Of a DNA stretch of 64,000 bases, positions 1-64,000 are shown in pieces. The DNA comes from Planobispora longispora (GTDB taxonomy: Bacteria > Actinomycetota > Actinomycetes > Streptosporangiales > Streptosporangiaceae). Position 1 is the first letter of the stretch, and each line of letters opens with the position of its first letter. Location of the stretch: the NCBI RefSeq assembly GCF_016863135.1, contig NZ_BOOH01000019.1, positions 186,001 to 250,000 of the forward strand, in the 5' to 3' direction. The translations under genes and the position numbers were made by a program. The notes under the pieces were generated by a model. It saw only the letters and a list, made by a program, of their open reading frames with translations. It ran no database searches and was not told the origin of the DNA.

Positions 1-323
1 GCGGCCAGGAAGCCGAGGACCAGCAGGGGCACGGAGTTGGCCATCAGGTGGGCGAAGTCGGCGTGCAGGAACGGGGCGACCGGGATGCCGCCGAGGCCGC
101 TGACGTCCCACGGGCGCGAGGCGTCCCACGCCTCGATGCCGTAGGCGTCGAACTCGCCGGGGAGCACGTAGTCGGCCACCTCGATCGCCCACATGCCGGA
201 CACGAGCAGGATCACCAGGAGCGCCGCGCCCAGCGCGCCCGCCGCCAGGCTGCCCGCGGTACGGCGCAGGTGCGCGCCGGAGAACCGGTTGGAAGGATTC
301 ATCCCGGTCGGGTAGTCGCTCAT
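1..323 (-). CDS. Rhomboid-family intramembrane protease, N-terminal part (runs off window)
   Basis: Only the first 107 residues lie in the window; the gene continues past base 1. The ATG at 323 follows an AGGAG ribosome site. The protein has a short cytoplasmic N-terminus, a hydrophobic first membrane segment (about residues 25-48), an extracytoplasmic loop, then HADFAHLMAN at residues 87-96. That matches the rhomboid H-x4-H-x3-N pattern (H87, H92, N96) preceding the catalytic Ser/His segments, which are outside the window. Rhomboids are serine proteases that cleave within membranes. Activity cannot be judged without the missing GxSG and His motifs; it could be an inactive rhomboid-like protein. 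Confidence 0.75.
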   Translation of the reverse strand, partial: MSDYPTGMNPSNRFSGAHLRRTAGSLAAGALGAALLVILLVSGMWAIEVADYVLPGEFDAYGIEAWDASRPWDVSGLGGIPVAPFLHADFAHLMANSVPLLVLGFLA

Positions 324-559
324 GCACACTCCTGGCCTCATGGAGCCGCCACGTGAAGGTCACGTGCCCGTGTCGCACGCGCCCACACCTTCACCGTACG
401 TACACCCGCCGGGAAACGCGCCGGGCGCGACCCTGAGGGATCGCGCCCGACATGCCGGAAACTTCGTAAGACCATTCCCGCCGGCGGAACACCCGCCCCG
501 CCGGCGGCGACGGCCGGGAAGGATCGGCGGTCACGACACCCGATGGCCGGGAAGGGGCG
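324..559. other. Gene-free stretch upstream of the rhomboid gene
   Basis: No gene is seen in these 236 bases between the rhomboid start and the 3' end of the crotonase gene. An inverted repeat GTGAAGGT/ACCTTCAC (353-360 and 387-394) flanks the region just upstream of the rhomboid start and could be an operator. The rest is GC-rich sequence with no coding signal. Confidence 0.4.
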
Positions 560-1357
560 TCACTCGCCCTTCCACTGCGGAGCGCGCTTCTCGGCGAAGG
601 CCGCCGCGCCCTCCATGGCGTCCTTGGAGCCGAACACCGGGTTGATGATCTCTCCCTGCTTCTTGAACATCTCGTCGAGGCTCCAGTCGGCGGACTCGAC
701 GATCACCCGCTTGGTCGCCGCCACCGCCAGGGGGGCGTTCGCAGCGATCTTCTTGGCGAGCGCGACGGCCGTGGCCAGCGCCTCGCCCGCGGGCGTGACG
801 TAGTTGACCAGGCCGACCTCGTAGAGCCGGGAGGCCGGGAAGTGATCGCCGGTCAGGGCGATCTCCATGGCGATGTGGTACGGGATCCGCTGCGGCAGCC
901 GCATCACACCGCCCGCCCCGGCGACCAGGCCGCGCTTGGGCTCGGGCAGCCCGAACTTGGCCTCCTCGGAGGCGACGATGATGTCGCAGGACAGGGCCAG
1001 CTCGAAACCGCCGGCCAGGGCGTAGCCCTCGATCGCGGCCACCATGGGCTTCTTCGGCGGCGCCTCGGCGATGCCGCCGAAGCCCCTGCCCTCGACGACC
1101 GGGAAGTCGCCGGTCAGGAAGCCCTTGAGGTCCATGCCCGCGCAGAACGTGCCGCCCGCGCCGGTCAGGACGTAGGCGGAGACGTCCTTGCGCTCCTCCA
1201 GTTCGTCCAGCGCCGCCGCGACGGCCCGCGCCACGACGCCGTTGATGGCGTTCTTGGCCCTGGGACGGTTGATCGTGATGACGGCGACGCCGTCCTCGAC
1301 CTGGACCAGGACCTCGTCACCGGCTCCGGAGGCCGGCGCGGAAGTCGACTCGGACAA
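560..1357 (-). CDS. Enoyl-CoA hydratase/isomerase (crotonase) family protein
   Basis: A 265-residue crotonase-fold protein acting on acyl-CoA thioesters, probably hydrating an enoyl-CoA in fatty-acid or side-chain beta-oxidation. The oxyanion-hole segments are FCAGMDL (71-77) and GYALAGGFELAL (111-122). The two positions used as catalytic glutamates in the hydratases are E119 and E139 (FGLPEPKRGL). The start is a TTG at 1357, chosen because AGGAG lies 5 bases upstream; that AGGAG overlaps the stop codon of the upstream dehydrogenase gene (8-base gap), so the two are translationally coupled. Substrate specificity cannot be read from sequence. Confidence 0.85.
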   Translation of the reverse strand: MSESTSAPASGAGDEVLVQVEDGVAVITINRPRAKNAINGVVARAVAAALDELEERKDVSAYVLTGAGGTFCAGMDLKGFLTGDFPVVEGRGFGGIAEAPPKKPMVAAIEGYALAGGFELALSCDIIVASEEAKFGLPEPKRGLVAGAGGVMRLPQRIPYHIAMEIALTGDHFPASRLYEVGLVNYVTPAGEALATAVALAKKIAANAPLAVAATKRVIVESADWSLDEMFKKQGEIINPVFGSKDAMEGAAAFAEKRAPQWKGE

Positions 1358-1365
1358 GGTGACTC

Positions 1366-2139
1366 CTACTTGGGCTGGAAGCGGATGCCGCCGTCGAAGC
1401 GGATGGTCTCGGCGTTCATGTAGTCGTTCTCGATGAGCGCGCGGACCAGGTGGGCGAACTCCGAGGCCTGTCCCATGCGCTTGGGGAAGACGACCGGGGC
1501 GACCAGCTTGGCCTTGAACTCGTCGGAGTTGGGCGAGAAGCCGTAGATCGGGGTGTCGATGATGCCCGGGCAGATCGTGTTGACCCGGACGCCGACGGCG
1601 GCCAGGTCACGGGCGGCCGGGACGGTCATGCCGACGATGCCGCCCTTGGAGGCCGAGTACGCCACCTGGCCGGTCTGGCCCTCCAGCGCCGCCACGGAGG
1701 CGGTGTTGATGACCACACCGCGCTGGCCGTCCTCGTCGACCGGCTCGGTCTTGGAGATGGCGGCGGCGCCGATGCGCATCAGGTTGAAGGTGCCGATCAG
1801 GTTGACGTCGATGACCTTGCGGTAGGAGGCCAGGTCGTGCGGCGAGCCGTCGCGGTTGACGGTCCGGGTGGCCCAGCCGATGCCCGCGCTGTTCACCACC
1901 ACGCGCAGCGGCTTGCCGGTGGCCACCGCGGCGTCCACGGCCGCCTGCACCTGCTCCTCGTCGGACACGTCGGTCTTGACGAAAACCCCGCCGAGCTCGT
2001 CGGCGAGCGCCTTGCCGCGCTCCTCGTTCAGGTCGGCGATGACCACGGTCACGCCATGCGCGGCGAGGTCACGGGCCGTGGCCTCACCGAGGCCGCTGGC
2101 ACCACCCGAGATGATTGCTACTGCTCCGTTCAGGTCCAT
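1366..2139 (-). CDS. Short-chain dehydrogenase, 3-hydroxyacyl-CoA dehydrogenase type II-like
   Basis: A 257-residue SDR with cofactor motif SGGASGLG (11-18), active-site S148, Y161 and K165 (YSASK), and the VNSAGIG segment. The overall pattern, including the insert before the active site and the C-terminal [11 protein letters not shown], resembles the mitochondrial HSD17B10-type 3-hydroxyacyl-CoA dehydrogenases. Paired with the downstream crotonase gene it would supply the dehydrogenation step of a beta-oxidation module. The -10-like TAAAGT ends 6 bases before the ATG, so the mRNA is probably leaderless. A near-perfect inverted repeat at 2175-2208 lies upstream and may bind a regulator. Confidence 0.85.
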
Positions 2140-2174
2140 GAGCGGACTTTAACGCGGATACCGAATGAAGTTCT

Positions 2175-2208
2175 ACTCGGGGTGGGCCAAATCTCCCCCA
2201 CCCGGAGT
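2175..2208. promoter_or_regulatory. Inverted repeat upstream of the acyl-CoA dehydrogenase/crotonase operon
   Basis: ACTCGGGGTGGG (2175-2186) and CCCACCCGGAGT (2197-2208) pair at 11 of 12 positions. The repeat lies just upstream of where the -35 region of the leaderless promoter should be. It could be an operator for a fatty-acid regulator, or a terminator-like hairpin; there is no T-run. No known consensus is recognised. Confidence 0.4.
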
Positions 2209-2356
2209 GAGCCGGATCTCTACCGCTCAGGCCGGGAACGGGCCCGCGCACCAGGATTCCCCCGGGCCTGCTGTTGACTCCTCGGAGCGGGCGCGTCACT
2301 GCCCGGCCGGCCGGTAGAGCGGGCGTCGCCGCGGCCGGCCGGTCGCCCGGGCCGGC

Positions 2357-2695
2357 TCAGAGCGCTTCGACGGCCGCGCCGACGTCGGGATAGACCTTGA
2401 TGCGGCGGTCGAGGCCGGTCGTGCGCAGGATCCGCGCCACCGGCGCCTGCGGCGCGGCCAGGCAGACCCCGCCGCCCTGGCCGGTCGCCAGCCGCCAGGC
2501 CTCGATCAGCACGGACAGCCCGCTGGAGTCCATGAACGACAGGGAGGTCAGGTCGAGGACCAGCCGGGATCCGTCGAGCTTGATGGCGTCACGGACCTCG
2601 TCGCGGAGGAAGGGCGCGGTGAACAGGTCGAGCTCTCCCTCGACCGCCACCACCACGGCGTCGCCGACAGCCCGGCGAGCCAGCCGTAGCTTCAT
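2357..2695 (-). CDS. STAS-domain anti-sigma factor antagonist
   Basis: A 112-residue single STAS domain of the SpoIIAA/RsbV type. In this family a serine in a DSSG motif (here FMDSSGL, residues 55-60) is phosphorylated by an anti-sigma kinase; the unphosphorylated form binds the kinase and frees a sigma factor. GAGGAGG precedes the ATG. No anti-sigma kinase or stress sigma gene is adjacent, so the partner must lie elsewhere. Confidence 0.85.
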   Translation of the reverse strand: MKLRLARRAVGDAVVVAVEGELDLFTAPFLRDEVRDAIKLDGSRLVLDLTSLSFMDSSGLSVLIEAWRLATGQGGGVCLAAPQAPVARILRTTGLDRRIKVYPDVGAAVEAL

Positions 2696-2870
2696 CAGTC
2701 CTCCTCGCGGCCATGAGGCAGACCTAACTTTACTTCGCCCTCACCGTATGCGAGACCGGACGGCTTCGCGATCAATCCCGGATCATAAAGGAAGGATCAT
2801 GTCCATAACCCCGCCCGTCACTCCCGGATGACCCGGGGAATCGCGCGGCGGCCGCCCCGCGTGCGGCGGG

Positions 2871-2917
2871 CCGGCGGTCCCGGGACTCAACCGGCGGTCC
2901 CGGGACTCAGCCGGCGG
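2871..2917. repeat. 20-bp tandem repeat spanning the cbiO stop codon
   Basis: CCGGCGGTCCCGGGACTCA plus one variable base occurs twice head to tail (2871-2890, 2891-2910), followed by a partial third CCGGCGG. The second copy contains the cbiO stop triplet (TCA at 2907-2909 on this strand), so the unit covers the last codons, the stop and about 10 bases beyond. See the finding on stop-spanning duplications. Confidence 0.9.
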
Positions 2918-3638
2918 AGAAGCCGTACGGCAGTTCCAGCCGGTGCGCGGCGAGCAGCTCGGCGTCGGCGAGGATCTCCCGGGTCGGCCCGTCGGCCGCG
3001 ATCACCCCGCCGGACAGGATGAGCGAGCGCTCGCACAGCTCCAGCGCGTAGGGCAGGTCGTGGGTGACCATCAGCACGGTCACGTCCAGGCTCCGCAGGA
3101 TCTCGGCGAGCTCGCGGCGCGAGGCGGGGTCCAGGTTGGACGAGGGTTCGTCCAGGACGAGGATCTCCGGCTCCATGGCCAGCACGGTCGCCACCGCCAC
3201 CCGGCGGCGCTGCCCGAACGACAGGTGGTGCGGGGGCCGGTCGATCGCCTCCAGCATGCCCACCCGCTCCAGCGCCGCCTTGACCCGCTGGTCGAGCTCC
3301 TCGCCGCGGACGCCCATGTTGGCCGGGCCGAAGGCGACGTCCTCCCGGACGGTCGGCATGAACAGCTGGTCGTCCGGGTCCTGGAAGACGAGGCCGACCC
3401 TGCGCCGGATCTCCTTGAGCGAGCCCTTCGCGACCGGGAGACCGGCCACGGTCACGGTGCCGTGCCCGGCGGTCAGGATGCCGTTGAGGTGCATGACCAG
3501 GGTGGTCTTGCCCGCGCCGTTCGGCCCGAGCAGCGCGACCCGCTCGCCGCGCTCGATGCGCAGGTCCACGCCGAACAGCGCCTGCGTGCCGTCCGGGTAG
3601 GCGTACGCCAGCCGGTCCACCTCCAGCGAGGCCGTCAT
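2907..3638 (-). CDS. cbiO: Energy-coupling (Co/Ni) ABC transporter ATP-binding protein
   Basis: A 243-residue ABC ATPase with Walker A GPNGAGKTT (38-46), signature LSFGQ (139-143) and Walker B ILVLDEP (159-165). It powers the CbiMNQO energy-coupling importer for cobalt or nickel. It starts 1 base after the cbiQ stop, so the genes are translationally coupled. The Nur-box-like site at the head of the operon favours nickel, but the ATPase itself does not reveal the metal. Confidence 0.9.
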   Translation of the reverse strand: MTASLEVDRLAYAYPDGTQALFGVDLRIERGERVALLGPNGAGKTTLVMHLNGILTAGHGTVTVAGLPVAKGSLKEIRRRVGLVFQDPDDQLFMPTVREDVAFGPANMGVRGEELDQRVKAALERVGMLEAIDRPPHHLSFGQRRRVAVATVLAMEPEILVLDEPSSNLDPASRRELAEILRSLDVTVLMVTHDLPYALELCERSLILSGGVIAADGPTREILADAELLAAHRLELPYGFSAG

Positions 3639-3639
3639 G

Positions 3640-4416
3640 TCACCATTCCCCCGTCTTGAGCAGCACGCTCCCGAGCAGCACCGCGAGCGCCGCGCCCGGA
3701 AGCGTACCGGCCGCCAGCCACTGCCGCGCCGAGGCGGTCAGGTCGTGGATCACCGGCATCGACCCGGTGTAGCCGCGGCTCAGCATCGCCAGGTGGACCC
3801 GTTCGCCCCGCTCGTAGGAGCGGATGAACAGCGCCCCGGCCGAGCGCGCGACCACCGGGATGTGCCGCACGTCCCGCGCCGTGAACCCCCTCGACTCCCT
3901 GGCCACCCGCATGCGGCGCATCTCGTCCAGGATCACGTCCATGTAGCGGAGCATGAACATGGCGATCTGCACCATCAGCGGCGGCAGCCGCAGCCGCTGG
4001 GCGCCCAGCAGCAGCATCCGGGGCTCGGTCGTGGCCGCCAGCAGGACGCTCGCGACCACGCCGAGGGTGGCCTTGGCCAGGATGTTCCAGGCCGCCCACA
4101 GGCCGGGCAGGCTGAGTGAGAGTCCCGCCACCGAGATTCGCTCCCCCGTCCCGACGAACGGGATCGCCAGCGCGAACAGCACGAACGGGACCTCGATCGC
4201 CATCCGCCGCAGCACGAAGCCCGGCGGGATCTTCGCGAGCAGCAGCACGCCCGCCAGCAGCAGCGCGTACGCCGCGAAGGCCGCGAACCACTCGCGGGGC
4301 GTGGCCACCACGGTCACGACGAACCCGACGACCGCCGCGAGCTTGCACTGCGGCGGGAGCCGGTGGGCGGGCGTGTCGCCCGCCCGGTAGAGCTGGTGGT
4401 GATGGCCCGCGCTCAC
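3640..4416 (-). CDS. cbiQ: Energy-coupling (Co/Ni) transporter transmembrane protein
   Basis: A 258-residue membrane protein with GTG start at 4416. Hydrophobic segments lie near residues 25-75, 85-105, 120-140 and 230-252. The cytoplasmic region RRMRVARESRGFTARD and the later RSYERGERVHLAMLSRGYTG are the paired Ala-Arg-Gly-type coupling helices that dock on the ATPase in EcfT/CbiQ proteins. It lies 82 bases after cbiMN and 1 base before cbiO, in one operon. Confidence 0.9.
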   Translation of the reverse strand: MSAGHHHQLYRAGDTPAHRLPPQCKLAAVVGFVVTVVATPREWFAAFAAYALLLAGVLLLAKIPPGFVLRRMAIEVPFVLFALAIPFVGTGERISVAGLSLSLPGLWAAWNILAKATLGVVASVLLAATTEPRMLLLGAQRLRLPPLMVQIAMFMLRYMDVILDEMRRMRVARESRGFTARDVRHIPVVARSAGALFIRSYERGERVHLAMLSRGYTGSMPVIHDLTASARQWLAAGTLPGAALAVLLGSVLLKTGEW

Positions 4417-4498
4417 TGAACGTCCTCTCCGGCAGGTGCTTCGGCCCCGAGACCCGTCCGGATGACTCTCGCGCCGGGAACCGTCCCGTTCAGCGCCG

Positions 4499-5542
4499 TC
4501 AGACCGTCACGTCTTCCCGACCGCCCTCGCGGCCGGCTTCCCGGTCGCGGCGGCGGGCGGCGTAGCCGACGGCTCCGGCGACGATCAGCGTGATCCCCAC
4601 GCCGACCACCCCCGTGACACCGACCGGGATCCCGCCCACGTCACCGTAGTCGGCCAGCAGCCACGAGCCGAACGCGTGGTCGGTGGCCTGGCCGAGGAAG
4701 CCCTCGTCCTCGGCCACCTTCTCCAGCCCGTCCGGGTCGCCGGAGGCGAAGAAGGAGACCACGCCCGCCAGGACGAGCGTGACGCCGACGCCCGCCAGCA
4801 GGAACGGGCGCGACCGACCGGCCGGGGCCGTGACGCGCTCCTCGCGCTCCGGGACCACGGTGACGTCTCCGTCGGGACCGCGCAGCACCAGCGGGGCGGC
4901 CAGCCCGTGCGCGCCGTACACCAGGTCGGGCCGGGCGGCGAGCACGGTGGCGACGGTGACCGCGGTGATCAGCCCTTCGCCGATGCCGATGAGCACGTGC
5001 ACGCCGCCCATCGCGGCGGCGACCGTGCCGATCTCGATGGGAGCCGTCCCGCCCACCCAGAACAGCAGCGTGAACGCCAGCGCCGAGGCGGGCACCGAGA
5101 CCAGCGCGGCGGCGAACGACGCGGCGGTGATCGCGGCGCGGCCGTTCAGGCTCCGGGTGATCAGGCGGAAGACGCCCCAGCCGGTCAGGACGGTGACCAG
5201 GCCCATGAGCGTGATGTTGACGCCCAGCGCCGTCAGGCCGCCGTCGGCGAAGAAGATGCTCTGCACCAAGAGGACCACGGCCATGCACAGCACCGCCGTG
5301 TACGGCCCGACGAGGATCGCGGCGAGCGCTCCGCCGAGGAGGTGGCCGCTCATCCCGGGGAGGACCGGGAAGTTGAGCATCTGGACGGCGAAGACGAAGG
5401 CGGCGACCAGGCCGGCCATCGGGGCGGTCCGGTCGTCGAGCTCGCGGCGGGCGCCGCGCAGGCAGACCGCGGTCCCGGCGGCGGCGACGGCCCCCGCTGA
5501 GATCGAGACGGCAGCGGTGAAGAAGCCATCGGGAACGTGCAC
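4499..5542 (-). CDS. cbiM: Fused CbiM-CbiN substrate-binding component of a Ni/Co importer
   Basis: A 347-residue fusion. Residues 1-220 are CbiM, starting with the conserved N-terminus MHVPDGFF, whose His2 and free amino group bind the metal in the family; HLLGG (67-71) is a further conserved His region. Residues 247-340 form a CbiN-like tail with two membrane segments and a PDGLE motif (270-274). The GTG start at 5542 is fixed by the His2 requirement and by GGAGG 9 bases upstream. First gene of cbiMN-cbiQ-cbiO. The upstream region has a TTGCAA/TAAAGT promoter overlapping a Nur-box-like element. Confidence 0.9.
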   Translation of the reverse strand: MHVPDGFFTAAVSISAGAVAAAGTAVCLRGARRELDDRTAPMAGLVAAFVFAVQMLNFPVLPGMSGHLLGGALAAILVGPYTAVLCMAVVLLVQSIFFADGGLTALGVNITLMGLVTVLTGWGVFRLITRSLNGRAAITAASFAAALVSVPASALAFTLLFWVGGTAPIEIGTVAAAMGGVHVLIGIGEGLITAVTVATVLAARPDLVYGAHGLAAPLVLRGPDGDVTVVPEREERVTAPAGRSRPFLLAGVGVTLVLAGVVSFFASGDPDGLEKVAEDEGFLGQATDHAFGSWLLADYGDVGGIPVGVTGVVGVGITLIVAGAVGYAARRRDREAGREGGREDVTV

Positions 5543-5595
5543 AACAAGCCTCCGAGGTGCGGATATGACCCTTACTTTAGGCCATGGACTTGTTA

Positions 5596-5612
5596 TTGCA
5601 ATCGATGGGCAT
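5596..5612 (-). promoter_or_regulatory. Nur-box-like operator overlapping the cbiMNQO promoter
   Basis: On the minus strand the site reads ATGCCC-ATCGA-TTGCAA. This agrees with the Nur box as I recall it (tTGCaa-N5-ttGCAA) at all the strongly conserved positions. The TTGCAA half doubles as a -35 element, 16 bases upstream of TAAAGT. A larger dyad GCAATC...GATTGC (5598-5603, 5622-5627) encloses the area. A Nur-type repressor is encoded at 63375-63788. Binding would block nickel importer transcription when nickel is plentiful. The consensus is from memory. Confidence 0.5.
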
Positions 5613-5709
5613 TAGCGAATGGATTGCCCCAAGTGAGAAAACGCAGGTCAGCGAGGGGTAAGACGGGAGTCAGCGGGAGACCAGGACAGGGGCCGCCGAA
5701 GGCCCGGAC

Positions 5710-5778
5710 GGAAACCGCCGGAAGGTCAGGGCGAGGGCCGCAGGAAGATCAGGGTGGAAACCGCCGGGAGGTCAGGGC
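5710..5778. repeat. 23-bp direct repeat at the glycosyltransferase 3' end
   Basis: GGAAACCGCCGG(A/G)AGGTCAGGGC, written here with its one variable base, occurs at 5710-5732 and 5756-5778. A weaker copy (GGAAGATCAGGG) lies between. The second copy contains the stop triplet of the glycosyltransferase gene (5772-5774). Confidence 0.8.
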
Positions 5779-7688
5779 AGGAAGCGGCGGAGGAACGCCT
5801 TCGGGGTGACGGTCCGCACGATGACGCTGAGCCGTCCCTTCCCCGCCGTGGCGTACGGCTTGACGGTGCGCAGCACCACCCCCCGCCACCACGTGCGCGG
5901 CGGCGCGACCAGCTCCGCCTCCGCCTCGATCCGGAACCGCGCCGGCGGCCCGCCGAGGTCCAGTTCCAGGTAGGCGTCCCAGGTGCCGGGCCCCAGCCGC
6001 CCGAACGCCTGCCGCGCCGTGAACCCCCCGCCCGCCCGGGCCGCGACCGGCACCCGCCGCTCCCGCCCGGAGCTGCGCTCCCGCCACACCAGCCGGCGCA
6101 CGGCCCGCGCGTCGGGGGTGATCGCCCCCATCGTGATCTCACCGTCGAGGACCAGCCGGTGCCCGGCCGCCCAGCGGGAGCGGGCCAGCCGTACGACGCC
6201 GGACGGGGTGACCACGTGACCGCCGATGTCGACGCTGAGGTTGCCGTAGGGCCGGGTGAAGTACGGCAGGGCGATCACGCCGCCGATCATCCGGGGCGCC
6301 GGGCGGGCGATCTGCCCGTCGCGGTCGGCGCCGAGCCGTGCCGTGCGGACGACCCCCTCGCACTCGACGGCCACGTGGACGTCCCAGACCCCGGGGGAGA
6401 GCACGCCCAGGTCGAGCACCCCGGCGAACGCCTCCCCCTGCCGGATCACCGGGACGGTGACGTCGTCCTGCCCCTCGGACGCCTGCCGGGGGCGCAGGAC
6501 CAGCGTGACGGCCCCGGTGACGATCTCGGGGTGGCGGTCGGGCTCCAGGGCGTCCAGCGCCACCCGGCCCGTGACGGCCAGCCTCGTGTCGCCCTCGTCC
6601 CAGCGCAGGCCCGTGAGCTCGCGGCGCACCACGGCCAGCTCGATGTGCGCCAGCCGTACCAGGCGGTCGATGTCCTCCAGCGCGGCGATCCGGCTGCGGT
6701 CCACGGCGCCGAGCCGGTCGCGCACCCCGTCGGTCATCCAGCGGTCGCACATGTCGGCCACCTCGGCCGCGATCTCCTTGCGCTCGACCTCGCCGGCCTC
6801 CAGGAAGGGCCGGCCGAGGCGGGCGAAGGCGTCCATCCGGAAGTGGCGCCGGAGCAGGTGGTCGCGGAGCGGGCCGGGCCGCACGTGGCCGACCATCAGC
6901 TCGATCGGCTTCTTGATCATCCGTAGCCACGAGAGGGCGTCGCGGCTGGCCGGGCGCTGCATGATGCTGGTCCCGTCGGGCCTGTCCACCAGGTGGTAGC
7001 AGTCGTAGTCGGCGACCACGGAGATCACGCCGGCGTGGCAGTAGGCGTGGGTCGTGAAGACGATGTCCTCGCCGACCAGGAGGCTCTCGTCGAAGCGGAT
7101 CCTGTGCCGCTCCAGCATCTCCCGGCGGAACAGCTTGAAGCAGCTCAGGCTGTTGTAGACGGCGCTGTCCTCCAGCGGCGCCCGGTCGACGCTCTCGTTG
7201 AACATGGAGACCGGGGCCCTGCGGCCGTGCCCGACGATCTTCCCCAGGACGATGTCGGAGCCGTTGCGCTCGGCCATCGCGAGCATGCGCTCCAGCGCCT
7301 CGGGGCCGAGATAGTCGTCCGCGTCGCAGAAGAACACGTATCTGCCCCGGGCCAGGGAGAGCCCGGTGTTGCGCGGGCCGCCCGCCCCGCCGGAGGCCTC
7401 CTGGTGCACGACGCGGATGGTCCTGGGGTGGCAGGAGGCGTACAGGTCGGCCAGCTCCGAACCGCCGTCGACGGAGCCGTCGTCCACGACCACGATCTCC
7501 ATGCTGACCCGCTGGATGAGCAGCGAGGTCAGGCACCGGTCCAGATAGGCGCGGCAGTTGTGGACCGGGACGATCACGCTGACGTCGATGCCGGTCCGGG
7601 CGGCGACCTCGACCAGGGCGCCCTCGCCGGACTTCGCGCCGCCGGGTCCCGCGCCGGCCCGATGGAGGATCGCCCGCGTCATCGCCAC
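5772..7688 (-). CDS. Family 2 glycosyltransferase with large C-terminal extension
   Basis: A 638-residue protein. Residues 35-270 are a GT-A family 2 domain with VVDDGS (67-72) and metal-binding DADD (122-125). The remaining 370 residues include a helical middle (to about 350) and a beta-rich C-terminal half with repeated WDVHVAVE/WDAYLELD-like strands. The layout recalls polyol-phosphate polymer (teichoic acid) glycosyltransferases such as TarS, which carry beta domains after the GT-A fold. There is no signal peptide, so it probably acts at the inner membrane face. Acceptor and sugar are unknown. It stands alone. Confidence 0.75.
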   Translation of the reverse strand: MAMTRAILHRAGAGPGGAKSGEGALVEVAARTGIDVSVIVPVHNCRAYLDRCLTSLLIQRVSMEIVVVDDGSVDGGSELADLYASCHPRTIRVVHQEASGGAGGPRNTGLSLARGRYVFFCDADDYLGPEALERMLAMAERNGSDIVLGKIVGHGRRAPVSMFNESVDRAPLEDSAVYNSLSCFKLFRREMLERHRIRFDESLLVGEDIVFTTHAYCHAGVISVVADYDCYHLVDRPDGTSIMQRPASRDALSWLRMIKKPIELMVGHVRPGPLRDHLLRRHFRMDAFARLGRPFLEAGEVERKEIAAEVADMCDRWMTDGVRDRLGAVDRSRIAALEDIDRLVRLAHIELAVVRRELTGLRWDEGDTRLAVTGRVALDALEPDRHPEIVTGAVTLVLRPRQASEGQDDVTVPVIRQGEAFAGVLDLGVLSPGVWDVHVAVECEGVVRTARLGADRDGQIARPAPRMIGGVIALPYFTRPYGNLSVDIGGHVVTPSGVVRLARSRWAAGHRLVLDGEITMGAITPDARAVRRLVWRERSSGRERRVPVAARAGGGFTARQAFGRLGPGTWDAYLELDLGGPPARFRIEAEAELVAPPRTWWRGVVLRTVKPYATAGKGRLSVIVRTVTPKAFLRRFLP

Positions 7689-7971
7689 ACCCTCCGTCGA
7701 CTACTTTCCGCTTCCGCTGAGCATCAGTATGTGACGAAGAGATGCCGCTGCGTGGCCGGTTCGGCTTGTTGGTTCTCCTCCGTTCACCCGGAGGTTGCCG
7801 TAGTTGGGGAAAAACAGATGGTTCGCCAGGTTTCTCCCTCGAACCGGCCGGTGCCGCCGGATCACGGAACATCTAAATTCTTCCGAGGCGGATGTCGAGG
7901 ACGCGTCACCGGTTCCGACCCACCGGTGAGAGCCGCCCCGGCCCGGGGCCGGCGCTGCAAGGAGGAGAACC
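7689..7971. other. Divergent intergenic region, glycosyltransferase / ECF42 operon
   Basis: A 283-base gene-free region between two divergent genes. It is less GC-rich than its neighbours around 7740-7890. It contains the ECF42-type promoter described separately (7893-7919). No other element is recognised. Confidence 0.4.
7893..7919 (+). promoter_or_regulatory. ECF42-type promoter of the YCII-sigma operon
   Basis: TGTCGA (7893-7898), a 17-base spacer, and CGAC (7916-7919). The ECF42 promoter motif I recall is TGTCGA at -35 and CG(A/T)C at -10. It lies about 50 bases before the YCII gene that is co-transcribed with the ECF42 sigma gene, so autoregulation is likely. Confidence 0.55.
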
Positions 7972-8330
7972 GTGAAGTACATGCTGCTGATCTACAACCG
8001 TCCCGGTTTCGCGGAGGAGCTGTCGGAGGCCGAGCGCGACGAGCTGTTCGGCGGGGTGGACGCGCTCATGAAGGAGCTCACCGAGTCCGGGGAGCTGATC
8101 GGCGGCGAGGCCCTCGCCGACCCCTCGCAGACGAAGACCGTCCGGGTGCGCGACGGCGTGCCGGCGGTCACGGACGGGCCGTACATCGAGGCCAAGGAAC
8201 AGTTCGCCGGGTACATCATGGTCGACTGCGAGACCCCCGGGCGCGCGGTCGAGATCGCCGCGCGCTGGCCGGACGCCAAGCGCTGGGCCATGGAGGTCCG
8301 GCCCCTCATGCAGCAGTCCGGGACGGAGAT

Positions 8331-8334
<4 letters not shown>
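7972..8334 (+). CDS. YCII-related (DGPF) protein, ECF42 partner
   Basis: A 120-residue YCII/DGPF-domain protein: MKYMLLIY at the start, the family motif TDGPYIEAKEQFAGY (64-78) and the ARWPDAKRWAMEVRP tail. It starts with GTG at 7972 behind GGAGGAG. In this family the gene is nearly always linked to an ECF42 sigma factor, as here, where its stop overlaps the sigma start. Its biochemical role is not established; the fold is a dimeric alpha/beta barrel. Confidence 0.9.
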
Positions 8335-9593
<1,259 letters not shown>

Positions 9594-9758
9594 GCGTGTC
9601 GTGCCACCCCGTAACGGCTGATTTCATGCCTCGCTTCCCGGCCCGGAGTAAGCTTGCCGTGCGGTCCGGGACGCCACGGTTCCACGACGATCCCGGCCCG
9701 GGACCGCGAAGGACCGAAGGGAAGCCCCGACCCTCGGGTCCGGCGCGAGGAGCTTTCT
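9594..9758. other. Intergenic region before the hybrid histidine kinase
   Basis: 165 bases. An open frame extends the kinase upstream to a TTG at 9654. The ATG at 9759 is preferred because AGGAG lies 7 bases before it and the upstream residues have no membrane-protein or family character. No terminator or operator is obvious. Confidence 0.4.
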
Positions 9759-12164
<2,406 letters not shown>

Positions 12165-12262
12165 CCCCGGGGGCCCCTACCTGTCCCAGAGAGCGCTGAT
12201 CGGCAGGCCGCGGAGGCCACCTCATCCGTCCGGGTCCGCGGTACGGGTGACAGAGTGAGGGA

Positions 12263-13057
12263 ATGGACCATGTCTCTCATTTCCACCGGGAGATCCGAGC
12301 GTTCCAGGCCGCGGCGCGCCGGGCGGCCGACACCGGCGAGGCGCCCCCCGTGCCGTCCTGCCCCGGCTGGTCGGTGTCCGACCTCGTCATCCACCTGGGC
12401 GGGGTGCACCGGAGCGTCGCCCGTGTCATCAGAGAACGCCTCGCGGAGCCGCCGGACTTCGCCGATCTCGCCGCCCTCGGCCTGCCCCCGGACCTCGACG
12501 GCTGGCCCGACCCGCAGAACGCCCCCAACCTCGGGCCGGTCCCGGCGAACCTGCTCACCTGGTTCGCGGAAGGGGCCGCCGGTCTCGAAGAACAGTTCAG
12601 GGACACCGACCCCGGCGAGCCGGTCTGGACCTGGTCGGCGGAGCGGACCGCCGGGTTCTGGCTGCGGATGCAGACCATCGAGGCGGCCGTGCACCGCTGG
12701 GACGCCGAAGGGGCGGTCGGGACGGCGCTCCCGGTGGACGCCGAACTCGCCGCCGACTCCGTCAGCCAGACCTTCGAGGTCATGGCCCCGGCCCGCCGGG
12801 CGTTGCGGCAGGCCCCGCCGGGACGGGGCGAGCGGTACCGGTTCCGGCGGACCGACGGCGCGGATGTCTGGACGGCGCGCTTCGAGGGCGACGACGTCCG
12901 GCTCGTGGAGGACGGCGGGCCCGCCGACGTGGAACTGGCCGGTACGGCCTCGGACCTGATGTTGTTCCTCTGGCGGCGGCTCCCGGCGGAGCACCTCGAC
13001 GTGAGCGGTGACGAGGCCGTGCTCGACCGCTACTTCACCCTGGTCCCGCCCGTGTGA
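12263..13057 (+). CDS. Maleylpyruvate isomerase-family, mycothiol-dependent (DinB-fold) protein
   Basis: A 264-residue protein of the actinobacterial TIGR03083/MDMPI family. PSCPGWSVSDLVIHLGGVH (31-49) and the later MQTIEAAVHRWDAEG (136-150) carry the metal-binding triad expected for this four-helix fold: H49, E140 and H144. Such proteins use mycothiol as thiol cofactor; a mycothiol biosynthesis gene (mshA) is in this window. The exact reaction is unknown. GAGTGAGGG precedes the ATG. A perfect 14-bp palindrome CCGGACCGGTCCGG starts right after the stop. Confidence 0.8.
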   Translation: MDHVSHFHREIRAFQAAARRAADTGEAPPVPSCPGWSVSDLVIHLGGVHRSVARVIRERLAEPPDFADLAALGLPPDLDGWPDPQNAPNLGPVPANLLTWFAEGAAGLEEQFRDTDPGEPVWTWSAERTAGFWLRMQTIEAAVHRWDAEGAVGTALPVDAELAADSVSQTFEVMAPARRALRQAPPGRGERYRFRRTDGADVWTARFEGDDVRLVEDGGPADVELAGTASDLMLFLWRRLPAEHLDVSGDEAVLDRYFTLVPPV

Positions 13058-13108
13058 CCGGACCGGTCCGGGTCCGGCGGGCGGGGAAGGCTGACGGGCG
13101 GGGAAGGC
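13058..13108. repeat. Palindrome and 17-bp-period repeat between convergent genes
   Basis: CCGGACCGGTCCGG (13058-13071) begins at the base after the isomerase-family stop. GGGCGGGGAAGGC then occurs at 13079-13091 and 13096-13108. The palindrome may act as part of a terminator for both converging genes, although no T-run is present. Confidence 0.6.
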
Positions 13109-13124
13109 CGGTCTGTCGTAGGGA

Positions 13125-14060
13125 TCAGCCCGTCGTCCAGGGCCGGAGCTTCTCGGGATTCCGTACCCCCCAGATGTGCGTGATCCGGCCGTCGGCGACC
13201 TCGAACGCCATCACCCCCTCGGTGACGCCGTTCTGCTGGATCACCAGACCGGGCCGGCCGTTGACCGTGCGCTCCAGAAGCGTCAGCCCGGGCACCCGGC
13301 CGGCGATGTTCCTGGCGTAGCGCGCGATCTGCTCGGCCCCCTCGATCGGGTGGAGCGCGGCGCTGACCAGGCCGCCGCCATCGGCGATCATCGTGGCGTC
13401 GGGGGCGAGCAGGCCGATGAGGGCGGCGATGTCCTTGGTCTCCCAGGCCTGCTTGAAATCGCGGACGACGTCGGCCTGCCGGGCCGTCGGAGCCGCGGGC
13501 GTCTGGGCCGCGCGGATGCGGCGGCGGGCCGAGGAGGCGAGCTGGCGGCAGGCCGCCGGGGTCCGGCCGACGATCTCGGCCACCTCGGCGAAGGAGTAGC
13601 GGAAGACATCGTGCAGGATGAACGCCACGCGCTCGGCCGGGGTCATCGCTTCGAGCACGACCAGGAACGCCATGGTGATCGACTCATCCAGAGTGATGCG
13701 GTCGGCCGGGTCCGCCCCCGCGCCCTCCGATCGCCCGGGGCGCCACTCCGCCGGGTCGGGCAGCGGCTCGGGGATCCAGGCGCCCACGTAGCGCTCGCGC
13801 CGCGCCCGGGCCGAGCCGAGCAGGTCCAGGCAGATGCGGCTGGCGACCGTCGTCAGCCAGGCGCCCGGGGACGCGATGGCCTCCTGCTGCTCCCGGGACA
13901 TGGCATACCAGCGGGCGTAGGTCTCCTGTACGGCGTCCTCGGCCTCGGCCAGAGAGCCGAGCAGCCGGTAGGCGAGATTGATCAGTTGACGCCGCTCGCT
14001 CATGATCGCGCTCAGGCTCGGATCGAGCTGATCCGCTCCGGACTCGGACGGGGTGGTCAT
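13125..14060 (-). CDS. ECF41-group sigma factor with SnoaL-like C-terminal domain
   Basis: A 311-residue sigma factor. Sigma2 (about 15-85, LLGSLAEAEDAVQETYARW) and sigma4 (about 130-185, SFAEVAEIVGRTPAACRQL) are joined to an NTF2/SnoaL-like domain (about 195-300). It ends with NPEKL (301-305), the ECF41 signature near the C-terminus that tunes sigma activity. The ATG at 14060 is chosen over a longer frame because the ECF41 promoter (14103-14129) lies inside the longer version. Divergent to doxX; both have matching ECF41-type promoters, so self-activation is likely. Confidence 0.9.
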   Translation of the reverse strand: MTTPSESGADQLDPSLSAIMSERRQLINLAYRLLGSLAEAEDAVQETYARWYAMSREQQEAIASPGAWLTTVASRICLDLLGSARARRERYVGAWIPEPLPDPAEWRPGRSEGAGADPADRITLDESITMAFLVVLEAMTPAERVAFILHDVFRYSFAEVAEIVGRTPAACRQLASSARRRIRAAQTPAAPTARQADVVRDFKQAWETKDIAALIGLLAPDATMIADGGGLVSAALHPIEGAEQIARYARNIAGRVPGLTLLERTVNGRPGLVIQQNGVTEGVMAFEVADGRITHIWGVRNPEKLRPWTTG

Positions 14061-14102
14061 GACCTCACTGGCTCCCTCGATCGCATCCGCTCTCACCCGA
14101 TC

Positions 14103-14129
14103 GACGAGACAGCGCACCGGAATGTGAGG
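14103..14129 (-). promoter_or_regulatory. ECF41-type promoter of the sigma gene (divergent pair, left)
   Basis: Reading the minus strand: CCTCACA (14129-14123), exactly 16 bases, then CGTC (14106-14103). The published ECF41 motif, as I recall it, is TGTCACA-N16-CGTC. The start site would fall near 14096, giving a leader of about 36 bases. Confidence 0.75.
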
Positions 14130-14150
14130 CCGGCCGCGCCGCCTCACATT
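14121..14150. repeat. Perfect inverted repeat formed by two divergent -35 elements
   Basis: AATGTGAGGC (14121-14130) and GCCTCACATT (14141-14150) are exact reverse complements 10 bases apart. Each arm contains the -35 element of one of the two divergent ECF41-type promoters, which explains the dyad without a separate repressor. Confidence 0.85.
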
Positions 14151-14168
14151 TCCGGCGATCGTTTCGTC
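14142..14168 (+). promoter_or_regulatory. ECF41-type promoter of doxX (divergent pair, right)
   Basis: CCTCACA (14142-14148), exactly 16 bases, then CGTC (14165-14168). It has the same -35 variant and spacing as the promoter reading the other way. The doxX start codon is about 115 bases downstream of the predicted start site. Confidence 0.75.
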
Positions 14169-14287
14169 GTACTGCCGGGGCGAGCCCATCATCCGGCTGA
14201 CAGGCCCGCCCCGGCCACCCCCGCGTGGGACGCGATCACCGCTCCGGCGCCGAACCGGAGCCGCGCACCCCGACAAGGAGAAACCTG

Positions 14288-14671
14288 ATGAACCTCGCTC
14301 TGTGGATCGTCGCCGGACTGCTGGCCACCGCCTTCCTGGCCGGCGGCGTCATCAAGCTGGTCACTCCCAAGGAGAAGCTGGCCGCCACCCCCCTCGGGGG
14401 ATGGACCGAGGACTTCAGCGCCGGCGCCGTCAAAGCCATCGGGCTCCTCGAGTTCCTGGCGGCGGCGGGCCTGATCCTGCCCGCCGCGCTCGGCGTCGCG
14501 CCGGTTCTGGTGCCGCTGGCCGCCGTCGGCCTGGTGCTCCTGATGGTCGGCGCGATGATCACGCATCTCCGCCGTCACGAGACCAAGGTGATCGTGGTGA
14601 ACCTGGCCTACATCGCCCTGGCCGGCTTCGTGGCGTGGGGCCGCTTCGGCCCCCACCCCTTCATCGGCTGA
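14288..14671 (+). CDS. DoxX-like membrane protein
   Basis: A 127-residue protein with four hydrophobic helices and the DoxX-family N-terminus (LAGGVIKLVTPKEKLA, helix 1; VKAIGLLEFLAAAGLILP, helix 2). DoxX proteins are small membrane proteins linked to thiol or redox stress; the reaction is unclear. The ATG at 14288 follows AAGGAG. Divergent ECF41-type promoters tie it to the neighbouring sigma factor as its probable target. Confidence 0.85.
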   Translation: MNLALWIVAGLLATAFLAGGVIKLVTPKEKLAATPLGGWTEDFSAGAVKAIGLLEFLAAAGLILPAALGVAPVLVPLAAVGLVLLMVGAMITHLRRHETKVIVVNLAYIALAGFVAWGRFGPHPFIG

Positions 14672-14702
14672 CCGGGGACGGCACGGCCGCGTCACCCGCT
14701 CA

Positions 14703-15089
14703 TCAGGCCGGACTGGCGTGGGCGGCCAGGATGCGCCAGCCGTACTCCTCGGTGTGGACCCAGGTCCGGGTGTAGCGCAGCCGCCCGGCGAACGGCTCAC
14801 CCGCGAAGGAGCCCTCCAGCGTGCCGAGGAAGCAGGTGACCCCGGTGTTCCCCGCGACCAGGACGGTGAGCTCCTCCTGAGCCACCTTCGTCATGACCTG
14901 CGTGCGCGAGCGGTGGTTCTCCAGATCGAGCTGCTTCGCCCCCGGGTGGCACCGGCCGTCCGGGGGTCCGGTGAAGACGAGCTCGTCATGGAGCAGCCGG
15001 TCCAGCTCCTCGACGTCTCCGGCGAGCTGCGCCGCCTGCAGCCGCTTCTCGGCCTCGTGCAGTTCGTCCGTCAGAGCGCGATCAGCCAT
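14703..15089 (-). CDS. SnoaL/DUF4440-like NTF2-fold protein
   Basis: A 128-residue NTF2-fold protein: an N-terminal helix (LTDELHEAEKRLQAAQLAGD), LHDELVFTGPPDG, and the beta-sheet segments ending RYTRTWVHTEEYGWRILAAHAS, typical of DUF4440. AAGGAG precedes the ATG at 15089. Such proteins are small enzymes or ligand binders; no catalytic residues can be assigned. Its closeness to the ECF41 locus may be chance, since no ECF41 motif precedes it. Confidence 0.7.
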   Translation of the reverse strand: MADRALTDELHEAEKRLQAAQLAGDVEELDRLLHDELVFTGPPDGRCHPGAKQLDLENHRSRTQVMTKVAQEELTVLVAGNTGVTCFLGTLEGSFAGEPFAGRLRYTRTWVHTEEYGWRILAAHASPA

Positions 15090-15186
15090 GATGCTCCTTT
15101 CCCACCGGCGTCGTGGTCGGCGTCCCAGCGATCCTCGCCTGTCAGCAGAGGTGTTAGCAAGATCGCGGTTTCGTCCGGGCACGAAG

Positions 15187-15223
15187 AAGGCCCCTGACGG
15201 CGTCGCGCCTGATCAGGGGCCTT
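15187..15223 (-). terminator. Terminator of tRNA-Thr
   Basis: AAGGCCCCTGA (15187-15197) and TCAGGGGCCTT (15213-15223) form a perfect 11-bp stem beginning 10 bases after the tRNA 3' end. Leftward it is followed by a weak TTCTTC tract. Confidence 0.75.
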
Positions 15224-15233
15224 TCTCATTGCG

Positions 15234-15306
15234 AGCCGACGAGGGGAATCGAACCCCTGACCTACGGTTTACAAGACCGTTGCTCTGCCGATTGAGCTAC
15301 GTCGGC
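15234..15306 (-). tRNA. tRNA-Thr (anticodon TGT)
   Basis: A 73-base tRNA on the minus strand. Acceptor arm GCCGACG/CGTCGGC, D-arm AGCTCAATCGGCAGAGC, anticodon stem-loop with TGT in CTTGTAA, and T-arm loop TTCGAAT are all present. CCA is not encoded. It reads ACA threonine codons. Confidence 0.95.
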
Positions 15307-15405
15307 GTGGCCGCCTGACGAGTGTAGTCGGCTTACACCCCGGACGTCACCGCGTAAAGCCCGCGCGCCGTACGGAAATGTCAGAAAGAGCTTACGGCGG
15401 AGGAG

Positions 15406-16377
15406 TCAGCGCTTGCGGTGGCGGGCCACCTCGTACAGGGCGATGCCGGCGGCGACGCCCGCGTTGAGGGACTCGGCCGCGGCGTGCATGGGAATGCGGA
15501 CGACCAGGTCGCAGGACTCGCGGACGAGGCGGGACAGGCCCTTGCCCTCCGAGCCGACGACCACGACCAGGGGGCCGTCCAGGAGGTTGGCGTCGCCGAC
15601 GTCGATCCGTCCCTCGCCGTCCAGGCCGATCACGAACAGGCCCGCGTCGCGGTACTCGCGCAGGGTCGCGGTGAGGTTGCTCGCCCGGGCGACGGGCATG
15701 GTCGCCAGCGTGCCCGCCGAGGTCTTCCAGGCTCCGGCGGTCACCCCCGCGGAGCGGCGGGCCGGGACGACCAGGCCGTGGGCGCCGAAGGCGGTGGCGG
15801 AGCGGGCGATGGCGCCGAGGTTGCGCGGGTCGGTGACGCCGTCGAGGGCGACGATCAGCGGCACCTCCGCGGCGTCCTGGGCCTGCTGGACCAGGTCGTC
15901 GGGGTGGGCGTAGTCGTAGGCGGGGATCTGCAGGGCCACGCCCTGGTGCACGCCGCCCTCGGTCAGCCGGTCGAGCTTCTCCCGGGTGACCTCCAGCATC
16001 GCGATGCCCCGGTCGCCGGCGATGCGCATGGACTCCTTGACGCGGTCGTCGTTGTCGATGCGCTGCGCGACGTAGAGGGCGTTGGCTGGCACACCGGCGC
16101 GGAGCGCCTCGACGACCGGATTGCGCCCGCCGATGTACTCCGGCGCGTCCTCGCTGCGCCGGGTCCGGGCCGGAGTGCGCGGGGAGGACGACCGGCCGGT
16201 CCGCTCCTCGCGCTCGATCCGCTCGGTGCGGGCCTTGTCCTTGAACCAGTGCCGCATGTGCGCCGGCGGGGTCGCCCCCTTGCCCTCCAGGCCACGGCGG
16301 ACGTTGCCGCCCGTGCCCTTGGTCGGACTCTTCTTCTTCGCGGGCCGTCCGGCCCCTTTACTACCCCCACCAGCCAT
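15406..16377 (-). CDS. rlmB: 23S rRNA (guanosine-2'-O-)-methyltransferase RlmB/TrmH family
   Basis: A 323-residue SPOUT methyltransferase. A basic, disordered N-terminus (1-85) is followed by the substrate-binding domain (EYIGGRNPVVEALRAG, about 88-160). The knotted SPOUT domain has motif 1 DPRNLGAIARSA, motif 2 VVVVGSEGKGLSRL and motif 3 SLNAGVAAGIALYE, near the C-terminus. It methylates a ribose in 23S rRNA (position 2251 in E. coli). The ATG at 16377 has no clear ribosome site. cysS lies 113 bases upstream in the same direction, the usual actinobacterial cysS-rlmB order. Confidence 0.88.
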   Translation of the reverse strand: MAGGGSKGAGRPAKKKSPTKGTGGNVRRGLEGKGATPPAHMRHWFKDKARTERIEREERTGRSSSPRTPARTRRSEDAPEYIGGRNPVVEALRAGVPANALYVAQRIDNDDRVKESMRIAGDRGIAMLEVTREKLDRLTEGGVHQGVALQIPAYDYAHPDDLVQQAQDAAEVPLIVALDGVTDPRNLGAIARSATAFGAHGLVVPARRSAGVTAGAWKTSAGTLATMPVARASNLTATLREYRDAGLFVIGLDGEGRIDVGDANLLDGPLVVVVGSEGKGLSRLVRESCDLVVRIPMHAAAESLNAGVAAGIALYEVARHRKR

Positions 16378-16490
16378 GGTCACTAGGGTACGGCCTGCCC
16401 GCCGCAGCACCGGACGCCTCCCGGTGAAACCGGACGGCGGGAAGGCACGCGACGGCGCGTCCTCCCACCGCCCGGTCCCGTCCGGCGGTC

Positions 16491-17891
16491 CTACTTCGCC
16501 AGCTCCCAGCGGGGACCCTGCGGGGTGTCCTCCACGACGATCCCGGCCCCGGCCAGCTGGTCGCGGATGGCGTCGGCGGCGGCGAAGTCCTTGCGGCCGC
16601 GGGCCGCCTGGCGCTGCTCCAGGGCCACGGCGACCAGGGCGTCCACGGTCGCGCGCATCCCCGCGCCGTCGCCCCCCGAGGAGCGCCACTGCTCCGAGCG
16701 CGGGTCCAGGCCCAGCACGTCGAGCATGTTCTGCGTCTCGGCCAGCAGCCGGGCCACCTGCTCCTTGTCGCCCCGCGCGAGCGCCACGTTGCCCTCGCGG
16801 ACCACCTCGTGCACGACGGCGAGCGCCTGGGGGGTGCCCAGGTCGTCGTCGAGCGCGTCGGTGAACGCCTGCGGCAGCGGGGCGTCGGCGTCCACGTCGT
16901 GGATCATCTCCGCGGCGCGGGTGACGAAGCCCTCGATGCGCTGGTAGGCCGCGGCGGCCTCGAACAGCGCCTCCTCGGAGTAGTCGATGGAGGAGCGGTA
17001 GTGGGGGGCGGCCAGGTAGTAGCGGAGCTCGACCGGGCGGATCTTCTTGGTCACATCGGGGATCAGCAGGGAGTTCCCGAGCGACTTGCTCATCTTCTCC
17101 GCGCCGATCTTGAGCATGCCGTTGTGCATCCAGTAGCGGGCGAAGCCGTCGCCGGCCGCCTGCGACTGGGTCAGCTCGTTCTCGTGGTGCGGGAAGATCA
17201 GGTCGACGCCGCCGCCGTGGATGTCGAAGGTCGCCCCGAGGTATTTGGTCGCCATGGCCGAGCACTCCAGGTGCCAGCCGGGACGGCCGCGGCCCCAGGG
17301 GGTCGGCCAGGTCGGCTCGCCGGGCTTCTCGCCCTTCCAGAGCGCGAAGTCACGCGGGTCGCGCTTGGCCGAGTCGGTGTCGGTGTCACCGGCCGCCCGC
17401 ATGTTCTCCAGCTTCTGGTTGGACAGCGAGCCGTACCTGTCGGCGTAGGAGACGACGTCGAAGTAGACGTCACCGCCGGCGGCGTAGGCGTGGCCCGCCG
17501 CGATCAGCCGCTCCATCAGCTCGATCATCTCGGGGACGTGGCCGGTGGCGCGCGGCTCGACGGTCGGCGGCAGGCAGCCGAGCACCTGGTAGGCCCAGGT
17601 GAAGGCGCGCTGGTTGCGCTCGGCGACCACGAACCAGGGCACGCCCTCCTCGGCGGAGACCCTGATGATCTTGTCGTCGATGTCCGTGACGTTCCGGCAG
17701 AAGGTGACGTCGTAGCCGGAGCGCGTCATCCAGCGGCGCAGCACGTCGAAGTTGACGCCGGAGCGGATGTGCCCGATGTGCGGCGGCGCCTGAACGGTGG
17801 CACCACACAGGTAGATCGACGCCCGGCCGGGCTCCACCGGAACGAACTCACGGACCGTACGCGTGCTGGTGTCGTAAAGGCGCAGACTCAC
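16491..17891 (-). CDS. cysS: Cysteine-tRNA ligase
   Basis: A 466-residue class I synthetase: PHIGH (37-41), KMSKS (266-270) and the zinc ligands C29, C210, H235 and E239 all present. It charges tRNA-Cys in the cytoplasm. The frame stays open to an ATG at 17942, but the GTG at 17891 is chosen. Family members start with (V/M)-x-LRLYDT, and a -10-like TAGCCT (17899-17904) sits 7 bases upstream, which would make the mRNA leaderless. MshC, a related paralogue of mycothiol synthesis, is excluded by the intact synthetase layout and the rlmB linkage, though only a tree would settle it. Confidence 0.88.
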
Positions 17892-17981
17892 GGAAGCAAG
17901 GCTAATGCCTGGCGACATCTTCCCGATCGGGATTCGGAGCACAGATCATGCGGGGTGCCGATTCTGTACGCTCGAAGGGTC

Positions 17982-19472
17982 ATGGACGTGAAATCCCCCG
18001 CGGCGGCAGGCCCGGTCTCCCGCCCGACTCCAGCCCTGCCCGCCCCCGCCGAGCCGGGCCGGGCCGCCGTCGCCCTGCGGCACGCGGGCATCGCCCTCGC
18101 CGGCATCGGCGTGGCCGCCCTCACCGGGGCGGCGTGCATGCTGTCCTTCGAGGACCTGCGCGGTCTCGCCGTCCTCGGCGAGGCCCGGCCCGACCTCGCC
18201 TACCTCTATCCCGCCGGCTTCGACGCGCTGCTCGTCGTCGCGATGATCAGCGTGCTGCTGCTGCGTGGCGGGCGCTGGCCGGTCCGCCTGCAGGCGGGGC
18301 TCGTCCTCGTCCTGCTGCTCGCCGGCGCGGTCGCCGCCGAGGTGGTCACGGCCATGCGGATCGCGGTGCAGGCCCGGCCGGCCGCCCTCACGGTGGCCGT
18401 CGCCCCCTGGGTGATGCTGGCGGTGGCGCTGTGGCTCTGGCTTCTGCTGATCAAGCACGCCCAGGCCCGGCGGACCGCTCTGGACTCCCGTCAGGCCGGT
18501 GCGGGTCACGGGCACGACATCGTCCCGTTCCCCGACGCCGCCATGCCGACCGCGGAGTACCCGCGTCCGGAGGCGCCCGCGGGCTCGGCGGTCCCCGGTC
18601 CCCGCCTCCCGGCGCAGCCCGCGCTCGACCCGCAGGCGGCCCCGCCGATGGAGTCGGCCCCGCACCACGATCTCCCGGCGGTCCCGGTGGTCGGTCCCAC
18701 GCCGGCGCCGGAGACGCCCGAGGTCGACGATCTGCCCGAGCCCGCCGGAGCCCGCGATCCCGGTCCGGCCCCCGGTCCGGCGGATCCGGTGGAGACCGTG
18801 ACGCCCGCCGCGGCGGCCGGGGCTCCCGAGGCCGTACGGCCCGGGCCTGCGGAGCGCCCGGAGCCGGTGGAGCCCACGGGATCCGCGTGGCCTGAGCCCG
18901 TGGAGCATGTGCGCCCCGGGTCCGCGCAGCCCGTGGAGCCCGCACCGCCTGCGGAGCCCGTACGGCTTCCGGAGTCCGCGGAGCCCGTGCGGCCCGCGGC
19001 CGCCGCGGCGAAGGAGCCGGACGCGCCGGTGCGCTGGGGCGACCTGACCCGTCCCGTCCGGGGTGACCTGCTCGTCCATCCTCCCCGCCCCGCCGCTCCC
19101 GACCCCGGCCACGAGGGCCGGATCAGCGAGCGGGTGGAGACCTGGGGAGCGGCGACGGAGCCCGTCACGACCTCGGCCGGGACCCCGCGCCACGAGGAGG
19201 CCGAGAGCTCCGGGCACGGCGCTTCCACGCAGCCGATGCGGGTGGTGACCGGCGACTCCCCCGATCCGGCGCTCGGTTCCGACTCCCCCGATCCGGCTCC
19301 CGGCTCCGACCTTCCGGATCCGGCGCACGGTTCCGAGGCCGCCGACCTGGAGGAAGCGGCCTCCGATCCGCAGGAGGGGGCTTCCGACCGGCGTCCTCCG
19401 TACAGCGGCGACGACGCGGTGGCGCCGCCCTCCAGCCGCGTGCGCAGCACCCCCGTCCCCCCGGAAGAGTGA
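17982..19472 (+). CDS. DUF2637-type membrane protein with long disordered Pro/Glu tail
   Basis: A 496-residue protein. Residues 25-155 hold four hydrophobic segments in the DUF2637 pattern found in actinobacterial spread/transfer-related (SpdA-like) and chromosomal proteins. From about residue 165 to the end it is low-complexity, rich in Pro, Glu, Ala and Asp, with EPVEP-like repeats and a 9-residue tandem repeat encoded at 19254-19334. The ATG at 17982 follows GAAGGG. Divergent from cysS. Function unknown; no plasmid-transfer genes are near, so a mobile origin is not supported. Confidence 0.7.
   Translation: MDVKSPAAAGPVSRPTPALPAPAEPGRAAVALRHAGIALAGIGVAALTGAACMLSFEDLRGLAVLGEARPDLAYLYPAGFDALLVVAMISVLLLRGGRWPVRLQAGLVLVLLLAGAVAAEVVTAMRIAVQARPAALTVAVAPWVMLAVALWLWLLLIKHAQARRTALDSRQAGAGHGHDIVPFPDAAMPTAEYPRPEAPAGSAVPGPRLPAQPALDPQAAPPMESAPHHDLPAVPVVGPTPAPETPEVDDLPEPAGARDPGPAPGPADPVETVTPAAAAGAPEAVRPGPAERPEPVEPTGSAWPEPVEHVRPGSAQPVEPAPPAEPVRLPESAEPVRPAAAAAKEPDAPVRWGDLTRPVRGDLLVHPPRPAAPDPGHEGRISERVETWGAATEPVTTSAGTPRHEEAESSGHGASTQPMRVVTGDSPDPALGSDSPDPAPGSDLPDPAHGSEAADLEEAASDPQEGASDRRPPYSGDDAVAPPSSRVRSTPVPPEE
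19254..19334 (+). repeat. 27-bp tandem repeat (three units) inside the DUF2637 gene
   Basis: Three in-frame 27-base units (19254-19280, 19281-19307, 19308-19334) encode D-(S/L)-PDPA-x-GS variants. They lie in the disordered tail and probably arose by slippage. Confidence 0.85.
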
Positions 19473-19492
19473 CGGCTTCCCCGGAAAAGCGA

Positions 19493-19529
19493 GACGCCCT
19501 GCCCGCCCGATGAGGGCCGGCAGGGCGTC
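19493..19529 (+). terminator. Probable terminator after the DUF2637 gene
   Basis: GACGCCCTGCC (19493-19503) pairs with GGCAGGGCGTC (19519-19529) about 20 bases after the stop. The T-tract is weak (ATCGTTCGG), as is common in actinomycetes. Confidence 0.6.
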
Positions 19530-19785
19530 GATCGTTCGGGGCTGTTCCGGTGAGAACGCTCGGAGCCGCACGGTACGGCGCCCGGCGTATCCGCGATCGG
19601 CCGTTCGACCGGTGGGTGATCGCTTCCATCGCCTGGGCGGCCTTGCCCGTGACGACGGCCGGGCGAGCGCCCGGCCGTGGTCCTGGTGCCGGAGACGGTG
19701 CTCCGGCGGCACACCCGGTGGGTCAGCTCCGGGGCCTCGGAGGAGCTGACCCGGTTCTCGGGTGCGACCTTTCACCGGTCATGGA

Positions 19786-19838
19786 CCGGCCCGCAGTTCT
19801 CGCTCACACTTGGTGAGCGGCGCCCCACTGCGGGCCGG
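19786..19838. repeat. Nested perfect hairpin
   Basis: Outer arms CCGGCCCGCAGT (19786-19797) and ACTGCGGGCCGG (19827-19838) enclose an inner stem CGCTCAC (19801-19807)/GTGAGCG (19813-19819). It lies at the 3' side of the two convergent transcripts and has no T-run. It may be a bidirectional terminator or a structured RNA element. Confidence 0.6.
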
Positions 19839-19882
19839 CGATTTGCTCACCTCAGGGTCCGTTCCGATAACCCTGTCGCAGG

Positions 19883-20149
19883 TCACACCCTGGAACGGCG
19901 CAGGCCGGCGACCAGGCCGACACCGACGACCGCCAGGACGACCTGCATCACGAGTTCGATCCAGTCGATGCCGTCCGTCGTGGCGACATTGAGCACCTGG
20001 GCGATGGCGGTACCGATGAGCGCCGCCACGATCCCGACGACGATGGTCAGGATCCAGCCGATCGGCTGCCTGCCGGGAAGCAGGAGACGACCGATGGCGC
20101 CGACGATCGCGCCGATGACGATGGCGCCGAGAATGGATGCGATGGTCAT
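19883..20149 (-). CDS. GlsB/YeaQ/YmgE-family stress membrane protein
   Basis: An 88-residue protein of the transglycosylase-associated (GlsB) family: three glycine-rich hydrophobic helices, AIVGAIGRLLLPGRQPIGW between helices 1 and 2, and a final VVLAVVGVGLVAGLRR. These small inner-membrane proteins are general-stress induced and of unknown mechanism. The ribosome site GGGGAGG ends 5 bases before the ATG and its GGGGAG is buried in an 11-bp hairpin (20156-20192). A paralogue lies directly upstream. Confidence 0.88.
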   Translation of the reverse strand: MTIASILGAIVIGAIVGAIGRLLLPGRQPIGWILTIVVGIVAALIGTAIAQVLNVATTDGIDWIELVMQVVLAVVGVGLVAGLRRSRV

Positions 20150-20155
20150 ATCAAC

Positions 20156-20192
20156 CTCCCCGTGAGGGTGAGACCTTCACTCTCACGGGGAG
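20156..20192 (-). promoter_or_regulatory. Leader hairpin sequestering the ribosome site of the GlsB-type gene
   Basis: CTCCCCGTGAG (20156-20166) and CTCACGGGGAG (20182-20192) are exact reverse complements; an inner GTGA/TCAC can extend the stem. On the mRNA the 3' arm contains GGGGAG, the core of the ribosome site. The pairing would hide it until the stem opens. A terminator or attenuator between the paralogues is the alternative. Confidence 0.55.
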
Positions 20193-20242
20193 TCGGCTAC
20201 CCCCTGCACCACGGATATTCCTGGAAACCGCAAATTTCCAGG

Positions 20243-20530
20243 TCATCCGAGATTTCTGTCGGCCCTTCCCGTCCGACCGGGGCGCATCTGAGTGACGAGC
20301 AGCACCCCCGCCACCGCGAGGGCGAGCTGGAGGATGTGCTCCCACCAGTCGATGCCGCTCGTGTTCGCGATCCCCAGGGCTCCCGCGATGAGGGTCCCGA
20401 TGAGTGCTGCGGCGATGCCGACGATGAGCGTCAGCGCGATGCTGATGCTCTGCCTTCCCGGAATGACGAGGCGCGCCAGCGCTCCGACGATGGCTCCGAT
20501 GACGATCGCGGAGACGATCGATCCAATCAT
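20243..20530 (-). CDS. GlsB/YeaQ/YmgE-family stress membrane protein (paralogue 2)
   Basis: A 95-residue paralogue of the downstream gene with the same three-helix plan: VIGAIVGALARLVIPGRQSIS, then IVGIAAALIGTLIAGALGI, then a third helix ending VLLVTQMRPGR. The ATG at 20530 is preferred over a GTG at 20557 because GGGGAG lies 6 bases upstream. That ribosome site is again inside a hairpin (20535-20571). The two genes look like a tandem duplication retaining the leader-hairpin layout. Confidence 0.88.
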   Translation of the reverse strand: MIGSIVSAIVIGAIVGALARLVIPGRQSISIALTLIVGIAAALIGTLIAGALGIANTSGIDWWEHILQLALAVAGVLLVTQMRPGRTGRADRNLG

Positions 20531-20534
20531 GTCC

Positions 20535-20571
20535 AGCTCCCCCCATGACGAGGACATGTCATTAGGGAGCT
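20535..20571 (-). promoter_or_regulatory. Leader hairpin sequestering the ribosome site of GlsB-type paralogue 2
   Basis: AGCTCCC (20535-20541) pairs with GGGAGCT (20565-20571); an inner ATGAC (20545-20549) pairs with GTCAT (20558-20562). The GGGAG ribosome site lies in the 3' arm on the mRNA, parallel to the hairpin in front of the sister gene. Confidence 0.5.
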
Positions 20572-20695
20572 ACCCGGACATTCGCAAAGTATCCGCCCCA
20601 AAAGGGGCGACCCGTACCGCGCCAGGAGAACGGGTCGCCTCCTCGGGTGCTGCGACGGGCTTTCCGCGCCGCCCGCCGGGGTGCTCGCGCACCCC

Positions 20696-21181
20696 TTAGG
20701 AGACGCCCGGTTCCTGATTCGGGTTGACGCCGACCAGGATCGCCGTGGCGATGGCCGCGACGCCCTCACCGCGGCCGGTGAGGCCCAGGCCGTCGGTCGT
20801 GGTGGCGCTCACGCTCACGGGTGCGCCCACGGCCTCGCCGAGGACCTTCTCGGCCTCCGTACGGCGGGGCGCCAGCTTCGGGCGGTTCCCGATCACCTGG
20901 ACGGCCACGTTGCCGATCTCGAAACCGGCCGCCCGGACCTGCCGGGCGGTCTCCTCCAGCAGTGACACGCCGGAAGCCCCGGCCCAGCGGGGATCGGCGG
21001 TGCCGAACAGGCCGCCGAGATCACCGAGGCCGGCGGCCGACAGCAGGGCGTCGCACATGGCGTGCGCGGCGGCGTCACCGTCGGAGTGACCGGCCAGCCC
21101 CGTCTCGTCCGGCCAGTGCAGACCTGCCAGGTGCAGCCGCCGACCGGATGCGAAAGGGTGGACGTCGGTTCCGACGCCCAC
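20696..21181 (-). CDS. ispF: 2-C-methyl-D-erythritol 2,4-cyclodiphosphate synthase
   Basis: A 161-residue IspF of the non-mevalonate isoprenoid pathway, forming a trimer that cyclises CDP-ME-2-phosphate. The metal ligands D6 and H8 (GTDVHPF) and the [15 protein letters not shown] segment are present, as is the C-terminal [19 protein letters not shown]. The GTG at 21181 has no ribosome site. In relatives the conserved N-terminus includes LPRVG(I/V)GTDVH, and the frame here continues upstream through LPR to a CTG at 21202 that has AGAGAGG about 9 bases before it. So the true start may be that CTG. It lies downstream of carD; ispD, often between the two, is absent. Confidence 0.88.
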
Positions 21182-21279
21182 CCGTGGAAGTGTCGTGTTC
21201 AGGAGTCGAGCACCTCTCTCGCACTCTCAGCGGCCCGGAACCTCACCCGGACGCCGGGAGTTCGGCGCTTCGCCGGATC

Positions 21280-21762
21280 TCAGGAGTTGAGAACCTCGTC
21301 GAGCAGCGCCTCGGCCTTGTCCTCATTGGTCTTCTCGGCGAGGGCGAGCTCACTGACCAGGATCTGCCGTGCCTTGGCGAGCATGCGCTTCTCGCCCGCG
21401 GAGAGCCCGCGCTCCTTGTCCCGTCGCCACAGGTCGCGAACGACCTCGGCCACCTTGTTGACATCACCGGACGCCAGCTTCTCAAGGTTGGCCTTGTAAC
21501 GGCGTGACCAGTTCGTGGGCTCTTCGGTGTGAGGCATGCGAAGCACGTCGAAGACGCGCTCAAGACCTTCCTGCCCGACCACGTCGCGAACTCCGACGAG
21601 TTCGGCGTTGTCAGCAGGCACCTGGACGGTAAGGTCGCCCTTGTCGACCTTGAGAACCAGGTAGGTCCTTTCCTCACCCTTGATGGTTCGGGTCGTGATC
21701 GCCTCGATCCGAGCAGCCCCGTGGTGGGGGTAGACGACAGTGTCGCCGACCTGGAAAGTCAT
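21280..21762 (-). CDS. carD: CarD-family RNA polymerase-binding transcription regulator
   Basis: A 160-residue CarD. Residues 1-60 are the Tudor-like RNA-polymerase-binding domain ([20 protein letters not shown]) and the rest is the helical DNA-binding domain containing [16 protein letters not shown], whose Trp stabilises the upstream edge of the open promoter. It stimulates rRNA and other promoters and is essential in mycobacteria. An inverted repeat GTACTC-CA-GAGTAC (21784-21797) lies in the leader. Confidence 0.95.
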
Positions 21763-21783
21763 GTGACAAGTACCCCTTCCGCT

Positions 21784-21797
21784 GTACTCCAGAGTAC
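21784..21797. promoter_or_regulatory. Short dyad in the carD leader
   Basis: GTACTC-CA-GAGTAC, a perfect 6-bp dyad 22 bases before the carD ATG. It could be a binding site near the transcription start. No consensus is recognised. Confidence 0.3.
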
Positions 21798-22021
21798 CAC
21801 GTATCCACAGGCTCCCGGAACAGTGAAATCACCATAACTGCAGGTCAAAGCCGCGTTTTAAGCCTTGACAAGTGCTCAACTGTGTGAATCGAGAGGTAAA
21901 AAACAGCGATGACCTGGGGGACGCGTTCGTCCCCGATCAGGCGGGTCGCCGGAAAACCCGGGAAAGTCCACGGATAGGGTTGGCCTGTCCTATCTCTTGT
22001 GTGACAAGGAGAACTCGTACC

Positions 22022-22612
22022 GTGACCCGCAACAACCGTCACTGGGCGGTAGCCGCCGCCGCGTTTCTCGCAGCCGCCCCGGCTCTGGCGGGCTGCGGCA
22101 CCGGCTTCGACGCGATCACCGCCCAGCCGTACACGCCCACCGAGGCTCTGAGCGTCAAGGTCGAGAACAAGGACCTCAAGATCTCCCAGGCGTACTTCCT
22201 GGGCCCGGACTCCGGCGGATCCCTGCCCGCGGGCGGAAGCACCCCGCTCTACCTCTACATGGTCAACACCGGTCCGCAGGAGGACCGCCTCGTCGGCGTC
22301 GGCGTGGACCCCGCGCTGGGCACCGCCAAGGTCCCCGCGCCCGTCCCGCTGCCGGCCCTCGGCAAGCAGGCCGCCGTCGTCGGCCGGCCCACGCCCTCGA
22401 TCGTGATCGAGCAGCTGAAGAAGCCGCTCAGGGGCGGCGAGTCGATCCGGGTCCAGCTGCAGTTCGAGAAGGCTGGCATCGTCTCGCTGCACGTCCCGGT
22501 GGTCACCCGCAGCCGCGAGTTCACGCAGCTGCCGGCCGTCCCGGGCGCCTCCGCCGCCCCCACGCCGACTCCCACCCCCACGGTGGACGTGGAGGGCGAG
22601 GGCGGCCACTGA
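22022..22612 (+). CDS. Lipoprotein with degenerate PCu(A)C-like fold
   Basis: A 196-residue lipoprotein: a signal peptide ending in lipobox LAGC (Cys about residue 25), a beta-rich body and a Pro/Thr-rich tail. The segment IEQLKKPLRGGESIRVQL then FEKAGIVSLHVPVV matches the C-terminal strand pattern of PCu(A)C copper chaperones (DUF461). The Met/His copper ligands of that family are not seen, so it may not bind copper. The GTG at 22022 follows AAGGAG. It is divergent from carD and convergent with regX3. Confidence 0.7.
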   Translation: MTRNNRHWAVAAAAFLAAAPALAGCGTGFDAITAQPYTPTEALSVKVENKDLKISQAYFLGPDSGGSLPAGGSTPLYLYMVNTGPQEDRLVGVGVDPALGTAKVPAPVPLPALGKQAAVVGRPTPSIVIEQLKKPLRGGESIRVQLQFEKAGIVSLHVPVVTRSREFTQLPAVPGASAAPTPTPTPTVDVEGEGGH

Positions 22613-22695
22613 GCGCGGCGGCCACCCGGCCGCCGGGAGCGGTCACCGCGCTGCGCCGGAGGCGGCCCGCCGCGAGCGCGGCTCCGGAGAACACC

Positions 22696-22733
22696 GAGGG
22701 GGTGTGCGGCTCACACGAGCCGCACACCCCCTC
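22696..22733. terminator. Bidirectional terminator between the lipoprotein gene and regX3
   Basis: GAGGGGGTGTGCGGCTC (22696-22712), loop ACAC, and an exact 17-base reverse complement (22717-22733). It lies between two convergent genes. It is the strongest hairpin in the window. Confidence 0.85.
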
Positions 22734-22755
22734 TTCGCGTCCGGAGCCTTCGTGT

Positions 22756-22791
22756 CCTGAGCCGTCGCGTCGTCCTGAGCCGTCGCGTCGT
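22756..22791. repeat. Perfect 18-bp tandem duplication near the regX3 3' end
   Basis: CCTGAGCCGTCGCGTCGT is repeated exactly (22756-22773, 22774-22791), 25 bases beyond the regX3 stop codon. Confidence 0.9.
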
Positions 22792-22815
22792 CCATGGCCT
22801 CCGCGTCCGGGAGGG

Positions 22816-23505
22816 TCACTCCTCCACGGGGTCGAACTTGTAGCCCAGGCCGCGGACGGTGAGGATGCAGCGCGGGTTGGAGGGGTCGGCCTCGACCTTG
22901 GCGCGCAGCCGCTTGACGTGGACGTCCAGGGTCTTGGTGTCACCCACGTAGTCGGCGCCCCAGACCCGGTCGATGAGCTGGCCCCGGGTGAGCACCCGGC
23001 CGGCGTTGCGCAGCAGCACCTCCAGCAGCTCGAACTCCTTCAGCGGGAGCTGCACCTGCTCGCCGCGGACGGCGACGATGTGCCGGTCCACGTCCATCCG
23101 GACCGGCCCCGCGCTCAGCACGGCCGACTCCACCTCCTCCACGTCGCCCTGGCGGCGCAGCACCGCGCGGATGCGGGCCACCAGCTCGCGGGAGGAGAAC
23201 GGCTTGGTCACGTAGTCGTCGGCGCCGAGCTCCAGTCCGACGACCTTGTCGATCTCGCTGTCCTTGGCGGTCAGCATGATGACGGGCACGTTCGAACGCT
23301 GCCGGAGGGAGCGGCAGACCTCGGTGCCGGGCAGGCCGGGCAGCATCAGGTCGAGCAGCACCAGGTCGGCGCCGCTGCGGTCGAAGGTGTCGAGCGCCTC
23401 GGGCCCCGTGGCCGCCACCGCGACCTCGAACCCCTCCTTGCGCAGCATGTAGGACAGGGCGTCGGAGAACGACTCCTCATCCTCGACGACAAGAACGCGG
23501 GTCAC
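22816..23505 (-). CDS. regX3: Phosphate-responsive response regulator RegX3/PhoP type
   Basis: A 229-residue OmpR-family regulator: receiver with phospho-acceptor D52 (LVLLDLMLPG) and a winged-helix DNA-binding domain (about 128-226, TLDVHVKRLRAKVE and GLGYKF). The GTG at 23505 overlaps the senX3 stop by 4 bases (GTGA), so the pair is translationally coupled. Together they control the phosphate-starvation regulon. A three-repeat PHO box lies in the senX3-phoU divergent region. Confidence 0.93.
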   Translation of the reverse strand: MTRVLVVEDEESFSDALSYMLRKEGFEVAVAATGPEALDTFDRSGADLVLLDLMLPGLPGTEVCRSLRQRSNVPVIMLTAKDSEIDKVVGLELGADDYVTKPFSSRELVARIRAVLRRQGDVEEVESAVLSAGPVRMDVDRHIVAVRGEQVQLPLKEFELLEVLLRNAGRVLTRGQLIDRVWGADYVGDTKTLDVHVKRLRAKVEADPSNPRCILTVRGLGYKFDPVEE

Positions 23506-24704
23506 TGCGCGGCCTCCATGGGGGTTGCGATGGTGCTGGGTGATGCGGAAACCGCCAGGCCGCCGAAGGCCGGCAGGCGGAGGGTGAACGTGGAACCGGA
23601 GCCTTCCTTGCTCCACACCGTGACGGCCCCGTTGTGGGCGGCCGCGACATGCTTGACGATGGCGAGACCGAGGCCGGTGCCGCCGGTGGCGCGCGAGCGG
23701 GCGGCGTCGACGCGGAAGAACCTCTCGAAGATCCGTTCCTGGGCGCTCTCCGGGATGCCGATCCCCTGGTCGCTCACGCTGACCTCGACGGAGTCGCCCG
23801 CAGGACGTGCGCTGATCACGACGCGGGTGTGCTCGGGGCTGTAGGCGACCGCGTTGTCGATGAGATTGCGCAACGCGGTGACCAGGAGCTCCTCGTCGCC
23901 CCAGACCTGCAGGCCCTCGGTGCCGCCCGCGACGAGCGCGATGTCCTTGGACGCCGCCGTGGTGTTGCAGCGGTCGATGGCGTCGTGCACGGCCTCGTCG
24001 ACCTGGACCGGGCCGGGTGTGGGGATGGGCTCGGCCCCCTGGATCCGGGACAGGGTGATGAGGTCCTGGACCAGGTACGTCAGGCGGGCGGCCTCATGCT
24101 GCATGCGCCCGGCGAAACGGGTGACCGCCTCCGGGTCGTCGGCGGCGTCCTGGATGGTCTCGGCCAGCAGGCTCAGCGCGCCCACGGGCGTCTTGAGCTC
24201 GTGGCTCACGTTGGCCACGAAGTCGCGGCGGACCGCCTCGACGCGGTGGTACTCGGTCTGGTCCTCGGCCAGCACGAGCACCTGCCCGTAGGAGCCCAGC
24301 GGGGCCACCCGGACCGCGAAGTTGGTCGCCTCCTGGCCGAACTTGTGCCCGGGCACCTCGATCTCGCTCTCGCGGATCTCGCCGTCCCTGCGCACCTTCC
24401 TGGCCAGCGCCAGCAGCTCCGGCGCCACCAGGCGATCGCCCTTGACCAGGCCGAAGGCCCGCGCGGCCGAGCTGGCCCGCAGCACCCGGTCCTCCCGGTC
24501 GAGCACGACCGCCGAGGACGGCAGGACCGCGAGCACGGAAGCCACCCCCGGAGGCAGCGCGCCCGGCTCGATGTCGTCCACCGGGGTCACCACCCTCGGC
24601 CGGCCCACGTTCTGGCGGACGACCAGCATGGTCAGAACCCCCACCGCGAAACCGGCCAAGACGAAACCGGCCAGCGCGGCCAGGCTCGCCGTCAGCTCAT
24701 TCAC
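23502..24704 (-). CDS. senX3: Phosphate-sensing histidine kinase SenX3/PhoR type
   Basis: A 400-residue kinase with one or two N-terminal membrane segments (about 5-28), no large extracytoplasmic domain, a PAS-like region (about 52-155), HisKA with H168 (NVSHELKTPVGAL) and an ATPase domain with DQGIGIPESAQERIFERFFRVD and TGGTGLGLAIVKH. The absence of a periplasmic sensor fits phosphate sensing through PhoU and the Pst transporter. It is divergent from phoU. Confidence 0.93.
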   Translation of the reverse strand: MNELTASLAALAGFVLAGFAVGVLTMLVVRQNVGRPRVVTPVDDIEPGALPPGVASVLAVLPSSAVVLDREDRVLRASSAARAFGLVKGDRLVAPELLALARKVRRDGEIRESEIEVPGHKFGQEATNFAVRVAPLGSYGQVLVLAEDQTEYHRVEAVRRDFVANVSHELKTPVGALSLLAETIQDAADDPEAVTRFAGRMQHEAARLTYLVQDLITLSRIQGAEPIPTPGPVQVDEAVHDAIDRCNTTAASKDIALVAGGTEGLQVWGDEELLVTALRNLIDNAVAYSPEHTRVVISARPAGDSVEVSVSDQGIGIPESAQERIFERFFRVDAARSRATGGTGLGLAIVKHVAAAHNGAVTVWSKEGSGSTFTLRLPAFGGLAVSASPSTIATPMEAAQ

Positions 24705-24798
24705 GTGGCCCTCCTGTCGGATTCACGTCCTCGATGGTAGGCAAGGCTTTCCCCTTTCGTGACCGCGCAGAAGGGCATGACCACCGCTTTCCCGCAAA

Positions 24799-24831
24799 GT
24801 TCACTTCGTGGTCGAAGTTCGTTCACTGACG
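24799..24831. promoter_or_regulatory. PHO box, three contiguous 11-base direct repeats
   Basis: GTTCACTTCGT, GGTCGAAGTTC and GTTCACTGACG follow one another without gaps. Actinomycete PhoP/RegX3 sites are 11-base direct-repeat units with a G(G/T)TCAYY-like core; units 1 and 3 match well, unit 2 is weaker. The site lies between divergent senX3 and phoU and overlaps the -35 region of phoU. Confidence 0.75.
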
Positions 24832-24837
24832 CGCGCG

Positions 24838-24843
24838 TACGGT
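24838..24843 (+). promoter_or_regulatory. -10 element of phoU (leaderless)
   Basis: TACGGT lies 7 bases before the phoU ATG, directly after the PHO box, so the transcript probably starts at the A of the ATG. Confidence 0.45.
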
Positions 24844-24850
24844 GAGTGCC

Positions 24851-25525
24851 ATGCGTGACGCCTACCACGAAGAACTCGACGCCCTCACGATCAAGCTGGT
24901 CGAGATGACCCGGCTCGTGCGCTCGGCGATCTCCAGGGCCACCACCGCCCTGCTGGACGCCGATCTCGAACTGGCCGAGAGCGTCATCTCCCGCGACGCG
25001 GAGGTCGACCGGATCTTCGCCGAGGTCGAGGCGTCGATCTTCGAGCTGATGGCCCGGCAGCAGCCGGTGGCCGTGGACCTCCGAATGATCATCACGGCCC
25101 TGCGGATGGGCACCGACCTGGAGCGGATGGGCGACCTCGCCCAGCACGTGGCCAAGGTCGCCCGGCTGCGCCACCCCGACTCGGCGATCCCGCCGGAGCT
25201 CCGCGCGACCATCCTGGAGATGGGCCAGATCGCCGAACGCCTGGTCACCAAGACCGGCAGCTGCATCGCCTCACGTGACGTGGAGACGGCGCTGGAGCTG
25301 GAGCACGACGACGACGCCATGGACAAGCTGCACCGCAAGCTGTTCCGGGTCCTGATGGCGCCCGACTGGAAGCACGGCGTCGAGCCGGCCATCGACGTGA
25401 CGCTGATCGGCCGCTACTACGAGCGCTACGCCGACCACGCGGTCCGCGTCGCCCGCGACGTGGTCTACCTGGTGACCGGCTCGCGTCCCCATGGCGACGC
25501 CAACGCGTCGCTGCTCGGGGGCTAG
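24851..25525 (+). CDS. phoU: Phosphate signalling complex protein PhoU
   Basis: A 224-residue protein of two PhoU three-helix repeats (about 5-105 and 110-212). The metal-cluster type motifs (LERMGDLAQHVAKVA at about 94-108 and YYERYADHAVRVARDV near 185-200) are present. It links the Pst transporter to SenX3 and restrains the response at high phosphate. The ATG at 24851 fits the family N-terminus MRDAYHEEL; a GTG 9 bases upstream is possible. A 36-bp copy of its 3' end lies just downstream. Confidence 0.93.
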   Translation: MRDAYHEELDALTIKLVEMTRLVRSAISRATTALLDADLELAESVISRDAEVDRIFAEVEASIFELMARQQPVAVDLRMIITALRMGTDLERMGDLAQHVAKVARLRHPDSAIPPELRATILEMGQIAERLVTKTGSCIASRDVETALELEHDDDAMDKLHRKLFRVLMAPDWKHGVEPAIDVTLIGRYYERYADHAVRVARDVVYLVTGSRPHGDANASLLGG

Positions 25526-25585
25526 TAACCGGCGCCTTCCCTCGACGGGCCCATGGCGACGTCGACGCGTCGCTGCTCGGGGACT
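25488..25585. repeat. Imperfect duplication of the phoU 3' end
   Basis: The 36 bases at 25488-25523 (ending at the first base of the TAG stop) recur at 25550-25585 with three mismatches. The second copy also runs straight into a stop triplet (TGA). The offset is 62 bases. Confidence 0.85.
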
Positions 25586-25599
25586 GATCCCGGAAAGCT

Positions 25600-25635
25600 G
25601 AAGAGGGCGCCCTTCCTGGGGAGGGCGCCCTCTTC
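25600..25635. terminator. Bidirectional terminator between phoU and gpmA
   Basis: GAAGAGGGCGCCCT (25600-25613) and AGGGCGCCCTCTTC (25622-25635) form a perfect 14-bp stem with an 8-base loop between convergent genes. Confidence 0.85.
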
Positions 25636-25658
25636 CGTGTCCGTACGGCGGTGCGGGG

Positions 25659-26402
25659 TTACTTGCCCTGGTTGGCCACGGCCTCGATGGCCGCCTTGGC
25701 CGCCTCGGGGTCGAGGTAGAGGCCGCCCTTGGCGACCGGGCGGAAGTCGGCGTCCAGCTCGTACAGGAGCGGGATGCCGGTGGGGATGTTGAGCCCGGCG
25801 ATCTCGTCGTCGCCGACCCCGTCCAGGTGCTTGACCAGGGCGCGCAGCGAGTTGCCGTGCGCGACCACCAGGACGGTCCGGCCCGCCGACAGGTCGGGGA
25901 CGATGCTGTCGTACCAGTACGGCAGCATGCGCTCGACGACGTCCTTCAGGCACTCCGTCTTCGGCATCAGCTCCTTGGGCAGCAGCCCGTAGCGGGCGTC
26001 GCCGGCCTGGGAGAACTCGTCCTCGTCGTCGATCGGCGGCGGCGGGACGTTGTAGGAGCGCCGCCAGAGCATGAACTGCTCGTCGCCGAACTGCTCGCGG
26101 GTCTGCGCCTTGTTCTTGCCCTGGAGCGCGCCGTAGTGGCGCTCGTTGAGCCGCCAGGACCGGGTCACCGGCAGCCAGAGCATGTCGGCCGCCCCCAGCG
26201 CGAGGTTCGCCGTCTGGATCGCGCGGGTCAGCAGCGAGGTGTGCACGACGTCCGGCCGGATCCCGGCCTCCAGCAGCAGCTTCCCGCCGCGCCGCGCCTC
26301 CTCCTCGCCCTTTGCCGAGAGCCCCGCGTCCACCCATCCGGTGAACAGACCCTTGGCGTTCCACTCGCTCTCACCGTGCCGCAGCAGCACCAAAGTCGCC
26401 AT
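25659..26402 (-). CDS. gpmA: 2,3-bisphosphoglycerate-dependent phosphoglycerate mutase
   Basis: A 247-residue glycolytic mutase interconverting 3- and 2-phosphoglycerate. The phospho-histidine motif LRHGESEWN (7-15; H9), the substrate loop [14 protein letters not shown] and the second catalytic histidine in [15 protein letters not shown] are all present. Length and motifs are typical of cofactor-dependent GpmA. It precedes nothing in operon but lies 27 bases after ybjN's start region, in the gpmA-ybjN-mshA order common in actinomycetes. Confidence 0.95.
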
Positions 26403-26429
26403 GCGCCCAAGCCTAGCGAGCGGCGCGGA

Positions 26430-26918
26430 TCAACCACGCTCCGCGTCGGGGTCAGCGAAGCGGGCGAACGCCTGGAGGTTGGCGAGGGACTCGCCGCGCT
26501 TGGCCCGCCACTCCCACTCCTTGCGGATGGAGGAGGCGAAGCCCAGCTCCAGCGCCCGGTCGAAGCCCTCGTCGGAGTAGGTGAGCACGCAGCCGAGCAG
26601 CCGGTCGACCTCCTCCTCCGAGACCGCCGCCAGCGGGACGCGCCCCACCAGGTAGACGTCGCCGACGGGGTCCAGGGCGAAGTGCACGCCGTACATCGTC
26701 CCGTTCTTGGTCAGCAGCCAGCGGTAGAAGGCCTCGTGGTTCTCGTCGGGCTGGCGGCAGAAGAACGCCTCCACGTTCAGGGCCTGGTCGCCGATGATCA
26801 GCCAGGTCATGGTGGCGAGCTTGTGCTGGCCGGGGAGCTTCGCCAGGAAGGCCCCCGGCCGGGGCTCCTCGTAGGAGATCTCCGCGCCCTTGAGCGCCGC
26901 CTCGATCACTTCGCGCAT
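26430..26918 (-). CDS. YbjN-domain protein
   Basis: A 162-residue YbjN-family protein with a type III secretion chaperone-like alpha/beta fold (MREVIEAALKG, ALNVEAFFCRQPDENHEAFYRWLL, DPVGDVYLVGRVPLAAVSEEEVDRLLG). Molecular function is unknown; in actinomycetes it sits beside mshA and gpmA, as here. 75 bases separate it from the mshA stop. Confidence 0.85.
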   Translation of the reverse strand: MREVIEAALKGAEISYEEPRPGAFLAKLPGQHKLATMTWLIIGDQALNVEAFFCRQPDENHEAFYRWLLTKNGTMYGVHFALDPVGDVYLVGRVPLAAVSEEEVDRLLGCVLTYSDEGFDRALELGFASSIRKEWEWRAKRGESLANLQAFARFADPDAERG

Positions 26919-26974
26919 GGACTCACCCTACGAGGAGCCCCCCGGGCCCGGCGAGGATCACCCGACCCCGGGGG

Positions 26975-27016
26975 TTCATCGCGATCGGGGGCTTCAGGAG
27001 TTCACCGCGATCGGGG
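26975..27016. repeat. 16-bp duplication flanking the mshA stop codon
   Basis: TTCATCGCGATCGGGG (26975-26990) and TTCACCGCGATCGGGG (27001-27016) differ at one base and lie either side of the mshA stop (26994-26996). The coding copy encodes the last residues of the protein. Confidence 0.8.
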
Positions 27017-28271
27017 TCCGGTACAGGTGCGCCATGGCCTCGGCGTAGACGTCGGCGAGCCGGGCGGCGGTGACCGACCAGCCGAAGCCCGCGGCCCGGG
27101 CGACGGCCCCGGCCGCCAGCTCCTCGCGCCAGGCGGGTTCCCGGACGAACCGGCCGAGCACCTGGGCCCAGTCGTGCGGGTCGTGCCCCTCGACGAGCAC
27201 CCCCGACGCGCCGTCGCACACGGCGGTGCGCAGACCGCCCACCGAGGCGGCGGCGACCGGGGTCCCGCAGGCCTGGGACTCCAGGGCGACCAGGCCGAAC
27301 GACTCGTTGTGCGACGGGACGACGGTCACGTCGGCCGCGCGGTACCAGTCGGCCAGCTCGTCCTGGGGCGCAGGGGGGACGACCCTGACGATGTCGGAGA
27401 TCCCCAGCTCCACGGCGAGGTCGGTCAGATAGGAGGGACGGGCCAGGCCGTTGCCGCTGGGCCCGCCCACGCAGGCGACGACCAGCTTCGAGCGGAGCGA
27501 GGGGTCGTCGACGAGCATCCGGGCGGCGGCGCGCAGCAGCACGTCCGGGGCCTTGAGCGGCTGGACCCGGCCCACGAACAGCAGCATGTGGGCGTCGCGG
27601 GGCAGTCCCAGCCGGCGCCGGGCCTCGTCCCCGGAGGAGGGCCGGAAGACCGCGAGGTTCACGCCGGGGTTGACGACCTCGATCCGGCCGGGTTCGGCGC
27701 CGTACAGCTCGGCGAGCTCCCTGGCCTCGGTCGGCGTGTTGGCCACCAGCCGGTCGGCGATCTCGACGACCTGTTCCTCGCCGAAGACGCGGGCGGCGGG
27801 CTCGGGCCTGTCGTCCTCGGCGAGCAGGAGGTTCTTCACCTTCGCCATGGTGTGCATGGTGTGCACCAGCGGGACGCCCCAGCGTTCCTTGGCCAGCCAG
27901 CCCACCTGGCCGGAGAGCCAGTAGTGGGAGTGGATGACGTCGTAGCGCCCCGGGTCGTACATCGCCTCGGTGCGCAGCACGCCGGACAGGAACGCGCACA
28001 GCTGCCCGGGGAGGTCGCCCTTGTCGAGCTCCTCGTACGGCCCGGCGGTGATGTGCCGGACCGAGACGCCCGGGGCGATCTCCGCCAGCGGAGGCAGGTC
28101 CCGCGCCGTCTGCCGGGTGAAGATCTCGACCTCGATCCCCAGCTGGGCCAGCCGTTTGGCCGACTCCACGATGTAGACGTTCATCCCACCCGCGTCCCCG
28201 GTCCCCGGTTGATCCAGGGGGGACGTGTGCATGCTGATCGTCGCGACCCGGCCGACCCGTCGCCGCTTCAC
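26994..28271 (-). CDS. mshA: D-inositol-3-phosphate glycosyltransferase (mycothiol step 1)
   Basis: A 425-residue GT-B family 4 enzyme that joins N-acetylglucosamine to inositol 3-phosphate, the first step in mycothiol synthesis. [15 protein letters not shown] (near the N-terminus) is the signature loop; the acceptor-side [11 protein letters not shown] and the donor-side [20 protein letters not shown] (E-x7-E) are present. The GTG at 28271 is chosen because GGAGG lies 8 bases upstream; GTGs 6 and 9 bases further up are alternatives. A longer in-frame extension to 28730 overlaps the divergent gene and is rejected. Confidence 0.93.
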
Positions 28272-28374
28272 CGACACCACCTCCGAGACGGGACAACTAC
28301 TCACACCTTCGCGACATTCCCGACATATGGGCGGCCAGGTCCGGTAGCGCCCGAGCCTGGCAGGATGGCGAGCC

Positions 28375-29118
28375 ATGAAGAAGACAGCTGTGGTGACGGG
28401 TGCCAGCAGCGGAATCGGCGAGGCGACCGCCCGCCGGCTGGCCGCCGAGGGCTTCGACGTGATCGCGGCCGCGCGCCGGCGGGACCGCCTGGACGAGCTG
28501 GCCGCCGAGGTCCCGGGAATCCGGCCGGTGATCCTGGACGTGACCTCCCAGGAGTCGGTGGAGGAGCTCGCCTCCGGCCTGGACCGCTGCGACGTGCTGG
28601 TCAACAACGCCGGCGGCGCGATCGGCCTGGAGCCGGTGGCCACCGGGAAGGTCGCCGACTGGCAGCGGATGTACGACGTCAACGTGCTCGGCTCGCTGCG
28701 CGTCACCCAGGCGCTGCTGCCCAGGCTCATCGCCTCCGGCGACGGGGTGCTGGTGATGCTGACCTCGGTGGCCGGCCTGGTCTCCTACGAGGGCGGGGGC
28801 GGCTACAACGCCGCCAAGCACGCGCAGACCTCGATGACCGAGGTGCTCCGGCTGGAGCTGTGCGGCGAGCCGGTCCGCATCGTCGAGATCGCGCCCGGCA
28901 TGGTCCACACCGAGGAGTTCTCGCTGAACCGCTTCCGCGGCGACGCGGACCGGGCCGCGAAGATCTACCAGGGCGTTCCCGACCCGCTCTCCGCCGACGA
29001 CGTGGCCGACGCCATCTCCTGGTGCGTCACCCGCCCCGCCCACGTGAACATCGACCGCCTCGTCATCCGCCCCCGCGCCCAGGCCGCCCAGCACAAGATC
29101 CACCGCGTCACCTCCTGA
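28375..29118 (+). CDS. SDR-family oxidoreductase, YdfG-like
   Basis: A 247-residue classical [13 protein letters not shown] (8-17), NNAGG, and active-site Ser/Tyr/Lys in [18 protein letters not shown]. The C-terminal pattern [19 protein letters not shown] and [12 protein letters not shown] resembles YdfG-type NADP-dependent serine/3-hydroxy acid dehydrogenases. Substrate not assignable. Divergent from mshA, standing alone. Confidence 0.85.
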
Positions 29119-29234
29119 CGGGGACGCCGCGTCGGCCCGGGAGGCGGACCCGGTTCCCGGTGACGCCCGCGGGCCGCGCCTCCCGCGAGCGCCGCCCCGG
29201 TTCCAGGAGTCCCGGAACCGTCCGACAATGGGGG

Positions 29235-30035
29235 ATGCGCTCCAGGAGGCCGGTCGGCGAGATCACCAGGGGGACGACCGGCCACAACCGGCTGCGCCGG
29301 TCCGACCGCTGGATCACCTTCGTGCACGGCCCGCTGCTGCGCTCCGCCGACCGCCCGCTGATCGTGGACCTCGGCTACGGCGCCTCGCACATCACGACGC
29401 TGGAGCTGTTCCGCCGGATCCGCCGCGTGTCCCCGGACGCCGAGGTCGTCGGGATCGAGATCGACCCGGCCAGGGTGGCCGCCGCCAGGCCGTACGAGAC
29501 CGAGGGGCTCTCGTTCCGGCTGGGCGGCTTCGAGCTGCCGGTGGACCGGCCGCCGCTGATCGTGCGGGCGTTCAACGTGCTGCGGCAGTACGGCGAGGCC
29601 GAGGCGTGGCACTACTGGGACCTGCTCAGATCCCGGCTCGCGTCCGGCGGGATGATCGTGGAGGGGACGTGCTCGGAGGTCGGCCACCGCGCCGTCTGGA
29701 CCGCGCTGGACGCCTCCGGGCCGCGGACGCTGACCCTGTCGGCCCGCTTCGACGCCTTCGAGCGCCCCTCCGACCTGGCCGACCGCCTGCCCAAGACGCT
29801 CATCCACCGCAACGTGCCCGGCGAGCCGATCCACGCCTTCCTCCGTGACTTCGACCACGCCTGGGCCGTCAGCGCCCCGCTGGCCTCCTACGGCGTACGG
29901 CAGCGCTGGGTCGCGGCGGTGGAGGCGCTCGCCGCGACCTGGCCGATCCCCCGCCGCCCCCGGCTCGGCGGCCGGTCCCGCTGGCGGCTGGGCGAGGTGA
30001 CCGTGTCCTGGGACGCGATCGCCCCGGCCGGGTGA
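29235..30035 (+). CDS. Class I SAM-dependent methyltransferase-like protein
   Basis: A 266-residue protein. IVDLGYGASHITTLELFRR (motif I, about 43-61) and VVGIEIDPARV (motif II acidic residue) form the cofactor site of a Rossmann methyltransferase. The later IVRAFNVLRQYGEAEAWHYW and GGMIVEGTCSEVGHRAVW resemble strand 4/5 regions. No specific family or substrate is recognised. The ATG at 29235 is preceded by GGGGG. Terminal basic segment RRPRLGGRSRWRLGEV. Confidence 0.65.
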   Translation: MRSRRPVGEITRGTTGHNRLRRSDRWITFVHGPLLRSADRPLIVDLGYGASHITTLELFRRIRRVSPDAEVVGIEIDPARVAAARPYETEGLSFRLGGFELPVDRPPLIVRAFNVLRQYGEAEAWHYWDLLRSRLASGGMIVEGTCSEVGHRAVWTALDASGPRTLTLSARFDAFERPSDLADRLPKTLIHRNVPGEPIHAFLRDFDHAWAVSAPLASYGVRQRWVAAVEALAATWPIPRRPRLGGRSRWRLGEVTVSWDAIAPAG

Positions 30036-30084
30036 GGCGGCCCCCTCCGTGCCCGCGTCACGCCCCCCGCTAAGGTCTCTGATC

Positions 30085-30615
30085 ATGTCCCAACTGCGCT
30101 TCGTGACGGACCCCGAGCTGACGCCCGAGCTCGTCGACGAGCTCGTCGAGGTCTGGACCGACGTGAGCAACGCGGGCGGCGCCGTCGGGTTCGTGCCCCC
30201 GGTGACCACCGCCGACGTCCGCCCGACCGCCGAGGCGGCCTTCGCCCGCTGCGGCGGGCCCGACCACCTGCTCGTGGGGTTCGACGCCGACGGCCGGGTC
30301 GCCTGCTCGCTGATCCTCTCCGACACCGGCTCCGCGCTCCGCTCCCACTGGCGCTGGATCCTGCGCGTGATGGTCCACCCCAAGCACCAGGGCCGGGGCT
30401 ACGGGGGACAGCTCATGCGCGCCGCCGAGGACTGCGCCCGCGACCTCGGCCTTGAGGCCCTCCAGCTGACGCTGCGGGGCGGCACCGGCGTGGATGCGTT
30501 CTACGCCCGCCACGGGTACGTCGAGGTCGGCCGCGTCCCCGGGGCGATCCGCGTGGCCCCCGGCGACGACCGCGACGAGGTCTACATGCTGCGCCGCATC
30601 GAGCGCGCGTCCTGA
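30085..30615 (+). CDS. GNAT-family N-acetyltransferase
   Basis: A 176-residue GNAT protein with the acetyl-CoA loop VMVHPKHQGRGYGGQLM (Q-x2-GxG/A) at about 99-115 and the C-terminal VDAFYARHGYVEVGRVPG. Substrate unknown. The -10-like TAAGGT (30071-30076) lies 8 bases before the ATG, so the transcript is probably leaderless. Confidence 0.85.
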   Translation: MSQLRFVTDPELTPELVDELVEVWTDVSNAGGAVGFVPPVTTADVRPTAEAAFARCGGPDHLLVGFDADGRVACSLILSDTGSALRSHWRWILRVMVHPKHQGRGYGGQLMRAAEDCARDLGLEALQLTLRGGTGVDAFYARHGYVEVGRVPGAIRVAPGDDRDEVYMLRRIERAS

Positions 30616-30627
30616 ACTCGACAGCCC

Positions 30628-30651
30628 GTAGTACTACCCGTCGTGGTAGCA
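30628..30651. promoter_or_regulatory. Putative BlaI-type operator
   Basis: GTAGTACTAC (30628-30637) is a perfect palindrome, and TACTACC with GGTAGCA (30632-30651) form a wider dyad. BlaI/MecI repressors bind TACTAC/GTAGTA-type dyads. It lies about 15-39 bases before the blaI-like start, overlapping where the -35 should be (TAGTCT at 30655-30660 is a plausible -10), so autorepression is likely. Confidence 0.55.
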
Positions 30652-30666
30652 AGTTAGTCTGGAGAT

Positions 30667-31023
30667 GTGAAGGGTCTCGGCGAGCTTGAACGCAGCATCA
30701 TGGATATCATCTGGGCGCAGCCCTCGGCCGTGACGGCCCGCGAGGTGGGGCGCCTCATCGCGGACCGGGATCTGGCTCCCACGACCGTGATGACCGTGCT
30801 GGACCGGCTGACCCGCAAGGGCTTCCTGGAGCGCACCCGCGACGGGCGCGCCTGGCGCTACGCGCCCAAGGAGAGCCGCGACAGCTATGTCGCCGAGCTT
30901 ATGCTTGAGGCGCTCGACCTGACCGGTGACCGGTCGGCCGCTCTGACTCGCTTCGCCCAGGCCGTCTCCGGCCCCGAGGCCGAGATCCTGCGGAGAGCCT
31001 TAATGGAGCTGGAGGAAGAGTGA
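30667..31023 (+). CDS. blaI: BlaI/MecI/CopY-family transcriptional repressor
   Basis: A 118-residue winged-helix repressor: LGELERSIMDIIWAQPSAVTAREV, then the recognition helix APTTVMTVLDRLTRKGFLERT, and a C-terminal dimerisation helix. It is paired with a downstream M56 metalloprotease, as in bla/mec systems. No beta-lactamase or PBP gene is adjacent, so its targets are elsewhere. The GTG start at 30667 is probably leaderless. Confidence 0.88.
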   Translation: MKGLGELERSIMDIIWAQPSAVTAREVGRLIADRDLAPTTVMTVLDRLTRKGFLERTRDGRAWRYAPKESRDSYVAELMLEALDLTGDRSAALTRFAQAVSGPEAEILRRALMELEEE

Positions 31024-31946
31024 TCACCGCGGCGGCCCTGGCGCTCCTCGCCCTGGTCTGCGCGGTGGGGGCCTGGCGGCTGGTCCGGGCGCGGTGGACC
31101 TACCGCGCCCCGCACGTCGCCATCGTCCTGTGGCAGGCGCTGGGGGTGACCTGGGGGCTGGCCGGGACCGGCGCGCTGCTCGCCTACGCCCTGGAACCGT
31201 ACAACCTGGGCGTGCTCCGCGGCCTGCACGCCTTCGCCGCCTCGGCGGTCGAGGGCGGGTACGGCCAGCCGGAGCCGTACGACCTGCCGCGGATCTTCGC
31301 CCTCATCGCCGGGCTGACCGCGCTCAGCGTGCTGATCGTGGTGCTGCTCGCCGCGGGCGCGCAGACCTTCCGCGCCCGGCGCCGCCACCGCACACTGCTG
31401 GCCCTCATCGCCCGCGAGGACCCCGAGGTCCCGGGCGTGCGGGTGGTCGACCACCCGGGCGCGGCCGCCTACTGCGTGCCCGGCCTCCGCTCCCAGGTGG
31501 TGGTCAGCGAGGGCACACTGCAGCTGCTGTCGGCGGCGGAGCTGACCGCGGTGCTGGCCCACGAGACCGCCCACGTCCGCGAGCGGCACGACCTGGTCCT
31601 GCTCCCGTTCGCGGCGCTGCGCAGGGCGCTGCCCTGGTCCCGCACGGTCGAGGACGCCCAGCGCGAGGTCGGCCTCCTGGTGGAGATGGCCGCCGACGAC
31701 GTCGCCCGGCGCTACTGCTCGCCGCGCCGCCTGGCCACCGCCCTGCTCCGCTTCGGGACCGCCGGCGCCGTCCCCACCCCGCACGGGGCCCTGGGCGCCC
31801 TCACCCCCGCCTCGGCCGTGATGGCCAGGGTCGAGCGGCTGGTCACCCCCGGCCCCCGGCTGCCCCGCCGGATCCGCTACTCCATCGTGGCCTTCTCCCT
31901 CGCCCTGACCGCCTCCGCCCCGCTGCTGTGGCTGATGCCCCACTGA
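31020..31946 (+). CDS. M56-family (BlaR1/MecR1-like) membrane metalloprotease
   Basis: A 308-residue membrane protein with segments near 1-20, 33-58, 92-113 and 285-305 and the gluzincin motif HETAH (181-185) on a cytoplasmic loop. It lacks the C-terminal penicillin-binding sensor of BlaR1, so it must respond to another signal, and probably cleaves the BlaI-type repressor. The GTG at 31020 overlaps the repressor stop by 4 bases (GTGA). Three 17-bp tandem units begin at its stop codon. Confidence 0.88.
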   Translation: MITAAALALLALVCAVGAWRLVRARWTYRAPHVAIVLWQALGVTWGLAGTGALLAYALEPYNLGVLRGLHAFAASAVEGGYGQPEPYDLPRIFALIAGLTALSVLIVVLLAAGAQTFRARRRHRTLLALIAREDPEVPGVRVVDHPGAAAYCVPGLRSQVVVSEGTLQLLSAAELTAVLAHETAHVRERHDLVLLPFAALRRALPWSRTVEDAQREVGLLVEMAADDVARRYCSPRRLATALLRFGTAGAVPTPHGALGALTPASAVMARVERLVTPGPRLPRRIRYSIVAFSLALTASAPLLWLMPH

Positions 31947-31992
31947 CCGGACCGCCCCGCTGACCGGACCGCCCCGCTGACCGGACCGTCCC
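31942..31992. repeat. 17-bp tandem repeat (three units) starting in the M56 gene stop codon
   Basis: (A/G)CTGACCGGACCG(C/T)CCC is repeated at 31942-31958, 31959-31975 and 31976-31992. The stop TGA is 31944-31946 in unit 1, and each unit carries its own TGA. Confidence 0.9.
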
Positions 31993-32064
31993 ACCGGCAC
32001 GGCGTCCCCCGGCCCCCATGCTCCGTCGGTCCCCGTCCGATCCTCCGGCGAACACACCTCCATT

Positions 32065-32102
32065 GCTTGCAGCTGTTATCCAGCGCGTTTGCAACTGCAA
32101 GC
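32065..32102. promoter_or_regulatory. Inverted repeat upstream of the XRE regulator
   Basis: GCTTGCAG (32065-32072) and CTGCAAGC (32095-32102) are exact reverse complements; TTGCAACTGCAA overlaps the right arm. The dyad sits just upstream of a -10-like CAGAAT (32112-32117). It is a good candidate for autoregulation by the regulator encoded next. Confidence 0.5.
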
Positions 32103-32123
32103 ACCGTGAGGCAGAATGCCGCT

Positions 32124-32651
32124 ATGGCACTACCCAAGGTCGGCTCGATCGGCGAGTACATCCGCGAGCAGCGCACGCAGGCGAAGATCTCCCTGCGCCA
32201 GCTGGCCGCGGCCGCCGGGGTCTCCAACCCCTACCTCAGCCAGATCGAACGCGGGCTGCGCAAGCCCAGCGCGGAGATCTTGAACCAGATCGCCAAGGGC
32301 CTGCGAATCTCCGCCCAGGCGCTCTACGTTCAGGCGGGTCTCATGGAGGACCGCGAGCCGGACAGCGACGTGCTCGCCGCGATCAGAGCCGACGGGTTCA
32401 TCACCGAGCGGCAACGCCAGGTGCTGATCGACATCTACGAGTCGTTCCGCAAGGAGAACCGGGCCGAGGCTCCGGACGAGAACGCGCAGACCGCCAAGAA
32501 CGCGCATTCCGCACCGGAGCCCCGTGAGCGTGACGCCGGCTCCCCGCCGAACGACGAGGCGCCGCTGCCCGAGGAGGTGTTCGCCGGGTTCGAGCCCGAT
32601 CCGGCGTCCTCGGTCAACGGCCACGTCACACCGGAAACGAGGGAAGGTTAA
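32124..32651 (+). CDS. XRE-family helix-turn-helix regulator of an HbhA-like locus
   Basis: A 175-residue protein with an N-terminal Cro/C1 domain (about 8-65: IGEYIREQRTQAKISLRQLA, then SNPYLSQIERGLRKPSAEIL), a middle helix pair (FITERQRQVLIDIYESFRKENR) and an acidic disordered tail. It is orthologous in position and sequence style to mycobacterial Rv0474, which precedes hbhA. The ATG at 32124 is 6 bases after CAGAAT. The HbhA-like gene follows 3 bases after the stop. Confidence 0.85.
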   Translation: MALPKVGSIGEYIREQRTQAKISLRQLAAAAGVSNPYLSQIERGLRKPSAEILNQIAKGLRISAQALYVQAGLMEDREPDSDVLAAIRADGFITERQRQVLIDIYESFRKENRAEAPDENAQTAKNAHSAPEPRERDAGSPPNDEAPLPEEVFAGFEPDPASSVNGHVTPETREG

Positions 32652-32654
32652 CCC

Positions 32655-33122
32655 ATGACCCTGGCCACCGAGGTCAAGAAGCTGACAGAGTCCAAGCCGT
32701 TCTACGCCGTCGCCGGCGCCGGCGACTTCGCCGTGGAGAAGATCCGCGAGCTGCCCGAGCAGATCCAGAAGCTGCAGAGCCGCCGCGGGGACCTCCGCGA
32801 GGCCACCAAGGACCTGCCCGAGCGGGCCCGCAAGTTCGCCGACCGCGCCGAGGACTACGCCAAGCAGGTCGGCGGCCGGGCCGAGGAGTACGCCCGGGAG
32901 TTCCCCGAGAAGGCCCGGGACTACGCCGACCAGCTGACCACCAAGGCGAACGAGCTCTACGAGGACTTCGCCGCGCGCGGCCGCAAGGTCGTCTCCAAGG
33001 TGAGCGGCGAGGCCGCCAAGGAGCTGGAGGACGTCTCCCACGCCGCCGAGCCCGCGATCGCCGCCACCCCCAAGCGGAACGCCCGCGCCAAGGCCGCCCC
33101 CAGGACCACCGCGAAGGCCTGA
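32655..33122 (+). CDS. HbhA-like helical heparin-binding/adhesin-type protein
   Basis: A 155-residue, almost fully helical, amphipathic protein: heptad-like EKARDYADQLTTKANELYEDF and similar segments, ending in a short Lys/Arg/Ala/Pro tail (PKRNARAKAAPRTTAKA). In mycobacteria HbhA has the same coiled-coil body with a longer Lys-rich tail and binds heparan sulfate; apolipoprotein-like membrane or lipid-body association is the alternative role. No signal peptide. The link to an XRE regulator and DUF2516 gene supports the assignment. Terminator follows at 33153. Confidence 0.75.
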   Translation: MTLATEVKKLTESKPFYAVAGAGDFAVEKIRELPEQIQKLQSRRGDLREATKDLPERARKFADRAEDYAKQVGGRAEEYAREFPEKARDYADQLTTKANELYEDFAARGRKVVSKVSGEAAKELEDVSHAAEPAIAATPKRNARAKAAPRTTAKA

Positions 33123-33152
33123 CCGGCCCGCGCGGACCGTCCCCGCGTCCCG

Positions 33153-33185
33153 AAGACCCGTCCCGGCGCCGCCGGGGCGGGTCTT
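33153..33185 (+). terminator. Terminator of the XRE-hbhA operon
   Basis: AAGACCCGTCCCGG (33153-33166), loop CGCCG, CCGGGGCGGGTCTT (33172-33185), then TT. A 14-bp stem with one wobble pair and the best T-tract in the area. Confidence 0.85.
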
Positions 33186-33189
33186 TTCC

Positions 33190-33276
33190 AAGGCCGTGTT
33201 CAAGGGCCGTGTTCAAGGGCCGTGTTCAAGGGCCGTGTTCAAGGCCACGCTCAGGGATCGCGCTCAAAGATCACGC
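33190..33276. repeat. Iteron-like array of 12-13-bp direct repeats
   Basis: AAGGCCGTGTTC, then three exact copies of AAGGGCCGTGTTC (33202-33240), then degenerating copies AAGGCCACGCTC, AGGGATCGCGCTC and AAAGATCACGC. Seven units in all, lying between the hbhA-like terminator and the next promoter. There are no spacers, so it is not a CRISPR. Confidence 0.85.
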
Positions 33277-33307
33277 AAGTGATGCTTAACAGACCCATAA
33301 GAGACCG

Positions 33308-33334
33308 CTGACCGGGCAAAACATCCCATAACGT
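33308..33334 (+). promoter_or_regulatory. Promoter of the flavoprotein reductase gene
   Basis: CTGACC (33308-33313) and TAACGT (33329-33334) with a 15-base spacer; TAACGT is 6 bases before the GTG start, so the mRNA is probably leaderless. Confidence 0.4.
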
Positions 33335-33340
33335 ACTCCC

Positions 33341-34165
33341 GTGTCCAGCATCGCAGGGCCCCCGCTCGAGGGCCGGATCCCGGCCGTTCACCACCCCGCG
33401 CCCGCCCGTCCCGGGCCCTTCCGCCTCCGCGTCCCCTCACCGCCCGGCCTCGGCGCGGGCGCGCCCTCCCGCCTCCGGTTGCCCGCCCTCGCCCGTCTCC
33501 ACGTGGCCGGCGTCTTCGTCGAGAGACCCGGCGTGATCTCGGTCTACATGGTCGGCGAGAACCTCGGCGCCCTGCCGTTCGAGCCCGGTCAGTCCTTCCG
33601 CTGGCACTTCCTGACCCGGCGGCTCTGGCAGACCTCGCTCGCGCTCCCGCTCTCCGCGCCGATCTGGGAGGACACCCTCCGCGTCACGGTCCGGACGCTC
33701 GGCGGCCGGGCCCGCCCGCTGCGGCGGCTGCGGCCCGGGACCCGGGTCGTGGCCGTGGGGCCCTTCGGCGGGCTGACCGGGCGGAGCCGTACCCGCAGGA
33801 AGGTCCTGCTGCTGGCCGCGGGGATGGGCGTCGCCCCGCTGCGGGCCCTGTTCGAGACCCTGCCCGGCGGCCCCGGCGACGTCACCCTCGTGTACCGCGC
33901 GCGGTCGTCCACGGACCTGCTCTTCACCCACGAGCTGGAGGCCATCGCCCAGCGCCGGCAGCGCTACCTGCACTACCTCCTCGGACCCGAGGACGGCCCC
34001 GGCGGCCCGCTCACCCCCGGCCGCCTGCTGGAGCTCGTCCCCGACCTCGCCGAGCACGACGTCTACCTGTGCGGCCCCGCCGAGATGACGGCGGCGTCCG
34101 TCACGGCGCTGCTCGCGGCCGGGGTCCCCCGGGAGCGCATCGGCGCCGAGCGGTCCGCCGGCTAG
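33341..34165 (+). CDS. Ferredoxin-reductase-type FAD/NAD(P)-binding oxidoreductase
   Basis: A 274-residue protein. After a Pro-rich N-terminus (1-45) comes an FAD-binding barrel (about 50-145, with PFEPGQSFRWHFLTRRLWQTSLALPLSAP) and an NAD-binding domain (LLAAGMGVAPLRALFETL at about 165-182, VYLCGPAEMTAASV near the C-terminus). It resembles the electron-transfer half of ferric-reductase-like proteins but has no transmembrane haem domain. The usual RxYS flavin motif reads LPLSAP, so FAD binding may be atypical. Electron partner unknown. Confidence 0.75.
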   Translation: MSSIAGPPLEGRIPAVHHPAPARPGPFRLRVPSPPGLGAGAPSRLRLPALARLHVAGVFVERPGVISVYMVGENLGALPFEPGQSFRWHFLTRRLWQTSLALPLSAPIWEDTLRVTVRTLGGRARPLRRLRPGTRVVAVGPFGGLTGRSRTRRKVLLLAAGMGVAPLRALFETLPGGPGDVTLVYRARSSTDLLFTHELEAIAQRRQRYLHYLLGPEDGPGGPLTPGRLLELVPDLAEHDVYLCGPAEMTAASVTALLAAGVPRERIGAERSAG

Positions 34166-34265
34166 GGATCGGCGGGCCCATCCCCCGCGGGGCGGGAACC
34201 TGCCGATACGCACCCGGCATCGCCTAGGCTGATGGATACCACTGAGGCGAGCGGTTGGAGTGACG

Positions 34266-34607
34266 ATGTTGGGCGGGATCGGCACCGCGTTGGACCTGAT
34301 CTTCTGGATCCTGAGCATCATCGCGTTCGGCATGTCCGCCTGGGCGCTGTTCCACGCCCTGCGCACCCCCGCCCGCGCGTTCGCGGTCGCGGGCAAGCAG
34401 ACCAAGAAGCTGTGGACGATCATCCTGAGCCTCTCGACCCTGTTCTCCTTCGCCTCGGCGGTGGGTTACTTCGGGATCGGCCTCGGCCAGCTCAACATCT
34501 TCGCCATCGCCGCCGTCATCGCCGCCGGGATCTACCTGGCCGACGTGAAGCCCGCCGTCGGCGACTCCGGCAAGGGCGGCAACTCCGGCCCCTACGGCCC
34601 CTGGTGA
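34266..34607 (+). CDS. DUF2516 small membrane protein
   Basis: A 113-residue protein with three hydrophobic helices (about 5-30, 48-70, 78-96) and a glycine-rich C-terminus ending in GPYGPW, the DUF2516 pattern. Its mycobacterial counterpart is Rv0476, next to hbhA (Rv0475). Here one reductase gene is inserted between. The ATG at 34266 has GGAG 5 bases upstream; a GTG 6 bases before it is an alternative. Confidence 0.8.
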   Translation: MLGGIGTALDLIFWILSIIAFGMSAWALFHALRTPARAFAVAGKQTKKLWTIILSLSTLFSFASAVGYFGIGLGQLNIFAIAAVIAAGIYLADVKPAVGDSGKGGNSGPYGPW

Positions 34608-34678
34608 GACGGCGGGTCCCGCGTGCGGACATCTGGTAATGGATTTGCCCCGATCCACCGGGACCGATAGAACACCGA

Positions 34679-35233
34679 GTGATGTTCGCCAGCAAACCCA
34701 CCCTCTCCGGTGAGCGCGTGACGCTCCGGCCCGTCGGCCCGCAGTACGTCGACGGCCTCTGGGAGCTCGTCAACGACCCGGAGATCGCCCGGCTGACCGG
34801 CTCGCACGGCGTGATCGACCACACGGCCACCAAGATCTGGTACGGCTCCCGCCACGAGCACGCCGACCGGCTGGACCTGGCGATCTGCGCCGCCGAGGAC
34901 GACTCCTACGTCGGTGAGATCGTGCTCAACGACCTGGACGCCGCGAACCTCTCCTGCAACCTGCGGATCGCGCTGATCGGCCCCCGGGTGTTCGGCAGGG
35001 GGTACGGCACCGAGGCGATCCGGCTCGTGCTCGACCACGCCTTCGCCACCACCGACCTGCACCGGATCGAACTGGAGGTCTACTCCTTCAACGAGCGGGC
35101 CGCACACGTCTACCGGAAGATCGGTTTCGTCGAGGAGGGCGTGCGCCGGGACGCGCTGCGCTGGGACGGCGAGTGGCACGACGCGATCATGATGTCGATC
35201 CTCGCCCCTGACTGGAGAGTCAGAGTAATCTGA
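34679..35233 (+). CDS. GNAT-family N-acetyltransferase (RimJ/RimL-like)
   Basis: A 184-residue acetyltransferase of the RimJ/RimL/SpeG type: LSGERVTLRPVGPQYVDGLW at the start, acetyl-CoA loop IGPRVFGRGYGTEAIRLVL (about 101-119), and LEVYSFNERAAHVYRKIGFV. Start either GTG 34679 or the adjacent ATG 34682; TAGAAC at 34668-34673 places transcription start at one of them. Substrate unknown. Confidence 0.88.
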   Translation: MMFASKPTLSGERVTLRPVGPQYVDGLWELVNDPEIARLTGSHGVIDHTATKIWYGSRHEHADRLDLAICAAEDDSYVGEIVLNDLDAANLSCNLRIALIGPRVFGRGYGTEAIRLVLDHAFATTDLHRIELEVYSFNERAAHVYRKIGFVEEGVRRDALRWDGEWHDAIMMSILAPDWRVRVI

Positions 35234-35294
35234 CAGACATCGAGTGATTTTCTGGAAACATCTTTTGACGCCCCCGAAACAATGCTACGTTCTC

Positions 35295-35308
35295 TGGGAG
35301 CGCTCCCA
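35295..35308. promoter_or_regulatory. CebR/CelR box at the repressor's own promoter
   Basis: TGGGAGCGCTCCCA, a perfect 14-bp palindrome identical to the cellulase-control operator of actinomycetes (CelR of Thermobifida, CebR of Streptomyces). TTGACG (35265-35270) and TACGTT (35286-35291) lie directly upstream, so the repressor would sit on the transcription start of its own gene. Confidence 0.9.
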
Positions 35309-35337
35309 CCTGCACGACTTTTAGGTGTGGAGGAACT

Positions 35338-36354
35338 ATGCCCGAGCTGCCTACTCTTGCCCAGGTCGCCGCTGCAGCAGGTGTCTCCCCGGCCACGGCG
35401 TCCCGGGTTCTTACCGGCTCTGTCAGAGTCACCACCTCGACGCGCCGTCAAGTGCATGACGCGATCTCCAAGCTCGGTTACGTCCGGCACCGCGCTCCGC
35501 GAGGCGGTTCAGGACGCCGCTCCGACCTGACCGTGGCCGTGGTCGTCTGCGAGCCCGCCCAGCGATTGTTCACCGAGCCGTTCTACGCCCGGGTGATCAC
35601 CACCACGGAGGAGGTCCTGGCCGCCCACGGCATCCCGCTCACCGTGATGACCGCCGCCTCCACCGCGTCCACCGTCACCACCCCGCAGCTCGTCTCCGGC
35701 GCGGTCGACGGCGTCCTGCTGGTCGGCGCGCGGGAGCGGCACCCGCTCGTGGTGACGCTGGGCGCCTCCGGCATCCCGGTGCGCTGCGTGGGCCGGCCGC
35801 CGGACGGCGTCGAGCTGCCCTACGTGGACATGGACAACTACGACGGAGGCAAGCAGGCCGCCGAGCACCTGCTCCTCGGCGGGCGGCGGGCCATCGCCGC
35901 CATCGCGGGACCGCCCGGGCTGCCGGCGGCCCGGGACCGCCTGGAGGGCTTCACCAGGACCCTCACCCAGGCCGGGATGGCGGGCGTCCCGGTGGCGTAC
36001 GGCGACTTCACCCACTCCTCCGGCGTGCACGCCGTGCAGTGGCTGCTGCGCAGGATGCCGCACCTGGACGCCGTCTTCGCGGCCTCCGACGTGATGGCCG
36101 CCGCGGCGGTGCAGACCCTGCGCCGCGCCGGGCGCCGGGTGCCCGACGACGTGGCCGTGATCGGCTTCGACGACGCCCCGATCGCCCGGCGCGCCTCTCC
36201 CACGCTGACCACCGTGCGCCAGCCCGTGGAGGAGCTCGCCGCACTCGCCGCCCGGCTGCTGCTGGGCTCGATGGGCGCCGATCCGGGCGCCGCCAAGCAG
36301 GCCGGGGCCAATCCCACGTTACCGACGGAGCTGGTCGTACGTGAGTCGGCCTGA
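35338..36354 (+). CDS. cebR: LacI-family repressor, CebR/CelR type (cellulase regulator)
   Basis: A 338-residue LacI-type repressor. The HTH and hinge are residues 5-62 (TLAQVAAAAGVSPATASRVL); the periplasmic-binding-protein-like sensor follows, with VPDDVAVIGFDDAPIARRASPTLTTVRQP near the C-terminus. In the family cellobiose or longer cello-oligosaccharides release it from TGGGAGCGCTCCCA, which occurs in its own promoter and at the GH48 gene. The kinase gene downstream begins 14 bases before this stop, so the two are co-translated. Confidence 0.85.
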   Translation: MPELPTLAQVAAAAGVSPATASRVLTGSVRVTTSTRRQVHDAISKLGYVRHRAPRGGSGRRSDLTVAVVVCEPAQRLFTEPFYARVITTTEEVLAAHGIPLTVMTAASTASTVTTPQLVSGAVDGVLLVGARERHPLVVTLGASGIPVRCVGRPPDGVELPYVDMDNYDGGKQAAEHLLLGGRRAIAAIAGPPGLPAARDRLEGFTRTLTQAGMAGVPVAYGDFTHSSGVHAVQWLLRRMPHLDAVFAASDVMAAAAVQTLRRAGRRVPDDVAVIGFDDAPIARRASPTLTTVRQPVEELAALAARLLLGSMGADPGAAKQAGANPTLPTELVVRESA

Positions 36355-37774
36355 GCCTCGCGGGTTGCGCGCGGGGGACGTGCTCACCCGCAGATACCGG
36401 CTGATGGAGCCGATCGGCAGGGGCGGCATGAGCGTCGTCTGGCGCGCCTTCGACCAGTCCCTGCAGCGGACGGTCGCGGTCAAGGTGCTGGACGCCGACC
36501 TCGGGGCGGATCGGGAGCCGATCCGCCGCGAGGCGCGGGCCACCGCCCGGCTCATCCACCCGGACGCGATCGAGGTGTACGACTACGGGGAGACGATCAC
36601 CACCCAGGGCCGCCTGGCGGCCTACGTGGTGATGCGGCTGCTGGAGGGGCGCCCGCTGGCCGAGCGGATCGCCGAGGGGCCGCTGCCCTGGCCCGAGGCG
36701 GCGGAGGTGGCCCGCAGGGTGGCCACCGTCCTGGCCGCCGCCCACGAGCGGGGCATCGTCCACCGGGACGTCACCGCCGAGAACGTGCTGCTGACCTCGG
36801 ACGGGGCCAAGCTGCTCGACTTCGGCATCGCGGCCCTCGCCGGGGAGGAGGACGACGAGCAGGCCAGCGAGTCCGGCACGCCGCCCTACGTGGCGCCCGA
36901 ACGCCTGATCCGCACGGGCGCCCATCCGGCGAGCGACGTCTACTCGCTCGGCGTGCTGCTGTTCGAGATGCTCACCGGCGGCACGCCGTACCCGGAGCAG
37001 ACCTGGGAGGAGATCGAGCAGGCCCAGCGCGAGGGGCCGCCGCCCGCCGTCGACGTCCCGGGTCTGCCGCGCGAGATCGCGGAGCTGTGCCGGCGCTGCC
37101 TGGCGCACGGCCCCCGGTCCCGGCCGCGGGCCCAGGAGGCGGCGGCCGTCCTGGAGAAGGCCCTGGCCCGGAACCAGGCCAAGGACCGGGCGGGCTCCCA
37201 CGCCTGGGTGGCGCTGGCCGGGTCGGTGGCGGTGGCGGCCCTCATCGCGGGCGTCGTCTTCTGGCTCCCCGCGGGCGGGCTCCCGGGCGGGTGGCCCCCC
37301 TCCGCCGTCGCCTCCGGCTCGACCTCGCACCCGCAGCCCACGGCGGAGTCCGGCTCCCCCGCTCCCACCTCCCCCTCTCCCGGGCCGGGCGTCGGCAGCG
37401 CGCCGCCCACCGGCGGACCGGAACGGGAACGGTCCGACGAGCCGACGGGCCGGCGGGCCACGGAGCCCGAGGCCACGCCGGAGGCGACGCCGACGGTCCT
37501 GCTGGAGACCGTGGGGTCGTCCGAGCCCACCCTCGACCGCAGCGTCCGGCTCTTCAACGCCCTGCTGGCCAAGGGGGAGAAGACGGGTGAGATCCGCCCG
37601 GACGTGGCCCTCGACCTGCGGCAGGTGCTGGCCGAGAGCGTCTGCTGCGGCGGCGACCTGGCCCGGGTCCAGCAGAAGATCGCCACCCGCTACCGCGAGG
37701 GGGCTCTCTCCGACCGGCTCCGGGCGGCCCTGAACAGCCAGCTCCTGGAGGTCGGGCGCGCCCTGAGGCGCTGA
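36341..37774 (+). CDS. Transmembrane Ser/Thr protein kinase overlapping cebR
   Basis: A 477-residue kinase. The cytoplasmic catalytic domain (about 18-280) has GRGGMSVVW (26-34), the ATP-anchoring Lys48 (VAVKVL), HRDVTAEN (141-148), DFG (160-162) and APE (YVAPERL). The catalytic-loop Lys expected two residues after Asp143 is Thr145. One membrane helix follows (about 288-310), then a Pro/Thr-rich linker and a small helical extracellular domain (390-477; two adjacent Cys). The GTG at 36341 overlaps the cebR 3' end by 14 bases, implying coupling with the cellulase repressor. Phosphorylation of CebR is a hypothesis only. Confidence 0.85.
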   Translation: MSRPEPRGLRAGDVLTRRYRLMEPIGRGGMSVVWRAFDQSLQRTVAVKVLDADLGADREPIRREARATARLIHPDAIEVYDYGETITTQGRLAAYVVMRLLEGRPLAERIAEGPLPWPEAAEVARRVATVLAAAHERGIVHRDVTAENVLLTSDGAKLLDFGIAALAGEEDDEQASESGTPPYVAPERLIRTGAHPASDVYSLGVLLFEMLTGGTPYPEQTWEEIEQAQREGPPPAVDVPGLPREIAELCRRCLAHGPRSRPRAQEAAAVLEKALARNQAKDRAGSHAWVALAGSVAVAALIAGVVFWLPAGGLPGGWPPSAVASGSTSHPQPTAESGSPAPTSPSPGPGVGSAPPTGGPERERSDEPTGRRATEPEATPEATPTVLLETVGSSEPTLDRSVRLFNALLAKGEKTGEIRPDVALDLRQVLAESVCCGGDLARVQQKIATRYREGALSDRLRAALNSQLLEVGRALRR

Positions 37775-37793
37775 CCCCGCGCTCCGGCACGTG

Positions 37794-37841
37794 CCGGTAC
37801 GGCAGCCGCCGGCTCCGCTCCGCGGCGGCCTGCCGTACCGG
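37794..37841. terminator. Bidirectional terminator between the kinase and STAS genes
   Basis: CCGGTACGGCAG (37794-37805) and CTGCCGTACCGG (37830-37841), with an inner CCGCCG/CGGCGG extension. It lies between convergent genes. Confidence 0.8.
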
Positions 37842-37862
37842 GAGCGGACAGGGCGTGCGGGG

Positions 37863-38249
37863 TCAGGCGACCGTGGGGGGCGGGGTGGGGCCGGCGGAGC
37901 GCCGGACGGGCGCGTGGCGCAGGGAATCGTCGAGCGTCGCGTCGATGGGGAAGGCGTCGCTGAGCCGGGTGAGCTCCAGGAGCCGCTGGAGGAAGCCCCG
38001 GACTCCCGCCAGGCGCAGCCAGCCGCCCGCCTCGTAGGTCCGGCGCAGCCCCGCCAGGAGCAGCCAGACCCCGGTGGAGTCGCAGAACTCGAGCTCCGAC
38101 ACGTCGGCGATGATGTGGACGTGACCGTCCGCCAGCAGGTCCGTGAACGCCTGATCCAGGAGGGGAGCCGAGACCTTGTCCAGATCTCCGGCCACCGAGA
38201 CGACCACGCAGGTGCGGTAGTGAGTGACCTGGATAGACAGCTTCGTCAT
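37863..38249 (-). CDS. STAS-domain anti-sigma factor antagonist
   Basis: A 128-residue STAS protein with VVSVAGDLDKVSAPLL, the phosphorylatable serine in FCDSTGVW (about residues 55-62) and a disordered Pro-rich tail. It would be switched by an unidentified anti-sigma kinase. It is flanked by two Ser/Thr kinase genes, and STAS proteins can be targets of such kinases; a functional link is inference. Confidence 0.85.
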   Translation of the reverse strand: MTKLSIQVTHYRTCVVVSVAGDLDKVSAPLLDQAFTDLLADGHVHIIADVSELEFCDSTGVWLLLAGLRRTYEAGGWLRLAGVRGFLQRLLELTRLSDAFPIDATLDDSLRHAPVRRSAGPTPPPTVA

Positions 38250-38490
38250 GGTTCGCCTGCCCTAGGAGCCTGGCCGCGGGAACGGTGTTGTGGTTCGACA
38301 GGCGCGATGGCCGGTTAAGGCCAACGTACAGGGACGATCAAGGGGAAACAGCCCCGGACTCCCGACAATACGAGAATACTTGCCGCGCGTGTCTGTCCTC
38401 ACTCCCGGGAGCCTCTCCTCCATGCCCGGACCCACCGCTCACAGCCGAGGTCTTTCATGGTCATGGGCAAGATTCCCACGGAATAAACAC

Positions 38491-38554
38491 CATATGACCA
38501 TCATAAAGATGGTGGAAGCTAGATGAAGCAGAAAAAACCCTCACATATGACCAT
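38491..38554. promoter_or_regulatory. Paired CATATGACCAT repeats and dyad upstream of the kinase-GH6 gene
   Basis: CATATGACCAT occurs exactly at 38491-38501 and 38544-38554. The second copy overlaps the -35 region for TATGAT at 38566. ACCATC/GATGGT (38497-38513) overlaps the first copy. Two exact 11-mers in this composition suggest a binding site for an unknown regulator. Confidence 0.5.
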
Positions 38555-38565
38555 GGACTGTCCTT

Positions 38566-38571
38566 TATGAT
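38566..38571 (+). promoter_or_regulatory. -10 element of the kinase-GH6 gene
   Basis: TATGAT, one mismatch from TATAAT, 26 bases before the ATG at 38598, which has GGGGGG just upstream. Confidence 0.5.
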
Positions 38572-38597
38572 CCTTGTCGAGTTTCGACGGGGGGAAC

Positions 38598-40880
38598 ATG
38601 GAGGCTTTGCGGGACGGCGACCCGCGCCGGGTGGGGTCCTACGCCCTTCTCGGCAGGCTGGGCCAGGGGGGCATGGGGCTGGTCTATCTCGCCCGTGACG
38701 AGGCGGGCGCCCAGGTGGCGGTCAAGGTGCTCCACCGGCACCTGACCGAGGACCCCGACTTCCGCCGGCTCTTCCGCCGCGAGGTCGCCGCCGCCCAGCG
38801 GGTCGCCCGGTTCTGCACCGCGCCGGTGCTCGCCGCCGACGCGGACGGGGACCCGGCCTACCTGGTGACGGAATTCGTCCCCGGCCCCAGCCTGGAGCGG
38901 GCGGTCCAGACCGGCGGCCCGCTGACCGGCTCCAGTCTCGACGGGCTGGCGGTCAGCATCGCGGTCGCCCTGCGGGCCATCCACGGCGCGGGCATCGTGC
39001 ACCGCGACCTCAAGCCGTCCAACGTGCTGCTCTCCCCGGTCGGCCCGCGGGTCATCGACTTCGGCGTGGCCCGGCTGGCCGACAACCGCAGCCAGGTCAG
39101 CAGCGTGCTGGTGGGCACCCCCGGATACATGTCGCCGGAGCAGGTGAAGGGGGAGCCGATCACCGCCGCCTCGGACGTCTTCGCCTGGGGCGGCGTGATG
39201 GTCTTCGCCGCCACCGGGCACGGCCCGTTCGGCACCGGGGCCGTGCCGGCGCTCCTGTACCGGGTCGCCCACGACGAGCCCGACCTGACCGGGATACGCG
39301 GCCCCCTCCTCCCGCTCGTCGCCGCCGCCCTCGCCAAGAACCCCGCCGACCGCCCGACCCCGCAGAACCTGCTCGACGCGCTCAGCGCGGGCTCCGAGGC
39401 CCTCCCCGTGGGCCCCGGCGGGCTCGGCGCGGGCCCCGCGGTTCCTCCCCCGGGTCCCGTGAACCCGGGGACGACGGGCCCGGGAGCGCCCGCCGCGGCG
39501 GGCGGGCACGTGACCCTCCCGAACGCGGCGGCCGCCGGCCAGGAGGCCCGGACCGGCGGGACCGCGGGCGCCGGAAGAGACCGCGAACCCACCCTCGGGC
39601 GCGCCCTCACGACGTTCGGCCGCCGCCGCCCCTGGGTGAGCGCGGGGGCCGTGACGGGCGCCGTGGCCGCGACGGTCGCGGTCGTCATCGCGCTGCAGTC
39701 CGGCTCCGCGGGGGACGCCGCCCCGTCCGTGTCGTCCCCCGTCCCCTCGGGTACGGCGGCGCAGGCGAGCGAGCCCGTCGCCGCCCCGCCGTCCCCCTCC
39801 GCCTCGACCCCGCCGTTGAGCGCCTCGGGCCCCAACCCCCTCGACGAGGGAGGCGTCCGCCTCTTCGCCCAACCGGACGGCGACGCCGCCCGGCAGGCGA
39901 AGCTCTGGGCCGCGGCCGGGCGGGCGAAGGACGCGGAGCTGATGACCGCCCTGGCCGAGACCCCCCAGGCCATCTGGCTGAAGGGCCCCGCCGACAAGGC
40001 CCGCCGTACCGTCTCCGCGACCGTGAAGCTCGCCGCGAAGGAGAACTCCGTCCCGGTCTTCGTCACCTACAACATGCCGTTCAAGGACTGCCGCCCGCCC
40101 GGGCCGGCCGGAGGCGCGACGGATCCCGCCTCCTACCGCTCCTGGATCGACCAGGTCGCCGAGGGGATCGGCGACGCGCGGGCCGTGGTGATCCTGGAGC
40201 CGCAGAGCCTCGTGAACGTCCCGGGGACCGCCGAGTGCGACCTGGGAGGCCCCACGGGCGCCGAGGACCGGTTCGGCAACCTCTCCTACGCCGTCGGCAA
40301 GCTCGGCGCGCTGCCCCGCACCGCGGTCTACCTCGACGGCAGCTTCGAGAAGTGGCCCAGCCTGGAGGAGATGGCGCACCGGCTCGTCAGGGCGGGGGTC
40401 ACCGAGGCGGACGGTTTCTTCCTCAACGCCAGCGGCTACCAGCCCACGGCGGGACTCGTCGACTACGGCGGCCGGCTCGCCAGATGCGTCCACGTCCAGG
40501 TGACGGAGGGGACGGAGGACTGCCTCGACGCGGAGATCGCGGCGGCGCCGGACGACCCGTCCGCGCTCCCGCACTTCGTGATCGACACCAGCCGCAACGG
40601 ACAGGGCGAGTGGGTGCCGGACAAGGAGTACGCCAAGCCGCAGACCTGGTGCAACCCTCCCGGGCGCGGCGTCGGCCTCCGGCCGACCACGTCGACGGAC
40701 TCCGAGCTGGTGGACGCCTACCTGTGGATCTCCATGCCCGGCCACTCGAACGGGACGTGCACGCGCGGCACCGACGGCCCCGAGGACCCGGTCTACGGCA
40801 CGGAGCCCCCGGGCGGCGGGGAGTGGTGGCCGGAGCTGGCCCTGGGCCGCGCCGAGCTCGCCAGCCCGCCCCTGCGCTGA
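38598..40880 (+). CDS. Transmembrane Ser/Thr kinase fused to an extracellular GH6 (cellulase-family) domain
   Basis: A 760-residue receptor-like kinase in one uninterrupted frame. The cytoplasmic kinase domain (12-275) has GQGGMGLVY, Lys43, HRDLKPSN (135-142), DFG (154-156) and GTPGYMSPEQ, so it should be active. A Pro/Gly-rich stretch leads to one membrane helix (about 348-366), a Pro/Ser linker, then residues 411-760 as a full-length GH6 domain: TPQAIWLKGPADKA, TYNMPFKDC (D497, the family proton donor), GGATDPASYRSWI, DGFFLNASGYQPT, HFVIDTSRNG (D663), WCNPPGRG and VDAYLWISMPG. Several conserved active-site positions differ: EPD reads EPQ (Q536), and the usual K-x-x-PGE-x-DG reads SMPGHSNG (S712, H716, N718). 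This suggests a binding sensor rather than a cellulase. Start ATG chosen for its GGGGGG site. It lies directly upstream of four secreted polysaccharidases. Confidence 0.88.
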   Translation: MEALRDGDPRRVGSYALLGRLGQGGMGLVYLARDEAGAQVAVKVLHRHLTEDPDFRRLFRREVAAAQRVARFCTAPVLAADADGDPAYLVTEFVPGPSLERAVQTGGPLTGSSLDGLAVSIAVALRAIHGAGIVHRDLKPSNVLLSPVGPRVIDFGVARLADNRSQVSSVLVGTPGYMSPEQVKGEPITAASDVFAWGGVMVFAATGHGPFGTGAVPALLYRVAHDEPDLTGIRGPLLPLVAAALAKNPADRPTPQNLLDALSAGSEALPVGPGGLGAGPAVPPPGPVNPGTTGPGAPAAAGGHVTLPNAAAAGQEARTGGTAGAGRDREPTLGRALTTFGRRRPWVSAGAVTGAVAATVAVVIALQSGSAGDAAPSVSSPVPSGTAAQASEPVAAPPSPSASTPPLSASGPNPLDEGGVRLFAQPDGDAARQAKLWAAAGRAKDAELMTALAETPQAIWLKGPADKARRTVSATVKLAAKENSVPVFVTYNMPFKDCRPPGPAGGATDPASYRSWIDQVAEGIGDARAVVILEPQSLVNVPGTAECDLGGPTGAEDRFGNLSYAVGKLGALPRTAVYLDGSFEKWPSLEEMAHRLVRAGVTEADGFFLNASGYQPTAGLVDYGGRLARCVHVQVTEGTEDCLDAEIAAAPDDPSALPHFVIDTSRNGQGEWVPDKEYAKPQTWCNPPGRGVGLRPTTSTDSELVDAYLWISMPGHSNGTCTRGTDGPEDPVYGTEPPGGGEWWPELALGRAELASPPLR

Positions 40881-41021
40881 GTCCCGGCGAAGCTCCGGGA
40901 CGTTCGGAAGCCCCCGGGAAGCGGGCGCCCCAGCCTCTCGAAAGCCCCGGTTCCCAGAGGCTGCCGGCTCTCGTGGACCCCGTCTCCCCGGCGGTCCCCG
41001 GCCCTGGAAGCGCCGCCCCGC

Positions 41022-41034
41022 CTGAAAGTTTCAG
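41022..41034. promoter_or_regulatory. GAAAGTTTC palindrome upstream of GH48
   Basis: CTGAAA-G-TTTCAG, a perfect dyad. Streptomyces xylanase promoters carry CGAAA-N-TTTCG-type elements, and a GAAAGTTTC core also precedes the GH10 gene here (48596-48604). About 90 bases upstream of the GH48 -35. Confidence 0.5.
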
Positions 41035-41115
41035 ATTCCGGAAAACCGCCGTGCCGGTCGCAACCGCCTGACCGGCACCGGAGGGAAACCCCCGCGTAAC
41101 CGGGAACTCATGCCA

Positions 41116-41143
41116 TTGACATCCGCCCGGCACTCTCCAGAAT
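41116..41143 (+). promoter_or_regulatory. Promoter of the GH48 gene
   Basis: TTGACA (41116-41121), a 16-base spacer and CAGAAT (41138-41143). The transcription start should fall near 41150, at the edge of the CebR box. Confidence 0.65.
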
Positions 41144-41150
41144 CCTCTTT

Positions 41151-41164
41151 TGGGAGCGCTCCCA
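41151..41164. promoter_or_regulatory. CebR/CelR box at the GH48 promoter
   Basis: TGGGAGCGCTCCCA, identical to the box in front of the repressor gene, just downstream of the -10. Repressor bound here would block initiation of the cellulase cluster. Confidence 0.92.
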
Positions 41165-41245
41165 CAGCCCTTCATCCTTGCTTGATCTAACGCGATGCCT
41201 CTACCAGCGGAATCGCAACGGGTCACCCCTGGAGGATCTTTTCAC

Positions 41246-44181
41246 ATGCATCCGTACCCCATGAGAGCGGGAGCGCTCCCACGGACGAAGAGGCGGAGGC
41301 GCGTCGCCGCGCTGGCGCTGCTCAGCCTGACGTCCGGGATGTTCACCGCTCTCGCCGCCTCCCCCGCGCACGCGGCCGTCTCCTGTGACGTCGTCTACTC
41401 GACGAACGACTGGCAGGGCGGATTCACCGCCAACGTGACCATCAAGAACCTGGGCGACCCGCTGGACGGCTGGACCCTCGGCTTCGACTTCCCGACCACC
41501 ACCCAGAAGGTGGTCCAGGGCTGGAGCGCGACCTGGGCGCAGACCGGAGCCTCCGTCACCGCCAAGAACCTCGACTGGAACCGCCGGATCCCCACCGGCG
41601 GCTCGGTCGGCATCGGCTTCAACGGCAGCTGGTCCGGGAGCAACCCCAAGCCGGCCGCCTTCACGATCAACGGACAGACCTGCGGCGGCGACCCGGGCAA
41701 CCAGGCCCCCAGCGTCAAGATCACCAAGCCGGTCGCGGGGGCGTCCTTCACCGCGCCCGCCACGGTGGAGATCACCGCCGACGCGGCCGACGCCGACGGC
41801 ACGGTGGCCAAGGTCGAGTTCTTCAACGGCAGCACGCCGCTGGGCACCGACACCAGCGCGCCGTACTCCTACAACTGGACCGGCGTGGCGGCGGGCGACT
41901 ACTCGATCACCGCCAGGGCCACCGACGACAAGGGCCTGACGAAGACCTCCGAGCCGGTCGGGATCAGCGTGAAGACCGACACCACGCCCGCCGTGGTCGT
42001 CACCCCCGCCACGCTCGCCGTGCCCGAGGGCGGCGACGCGAACCTGTCGGTCAAGCTCTCCAAGGCCCCGGCGGCGAACGTCACCGTGACGACCGCGCGC
42101 AGCAGCGGTGACGCCGATCTGACGGTGGACACCGGCGCCTCGCTGACCTTCACCCCGGCCGACTGGAACACCGCCCAGACGGTGAAGATCAAGGCCGCCG
42201 AGGACGCCGACACGACCTCCGGCAGCGCCGAGTTCACCGCCACCGCCACCGGGCACACCGCCGCGAAGTCCACCGCCACCGAGGTCGACAACGACACCCC
42301 CGGCGGCGACAACGAGTACGTCAAGCGCTTCACCACGATGTACAACAAGATCAAGGACCCGGCCAACGGCTACTTCTCCCCCGAGGGCGTGCCGTACCAC
42401 TCGGTCGAGACGTTCCTGGTCGAGGCCCCGGACCACGGGCACGAGACCACCTCCGAGGCCTACAGCTACTACCTGTGGCTGGAGGCGGCCTACGGCAAGG
42501 TGACCGGCGACTGGAGCAAGTTCAACGACGCCTGGGCGTCGATGGAGAAGTACATCATCCCGGCCACGGCCGACCAGCCGACGAACTCCTTCTACAACCC
42601 CTCCAAGCCCGCGACCTACGCCGGCGAGTGGGACGACATCAAGCAGTACCCGTCCAAGCTGGACGGCGGCGTCAGCGTCGGCGTGGACCCGATCGCCAAC
42701 GAGCTGAAGACCGCCTACGGCACCAGCGACGTGTACGGCATGCACTGGCTGCTCGACGTCGACAACACCTACGGCTTCGGCCGCTGCGGCGACGGCACGA
42801 CCAGGCCCGCCTACATCAACACCTACCAGCGCGGCCCCGAGGAGTCGGTCTTCGAGACCATCCCGCAGCCGTCCTGCGACACCTTCAAGCACGGCGGCAG
42901 GAACGGGTTCCTGGACCTGTTCACCGGTGACTCCTCCTACGCCAAGCAGTGGAAGTACACCAACGCCCCCGACGCCGACGCCCGAGCCGTCCAGGTCGCC
43001 TACTGGGCGCACACCTGGGCCAAGGAGCAGGGCAAGGAGTCGCAGATCTCCGCCACGGTCGGCAAGGCCGCGAAGATGGGCGACTACCTGCGCTACGCGA
43101 TGTACGACAAGTACTTCAAGAAGCAGGGCTGCACCAGCACCTCCTGCCCGGCCGGCACCGGCAAGGACAGCTCCGCCTACCTGCTGAGCTGGTACTACGC
43201 CTGGGGCGGCGCGATCGACACCTCCGCGGGCTGGGCCTGGCGGATCGGCTCCAGCCACAACCACTCCGGTTACCAGAACCCGATGGCCGCCTGGGTGCTG
43301 TCCAGCGTGGACGCGCTCAAGCCCAAGGGGGCGACCGCCGTACAGGACTGGAGCACCAGCCTGAAGCGGCAGCTGGAGTTCTACCGCTGGCTGCAGTCGA
43401 CCGAGGGCGCGATCGCCGGCGGCGCGACCAACAGCTGGCAGGGCCACTACGCCGCCCCGCCGTCGAACCTGCCGACCTTCTACGGCATGGCCTACGACTG
43501 GCAGCCGGTCTACCACGACCCGCCGTCCAACCAGTGGTTCGGCTTCCAGGCCTGGTCGATGGAGCGCGTGGCGGAGCTGTACTACGCCACCGGCAACGCC
43601 GACGCCAAGGTCGTGCTGGACAAGTGGGTCAAGTGGGCCACCGACAACACCACGATCAACGCCGACGGGACCTACCAGATCCCCTCGACGCTGGTGTGGA
43701 CCGGCCAGCCCGACACCTGGAACCCGGCCAGCCCCGGCTCCAACGCGAACCTGCACGTCAGCATCCGCGACTACACCACCGACGTGGGCGTGGCCGGCTC
43801 CTACGCCAAGGTCCTGATGTACTACGCGGCCAAGTCCGGCGACACCAAGGCGCGCGACGTCGCCAAGGGTCTGCTCGACGGCATGTGGAAGAACAACCAG
43901 GACCCCAAGGGCGTCTCGACCACCGAGACGAAGGCCGACTACAACCGCCTCGACGACCCGGTCTACGTCCCGGCCGGCTGGACCGGCAAGATGCCCAACG
44001 GCGACGTGATCGACAGCAACTCCACCTTCCTGTCCATCCGGTCCTTCTACAAGAACGACCCGGACTGGCCGAAGGTGGACGCCTACCTGAAGGGCACCGG
44101 CCCCGCGCCGACCTTCACCTTCCACCGGTTCTGGGCCCAGGTCGACGTGGCCGTGGCCCTGGCCGAGTACGGCCGGCTCTT

Positions 44182-44188
<7 letters not shown>
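41246..44188 (+). CDS. Secreted reducing-end exocellulase, CBM2-Ig-Calx-beta-like-GH48
   Basis: A 980-residue secreted enzyme. Signal peptide 1-43 (basic RTKRRRR, cleavage after SPAHA); CBM2 cellulose-binding domain 44-147 with the Cys47-Cys146 pair; a bacterial Ig-like domain (about 154-243); a Calx-beta-like domain (about 248-350); and the GH48 catalytic domain (357-980). TTSEAYSYY carries the family's catalytic acid (E404). GH48 enzymes are processive cellobiohydrolases acting from reducing ends and are the hallmark of strong cellulose degraders. GGAGGA precedes the ATG at 41246. A second CebR box lies within codons 8-12. First of four polysaccharidase genes. Confidence 0.95.
41268..41281. 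promoter_or_regulatory. Second CebR box, inside the GH48 signal-peptide codons
   Basis: CGGGAGCGCTCCCA differs from the full box only at the first base; the inner 12 bases are a perfect palindrome. It lies 117 bases downstream of the promoter box, in the coding sequence. It could form a roadblock or a repression loop with the upstream box. Confidence 0.8.
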
Positions 44189-46836
<2,648 letters not shown>

Positions 46837-46860
46837 CGCCCCGCTGAGGAACACCCCGGG

Positions 46861-46892
46861 AAACACCCTCTCCCAGAAACACCCTCTCCCAG
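46861..46892. repeat. Perfect 16-bp tandem duplication after the GH9 gene
   Basis: AAACACCCTCTCCCAG is repeated exactly (46861-46876, 46877-46892), flanked by degenerate partial copies, 25 bases past the GH9 stop. Confidence 0.85.
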
Positions 46893-46979
46893 AGAACACC
46901 CCACAAGCCCCGGCCGGGCGTAGCGGACCCCTCCGCCCGGCCGGGCCCCCTCCCTGAAGGCTCCCTCCTGAGGTAGGTC

Positions 46980-48545
46980 ATGAGAGCACGACTCACCATC
47001 GCGGCGCTCGCCGCGACCGTCGCCTCGGTCTTCGTCGCGGCATCCCCCGCCCACGCCGACACCGGCATCCACGTGAGCGACGCGAAGATCGTCGAGGCCG
47101 ACGGCACACCGCTCGTCATGCGCGGCACCTCCCACGCGCACACCTGGTACCCGTCCCAGACGAGCTCCTTCGCCGGGATCAAGTCCCTGGGCGCCAACGC
47201 CGTACGCGTGGTGCTCAGCGGTGGCCGGTGGACCGCCAACAGCGCCGCCGACGTGGCGAACGTCGTCTCGCTGTGCAAGCAGAACAAGCTCATCTGCGTG
47301 CTGGAGAACCACGACACCACCGGGTACGGCGAACAGAGCGGCGCCTACACCCTCGACCAGGCCGTGAACTACTGGATCAGCGTGAAGAGCGCGCTGGAGG
47401 GCCAGGAAGACTACGTCATCGTCAACATCGGCAACGAGCCGATCGGCAACAACGCCGTCACCCCGGACTGGACCACGGCCACCGCAGGCGCGATCAAGCG
47501 CATGCGGGAGGCCGGGTTCGACCACGCGCTCATGGTCGACGCCCCCAACTGGGGCCAGGACTGGCGCTTCGCCATGCGGGACAACGCCAAGACCGTCTTC
47601 GCCGCCGACCCGGACCGCAACACGATCTTCTCGATCCACATGTACGGCGTGTTCGACACCGCGGCCGAGGTCACCGACTACCTCCAGGCGTTCCAGACCG
47701 CCGGGCTGCCCCTGGTCATCGGCGAATTCGGGTTCAACCACTCCGACGGCGACCCCGACGAGGACACGATCATGGCCCAGGCGCAGGCGCGGGGCCTGGG
47801 CTACTTCGGCTGGTCCTGGAGCGGCAACGGCGGCGGCGTCGAGTATCTCGACCAGGTCACCAACTTCAACGTGAACGCGCTGACCACCTGGGGGCAGCGC
47901 CTGTTCAACGGTCCCAACGGCATCGCGCAGACCGCCGTCGAGGCCAAGATCTACGGCGGGGGCGGCGACCCGGACACCGAGGCGCCCACCCGGCCCGGCA
48001 AGCCCGCCGCCTCCGCCGTCACCTCGACCGGGGCCACCCTGACCTGGACCGCCTCCACCGACAACCGGTCCGTCGCCGGTTACGACGTGTACCGGGGCGC
48101 CACCAAGCTCGGTTCCTCGGTCACGAACTCGCTCGCCCTGACCGGCCTGAGCCCGGAGACGGCCTACACCGTGCACGTCGTCGCCCGCGACGCCGCCGGG
48201 AACGTCTCCGCCGCCTCCGAGACCGCCTCGTTCACGACCACCTCGACCCCGCCGAGCGACTGCGCGGCCGCCTACAAGCTGGTCAACTCCTGGCCGGGCG
48301 GCTTCCAGGGCGAGGTCACGGTCACGTGCGCCGCCGCCGTGACCTCGTGGAAGACCACGCTGACCTACCCGGCGGGCGTGAAGGTCACGCAGAACTGGAG
48401 CTCGGCCCTGTCGGCCTCCGGCACCGCCTTCACCTTCTCCAACGCCGCCTGGAACGGCTCCGTCCCGGCCGGCGGCTCGACCACCTTCGGCTTCATCGCC
48501 TCCTGGACCGGCACGGGCGCCCCGCCCGCGCCCGTCGTCTCCTAG
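46980..48545 (+). CDS. Secreted beta-mannanase-type GH5 enzyme, GH5-FnIII-CBM2 variant
   Basis: A 521-residue secreted enzyme. Signal peptide 1-27 (SPAHA); GH5 domain (about 28-325) with GTSHAHTWYPSQ, proton donor E153 (NIGNEPIG) and nucleophile E249 (IGEFGF); FnIII (about 335-420); CBM2-like domain (about 424-521). The HAHTWYP and ENHDTTGYGE segments are typical of actinomycete GH5 subfamily 8 endo-beta-1,4-mannanases rather than cellulases. The CBM2 is unusual: its second Cys lies in strand 3 (TVTC) instead of at the C-terminus. The last 110 coding bases before the end are identical to the GH10 gene. Confidence 0.9.
   Translation: MRARLTIAALAATVASVFVAASPAHADTGIHVSDAKIVEADGTPLVMRGTSHAHTWYPSQTSSFAGIKSLGANAVRVVLSGGRWTANSAADVANVVSLCKQNKLICVLENHDTTGYGEQSGAYTLDQAVNYWISVKSALEGQEDYVIVNIGNEPIGNNAVTPDWTTATAGAIKRMREAGFDHALMVDAPNWGQDWRFAMRDNAKTVFAADPDRNTIFSIHMYGVFDTAAEVTDYLQAFQTAGLPLVIGEFGFNHSDGDPDEDTIMAQAQARGLGYFGWSWSGNGGGVEYLDQVTNFNVNALTTWGQRLFNGPNGIAQTAVEAKIYGGGGDPDTEAPTRPGKPAASAVTSTGATLTWTASTDNRSVAGYDVYRGATKLGSSVTNSLALTGLSPETAYTVHVVARDAAGNVSAASETASFTTTSTPPSDCAAAYKLVNSWPGGFQGEVTVTCAAAVTSWKTTLTYPAGVKVTQNWSSALSASGTAFTFSNAAWNGSVPAGGSTTFGFIASWTGTGAPPAPVVS
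48420..48529 (+). repeat. 110-bp segment identical to 50147-50256 (CBM2 of GH5 and GH10)
   Basis: The two CBM2-coding 3' ends are identical over 110 bases, including synonymous positions, although the rest of the modules differ by many substitutions. This indicates recent gene conversion or duplication. Confidence 0.85.
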
Positions 48546-48593
48546 TCCCGAGGGGGTGCGGCCCGCGCCGTACCCCCTCCCCTCGGCCGGTTT

Positions 48594-48633
48594 CCGAAAG
48601 TTTCTGTCTACAGCCGAACATTTCTGTCTCAGG
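48594..48633. promoter_or_regulatory. Duplicated GAAAGTTTC-type element upstream of GH10
   Basis: CCGAAAGTTTCTGTCTACAG and a second copy CCGAACATTTCTGTCTCAGG lie head to tail (48594-48613, 48614-48633) directly before the GH10 ribosome site. The first holds the palindromic core GAAAGTTTC of xylanase-type operators; the second has it degraded to GAACATTTC. Confidence 0.55.
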
Positions 48634-48643
48634 AAGGGACCCC

Positions 48644-50272
48644 ATGTCCAGACTCCGCAGAGCGCTCCTGACCGGGGCGCTCACCGTCCTGCCGGTCGCG
48701 ACGGTCCTGCTGCCCGCCGTACCGGCCCACGCCTCGGACACCCTGCGCGCGCACGCCGAGGCGCGCGGCAAGTTCATCGGCACCGCCGTGGCGACCTCAC
48801 CCCTGGCCAACGAGAGCGCCTACCGCACCATCGCCGCCTCGGAGTTCAACCAGATCACCGCCGAGAACGCGATGAAGTGGGACGCCACCGAGCCCAGCCA
48901 GAACCAGTTCACCTTCAGCGGGGCCGACCAGATCATGGCCTTCGCCGAGGCGAACGACCAGCAGGTGCACGGCCACACGCTGGTCTGGCACAGCCAGACG
49001 CCGAGCTGGGTGCAGAACCTCGGCGCCGACGCCATGCGCTCGGCGATGCAGAACCACATCGCCAGGGTCGCCGGGCGCTACGCGAGCAACCCCGTCCTGA
49101 AGTCCTGGGACGTGGTGAACGAGGTCTTCGAAGAAAACGGCAGCATGCGGAACTCGTTCTGGTACCAGAAGCTGGGCGACAGCTACATCGCCGACGCCTT
49201 CCGGTACGCCCGCGCGGCCGACCCCGACGCCGAGCTCTGCATCAACGACTACAACGTCGAGGGGATCAACGCCAAGAGCACCGCCATGTACAACCTGGTC
49301 AGGACGTTGAAGGCGCAGGGCGTGCCGATCGACTGCGTGGGCCTGCAGAGCCACCTGGCCATCCAGTACGGCTTCCCCGGCCAGGTCCAGGAGAACATCC
49401 AGCGCTTCGCCGACCTCGGGGTGAACGTCCGGATCACCGAGATCGACATCCGGATGCAGATGCCCAGGGACGCGACCAAGGACGCCACCCAGGCCACCTA
49501 CTACACGAACATGGTCAAAGCCTGCCTGGCGGTGACGCGGTGCACCGGCATCACGATCTGGGGCTTCACCGACAAGTACTCCTGGGTCCCCGACACCTTC
49601 TCCGGCCAGGGCGCGGCCCTGATCTACGACGAGAACTACGGCAGGAAACCCGCCTACACCGCCGTCCACGACGCCCTGGCGGGCGGGACCACGCCGGACG
49701 ACACCACGCCGCCCTCCACGCCGGGCAAGCCGGCCGCCTCGGCGGTCACCGCCACCGGGGCCACCCTGACCTGGACGGCCTCCACCGACAACCGCGCCGT
49801 CACCGGCTATGACGTCTACCGGGGCGCCACCAAGCTCGGCTCCTCGGCCACGAACTCCGTCACCCTGACCGGGCTGACCCCGGAGACCGCCTACACCGTC
49901 CACGTCGTCGCCCGCGACGCCGCCGGCAACACCTCCGCGAACTCCGAGAGCACCACCTTCACCACCACCGCGGGCTCCGGCACCGGCTGCACGCCGGCCT
50001 ACCGGGTGGTCAACTCCTGGCCGGGCGGCTTCCAGGGCGAAGTCAAGATCACCTGCGCCGGTCCCGTCACCTCGTGGCGGGTCACGCTGACCTACCCGGA
50101 GAGCGTGCGGATCACCCAGAACTGGAGCTCGACCCTGAGCAGCTTGGGCACCGCCTTCACCTTCTCCAACGCCGCCTGGAACGGCTCCGTCCCGGCCGGC
50201 GGCTCGACCACCTTCGGCTTCATCGCCTCCTGGACCGGCACGGGCGCCCCGCCCGCACCCGTCATCTCCTGA
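48644..50272 (+). CDS. Secreted endo-beta-1,4-xylanase, GH10-FnIII-CBM2 variant
   Basis: A 542-residue secreted xylanase. Signal peptide about 1-32 (VPAHA); GH10 barrel (about 33-348) with acid/base E160 (WDVVNEVFEE) and nucleophile E266 (VRITEIDIRM) plus HGHTLVWHSQTPSW; FnIII (about 360-440); CBM2-like variant (about 446-542) like that of the GH5 enzyme, with Cys in TPAYRV and in KITC and none at the end. AGGAAGGG precedes the ATG. It has its own GAAAGTTTC-type upstream element, so xylan-specific control is possible alongside CebR. Confidence 0.95.
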   Translation: MSRLRRALLTGALTVLPVATVLLPAVPAHASDTLRAHAEARGKFIGTAVATSPLANESAYRTIAASEFNQITAENAMKWDATEPSQNQFTFSGADQIMAFAEANDQQVHGHTLVWHSQTPSWVQNLGADAMRSAMQNHIARVAGRYASNPVLKSWDVVNEVFEENGSMRNSFWYQKLGDSYIADAFRYARAADPDAELCINDYNVEGINAKSTAMYNLVRTLKAQGVPIDCVGLQSHLAIQYGFPGQVQENIQRFADLGVNVRITEIDIRMQMPRDATKDATQATYYTNMVKACLAVTRCTGITIWGFTDKYSWVPDTFSGQGAALIYDENYGRKPAYTAVHDALAGGTTPDDTTPPSTPGKPAASAVTATGATLTWTASTDNRAVTGYDVYRGATKLGSSATNSVTLTGLTPETAYTVHVVARDAAGNTSANSESTTFTTTAGSGTGCTPAYRVVNSWPGGFQGEVKITCAGPVTSWRVTLTYPESVRITQNWSSTLSSLGTAFTFSNAAWNGSVPAGGSTTFGFIASWTGTGAPPAPVIS

Positions 50273-50286
50273 GGCATCTCCTGAGG
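50263..50286. repeat. Perfect 12-bp tandem duplication spanning the GH10 stop codon
   Basis: CATCTCCTGAGG occurs twice head to tail (50263-50274, 50275-50286). The stop TGA (50270-50272) is in the first copy, and the second repeats it out of frame. Confidence 0.9.
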
Positions 50287-50326
50287 CCGGTACGGCGGGC
50301 GGCCCGGTCCGGGCCGCCCGCCGGGC

Positions 50327-51487
50327 TCAGGTGAGGCCCGGCACACGGCCGATGGCGGCCGGGTGGCGGGCGCCGAAGCGCAACGTGCGGACGGTGGAAC
50401 GCACCACCTGCTCCTTCACCCACGCCGCCGCCCGTCCCGTCAGCACGAGATCCCGCGGCTCGTCCTCGCGGCTCAGGACCTGGATCAACCCGTCCCCGCG
50501 GCCGAGGCTGACGCACTTGAGCCAGTACCGGAACCGCAGCGGTCCCGGCCGGTCGCCGCGCGCCTCGCGCAGCAGCGTCCCGGCGGCCTGGGACCCGGTC
50601 GGCATCGCGGTCGCGCACGCCATCCGCAGCCCGGCGCACGCGTCACCGGCCACGACGACCTCCGGATGGGAGACCGACCGCAGCGCCTCGTCGACACGGA
50701 CGCGCCCCGATGCGTCCAGTTCCAGGCCCGCCTCCGCCGCGAGCCCGGTGTTGGCCGCCATCGCCGACGCCCACACCACGACGTCGGCGTCGATCGCGTC
50801 GGGCGACTCCACGGCCGTGCCCTCCTCGACGCGCACGCCCAGCCGCGCCAGCGCCGCCCGCACGTGCGCCCGTCCCCTCCCGGAGAGGTCGGGGCCGACT
50901 CGTCCCGCGGTCAACAGCCGTATCCGCCACTCCGGGTGCGCTTCGGCGAGTTCGGCGGCCATCTCGATCCCCGTCAGGCCGCCGCCGACCACGGCCAGCC
51001 CGCCGGGGCGGCCGGACAGCGCCGCCGCGAGCCCGGCGGCGGTCTCGGCGGTGTACACACGTGCCCCGCCCGGGCTCGCGGTGCGGCTGCCGAGGGCGTA
51101 CACCAGCCGGTCGTACTCGACCTCCGTCCCGGCGGTCACGTGATCGTCCGTCCCGCCGCCGGGGCCGTCCGTCCCGCCGCCGGGGCCGTCCGTCCCCCCG
51201 CCGTGGTCGAGGCGGACCCGCCGCGCGGCCAGATCGATGCCCACGGCCCGGGCGCGTACGTGCGTGACGCCCGTCCCGGCGAGCAGGGTCTCGTACGCGT
51301 GCCCCACGGACGCCCGGCTACCGGCCGCCAGTTCGTGCAGCCGGACGCGTTCGACGAAGTGGGCGCGCGGGTCGGCGAGCGTCACGCGGTGGTGCGGCGC
51401 GAGGCGCAGCGCCGCCGCGAGCCCGGCGTAACCGCCTCCGAGGACGACGATCCTCTGCCGGGCGGGATGGGAGTTCTCCGTGGTCAT
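50327..51487 (-). CDS. NAD(P)/FAD-dependent pyridine nucleotide-disulfide-type oxidoreductase (NDH-2-like)
   Basis: A 386-residue flavoprotein: FAD site VVLGGGYAGLAAAL (10-23), NAD(P) site LAVVGGGLTGIEMAAELAE (about 158-176) and the FAD-contacting PEVVVAGDACAG (about 272-283). It resembles type II NADH dehydrogenases and ferredoxin/rubredoxin reductases. A run of three GTDGPGG repeats (about 98-120) interrupts the first domain. It is preceded 9 bases away by an ECF41-type promoter, so its transcript is nearly leaderless and it is the likely target of the adjacent sigma factor. Confidence 0.88.
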   Translation of the reverse strand: MTTENSHPARQRIVVLGGGYAGLAAALRLAPHHRVTLADPRAHFVERVRLHELAAGSRASVGHAYETLLAGTGVTHVRARAVGIDLAARRVRLDHGGGTDGPGGGTDGPGGGTDDHVTAGTEVEYDRLVYALGSRTASPGGARVYTAETAAGLAAALSGRPGGLAVVGGGLTGIEMAAELAEAHPEWRIRLLTAGRVGPDLSGRGRAHVRAALARLGVRVEEGTAVESPDAIDADVVVWASAMAANTGLAAEAGLELDASGRVRVDEALRSVSHPEVVVAGDACAGLRMACATAMPTGSQAAGTLLREARGDRPGPLRFRYWLKCVSLGRGDGLIQVLSREDEPRDLVLTGRAAAWVKEQVVRSTVRTLRFGARHPAAIGRVPGLT

Positions 51488-51495
51488 GCCCTCCA

Positions 51496-51522
51496 GACGA
51501 CGCAGCCCGCCGGACTGTGACG
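51496..51522 (-). promoter_or_regulatory. ECF41-type promoter of the oxidoreductase gene
   Basis: Reading the minus strand: CGTCACA (51522-51516), exactly 16 bases, CGTC (51499-51496). It lies in the 45-base gap between the sigma gene and the oxidoreductase. The -10 ends 8 bases before the ATG. Confidence 0.8.
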
Positions 51523-51532
51523 GTGACCCGGG

Positions 51533-52432
51533 TCACCCTCCCGGAGAGGTCCGCGGCCAGGGGTCCGGGACCGCCACGTGCCGCAGCTTGTCCGGATTGG
51601 CGATCATGATGACCTCCACGAGCCGGCCGCCGGTGACGGTGAACGCGAGCACGCTCTTCCACCTCCGCGCGGCGTCGGCGACGACCAGACCGGGCGCGCC
51701 GTTGACCTCCCGGACCGCGATCCGCGTGCTGTCCGGGTCGAACCCGCGCGCGAAGCGCCGGACCAGGCCGGCGACGCGCTCGGCGCCGGTGACGGGCACG
51801 CGGGCCGCGATCACCTTGCCACCGCCGTCCGACCGCCACACGACATCGGGATCGAGCACGCTCAGCAGGTTCTCGAAGTCACCGCCCGTGACGGCCCCGA
51901 CGAACGCCTCGACGACCCTGCGGTGCTCGGCCAGGTCGATCGGCCGGTGCGGGGCCTCGGCGCGCACCCGCTTGCGTGCCCGTGACGCCAGCTGCCGTAC
52001 GGAGTCCGGGCTTCTGCCCACCACGCCGGCGATCTCGGGGAACGGCACCGCGAAGACGTCGTGCAGGATGAACGCGGTGCGCTCGGCGGGCGTGAGCCGC
52101 TCCAGCACGGTCAGCAGCGCCATCGCCACGGACTCGTCCACGGTGACCCGGTCCTCGGGGGAGACGTCGTCGGTGACCAGCGGCTCGGGCAGCCAGGGCC
52201 CGACGTACACCTCGCGCCGCGCCCGGGCGGAGCCGAGCCGGTCGTAACAGATGCGGCTCACGACCCGGGTCAGGTATGCCTGCGGGTTGTCCGCCTCGCC
52301 CGCGGGCAGCGACTGCCAGCGCAGCCATGCCTCCTGGACGGCGTCGTCCGCGTCCATCACCGACCCGGTGATCCGGTACGCGATGCCCCAGAGCCGTCCC
52401 CGCTGCTCCTCGAAGTCCGCCAGTTCCGCCAC
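51533..52432 (-). CDS. ECF41-group sigma factor (second copy) with SnoaL-like C-terminal domain
   Basis: A 299-residue sigma factor: sigma2 (about 5-80, SVMDADDAVQEAWLRW), sigma4 (about 108-165, PFPEIAGVVGRSPDSVRQL), SnoaL-like domain (about 172-285) and the ECF41 motif NPDKL (279-283). The GTG at 52432 follows GGGGAGAGG. Its own promoter and that of the downstream oxidoreductase match the ECF41 motif, so it probably activates both. It differs clearly from the other ECF41 factor at 13125-14060. Confidence 0.9.
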   Translation of the reverse strand: MAELADFEEQRGRLWGIAYRITGSVMDADDAVQEAWLRWQSLPAGEADNPQAYLTRVVSRICYDRLGSARARREVYVGPWLPEPLVTDDVSPEDRVTVDESVAMALLTVLERLTPAERTAFILHDVFAVPFPEIAGVVGRSPDSVRQLASRARKRVRAEAPHRPIDLAEHRRVVEAFVGAVTGGDFENLLSVLDPDVVWRSDGGGKVIAARVPVTGAERVAGLVRRFARGFDPDSTRIAVREVNGAPGLVVADAARRWKSVLAFTVTGGRLVEVIMIANPDKLRHVAVPDPWPRTSPGG

Positions 52433-52474
52433 CGCGCCGCCTCTCCCCGGTCCAGAGCATGCCTCACCCGACCA

Positions 52475-52501
52475 GACGACGCAGCCCCGGTGACTGTGAC
52501 A
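52475..52501 (-). promoter_or_regulatory. ECF41-type promoter of the second ECF41 sigma gene
   Basis: Minus strand: TGTCACA (52501-52495), exactly 16 bases, CGTC (52478-52475): the full ECF41 motif. The leader is about 36 bases. Confidence 0.85.
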
Positions 52502-52565
52502 CGCACCGGACCGGACCCCGGTGGTGACCGTGGCCGTGACGGGTGCCGGTGGCGTGCGGGCCGGA

Positions 52566-53336
52566 TCAGGGGGCGACGTGCACGCCGTTCTCGCGCAGGG
52601 CGGCGACCAGCCAGCGCCCGATGTGGACGTGCCCTTCGAGGGTGGGGTGCACGCCGTCGGGAAGGGTCGTGCCCGGCCCCCAGTCCCGGCCGAGCGGGTC
52701 GAGGAAGGTCACGCCCGCCTCCCCGGCGGCGTGTTCGAGGGCGTCCCGCACGTCGTAGGCCCACGGGGGCGCGGCCCCCATCCACAGGGGTCCGATCACC
52801 AGGACCCTGGTGGCCGGCCAGTGCCCGCGGGCCATGTCCAGCAGCCGCGCGGCGGCCTCGTGGACCTCGCCCGGCGGGGTGCCGCGGTCGTTGTGACCGC
52901 CGGAGACGATCAGCAGGTCGGGCGCCGGGCGCCAGGCGAGCTCGTCGGCGAAGGAGTCCTCGAAGGTCCGGTCCACCCGGCCCGGGTTGACGAAGCCGGT
53001 CCCGCCCGCCCCCGCGGTGATCAGCTGCCAGTCCAGCTCGCGGGCGGCCTGCGCGGCGTAGCTCTGCCAGCGCGTGACGGGGCCCGACCCGACGGTGAAG
53101 CTGTCCCCGATGATCATGACCACCGGAGCCCTGCCCGCGGGCGTCACCCCCGGAGCCTCGGCCCCGGGGACCGTCCTCGACGGCGCGGCCTGGTGGTCCG
53201 GCGTCGCCGGCCGTACCGCGGCCTCGCTCACCGGTACGGCCCCGCCCATTCCGCCACAACCTGAAATAAGGCACGAAATCACCAAAAGAACGACAGAGGG
53301 GGAGAAGGGACGTCGTTTTTCAGCAGGAGCGCGCAT
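52566..53336 (-). CDS. SGNH/GDSL-hydrolase-type lipoprotein
   Basis: A 256-residue lipoprotein: signal peptide ending in lipobox ISGC, a linker, then an SGNH hydrolase domain with block I IIGDSFTVGSG (catalytic Ser), block II Gly in AGAGGTGF, block III GGHND (Asn) and block V LPDGVHPTLEGH (Asp and His). It should be an esterase or deacetylase at the outer membrane face; a polysaccharide O-acyl substrate is possible but unproven. The ATG at 53336 follows GAGG; a longer frame to 53387 lacks a ribosome site. Confidence 0.85.
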   Translation of the reverse strand: MRAPAEKRRPFSPSVVLLVISCLISGCGGMGGAVPVSEAAVRPATPDHQAAPSRTVPGAEAPGVTPAGRAPVVMIIGDSFTVGSGPVTRWQSYAAQAARELDWQLITAGAGGTGFVNPGRVDRTFEDSFADELAWRPAPDLLIVSGGHNDRGTPPGEVHEAAARLLDMARGHWPATRVLVIGPLWMGAAPPWAYDVRDALEHAAGEAGVTFLDPLGRDWGPGTTLPDGVHPTLEGHVHIGRWLVAALRENGVHVAP

Positions 53337-53675
53337 GCCACCTCGGAGCATTCTCGACCGCCGACACAAATGACGGCCCCGTGGCACGCCCGGCGTGTGC
53401 GCCGCGCGCCCGTCCCGGGCGGCCGCCCCCCTGCCGCCACCCGGAGAGACCGTCGTGAGCAGTGGTAATTCTATTCGGGCACGGGCAAGCGGCCACAGAA
53501 ATCACGAGATGGAAAAACTTATCAATCGGCCGTCCAGGTATATCCCTCTATATGGGGTCAAACCCTCAAGGACGGTCCATCAAGCGCCGATTCATTCGCT
53601 GGAGAACGACAACCCTCCTGGGTATCAAGCCGTCAACAGTCTGGTACTCCACCCCCCGGACAGGAGGAGAGGCGC
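53337..53675. other. 339-base gene-free region with an AT-richer core
   Basis: Divergent region between the SGNH lipoprotein and a small membrane protein gene. Bases 53455-53650 are notably less GC-rich. ATATCCC-TCTATAT (53540-53553) resembles ATATCCCCATAT upstream of the metallopeptidase (55226-55237). A 94-codon open frame crosses it but has no ribosome site or family likeness and is not called. Confidence 0.4.
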
Positions 53676-54182
53676 ATGACTTTCGCGTACGGCCTGCCGT
53701 CAGGCTCCCGTCCCTATCCCGCCCGCCACGGTTGCGCGGCCCGGCGCTCCCGGCCGAAGAACATCCTCGGCCTGGCGTCGCTCGCCACGGGCGGGGTCGC
53801 CGTCCTCGCCGGGATCCTTCCCCTCGACCCGCTCGCCTCGGCCGCCCTCACGCTCGCCTCCGTCGCCCTCGGCTTCGCCGCCCTGGGCCGGGCGCACCGC
53901 GCCGGAGCGCACCGCGCCGGGCCGCGTCGCCCCGGAACCCGCCATACCGGGACTCCGCGCGCGAAGACCGGCTGGCCGGGCCTCGTCCTGGAGCTGACCG
54001 TCGGCGCCCTGGTGCTCTGGGCCTCGATCGTGCTCCTCACCGCCCTCGCCCAGGCGGGCGACCCCCGGGAGCGGGCCGGCGACCGCGAGCCCCGCGAGCT
54101 CCGCGGCGCCGCCGTGCAGTGCCTGCGGGACGGCGCCGGTCAGCTGACGTGCGAGGCGGGCGCGCTCCAGGTGTTGCAGTAA
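53676..54182 (+). CDS. Small membrane protein of unknown function
   Basis: A 168-residue protein. Two hydrophobic segments near 28-70 (NILGLASLATGGVAVLAGIL, then LTLASVALGFAALG) form a hairpin, then a basic Arg/Gly/Pro-rich linker, a third segment (about 102-124) and a short extracytoplasmic tail with two Cys. The layout recalls DUF4190-type hairpins but no family is certain. AGGAGGAG precedes the ATG. Its last 43 bases overlap the 3' end of the convergent metallopeptidase gene. Confidence 0.6.
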   Translation: MTFAYGLPSGSRPYPARHGCAARRSRPKNILGLASLATGGVAVLAGILPLDPLASAALTLASVALGFAALGRAHRAGAHRAGPRRPGTRHTGTPRAKTGWPGLVLELTVGALVLWASIVLLTALAQAGDPRERAGDREPRELRGAAVQCLRDGAGQLTCEAGALQVLQ

Positions 54183-55207
54183 CCCGGCCGGGCGTACTTC
54201 CAGCCGTGGTCCAGCCAGGCCGCGAAGTTCTGCCCGTTGCCGTGGTCGCGCTTGCCCAGCCCGTTCTGGTCGTCGCCGCGCCGGTAGTCCTGCTCCAGCA
54301 CGGCCTGCCAGCGCGCCGCGGTGACGCCGAGCGGGACCCGCACGGTCCGGATGAAGGTCCCCGAGAAGCACTGGGCCTGCAGCTCCGCCCGGCGCGAGTG
54401 CGCGTCCTGGGCGGCCTTCGACCGCTCGGAGACCTCCCACCACCAGGCGCCGCCGATGCCCGCCATGGTCTGCACGTGGTGGCCGTACTCATGGGCGAGC
54501 ACCGCCAGGTAGGGCACGTGGTTGCGGGCGGGGTCGGTCTGGCCGCTCTGCTGGATCACATGGGTCAGGCCGATGTACATGCCCCGGTTGGACGGGCAGT
54601 AGTAGGCGGCGGCGCCGGAGGCCGGGTAGCTCCCGCAGGGGCCGCGTCCGGGGCGTGCCCAGAAGACCCGGCGGGGCGCCAGGAAGACCGCTCCGGCCTG
54701 GGAGAACTTCGCCGACCAGGCCCGGTCCAGGCAGCCGGTCACCGCGTTGAGGTAGGCCTGCATGGCACGGGGCTGGGTCGAGGGCCGGGGGGCCCGGCAG
54801 CTGGTGGGGCGCATCACGCCGGTGCCGTACAGCGGGTTGCGCTTGAGCCGCACTCCGGTCTGGGAGCGGCTCATGGAGCGCAGGTCCACCCTCATGGTGC
54901 TGCTGGAGGCCAGCACGATCTCCGCGGCGCCGCCCGGCTCGCCCAGCGAGCCGAGTTCCAGCTTCTGCGGCGGCCGGTAGGACGGCGGGGCGATCCCGGC
55001 GCCCCCGTCGGAGGCCGGACCGGGCTGCTCCGTCGCCACCGGGCCCGCCCCGGGACCGGCCGGGGTCTCCGCATCGTCCCCGCCCGCCAGGGCGGCGACC
55101 ACGACGACCACGGCGAAGGTCGTCGCGAGCACGCCGAAGGCGCCGAATGCCAGAGAGCTCGATCCGCGTGGGCGCATGGGGGGCCGCCTCTCCAAAGACT
55201 GGATCAC
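54140..55207 (-). CDS. Neutral zinc metallopeptidase (YpfJ-like) with membrane anchor
   Basis: A 355-residue protein: one N-terminal membrane helix (about 20-42), a Pro/Gly-rich linker, then the zinc-peptidase domain with HEYGHH (H239, E240, H243). YCPSNRGMYIGLTHVI, the strand before it, and RAELQAQCFSGTF, which contributes the third ligand, fit the YpfJ family. It faces outward. The GTG at 55207 has TAGATT 8 bases upstream (leaderless); an ATG 30 bases later is an alternative. Divergent from the DUF2207 gene and overlapping its convergent neighbour by 43 bases. Confidence 0.85.
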   Translation of the reverse strand: MIQSLERRPPMRPRGSSSLAFGAFGVLATTFAVVVVVAALAGGDDAETPAGPGAGPVATEQPGPASDGGAGIAPPSYRPPQKLELGSLGEPGGAAEIVLASSSTMRVDLRSMSRSQTGVRLKRNPLYGTGVMRPTSCRAPRPSTQPRAMQAYLNAVTGCLDRAWSAKFSQAGAVFLAPRRVFWARPGRGPCGSYPASGAAAYYCPSNRGMYIGLTHVIQQSGQTDPARNHVPYLAVLAHEYGHHVQTMAGIGGAWWWEVSERSKAAQDAHSRRAELQAQCFSGTFIRTVRVPLGVTAARWQAVLEQDYRRGDDQNGLGKRDHGNGQNFAAWLDHGWKYARPGYCNTWSAPASHVS

Positions 55208-55294
55208 CGGGCGGCAATCTACCGAATATCCCCATATGCCATCTCATCGACTTAAAAATCATGACTAGCCGTCATCGGGTGCGGCGGTTGTCGA

Positions 55295-55300
55295 TAGGCT
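55295..55300 (+). promoter_or_regulatory. -10 element of the DUF2207 gene (leaderless)
   Basis: TAGGCT, 8 bases before the ATG at 55309. A dyad ATGAC-TAGCC-GTCAT (55261-55275) lies in the -35 area. Confidence 0.45.
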
Positions 55301-55308
55301 CCCGACCC

Positions 55309-56973
55309 ATGGCGGGATCTTTCCTACACAGGGCGGCCGGTAGCCTGGCCGCGACGGCCACCCTCGTGATGGCCCTCGGCGCGTCCCCGGCCCTCGCGGC
55401 CGGCACGGCGGACACCTCCTCCGCCGCCGGCGTGGTGAAGAACGACCAGGTCGAGCTCCAGCTCCGGCAGAACGGCGTGCTTCACGTCAAGGAGACCGTC
55501 ACCTTCGAAGGGACCCCGCCCACCCGGCAGCTGGTCGACCGCACCCGCTACGACGACGCCAGCGACCGGCTCTACCAGGTCAGCGGCCTCAAGGGCGACG
55601 CCACCCTGAGCGGCGGCGCGATCACCCTGAAGGGCGCCGGCACCGCCACGTTCGAGTACGACGTCACCGGCGCGGTGACCCCGCTGAACGACATCCAGGA
55701 ACTGCGCTGGTACGCCGTGGGCAGCTGGTCGGTCCCGGTGGAGCAGGCCACGGTCAAGGTGACCGGCCCGGCCCAGCTGCAGAACCTGTCCTGCTTCGCA
55801 GGGGTGCTGGCCTCGGCGACCGCCTGCACCGTCGCCGCCCCGGACCACAACGGCACCGTCGCCGAGTTCGAGCAGCAGGACCTCGGCGCGGGCGAGATCC
55901 TCACCGTCGTCGTCGGCTACCCGGCGGGCGCCACCACCGGCGCCCCCGTCCTGGAACGCCGCTTCGAGCTCGCCAACTCCTTCACGCTCAACGCCCTCAC
56001 CGGCGGCGCGCTGGCCGGTCTGCTGATTCTGATGCTCGGCGGCGTCGGCCTCCTCTACTGGACCCGGGGGCGCGACGCCCGCGTGGTCGGCCACGAGTCC
56101 GGCGCGCTGACCCCGATCGAGAACGGCCACTTCGCCCCGCCGGACGGCGTGCGCCCCGGCCAGATCGGCACGCTCATGGACGAGCAGGCCGACGTGATCG
56201 ACGTGACCGCCACGATCGTGGACCTGGCCGTCCGGGGTTACCTGCGCATCGACGAGCAGCCCCGGCAGACCTACGACACTCCGGACTGGATGCTGGTCCG
56301 GATGCCCAGCGCGCCGGTCAACTCGCTGCTGCCGTACGAGCGGGCGCTGTACGACGCCGTCTTCGACGGCCGCGACGCCGTCCTGCTCTCCCAGCTCCGG
56401 GGCTCCTTCGCCGGCAAGCTCGGCAAGGTCCGCGACGCCCTCTACCGCGACGTGGTCACCCAGGGCTGGTTCGCCCGCCGCCCCGACGGCGTCCGCACCC
56501 GCTGGACGACGCTGGGCGTGGTGCTGATGGCCGCCGGAGTCCTCGGCACGGTGGCACTGGCCTGGTTCACCACGTACGGCCTGCTCGGCCTGGCGCTGAT
56601 CATCGGCGGCGCGGCCCTGGCGGCCGGCGGCCAGTACATGCCCGCCAAGACCGCCAAGGGCTCCGCGGCCCTGGCCCACACCCTCGGCTTCCGCCGCTAT
56701 CTCGCCGAGGGCTCCCTCAACGGCGAGATCCCCCAGGCCCAGCGGGTGGAGCTGTTCTCCCGCTACCTGCCCTACGCCGTGATCTTCGACAGCGTCGACC
56801 GCTGGGCCCGCGTGGTCTCCTCGGTCACCGGCAACGGCCAGCAGGCCGACAACCTGTACTGGTACCACGGCCCCGCCGAGTGGGACCTGTCCAAGTTCGC
56901 CGACTCGATGCGCACCTTCACCATGACCACCTCCGGCGCCATCTCCGCCACCCGCCAGTTCCGCTCCCTCTGA
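55309..56973 (+). CDS. DUF2207 secreted-domain membrane protein
   Basis: A 554-residue protein: signal peptide (1-30, SPALA), an extracytoplasmic beta-rich DUF2207 domain (about 35-225, with ENGVLHVKE-like QNGVLHVKETVTFEG), one membrane helix (about 238-258), a cytoplasmic winged-helix-like region (LMDEQADVIDVTATIVDLAVRGYLRI), then two more helices (about 405-440) and a soluble tail. This is the common DUF2207 plan; function is unknown. A leaderless ATG at 55309 is preferred over in-frame upstream codons. Confidence 0.85.
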   Translation: MAGSFLHRAAGSLAATATLVMALGASPALAAGTADTSSAAGVVKNDQVELQLRQNGVLHVKETVTFEGTPPTRQLVDRTRYDDASDRLYQVSGLKGDATLSGGAITLKGAGTATFEYDVTGAVTPLNDIQELRWYAVGSWSVPVEQATVKVTGPAQLQNLSCFAGVLASATACTVAAPDHNGTVAEFEQQDLGAGEILTVVVGYPAGATTGAPVLERRFELANSFTLNALTGGALAGLLILMLGGVGLLYWTRGRDARVVGHESGALTPIENGHFAPPDGVRPGQIGTLMDEQADVIDVTATIVDLAVRGYLRIDEQPRQTYDTPDWMLVRMPSAPVNSLLPYERALYDAVFDGRDAVLLSQLRGSFAGKLGKVRDALYRDVVTQGWFARRPDGVRTRWTTLGVVLMAAGVLGTVALAWFTTYGLLGLALIIGGAALAAGGQYMPAKTAKGSAALAHTLGFRRYLAEGSLNGEIPQAQRVELFSRYLPYAVIFDSVDRWARVVSSVTGNGQQADNLYWYHGPAEWDLSKFADSMRTFTMTTSGAISATRQFRSL

Positions 56974-57082
56974 CGCGGCGGCAGTCACGGAACACGAAGG
57001 CACGCGGGCTTCCGGGCCGGTGGCAGGCGCTGCACGGCGATGGGCTCTCCCGGCGGGGGGCCGCCGGGCGTAACGTCGCGGT

Positions 57083-59740
57083 GTGACGGAGCTGCTTGAG
57101 CGCTCGTCGCTGCTGGACGAGCTGAGCCGTGCGCTGACCGCGACGGCGGCGGGCGGGCGCGTCGTCCTGGTCGCGGGCGAGGCGGGCATCGGCAAGTCGG
57201 CGCTGGTCGGGCGGTTCGCCGAGCGGCACCGCGCGGACGCCCGGTTCCTGCTCGGGGCCTGCGACCCGCTGCTCACCCCCCGGGCCCTCGGCCCGTTGCA
57301 CGACCTCGGGCGCCAGACGGGCGGCCGGCTGGCCGCCCTGCTGGCCGCCGGGAGCCCGCGCGAGCAGCTGTTCGCCGCGCTCCTCGACGAGCTGGACCGG
57401 AGGGCCCGGCCGCAGGTGGTCGTGGTCGAGGACGCCCACTGGGCCGACGAGGCCACCCTGGACCTGCTGGTCTTCCTGGGCAGGCGGCTGGAGCGCGTTC
57501 CGGCGATGCTGGTCGTCACCTACCGCGACGACGAGCTGGGCGCCGACCACCCGCTCCGCGGGGTCCTGGGCGTGCTGCCGCGGGCTCTGGTGCGTCGTGT
57601 GCGGCCCGGACCGCTGTCCGAGGCGGCCGTGGCGGAGCTGGCGCGGCGGGCCGGGCGCCCGGCCACGGGGCTGCGCGCCCTCACCGGCGGGAACCCCCTG
57701 CTGGTCACCGAGGTGCTCGCCACCGCCGACGCCGGTGTGCCCATGACCGTCCGCGACCTGGTGCTGGCGCGCCTGGCCGGCCTGCCGGCGGACGCGCGGG
57801 AGCTCGTACGGCTGGTCTCCGTGGTCCCGACCCCCGTCGAGCTCTGGCTGCTGGAGGCGGCCCTGAGGCCGGAACCGGCGACGGTGGAGCGCTGCGTCGA
57901 GGCCGGACTGCTGGTGATGGGCGAGGAAGCGGTCGGGTTCCGTCACGAGCTGCTCCGGCGGGCGGTGGAGGACTCGCTGTCGGCCCTGAGCCGCCGGGAG
58001 CTGAACCGCCGGATCCTCCGGGCGCTCTCCGCGACACGGGATCGGGAGGCGTACACCGCCCGGCCGGGCCGGGAGGTGGACATCGCCCGGCTGGTGCACC
58101 ACGCCCGGCAGGCCGACGACGCCGAGGCGGTGCTGCGGCACGCGCCCGCCGCGGCCCGGCAGGCGGCGGCGGTCTCGGCCCACCGGGAGGCCGTCGAGCA
58201 CTACCGGGCGGCCCTGGCGCACGCCGGCCGGCTTCCTCCGCGCGTCCGGGCCGAGCTGCTGGAGGGCTACTCGTTCCAGGCGTACGTGTCGGGGCTGGCC
58301 CAGGAGGCGCTGGAGGCCCACCGGACGGCGCTGCGCATCCGGGAGGCGGAAGGCGGCAGCCCGGAGCGGTTCGGTGAGAGCCTGCGGTGGTTGTCGCGCC
58401 TGGCCTGGTGGGCGGGGCGCCGGGCGGAGGCGGAGGCGGCCGCCGAGCGCGCGATCGCCGTACTCGAACGCCAGGAGCCCGGTCACCAGCTCGCGATGGC
58501 CTACAGCAACCAGGCGCAGCTCGACATGCTGGCCTACCGGACCGAGGCGGCGCTGGCCTGGGGGGCGAGAGCGATCGAGCTGGCCCGGAAGCTGGGCGAT
58601 CAGGAGGCGCTGACCCACGCCCTGACCAACATCGGCTCGGCGAGGCGGATCGGCGGCGACCCGGGCGGGCGGGAGGACCTGGAGCGGGCGGTGGAGGCGG
58701 CGGTCGCCGCCGGGCTGGAGGACCACGCGGCCCGGGCGCTGGTCAACCAGGCCTCCTGTGACATGGAGTTCCGGGACTACCGCCACGCCCGCGAGGACCT
58801 CGACCGCGCGCTCGCCTTCACCCTGCGGCACGACCTGGCCGGCAACGCCCAGTACATGCTGGGGATGCGGGCGCGCCTGCGGCTGGAGCTGGGCGACTGG
58901 GCGGGCGCGGAGCAGGACGCCCGGACCGCCCTGGCCGGGCTGGAGCAGCGCCGGCAGGGCCCCAGGGCGGTGGACGCGCTGGTGACGCTGGGCCTGCTCC
59001 AGGCGCGCCGCGGCGATCCGGACGCCGACGGCACGCTGGAGGAGGCCGCCGCCCGCGCCATGCCCACCGACGAGCTGCAGTGGATCGGGCTGGTGACCGC
59101 GGCGCGCGCCGAGCACGCCTGGCTGAACGGCGAGCCGGACCGCGTCGCGGCCGAGGCCGCCCCGGGGTTCGCGATGGCGGTACGGGCCGGCCACCCCTGG
59201 TTCGCCGGGGAGCTGGCCTGCTGGTTGTGGCGGGCCGGCGCGCTGGAGGAGGTCCCGGCGGTGGCGGCCGAGCCGTACCGGCTGCTGACGGCCGGCCGCT
59301 GGCGGGCGGCCGCCCGTTTCTGGCACGCGCTGGGGTGCCCCTACGAGGAGGCGCAGGCGCTCGCCCTCGGGGACGACGAGGCGTGCCTGCGGGCGCTCGG
59401 GCTCCTGGACGGCCTGGGCGCCCGCAGGACGGCCCGGTCGCTCCGGCGCCGGCTCCGGCAGCGCGGCACCCCGCACGTCCCCCGCGGCCCGGCCCGGACC
59501 ACGGCCGCCAACCCGGCCGGCCTCACCGGCAGGCAGGTCGAGGTGCTCGGGCTGCTGGCCGGGGGGCTGACCGACGCCGAGATCGCCGCGCGGCTGTCGT
59601 TGTCGGCCAAGACGGTCGGCCACCACGTCTCCGCGCTGCTCGCCAAGCTCGGCGTCGGATCGCGCCGCCAGGCCGCCGCGGCCGCCCGCCGGCTCGGGAT
59701 CGTCCCGGGCGGAGATGGGGAACCGGGCGACCTGAATTAG
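57083..59740 (+). CDS. LuxR-family regulator with AAA/STAND ATPase (LAL type)
   Basis: An 885-residue large ATP-binding regulator. N-terminal P-loop GEAGIGKSAL (32-41), Walker B-like VVVVEDAHWAD (about 112-122), a long TPR-like helical middle, and a C-terminal LuxR helix-turn-helix (about 820-878: LTGRQVEVLGLLAGGLTDAE, AARLSLSAKTVGHHVSALL). LAL regulators sense ligands through the helical domain. GTG at 57083, 6 bases after TAACGT (leaderless). The methyltransferase gene 90 bases downstream is a possible target. Ligand unknown. Confidence 0.88.
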   Translation: MTELLERSSLLDELSRALTATAAGGRVVLVAGEAGIGKSALVGRFAERHRADARFLLGACDPLLTPRALGPLHDLGRQTGGRLAALLAAGSPREQLFAALLDELDRRARPQVVVVEDAHWADEATLDLLVFLGRRLERVPAMLVVTYRDDELGADHPLRGVLGVLPRALVRRVRPGPLSEAAVAELARRAGRPATGLRALTGGNPLLVTEVLATADAGVPMTVRDLVLARLAGLPADARELVRLVSVVPTPVELWLLEAALRPEPATVERCVEAGLLVMGEEAVGFRHELLRRAVEDSLSALSRRELNRRILRALSATRDREAYTARPGREVDIARLVHHARQADDAEAVLRHAPAAARQAAAVSAHREAVEHYRAALAHAGRLPPRVRAELLEGYSFQAYVSGLAQEALEAHRTALRIREAEGGSPERFGESLRWLSRLAWWAGRRAEAEAAAERAIAVLERQEPGHQLAMAYSNQAQLDMLAYRTEAALAWGARAIELARKLGDQEALTHALTNIGSARRIGGDPGGREDLERAVEAAVAAGLEDHAARALVNQASCDMEFRDYRHAREDLDRALAFTLRHDLAGNAQYMLGMRARLRLELGDWAGAEQDARTALAGLEQRRQGPRAVDALVTLGLLQARRGDPDADGTLEEAAARAMPTDELQWIGLVTAARAEHAWLNGEPDRVAAEAAPGFAMAVRAGHPWFAGELACWLWRAGALEEVPAVAAEPYRLLTAGRWRAAARFWHALGCPYEEAQALALGDDEACLRALGLLDGLGARRTARSLRRRLRQRGTPHVPRGPARTTAANPAGLTGRQVEVLGLLAGGLTDAEIAARLSLSAKTVGHHVSALLAKLGVGSRRQAAAAARRLGIVPGGDGEPGDLN

Positions 59741-59830
59741 GGAATCGCTCCCGATTTCACCTCCCAGAGGGCGTTTCTAGCGTTTTCCTGACCGACTTCA
59801 CGGACAGGTCGTGACCAGGGAGGAACGGAA

Positions 59831-60637
59831 ATGGACACCACCACCATCAAACAGAAGCAGCAGGCCGCCTGGGCCTCGGGGGACTACTCGGCCATCGGCA
59901 CCCGCCTGCTGCCCACCGCCGAGCTCCTGTGCGAGGCCGTCGATCTGCGCGCCGGGCAGCGGGTCCTGGACGCCGCCTGCGGCAACGGCAACGCGGCCCT
60001 GGCCGCCGCCCGCCGCTTCTGCGAGGTCACCGGCGTCGACTACGTCCCCGAGCTGCTGGAACGCGCTCGCCGGCGGGCCCTCGCCGAAGGGCTGGAGGTG
60101 TCCTTCCAGGAGGCCGACGTCGAGAACCTGCCCTTCCCGGACGCCTCCTTCGACGTGGTGCTGTCCACCTGCGGGGCCATGTTCGCCCCGGACCAGGAGC
60201 GGACGGCCGCCGAGCTGCTGCGGGTCTGCCGGCCCGGCGGCCGGATCGGCATGGTCAACTGGACCCCCGACAGCTACGTCGGCGAGCTGTTCCGGGCCAT
60301 CGGCCGCTACGTGCCACCGCCGCCGGGGCTGCGCCCGCCGGTGGAGTGGGGCGGCGAGGAGCGGCTGCGGGAGTTGTTCGGGCCCGGAGTGAAGATCTCG
60401 GCCCCGCGGCGGAGCTTCCGGTGGCGGTTCCCTTCGGCCGAACACCAGGCCGAGTTCTTCGCCAGCTTCTACGGTCCCACCCACAAGGCGCTCGCGGCGC
60501 TGGAAGCCGACCGCGCCGCGGGCCTCAAGGCCGAGATGGTGGAGACGGTCAAGCGCTTCAACGTCTCCGGCGACGCCACGCTGGTGCTCCGGATGGACTA
60601 CCTGGAGGTCGTCGTCGACAAGCCCGCGACGCCGTAG
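59831..60637 (+). CDS. Class I SAM-dependent methyltransferase
   Basis: A 268-residue UbiE/ArsM-type methyltransferase: VLDAACGNGNAAL (45-57) is motif I, GVDYVPELLERAR motif II, ADVENLPFPDASFDVVLST motif IV, and LLRVCRPGGRIGMVNW motif VI. GGGAGGAACGG precedes the ATG. The substrate-side C-terminal half (ending LEVVVDKPATP) gives no clue. Possibly controlled by the upstream LuxR-type regulator. Confidence 0.88.
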   Translation: MDTTTIKQKQQAAWASGDYSAIGTRLLPTAELLCEAVDLRAGQRVLDAACGNGNAALAAARRFCEVTGVDYVPELLERARRRALAEGLEVSFQEADVENLPFPDASFDVVLSTCGAMFAPDQERTAAELLRVCRPGGRIGMVNWTPDSYVGELFRAIGRYVPPPPGLRPPVEWGGEERLRELFGPGVKISAPRRSFRWRFPSAEHQAEFFASFYGPTHKALAALEADRAAGLKAEMVETVKRFNVSGDATLVLRMDYLEVVVDKPATP

Positions 60638-60721
60638 CGGCGGCGGGCGTACTCCCTCGGGGAGGGTCTGGCGGCGTCCCCGGGGAAGCACGCCCCGCCG
60701 CGCACGGCGGGGAGGGGCCGC

Positions 60722-61687
60722 TCAGTCGGCGGAGCCCTGCGGTTCCCGGCGCAGGCGGATCTCTCCGACGGGGTGGCCGCCGCCGTACAGGGTGCCGGCG
60801 GCGAGATCGTCGAGTTCGGGGGCGTCGAGGCCCAGGGCGCGCAGGGCCGCCACGGTGACGGGGGTGCGGGCGCGCTGGCCGCCGTCCTCGATCTTGACCG
60901 TGCCCGCGCGGCCGTCCTCGAAGACGAAGGCGTCGAAGGCCTCGGCGCCCGCCTTGACCAGCAGGCCGGGGATCGCACGCATCAGCCGGGCCTCGGGACG
61001 GGCGGTGCCGGAGGTCCACTCGGGGTGGGCGCGGAAGGCGTCGGCGACGCGGCGCTCGGGGGTGCCTGGCTCGGCCAGGACGAGGGCGCGGAACGCGCGG
61101 GTCACGCCCAGCATGGAGACGAAGAACAGCGGGGCGCCGCAGCCGTCGACGCCGGTGGCCGCGACCCGTTCGCCGGTCAGCTCCTCGACCGTGGCGCGGA
61201 TCGCCCGCTGCAGCGGGTGCGCCGGGTCGAGGTAGGTCTCCACCGGCCAGTCGTTGGCCGCGCAGGTGGCGAGCATCGCGGCGTGCTTGCCCGAGCAGTT
61301 CATGTAGATCCGAGCCTTCTCCCCGCCCGAACGCAGCACCTCCTCGCGCGCGGCGGCGTCCTCGGGCAGGTCCTCCGGGCAGCGCAGGACGCCCTCGTCC
61401 AGCCCGGCCCCGGCGAGGATCTTGCGGGCGCCGTCCACGTGGAACGCCTCCCCCGCGTGACTCGCGCACGCCAGCGCGAGCAGCTCACCCTCCAGCGCGA
61501 GCCCGCTGCGCACCATGGCGAGCGCCTGCAGCGGCTTCATCGACGAGCGGGGCGAGACCAGCGCGTCCACCGCGCCGTGCACCCGCGCCGGGGAACCGTC
61601 CGCCTCCACAGCCAGCATGCGTGCCCGGTGCGTGGACTCCACGAACCCCGATCGCACGACTTCGACAACCAACGACCCAGTAGACAC
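60722..61687 (-). CDS. Asparaginase, rhizobial (type II Asparaginase_II) family
   Basis: A 321-residue protein of the Rhizobium etli-type L-asparaginase family, unrelated to the E. coli AnsA/AnsB fold. Family-typical segments: [18 protein letters not shown] at the N-terminus, [16 protein letters not shown] (Ser-Met-Lys active-site region), [18 protein letters not shown] and [11 protein letters not shown]. It hydrolyses asparagine to aspartate and ammonia. The GTG at 61687 has GGAG upstream; a longer frame overlapping dtd is rejected. Confidence 0.85.
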
Positions 61688-61744
61688 CTTTGTCTCCTTT
61701 CGCCCCGAGTCTATGGAGACCTCGGAACACGGGATGATGGGGGC

Positions 61745-62170
61745 ATGCGTGCGGTCGTTCAGCGGGTGAGTTCCGCGTCGGTGGTGGTGGACGGTGCGAC
61801 GGTCGGGGCGATCGACGAGCCGGGGCTGCTCGTGCTCGTCGGGGTGACCCACACCGACACCCCGGCCGAGGCGGCGAAGCTGGCCGCCAAGCTCTGGGGC
61901 CTGCGGATCCTGCACGGCGAGAAGTCATGCTCCGACGTGGGCGCCCCGCTCCTGGTGGTCAGCCAGTTCACCCTGTACGGCGACGCCCGCAAGGGCCGGC
62001 GTCCCACCTGGCAGGCGGCGGCCCCGGGACCGGTCGCCGAACCGCTGGTCGAGGCGGTCTGCGCGGAGCTGCGCGCGCTCGGCGCGCACGTGGAGACGGG
62101 CGTCTTCGGCGCGGACATGAAGGTCGCGCTGACCAACGACGGCCCGATCACCCTGATCCTGGAGACCTGA
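61745..62170 (+). CDS. dtd: D-aminoacyl-tRNA deacylase
   Basis: A 141-residue Dtd: [17 protein letters not shown] at the start, catalytic-site [18 protein letters not shown] (about 72-89) and TNDGPITL (about 132-139; the family Gly-cisPro motif). It removes D-amino acids (and Gly) wrongly attached to tRNA. The ATG is at 61745. A five-unit 24-bp tandem repeat begins at its last codons. Divergent from the asparaginase gene. Confidence 0.93.
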
Positions 62171-62276
62171 CGCCCGCGGATCCCGGAGATTCGGCGCCTG
62201 CGGATCCCGGAGACCTGGCGCCTGCGGATCCCGGAGACTTGATGTCCCCGGATCCCGGAGACCTGACGCCCGCGCC
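62161..62276. repeat. 24-bp tandem repeat, nearly five units, starting at the dtd stop
   Basis: Units begin GGAGA(C/T)(C/T) and end GGATCCC: 62161-62184, 62185-62208, 62209-62232, 62233-62256 and a partial 62257-62276. The dtd stop TGA (62168-62170) is inside unit 1; units 4 and 5 repeat a TGA at the same place. The array ends 9 bases before the convergent gene's stop. Confidence 0.92.
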
Positions 62277-62284
62277 GGCGCCCT

Positions 62285-63268
62285 TCAGCGGATGCGGCGG
62301 CGCAGGGCGGGGTCGATCTGGACGTTGCGCCCGGCGTCCGGCGGGACGATGACCTCCTGGGCCGCCGCCACCCCGTCGGCCTGGAGCGGCGCGTCCACCG
62401 GTACGGTCCGCTTGACCACGGCCAGGGCGATCGGGCCCAGCTCGTGGTGGCGGGCGGCGCTGCCGACGAAGCCGACCTCGTTCTCGCCGTCGGTCACCGG
62501 GGCCCCGCGTCCGGGCAGCCGGTCGGCGCTGCCGTCCAGGTGCAGGAAGACCAGGCGGCGCGGCGGGTGGCCGAGGTTGTGCACCCGGGCCACCGTCTCC
62601 TGGCCCTTGTAGCAGCCCTTGGTCAGGTGGACGGCCGCGCCGATCCAGCCCACCTCGTGCGGGATCGTCTTGTGGTCGGTCTCGAAGCCCAGGCGGGGAC
62701 GGTGGTCCTCGATCCGCAGCGCCTCGTAGGCCCAGAGCCCGGCCGGTCGCAGGCCGAGGTGCTCGGGGAGCAGCTCACGCGGGAGGAGCACGTCGTCGCC
62801 GACGAGGACCGCCCCGGCCGGGAGGGTGAGCCGCGCGCCGTCGATCACGCTGACCACCGCGTAGGCGTCCGTCACCTCGGCGACCTCGACCCGGAGCATG
62901 AAGCGCATCTTGTCCAGGAACGCCGCCAGCTCGCCCGCGGCGCCCGGCTCGACGTGCGCCCAGACGGCCTCGCCGTCGTCGACGAGCGTCAGGTGGTGCT
63001 CCACTCTGCCCTGGGCGTCCAGCAGCAGGGTCTGGGTGGCCTGTCCGGGCTGCAGATCGTTGAGCTTCTGCGAGCTCAGGTCGTTGAGCCAGCTCAGCCG
63101 GTCGGGCCCGGAGATCTTCACGATCTCGCGGTTGCTCCGGTCGACCACCGCCTCGCCGGCCAGCAGCGCGCGCTGCTCGGCGAACGGGTCGCCGTAGTGT
63201 CCGGCGACGTCGGCGTCGGGGGCGTCGGCGGCGACAGCGCCGGGGGTCTCCAGCAGAGGGCTTCGCAT
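62285..63268 (-). CDS. ygfZ: YgfZ/GcvT-fold folate-binding Fe-S assembly factor
   Basis: A 327-residue YgfZ/IbaG57-type protein: VKISGPDRLSWLNDLSSQ near the N-terminus and the signature KGCYKGQE (K-G-C-Y/F-x-G-Q-E, with the essential Cys). It uses folate in repair or assembly of Fe-S enzymes such as MiaB. The ATG at 63268, 7 bases after TAGGCT (63276-63281), is preferred and would be leaderless; a GTG 6 bases further upstream is also possible. It lies between dtd and nur, a usual actinomycete order. Confidence 0.9.
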   Translation of the reverse strand: MRSPLLETPGAVAADAPDADVAGHYGDPFAEQRALLAGEAVVDRSNREIVKISGPDRLSWLNDLSSQKLNDLQPGQATQTLLLDAQGRVEHHLTLVDDGEAVWAHVEPGAAGELAAFLDKMRFMLRVEVAEVTDAYAVVSVIDGARLTLPAGAVLVGDDVLLPRELLPEHLGLRPAGLWAYEALRIEDHRPRLGFETDHKTIPHEVGWIGAAVHLTKGCYKGQETVARVHNLGHPPRRLVFLHLDGSADRLPGRGAPVTDGENEVGFVGSAARHHELGPIALAVVKRTVPVDAPLQADGVAAAQEVIVPPDAGRNVQIDPALRRRIR

Positions 63269-63374
63269 GCCCACAAGCCTATGCGGTGCCCGGCCCCGCG
63301 CCTCGGCCGCGTCGGTCTCGGCGGCCCCCCGCCCGCACGCCCTCGGCGACGCCCTCAGCGACGGGCGGTACCCC

Positions 63375-63788
63375 TCAGCGGCACTTGCGGCAGCGGCCGA
63401 AGACCGTCAGGTGATGCACGTCGGTGGCGAACCCCAGCTCCTGGTCGAGCCCGTCCACCAGGGTCTGCACCAGCTCCGGCCGGACCTCGCTGATCTCGCC
63501 GCACCCCCGGCAGACCAGGTGCACGTGGTCGGCGTCGGCCGCCAGGTGGTAGGTGGGGGCTCCGTGCCCGAGATGGTTGTGGGCGACCATCCCGAGCTCT
63601 TCGAGCAGTTCGAGGGTCCGGTAGACGGTCGAGATGTTCACCCCGCGAGCGGTCTCCCTGACCCGGTTGCAGATCTCCTCGGGGGTGGCGTGCTCCAGCG
63701 CCTTGACCGCCTCGAGCACCAGCTGCCGCTGCGGGGTGACCCGATAGCCGCGCGCCCGCAGCTCCTCATGCCACGACGTCTCGGTCAT
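63375..63788 (-). CDS. nur: Fur-family nickel-responsive regulator Nur
   Basis: A 137-residue Fur-family repressor. The winged helix includes GYRVTPQRQLVLEAV and VNISTVYRTLELLEELGMV; the metal-binding region has HLGHGAPTYHL and HVHLVCRGCGEI, and a final CRKC. The run from RGYR(V/L)TPQRQLVLEAV to LGHGAPTYHLA is, as far as I recall, nearly identical to Streptomyces Nur, which represses nickel uptake and Fe-SOD genes when nickel is bound. A Nur-box-like site lies at the cbiMNQO promoter in this window. The ATG is probably leaderless (TAGACT 6 bases upstream). Zur or FurA identity is less likely. Confidence 0.85.
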   Translation of the reverse strand: MTETSWHEELRARGYRVTPQRQLVLEAVKALEHATPEEICNRVRETARGVNISTVYRTLELLEELGMVAHNHLGHGAPTYHLAADADHVHLVCRGCGEISEVRPELVQTLVDGLDQELGFATDVHHLTVFGRCRKCR

Positions 63789-63922
63789 GTGCAGAGTCTA
63801 AATGCTGGCGCGGATCTGATCGGCGATCGGCGGGAAGCCCGTCGCGCCCGCCGTACCCCGCCGCCCGCCCAGACCCGGAATGCCCCTTCCCGCCTGCGCA
63901 AACTCACTTGTCGAATATTTAC

Positions 63923-63951
63923 TTGCCCGGGCGGATCCGGTCGCATAACGT
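63923..63951 (+). promoter_or_regulatory. Promoter of the gene at the window's right edge
   Basis: TTGCCC (63923-63928), 17 bases, TAACGT (63946-63951), giving a leader of about 26 bases before the ATG at 63984. Confidence 0.6.
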
Positions 63952-63983
63952 ACGGATCACGCCGAAAGGAGGTGGTCCGAACA

Positions 63984-64000
63984 ATGGTTGATCATAGTTG
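63984..64000 (+). CDS. Start of a gene cut by the window edge
   Basis: Only five codons (M V D H S) are visible. The call rests on the promoter at 63923-63951 and on an extremely strong ribosome site: AAAGGAGGTGGTCC (63967-63980) is almost the exact complement of the 3' end of 16S rRNA. The product cannot be identified. Confidence 0.6.

Follow-up and report, generated by a model that had tools for sequence, protein, structure and literature searches.

The membrane protein RsgI6 of Clostridium thermocellum uses as its extracytoplasmic sensor a GH10 domain with very low activity that continues to bind polysaccharide (PMC4711584), and the tobacco receptor kinase CHRK1 has a chitinase-like ectodomain that is inactive through loss of the catalytic Glu (PMC10573068). 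Among actinomycete Hanks-type kinases, the AfsK-, PknB- and PknD-like proteins join an N-terminal kinase to a C-terminal sensor. To our knowledge, it is unsettled how aerobic actinomycetes sense insoluble cellulose before soluble cellobiose gets to CebR.

Here, we analyzed a stretch of 64,000 nucleotides from Planobispora longispora (hereafter the window), which encodes K-GH6, a receptor-type Ser/Thr kinase of 760 aa with a putative pseudo-GH6 ectodomain (38598..40880, + strand). It has the same order of kinase and sensor as the actinomycete kinases above, and its fold and sequence family are those of the GH6 endoglucanases T. fusca Cel6A and M. tuberculosis Cel6. Narrow, many-term searches of the open-access literature found no description of a kinase-GH6 fusion.

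The kinase-GH6 fusion and its spread

The frame of K-GH6 runs from an ATG at 38598 to a stop codon ending at 40880, and its translation has no internal stop. A Hanks-type kinase domain (residues 15-260; 38640..39377, + strand; Pfam Pkinase 130 bits, cut-off 31.7) contains the kinase motifs Lys43, the HRD Asp137 (HRDLKPSN), the DFG Asp154 and an SPE loop. At the other end lies a GH6 domain that is catalytically degenerate (residues 440-724; 39915..40769, + strand; Pfam Glyco_hydro_6 188 bits, cut-off 27), in which the family landmarks TPQAIWL, YNMPFKDC, DTSRNG, WCNPPGRG and DAYLW can be read. A Kyte-Doolittle scan of the linker between the two domains alone predicted a single transmembrane helix at about residues 347-368 (39636..39701, + strand); the top 19-residue hydrophobic stretch has a mean of 2.07 and comes after the Arg-rich FGRRRPW, and a stalk of about 58 residues separates the predicted helix from GH6. 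A sequence-only reading of this DNA had proposed one frame joining a kinase, a membrane helix and GH6, and the translation, Pfam and hydropathy bear it out; the motifs that it named are all present, with the activation loop reading SPE. The program-made open reading frame of K-GH6 opens earlier, at TTG 38574, and the antisense frame at 38565-40745 had no match to any Pfam family. When the whole protein was used as query against its own genome, 63 matches were obtained, kinases nearly throughout. This genome has three GH6 domains, and the two besides that of K-GH6 sit in frames without a kinase match.

Kinase-GH6 fusions were counted in 150 sampled genomes of the family. At least 25 of them (the window's own genome included) carry the fusion in a single frame, in at least 29 copies, and three of the fetched loci hold two copies each. 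These are minimum numbers, since neighbourhoods were retrieved just for the 31 loci with the strongest matches and weaker GH6 matches, some of them in long frames, were left out. Such recurrence indicates that the fusion is due neither to chance nor to an assembly error, and the possibility raised at the outset that the frame is split in the real genome can be set aside. In a second set with named genomes, made of the best 80 of 569 relatives (79 loci), 34 loci had the fusion (37 copies) and 45 had no kinase in frame; kinase-less here means a frame without a kinase BLAST match. The sets of 29 and 37 copies overlap in strains and are not additive. Fusion bearers among the matches listed belong to Planobispora, Planomonospora, Microtetraspora, Sphaerimonospora, Microbispora, Sphaerisporangium and Nonomuraea, and the closest named relative of the window among them, Planobispora takensis, matches it at 79% across the ectodomain.

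Beyond the family, an order-level sample of 297 genomes gave matches in 74, all from the same family, and in a class-level sample of 394 genomes the matches outside the family came from six genomes of one genus, in frames of 399-526 aa that are too short for the fusion. Matches in these searches were taken at E cut-offs of 1e-70 and 1e-90, at which a separately formed fusion with another GH6 would escape. Within the limits of these cut-offs, the fusion occurs across one family, and none was seen outside it.

In a maximum-likelihood tree of 83 domains, a single branch (support 100/100) parts the fused from the kinase-less domains with one state change; the root of this tree is not fixed, and the midpoint root of the drawing lands among the fused rows. 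Because all other relatives are intact (see below), we infer that the change went from enzyme to pseudoenzyme. Ectodomain BLAST matches below 150 bits were excluded from the 83-domain comparison, the tree, the dN/dS analysis and the motif counts.

Catalytic residues and constraint in the ectodomain

Residues are numbered here after T. fusca Cel6A (TfCel6A). We take Y169, W135, W269, W367, K395, E399 and D401 of TrCel6A to be equivalent to Y73, W41, W162, W231, K259, E263 and D265 of TfCel6A, and the K-E-D spacing agrees. In TrCel6A, D221 is the acid and D175 the likely base acting via a water wire; the -1/-2 sugars are bonded by K395, E399 and D401, and interactions with the substrate involve W135, W269 and W367 (PMC6091422). 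The acid of mgCel6A is given as Asp117, assigned by analogy with TfCel6A (PMC5968413). The D175-D79 pair and the acid are likewise taken from the literature.

When the GH6 domain of the window was aligned with TfCel6A, Gln536 (codon 40203..40205, + strand) was found to replace the catalytic acid Asp117 (EPD to EPQ), and Ser712, His716 and Asn718 to replace Lys259, Glu263 and Asp265 (codons 712-718; 40731..40751, + strand); Tyr73, Asp79, Asp156, Trp41, Trp162 and Trp231 are retained. The loss of most GH6 catalytic residues had gone unnoticed in the earlier reading.

We then scored six residues (Y73, D79, D117, K259, E263 and D265, with Gln scored as E263 kept) in 38 kinase-fused domains, that is, 37 from named loci and the window protein. 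At least four of the six were gone in every fused domain (five in 26, four in 8 and six in 4), whereas all six were intact in all 45 kinase-less relatives, E263 being Gln in 6 of these. The catalytic acid is absent in 37 of the 38 fused domains; Lys259 is lost in 38, Tyr73 in 34, Asp265 in 33 and Asp79 in 10, and 35 have a residue other than Glu at the Glu263 position (34 when Gln is counted as kept). Nonomuraea sediminis (L129) is the sole named fused sequence with the acid Asp, and four other residues are still missing from it. The acid is likewise missing from 28 of the 29 fused copies in the first data set, where the same motifs are intact in L065, L067 and L068, the three nearest relatives that lack a kinase. 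In these alignments, loss of the catalytic residues goes in step with kinase fusion. The GH6 domain of K-GH6 is probably a pseudoenzyme that would not hydrolyze glucan, because the established GH6 mechanism needs the residues that are now missing. It should be noted that the domain passes the Pfam GH6 cut-off, and GH6 annotation alone would tally such proteins as cellulases.

The Trp aligned to W231 and the Asp at D156 are present in all 38 fused domains, and the W162 position is aromatic in 37 (Trp in 31 and Tyr in 6 more). At W41, Trp is found in 21 domains and Arg, Asn or Asp in the other 17. The loss of the Lys and Glu/Asp residues that contact the -1/-2 sugars may mean a weak affinity for cellulose or an altered specificity.

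By the NG86 method, which is crude at high G+C, dN/dS was compared in 17 pairs, namely the window pair plus the 16 closest among 21 with an identity above 78%; one pair had only 60 kinase residues to compare. The values spanned 0.24-0.56 in the ectodomain, 0.13-0.36 in the kinase and 0.48-0.90 in the linker. In all 17 pairs the ectodomain value was below that of the linker, and in 13 it was above that of the kinase; in the window pair it reached 0.56, the highest of the 17, beside 0.36 for the kinase and 0.62 for the linker. These ratios indicate that the ectodomain remains under purifying selection. The mean column identity among fused ectodomains is 65% (n=29). All six ectodomain Cys are conserved in 38 of 38 fused domains, which fits an extracytoplasmic location, and five of the six are also found in all 45 kinase-less enzymes. 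Kinase motifs are intact in 37 of the 38 fused proteins; in the exception (L110), the kinase part is mostly out of frame in the assembly. An AlphaFold2 model of the ectodomain, for which the fold alignment (A3) took in 53 of the 83 ectodomains, had a pLDDT of 93.6 and a pTM of 0.93. Its best PDB match by Foldseek was M. tuberculosis Cel6 with cellobiose (TMt 0.86), and the top solved matches were GH6 endoglucanases, several of them holding a cello-oligosaccharide or an analogue. As modelled, the GH6 fold of the ectodomain is complete.

Neighbouring genes and the link to cellulases

In the window, K-GH6 follows a CebR-like LacI-family regulator (35338..36354, + strand; Pfam), a second Hanks-type kinase (36341..37774, + strand; Pfam) kept in the syntenic block, and a divergent gene for an anti-anti-sigma-like STAS-domain protein (37863..38249, - strand; 128 aa, FCDSTGVW motif), which passes the Pfam cut-off. 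Downstream, a GH48 cellulase with CBM2 (41195..44188, + strand) opens the cellulase cluster and is followed by GH9 (44302-46836) and GH5 (46980-48545), all assigned by Pfam; GH10 is also present, so the GH48-GH9-GH5-GH10 cluster described in the sequence-only reading is indeed there. Exact TGGGAGCGCTCCCA boxes of the CebR type lie upstream of the LacI gene (35295..35308, + strand) and of the GH48 gene (41151..41164, + strand). No such box was found in the K-GH6 promoter when up to two mismatches were allowed, and comparison of this promoter across five syntenic loci showed conservation mainly on the STAS side and revealed no obvious operator close to where the kinase gene begins.

Five genomes share the order LacI, second kinase, divergent STAS, K-GH6, GH48, GH9 and GH5, namely that of the window, two more of its genus (one being P. 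takensis) and two Planomonospora. In the other 20 of the 25 fusion genomes, the fetched 15-20 kb had no match above 60 bits to the GH48, GH9, GH5 or LacI of the window; in one of the loci (L048), the fusion gene lies at a contig end and its upstream side is outside the data. Genes near the receptor within the fetched stretches include a leuA-like one (seven loci) and an era-like one (four loci), both identified by reading their sequences. The 19 neighbours scanned in other genera include GNAT, MFS, NlpC/P60, a solute-binding protein and further families, with no glycoside hydrolase among them, and BLAST found no STAS gene beside the receptor in other genera. In a Planobispora congener (G112), the cellulase block is kept and K-GH6 is reduced to about its last 54 codons, in two frames; the STAS gene seems to persist there without the receptor, as judged from the antisense frame.

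At the genome level, GH48 occurs in 19 of 25 fusion genomes versus 57 of 125 others (Fisher p 0.008, uncorrected for relatedness). Neither GH48 nor a second GH6 was found in six of the 25 (G034, G057, G062, G077, G094 and G096), among which the G094 assembly is just 78% complete. In 10 of the 25 genomes, we also counted CBM2 and GH5-type (PF00150) domains: these six had, respectively, 9 and 1 (G034), 1 and 0 (G057), 9 and 0 (G062), 2 and 1 (G077), 1 and 1 (G094), and 0 and 3 (G096), and four fusion genomes with GH48 had 13-22 and 3-13. A universal link of the receptor to cellulase genes is ruled out by the 20 of 25 genomes without cellulase neighbours in the fetched stretch, the 6 of 25 without GH48 or another GH6, and the CBM2 and GH5-type counts. 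The suggestion that K-GH6 forms a cellulase-induction branch alongside CebR keeps the support of local synteny in the five Planobispora and Planomonospora genomes among the 25; it does not extend to the other 20. Overall, the earlier interpretation is partly supported.

A candidate receptor compared with known systems

We lean towards the view that K-GH6 is a receptor kinase whose dead cellulase domain binds beta-glucan as a sensor. A cytoplasmic Hanks-type kinase would be connected through one membrane helix and the stalk to an extracellular GH6 binding domain, whose dead cleft would hold a beta-1,4-glucan chain end or a cello-oligosaccharide uncut. Ligand binding would alter the packing of the ectodomains and let the kinase domains trans-phosphorylate, a step modelled on other receptor-type Hanks kinases. 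The signal probably passes into the adjoining regulatory block in Planobispora and Planomonospora; there, gene position makes the divergent STAS protein the likeliest substrate, with Ser58 in its DSTG motif as a candidate site. The phosphorylation of Rv0516c by PknD, which affects the SigF regulon, is a precedent for kinase control of anti-anti-sigma factors (PMC4601284). Through this block, the receptor may tune the GH48-GH9-GH5-GH10 cluster beside CebR-type repression, as synteny suggests; in other genera, the same receptor has different neighbours and presumably different targets. The sensor idea is strengthened by the loss of catalytic residues in a domain that stays constrained, by the six invariant Cys and by the three cleft Trp of the window. 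Against this view stand the lost -1/-2 contacts, the replacement of W41 in 17 of 38 domains, the 20 genomes without cellulase neighbours in the fetched stretch, the six that have neither GH48 nor a second GH6, the ectodomain dN/dS above that of the kinase in most pairs, the STAS gene not found beside the receptor in other genera, and the loss of the receptor in G112.

Several of these observations bear on other readings as well. If the ligand were not cellulose, the pseudo-GH6 receptor might bind another glycan (own cell wall, hemicellulose or foreign exopolysaccharide) or a small molecule, and the cellulase linkage of Planobispora would be secondary. This would agree with the replacement of polar -1/-2 residues besides the acid, the Arg, Asn or Asp at W41, the six genomes without GH48 and other GH6, and neighbourhoods unrelated to cellulose outside the two genera; we consider it possible and rather unlikely, as the W231 equivalent (38/38) and an aromatic residue at W162 (37/38) are retained and GH48 is commoner in fusion genomes, by a test that ignores relatedness. 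An endogenous glucan was considered too; CslZ is a GH6 enzyme. CslA-GlxA is described as the hyphal-tip glucan system of Streptomyces (PMC11022532). GlxA-type PF09118 genes, the one marker used for this system, occur in 2 of 25 fusion genomes versus 19 of 125 others, and such a glucan is unsupported as the general ligand.

The ectodomain could also be a scaffold that binds proteins instead of sugar, such as a docking site for secreted cellulases, which would suit a preserved fold without its polar active-site chemistry; there would then be little reason for aromatic cleft residues to persist, and no partner gene is seen in a conserved neighbourhood beyond the two genera, so we regard this as improbable. 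We give still less credence to a functionless, decaying passenger on a kinase that alone matters: the catalytic residues are gone, the gene was lost in G112 and dN/dS is higher for the ectodomain than for the kinase in 13 of the 17 pairs, with an ectodomain value of 0.56 for the window pair, but the ectodomain ratio is below 1 and below that of the linker in every pair, the Cys and the column identity are maintained, and the ectodomain is kept across several genera. Just as hard to believe is a cellulase that is still active and tethered to the membrane, with a kinase half that senses hydrolysis or is regulated by it. Its complete modelled fold, the Tyr73, Asp79 and Asp156 equivalents of the window and the acid Asp surviving in 1 of 38 and, in the other set, 1 of 29 fused domains would favour activity, and they are set against the Gln that replaces the acid in the window, the absence of the acid from 37 of 38 domains and of the Lys from all, and the loss of at least four of six residues in all fused sequences examined. 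These losses appear to rule out an active enzyme.

Returning to the beta-glucan sensor, we propose tentatively that a single capture of GH6 by a Hanks kinase in Streptosporangiaceae gave rise to a family of bacterial kinase-type receptors for beta-1,4-glucan chains, in which catalysis was lost and the glucan cleft retained, and which are wired to a STAS partner switch and the adjacent cellulase cluster in Planobispora and Planomonospora. If true, a dead-cellulase receptor kinase would offer a direct, testable way into the perception of insoluble cellulose. The family is also an evolutionary example in which catalytic loss accompanying kinase fusion can be traced residue by residue across one bacterial family.

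Attachment of new sensors to this type of kinase is not exceptional. Among 19 other kinases scanned in the same genome (about 60 in total), 4 had WD40, 2 SBP_bac_3 and 1 a ricin-B lectin domain, with none recognized in 12; such domains behind the kinases suggest that sensor swapping is routine here. Unlike AfsK-, PknB- and PknD-like kinases, K-GH6 has a pseudo-GH6 sensor without PASTA, NHL or WD40 domains: Pfam found no PASTA, the PknB-type NCBIfam model NF033483 scored 175 bits against a cut-off of 450, and the AfsK equivalog NF053615 scored 243 bits against 1300, over the kinase part only. What is unusual is that a whole GH6 catalytic domain was recruited and inactivated on an ordinary receptor-type Hanks kinase. 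In contrast with GH6 endoglucanases, the window protein has the acid, Lys259, Glu263 and Asp265 all replaced and is predicted to be membrane-anchored behind a kinase. RsgI6, a protein of Clostridia, has an RsgI-type anti-sigma segment inside the cell instead of a kinase and GH10 instead of GH6; the RsgI_N anti-sigma domain had no match in K-GH6 at E 0.001 in Pfam or NCBIfam. CHRK1 is a plant protein, its class V chitinase-like ectodomain belongs to GH18, and plant receptor kinases have the opposite domain order. RsgI6 and CHRK1 are functional parallels of K-GH6 that differ from it in architecture.

Neighbours of the receptor gene in the syntenic block

The conserved syntenic block around the receptor gene (K-GH6, a Hanks-type kinase with a predicted membrane helix and a degenerate GH6 ectodomain) includes a second Hanks-type kinase gene (36341-37774, + strand), which overlaps with the LacI gene at the latter's end. 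A STAS-domain gene (37863-38249, - strand) is oriented divergently to the receptor gene and showed 80-83% identity across the four other syntenic loci; in other genera, no STAS gene next to K-GH6 could be recognized by BLAST.

Remnant, irregular and doubled receptor copies

The LacI-kinase-GH48-GH9 block was also present in a Planobispora congener (G112, locus L073, G112:C30:55000-70000), where K-GH6 was reduced to a remnant of the last ~54 codons, split over two frames. Thus, the receptor gene has apparently undergone natural loss in this organism. One K-GH6 copy of Microbispora sp. H13382 (locus L110) had most of its kinase part out of frame in the assembly, reflecting either a sequencing error or a pseudogene. 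In addition, two adjacent K-GH6 copies on the same strand were found at three loci of Microtetraspora and Microbispora (L096, L100 and L103), and active-site substitutions clearly differed between the paired copies in L096 and L103.

Other receptor-like kinases and GlxA-type domains

Elsewhere in the same Planobispora longispora genome, a ricin-B lectin domain (locus L078) or an SBP_bac_3 domain (L081 and L082) lies C-terminal to a kinase; these kinases are putative further sugar or small-molecule receptors.

Among the sampled family genomes, a GH6 domain and a GlxA-type E-set domain (PF09118) lie no more than about 1 kb apart in G058 (contig C21, near 141762-143008), and within about 1 kb also in G005, G071, G101, G123 and G141. 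In Streptomyces, cslZ is a GH6 gene. The pairing of GlxA-type and GH6 domains in these genomes resembles the Streptomyces glxA-cslZ order.
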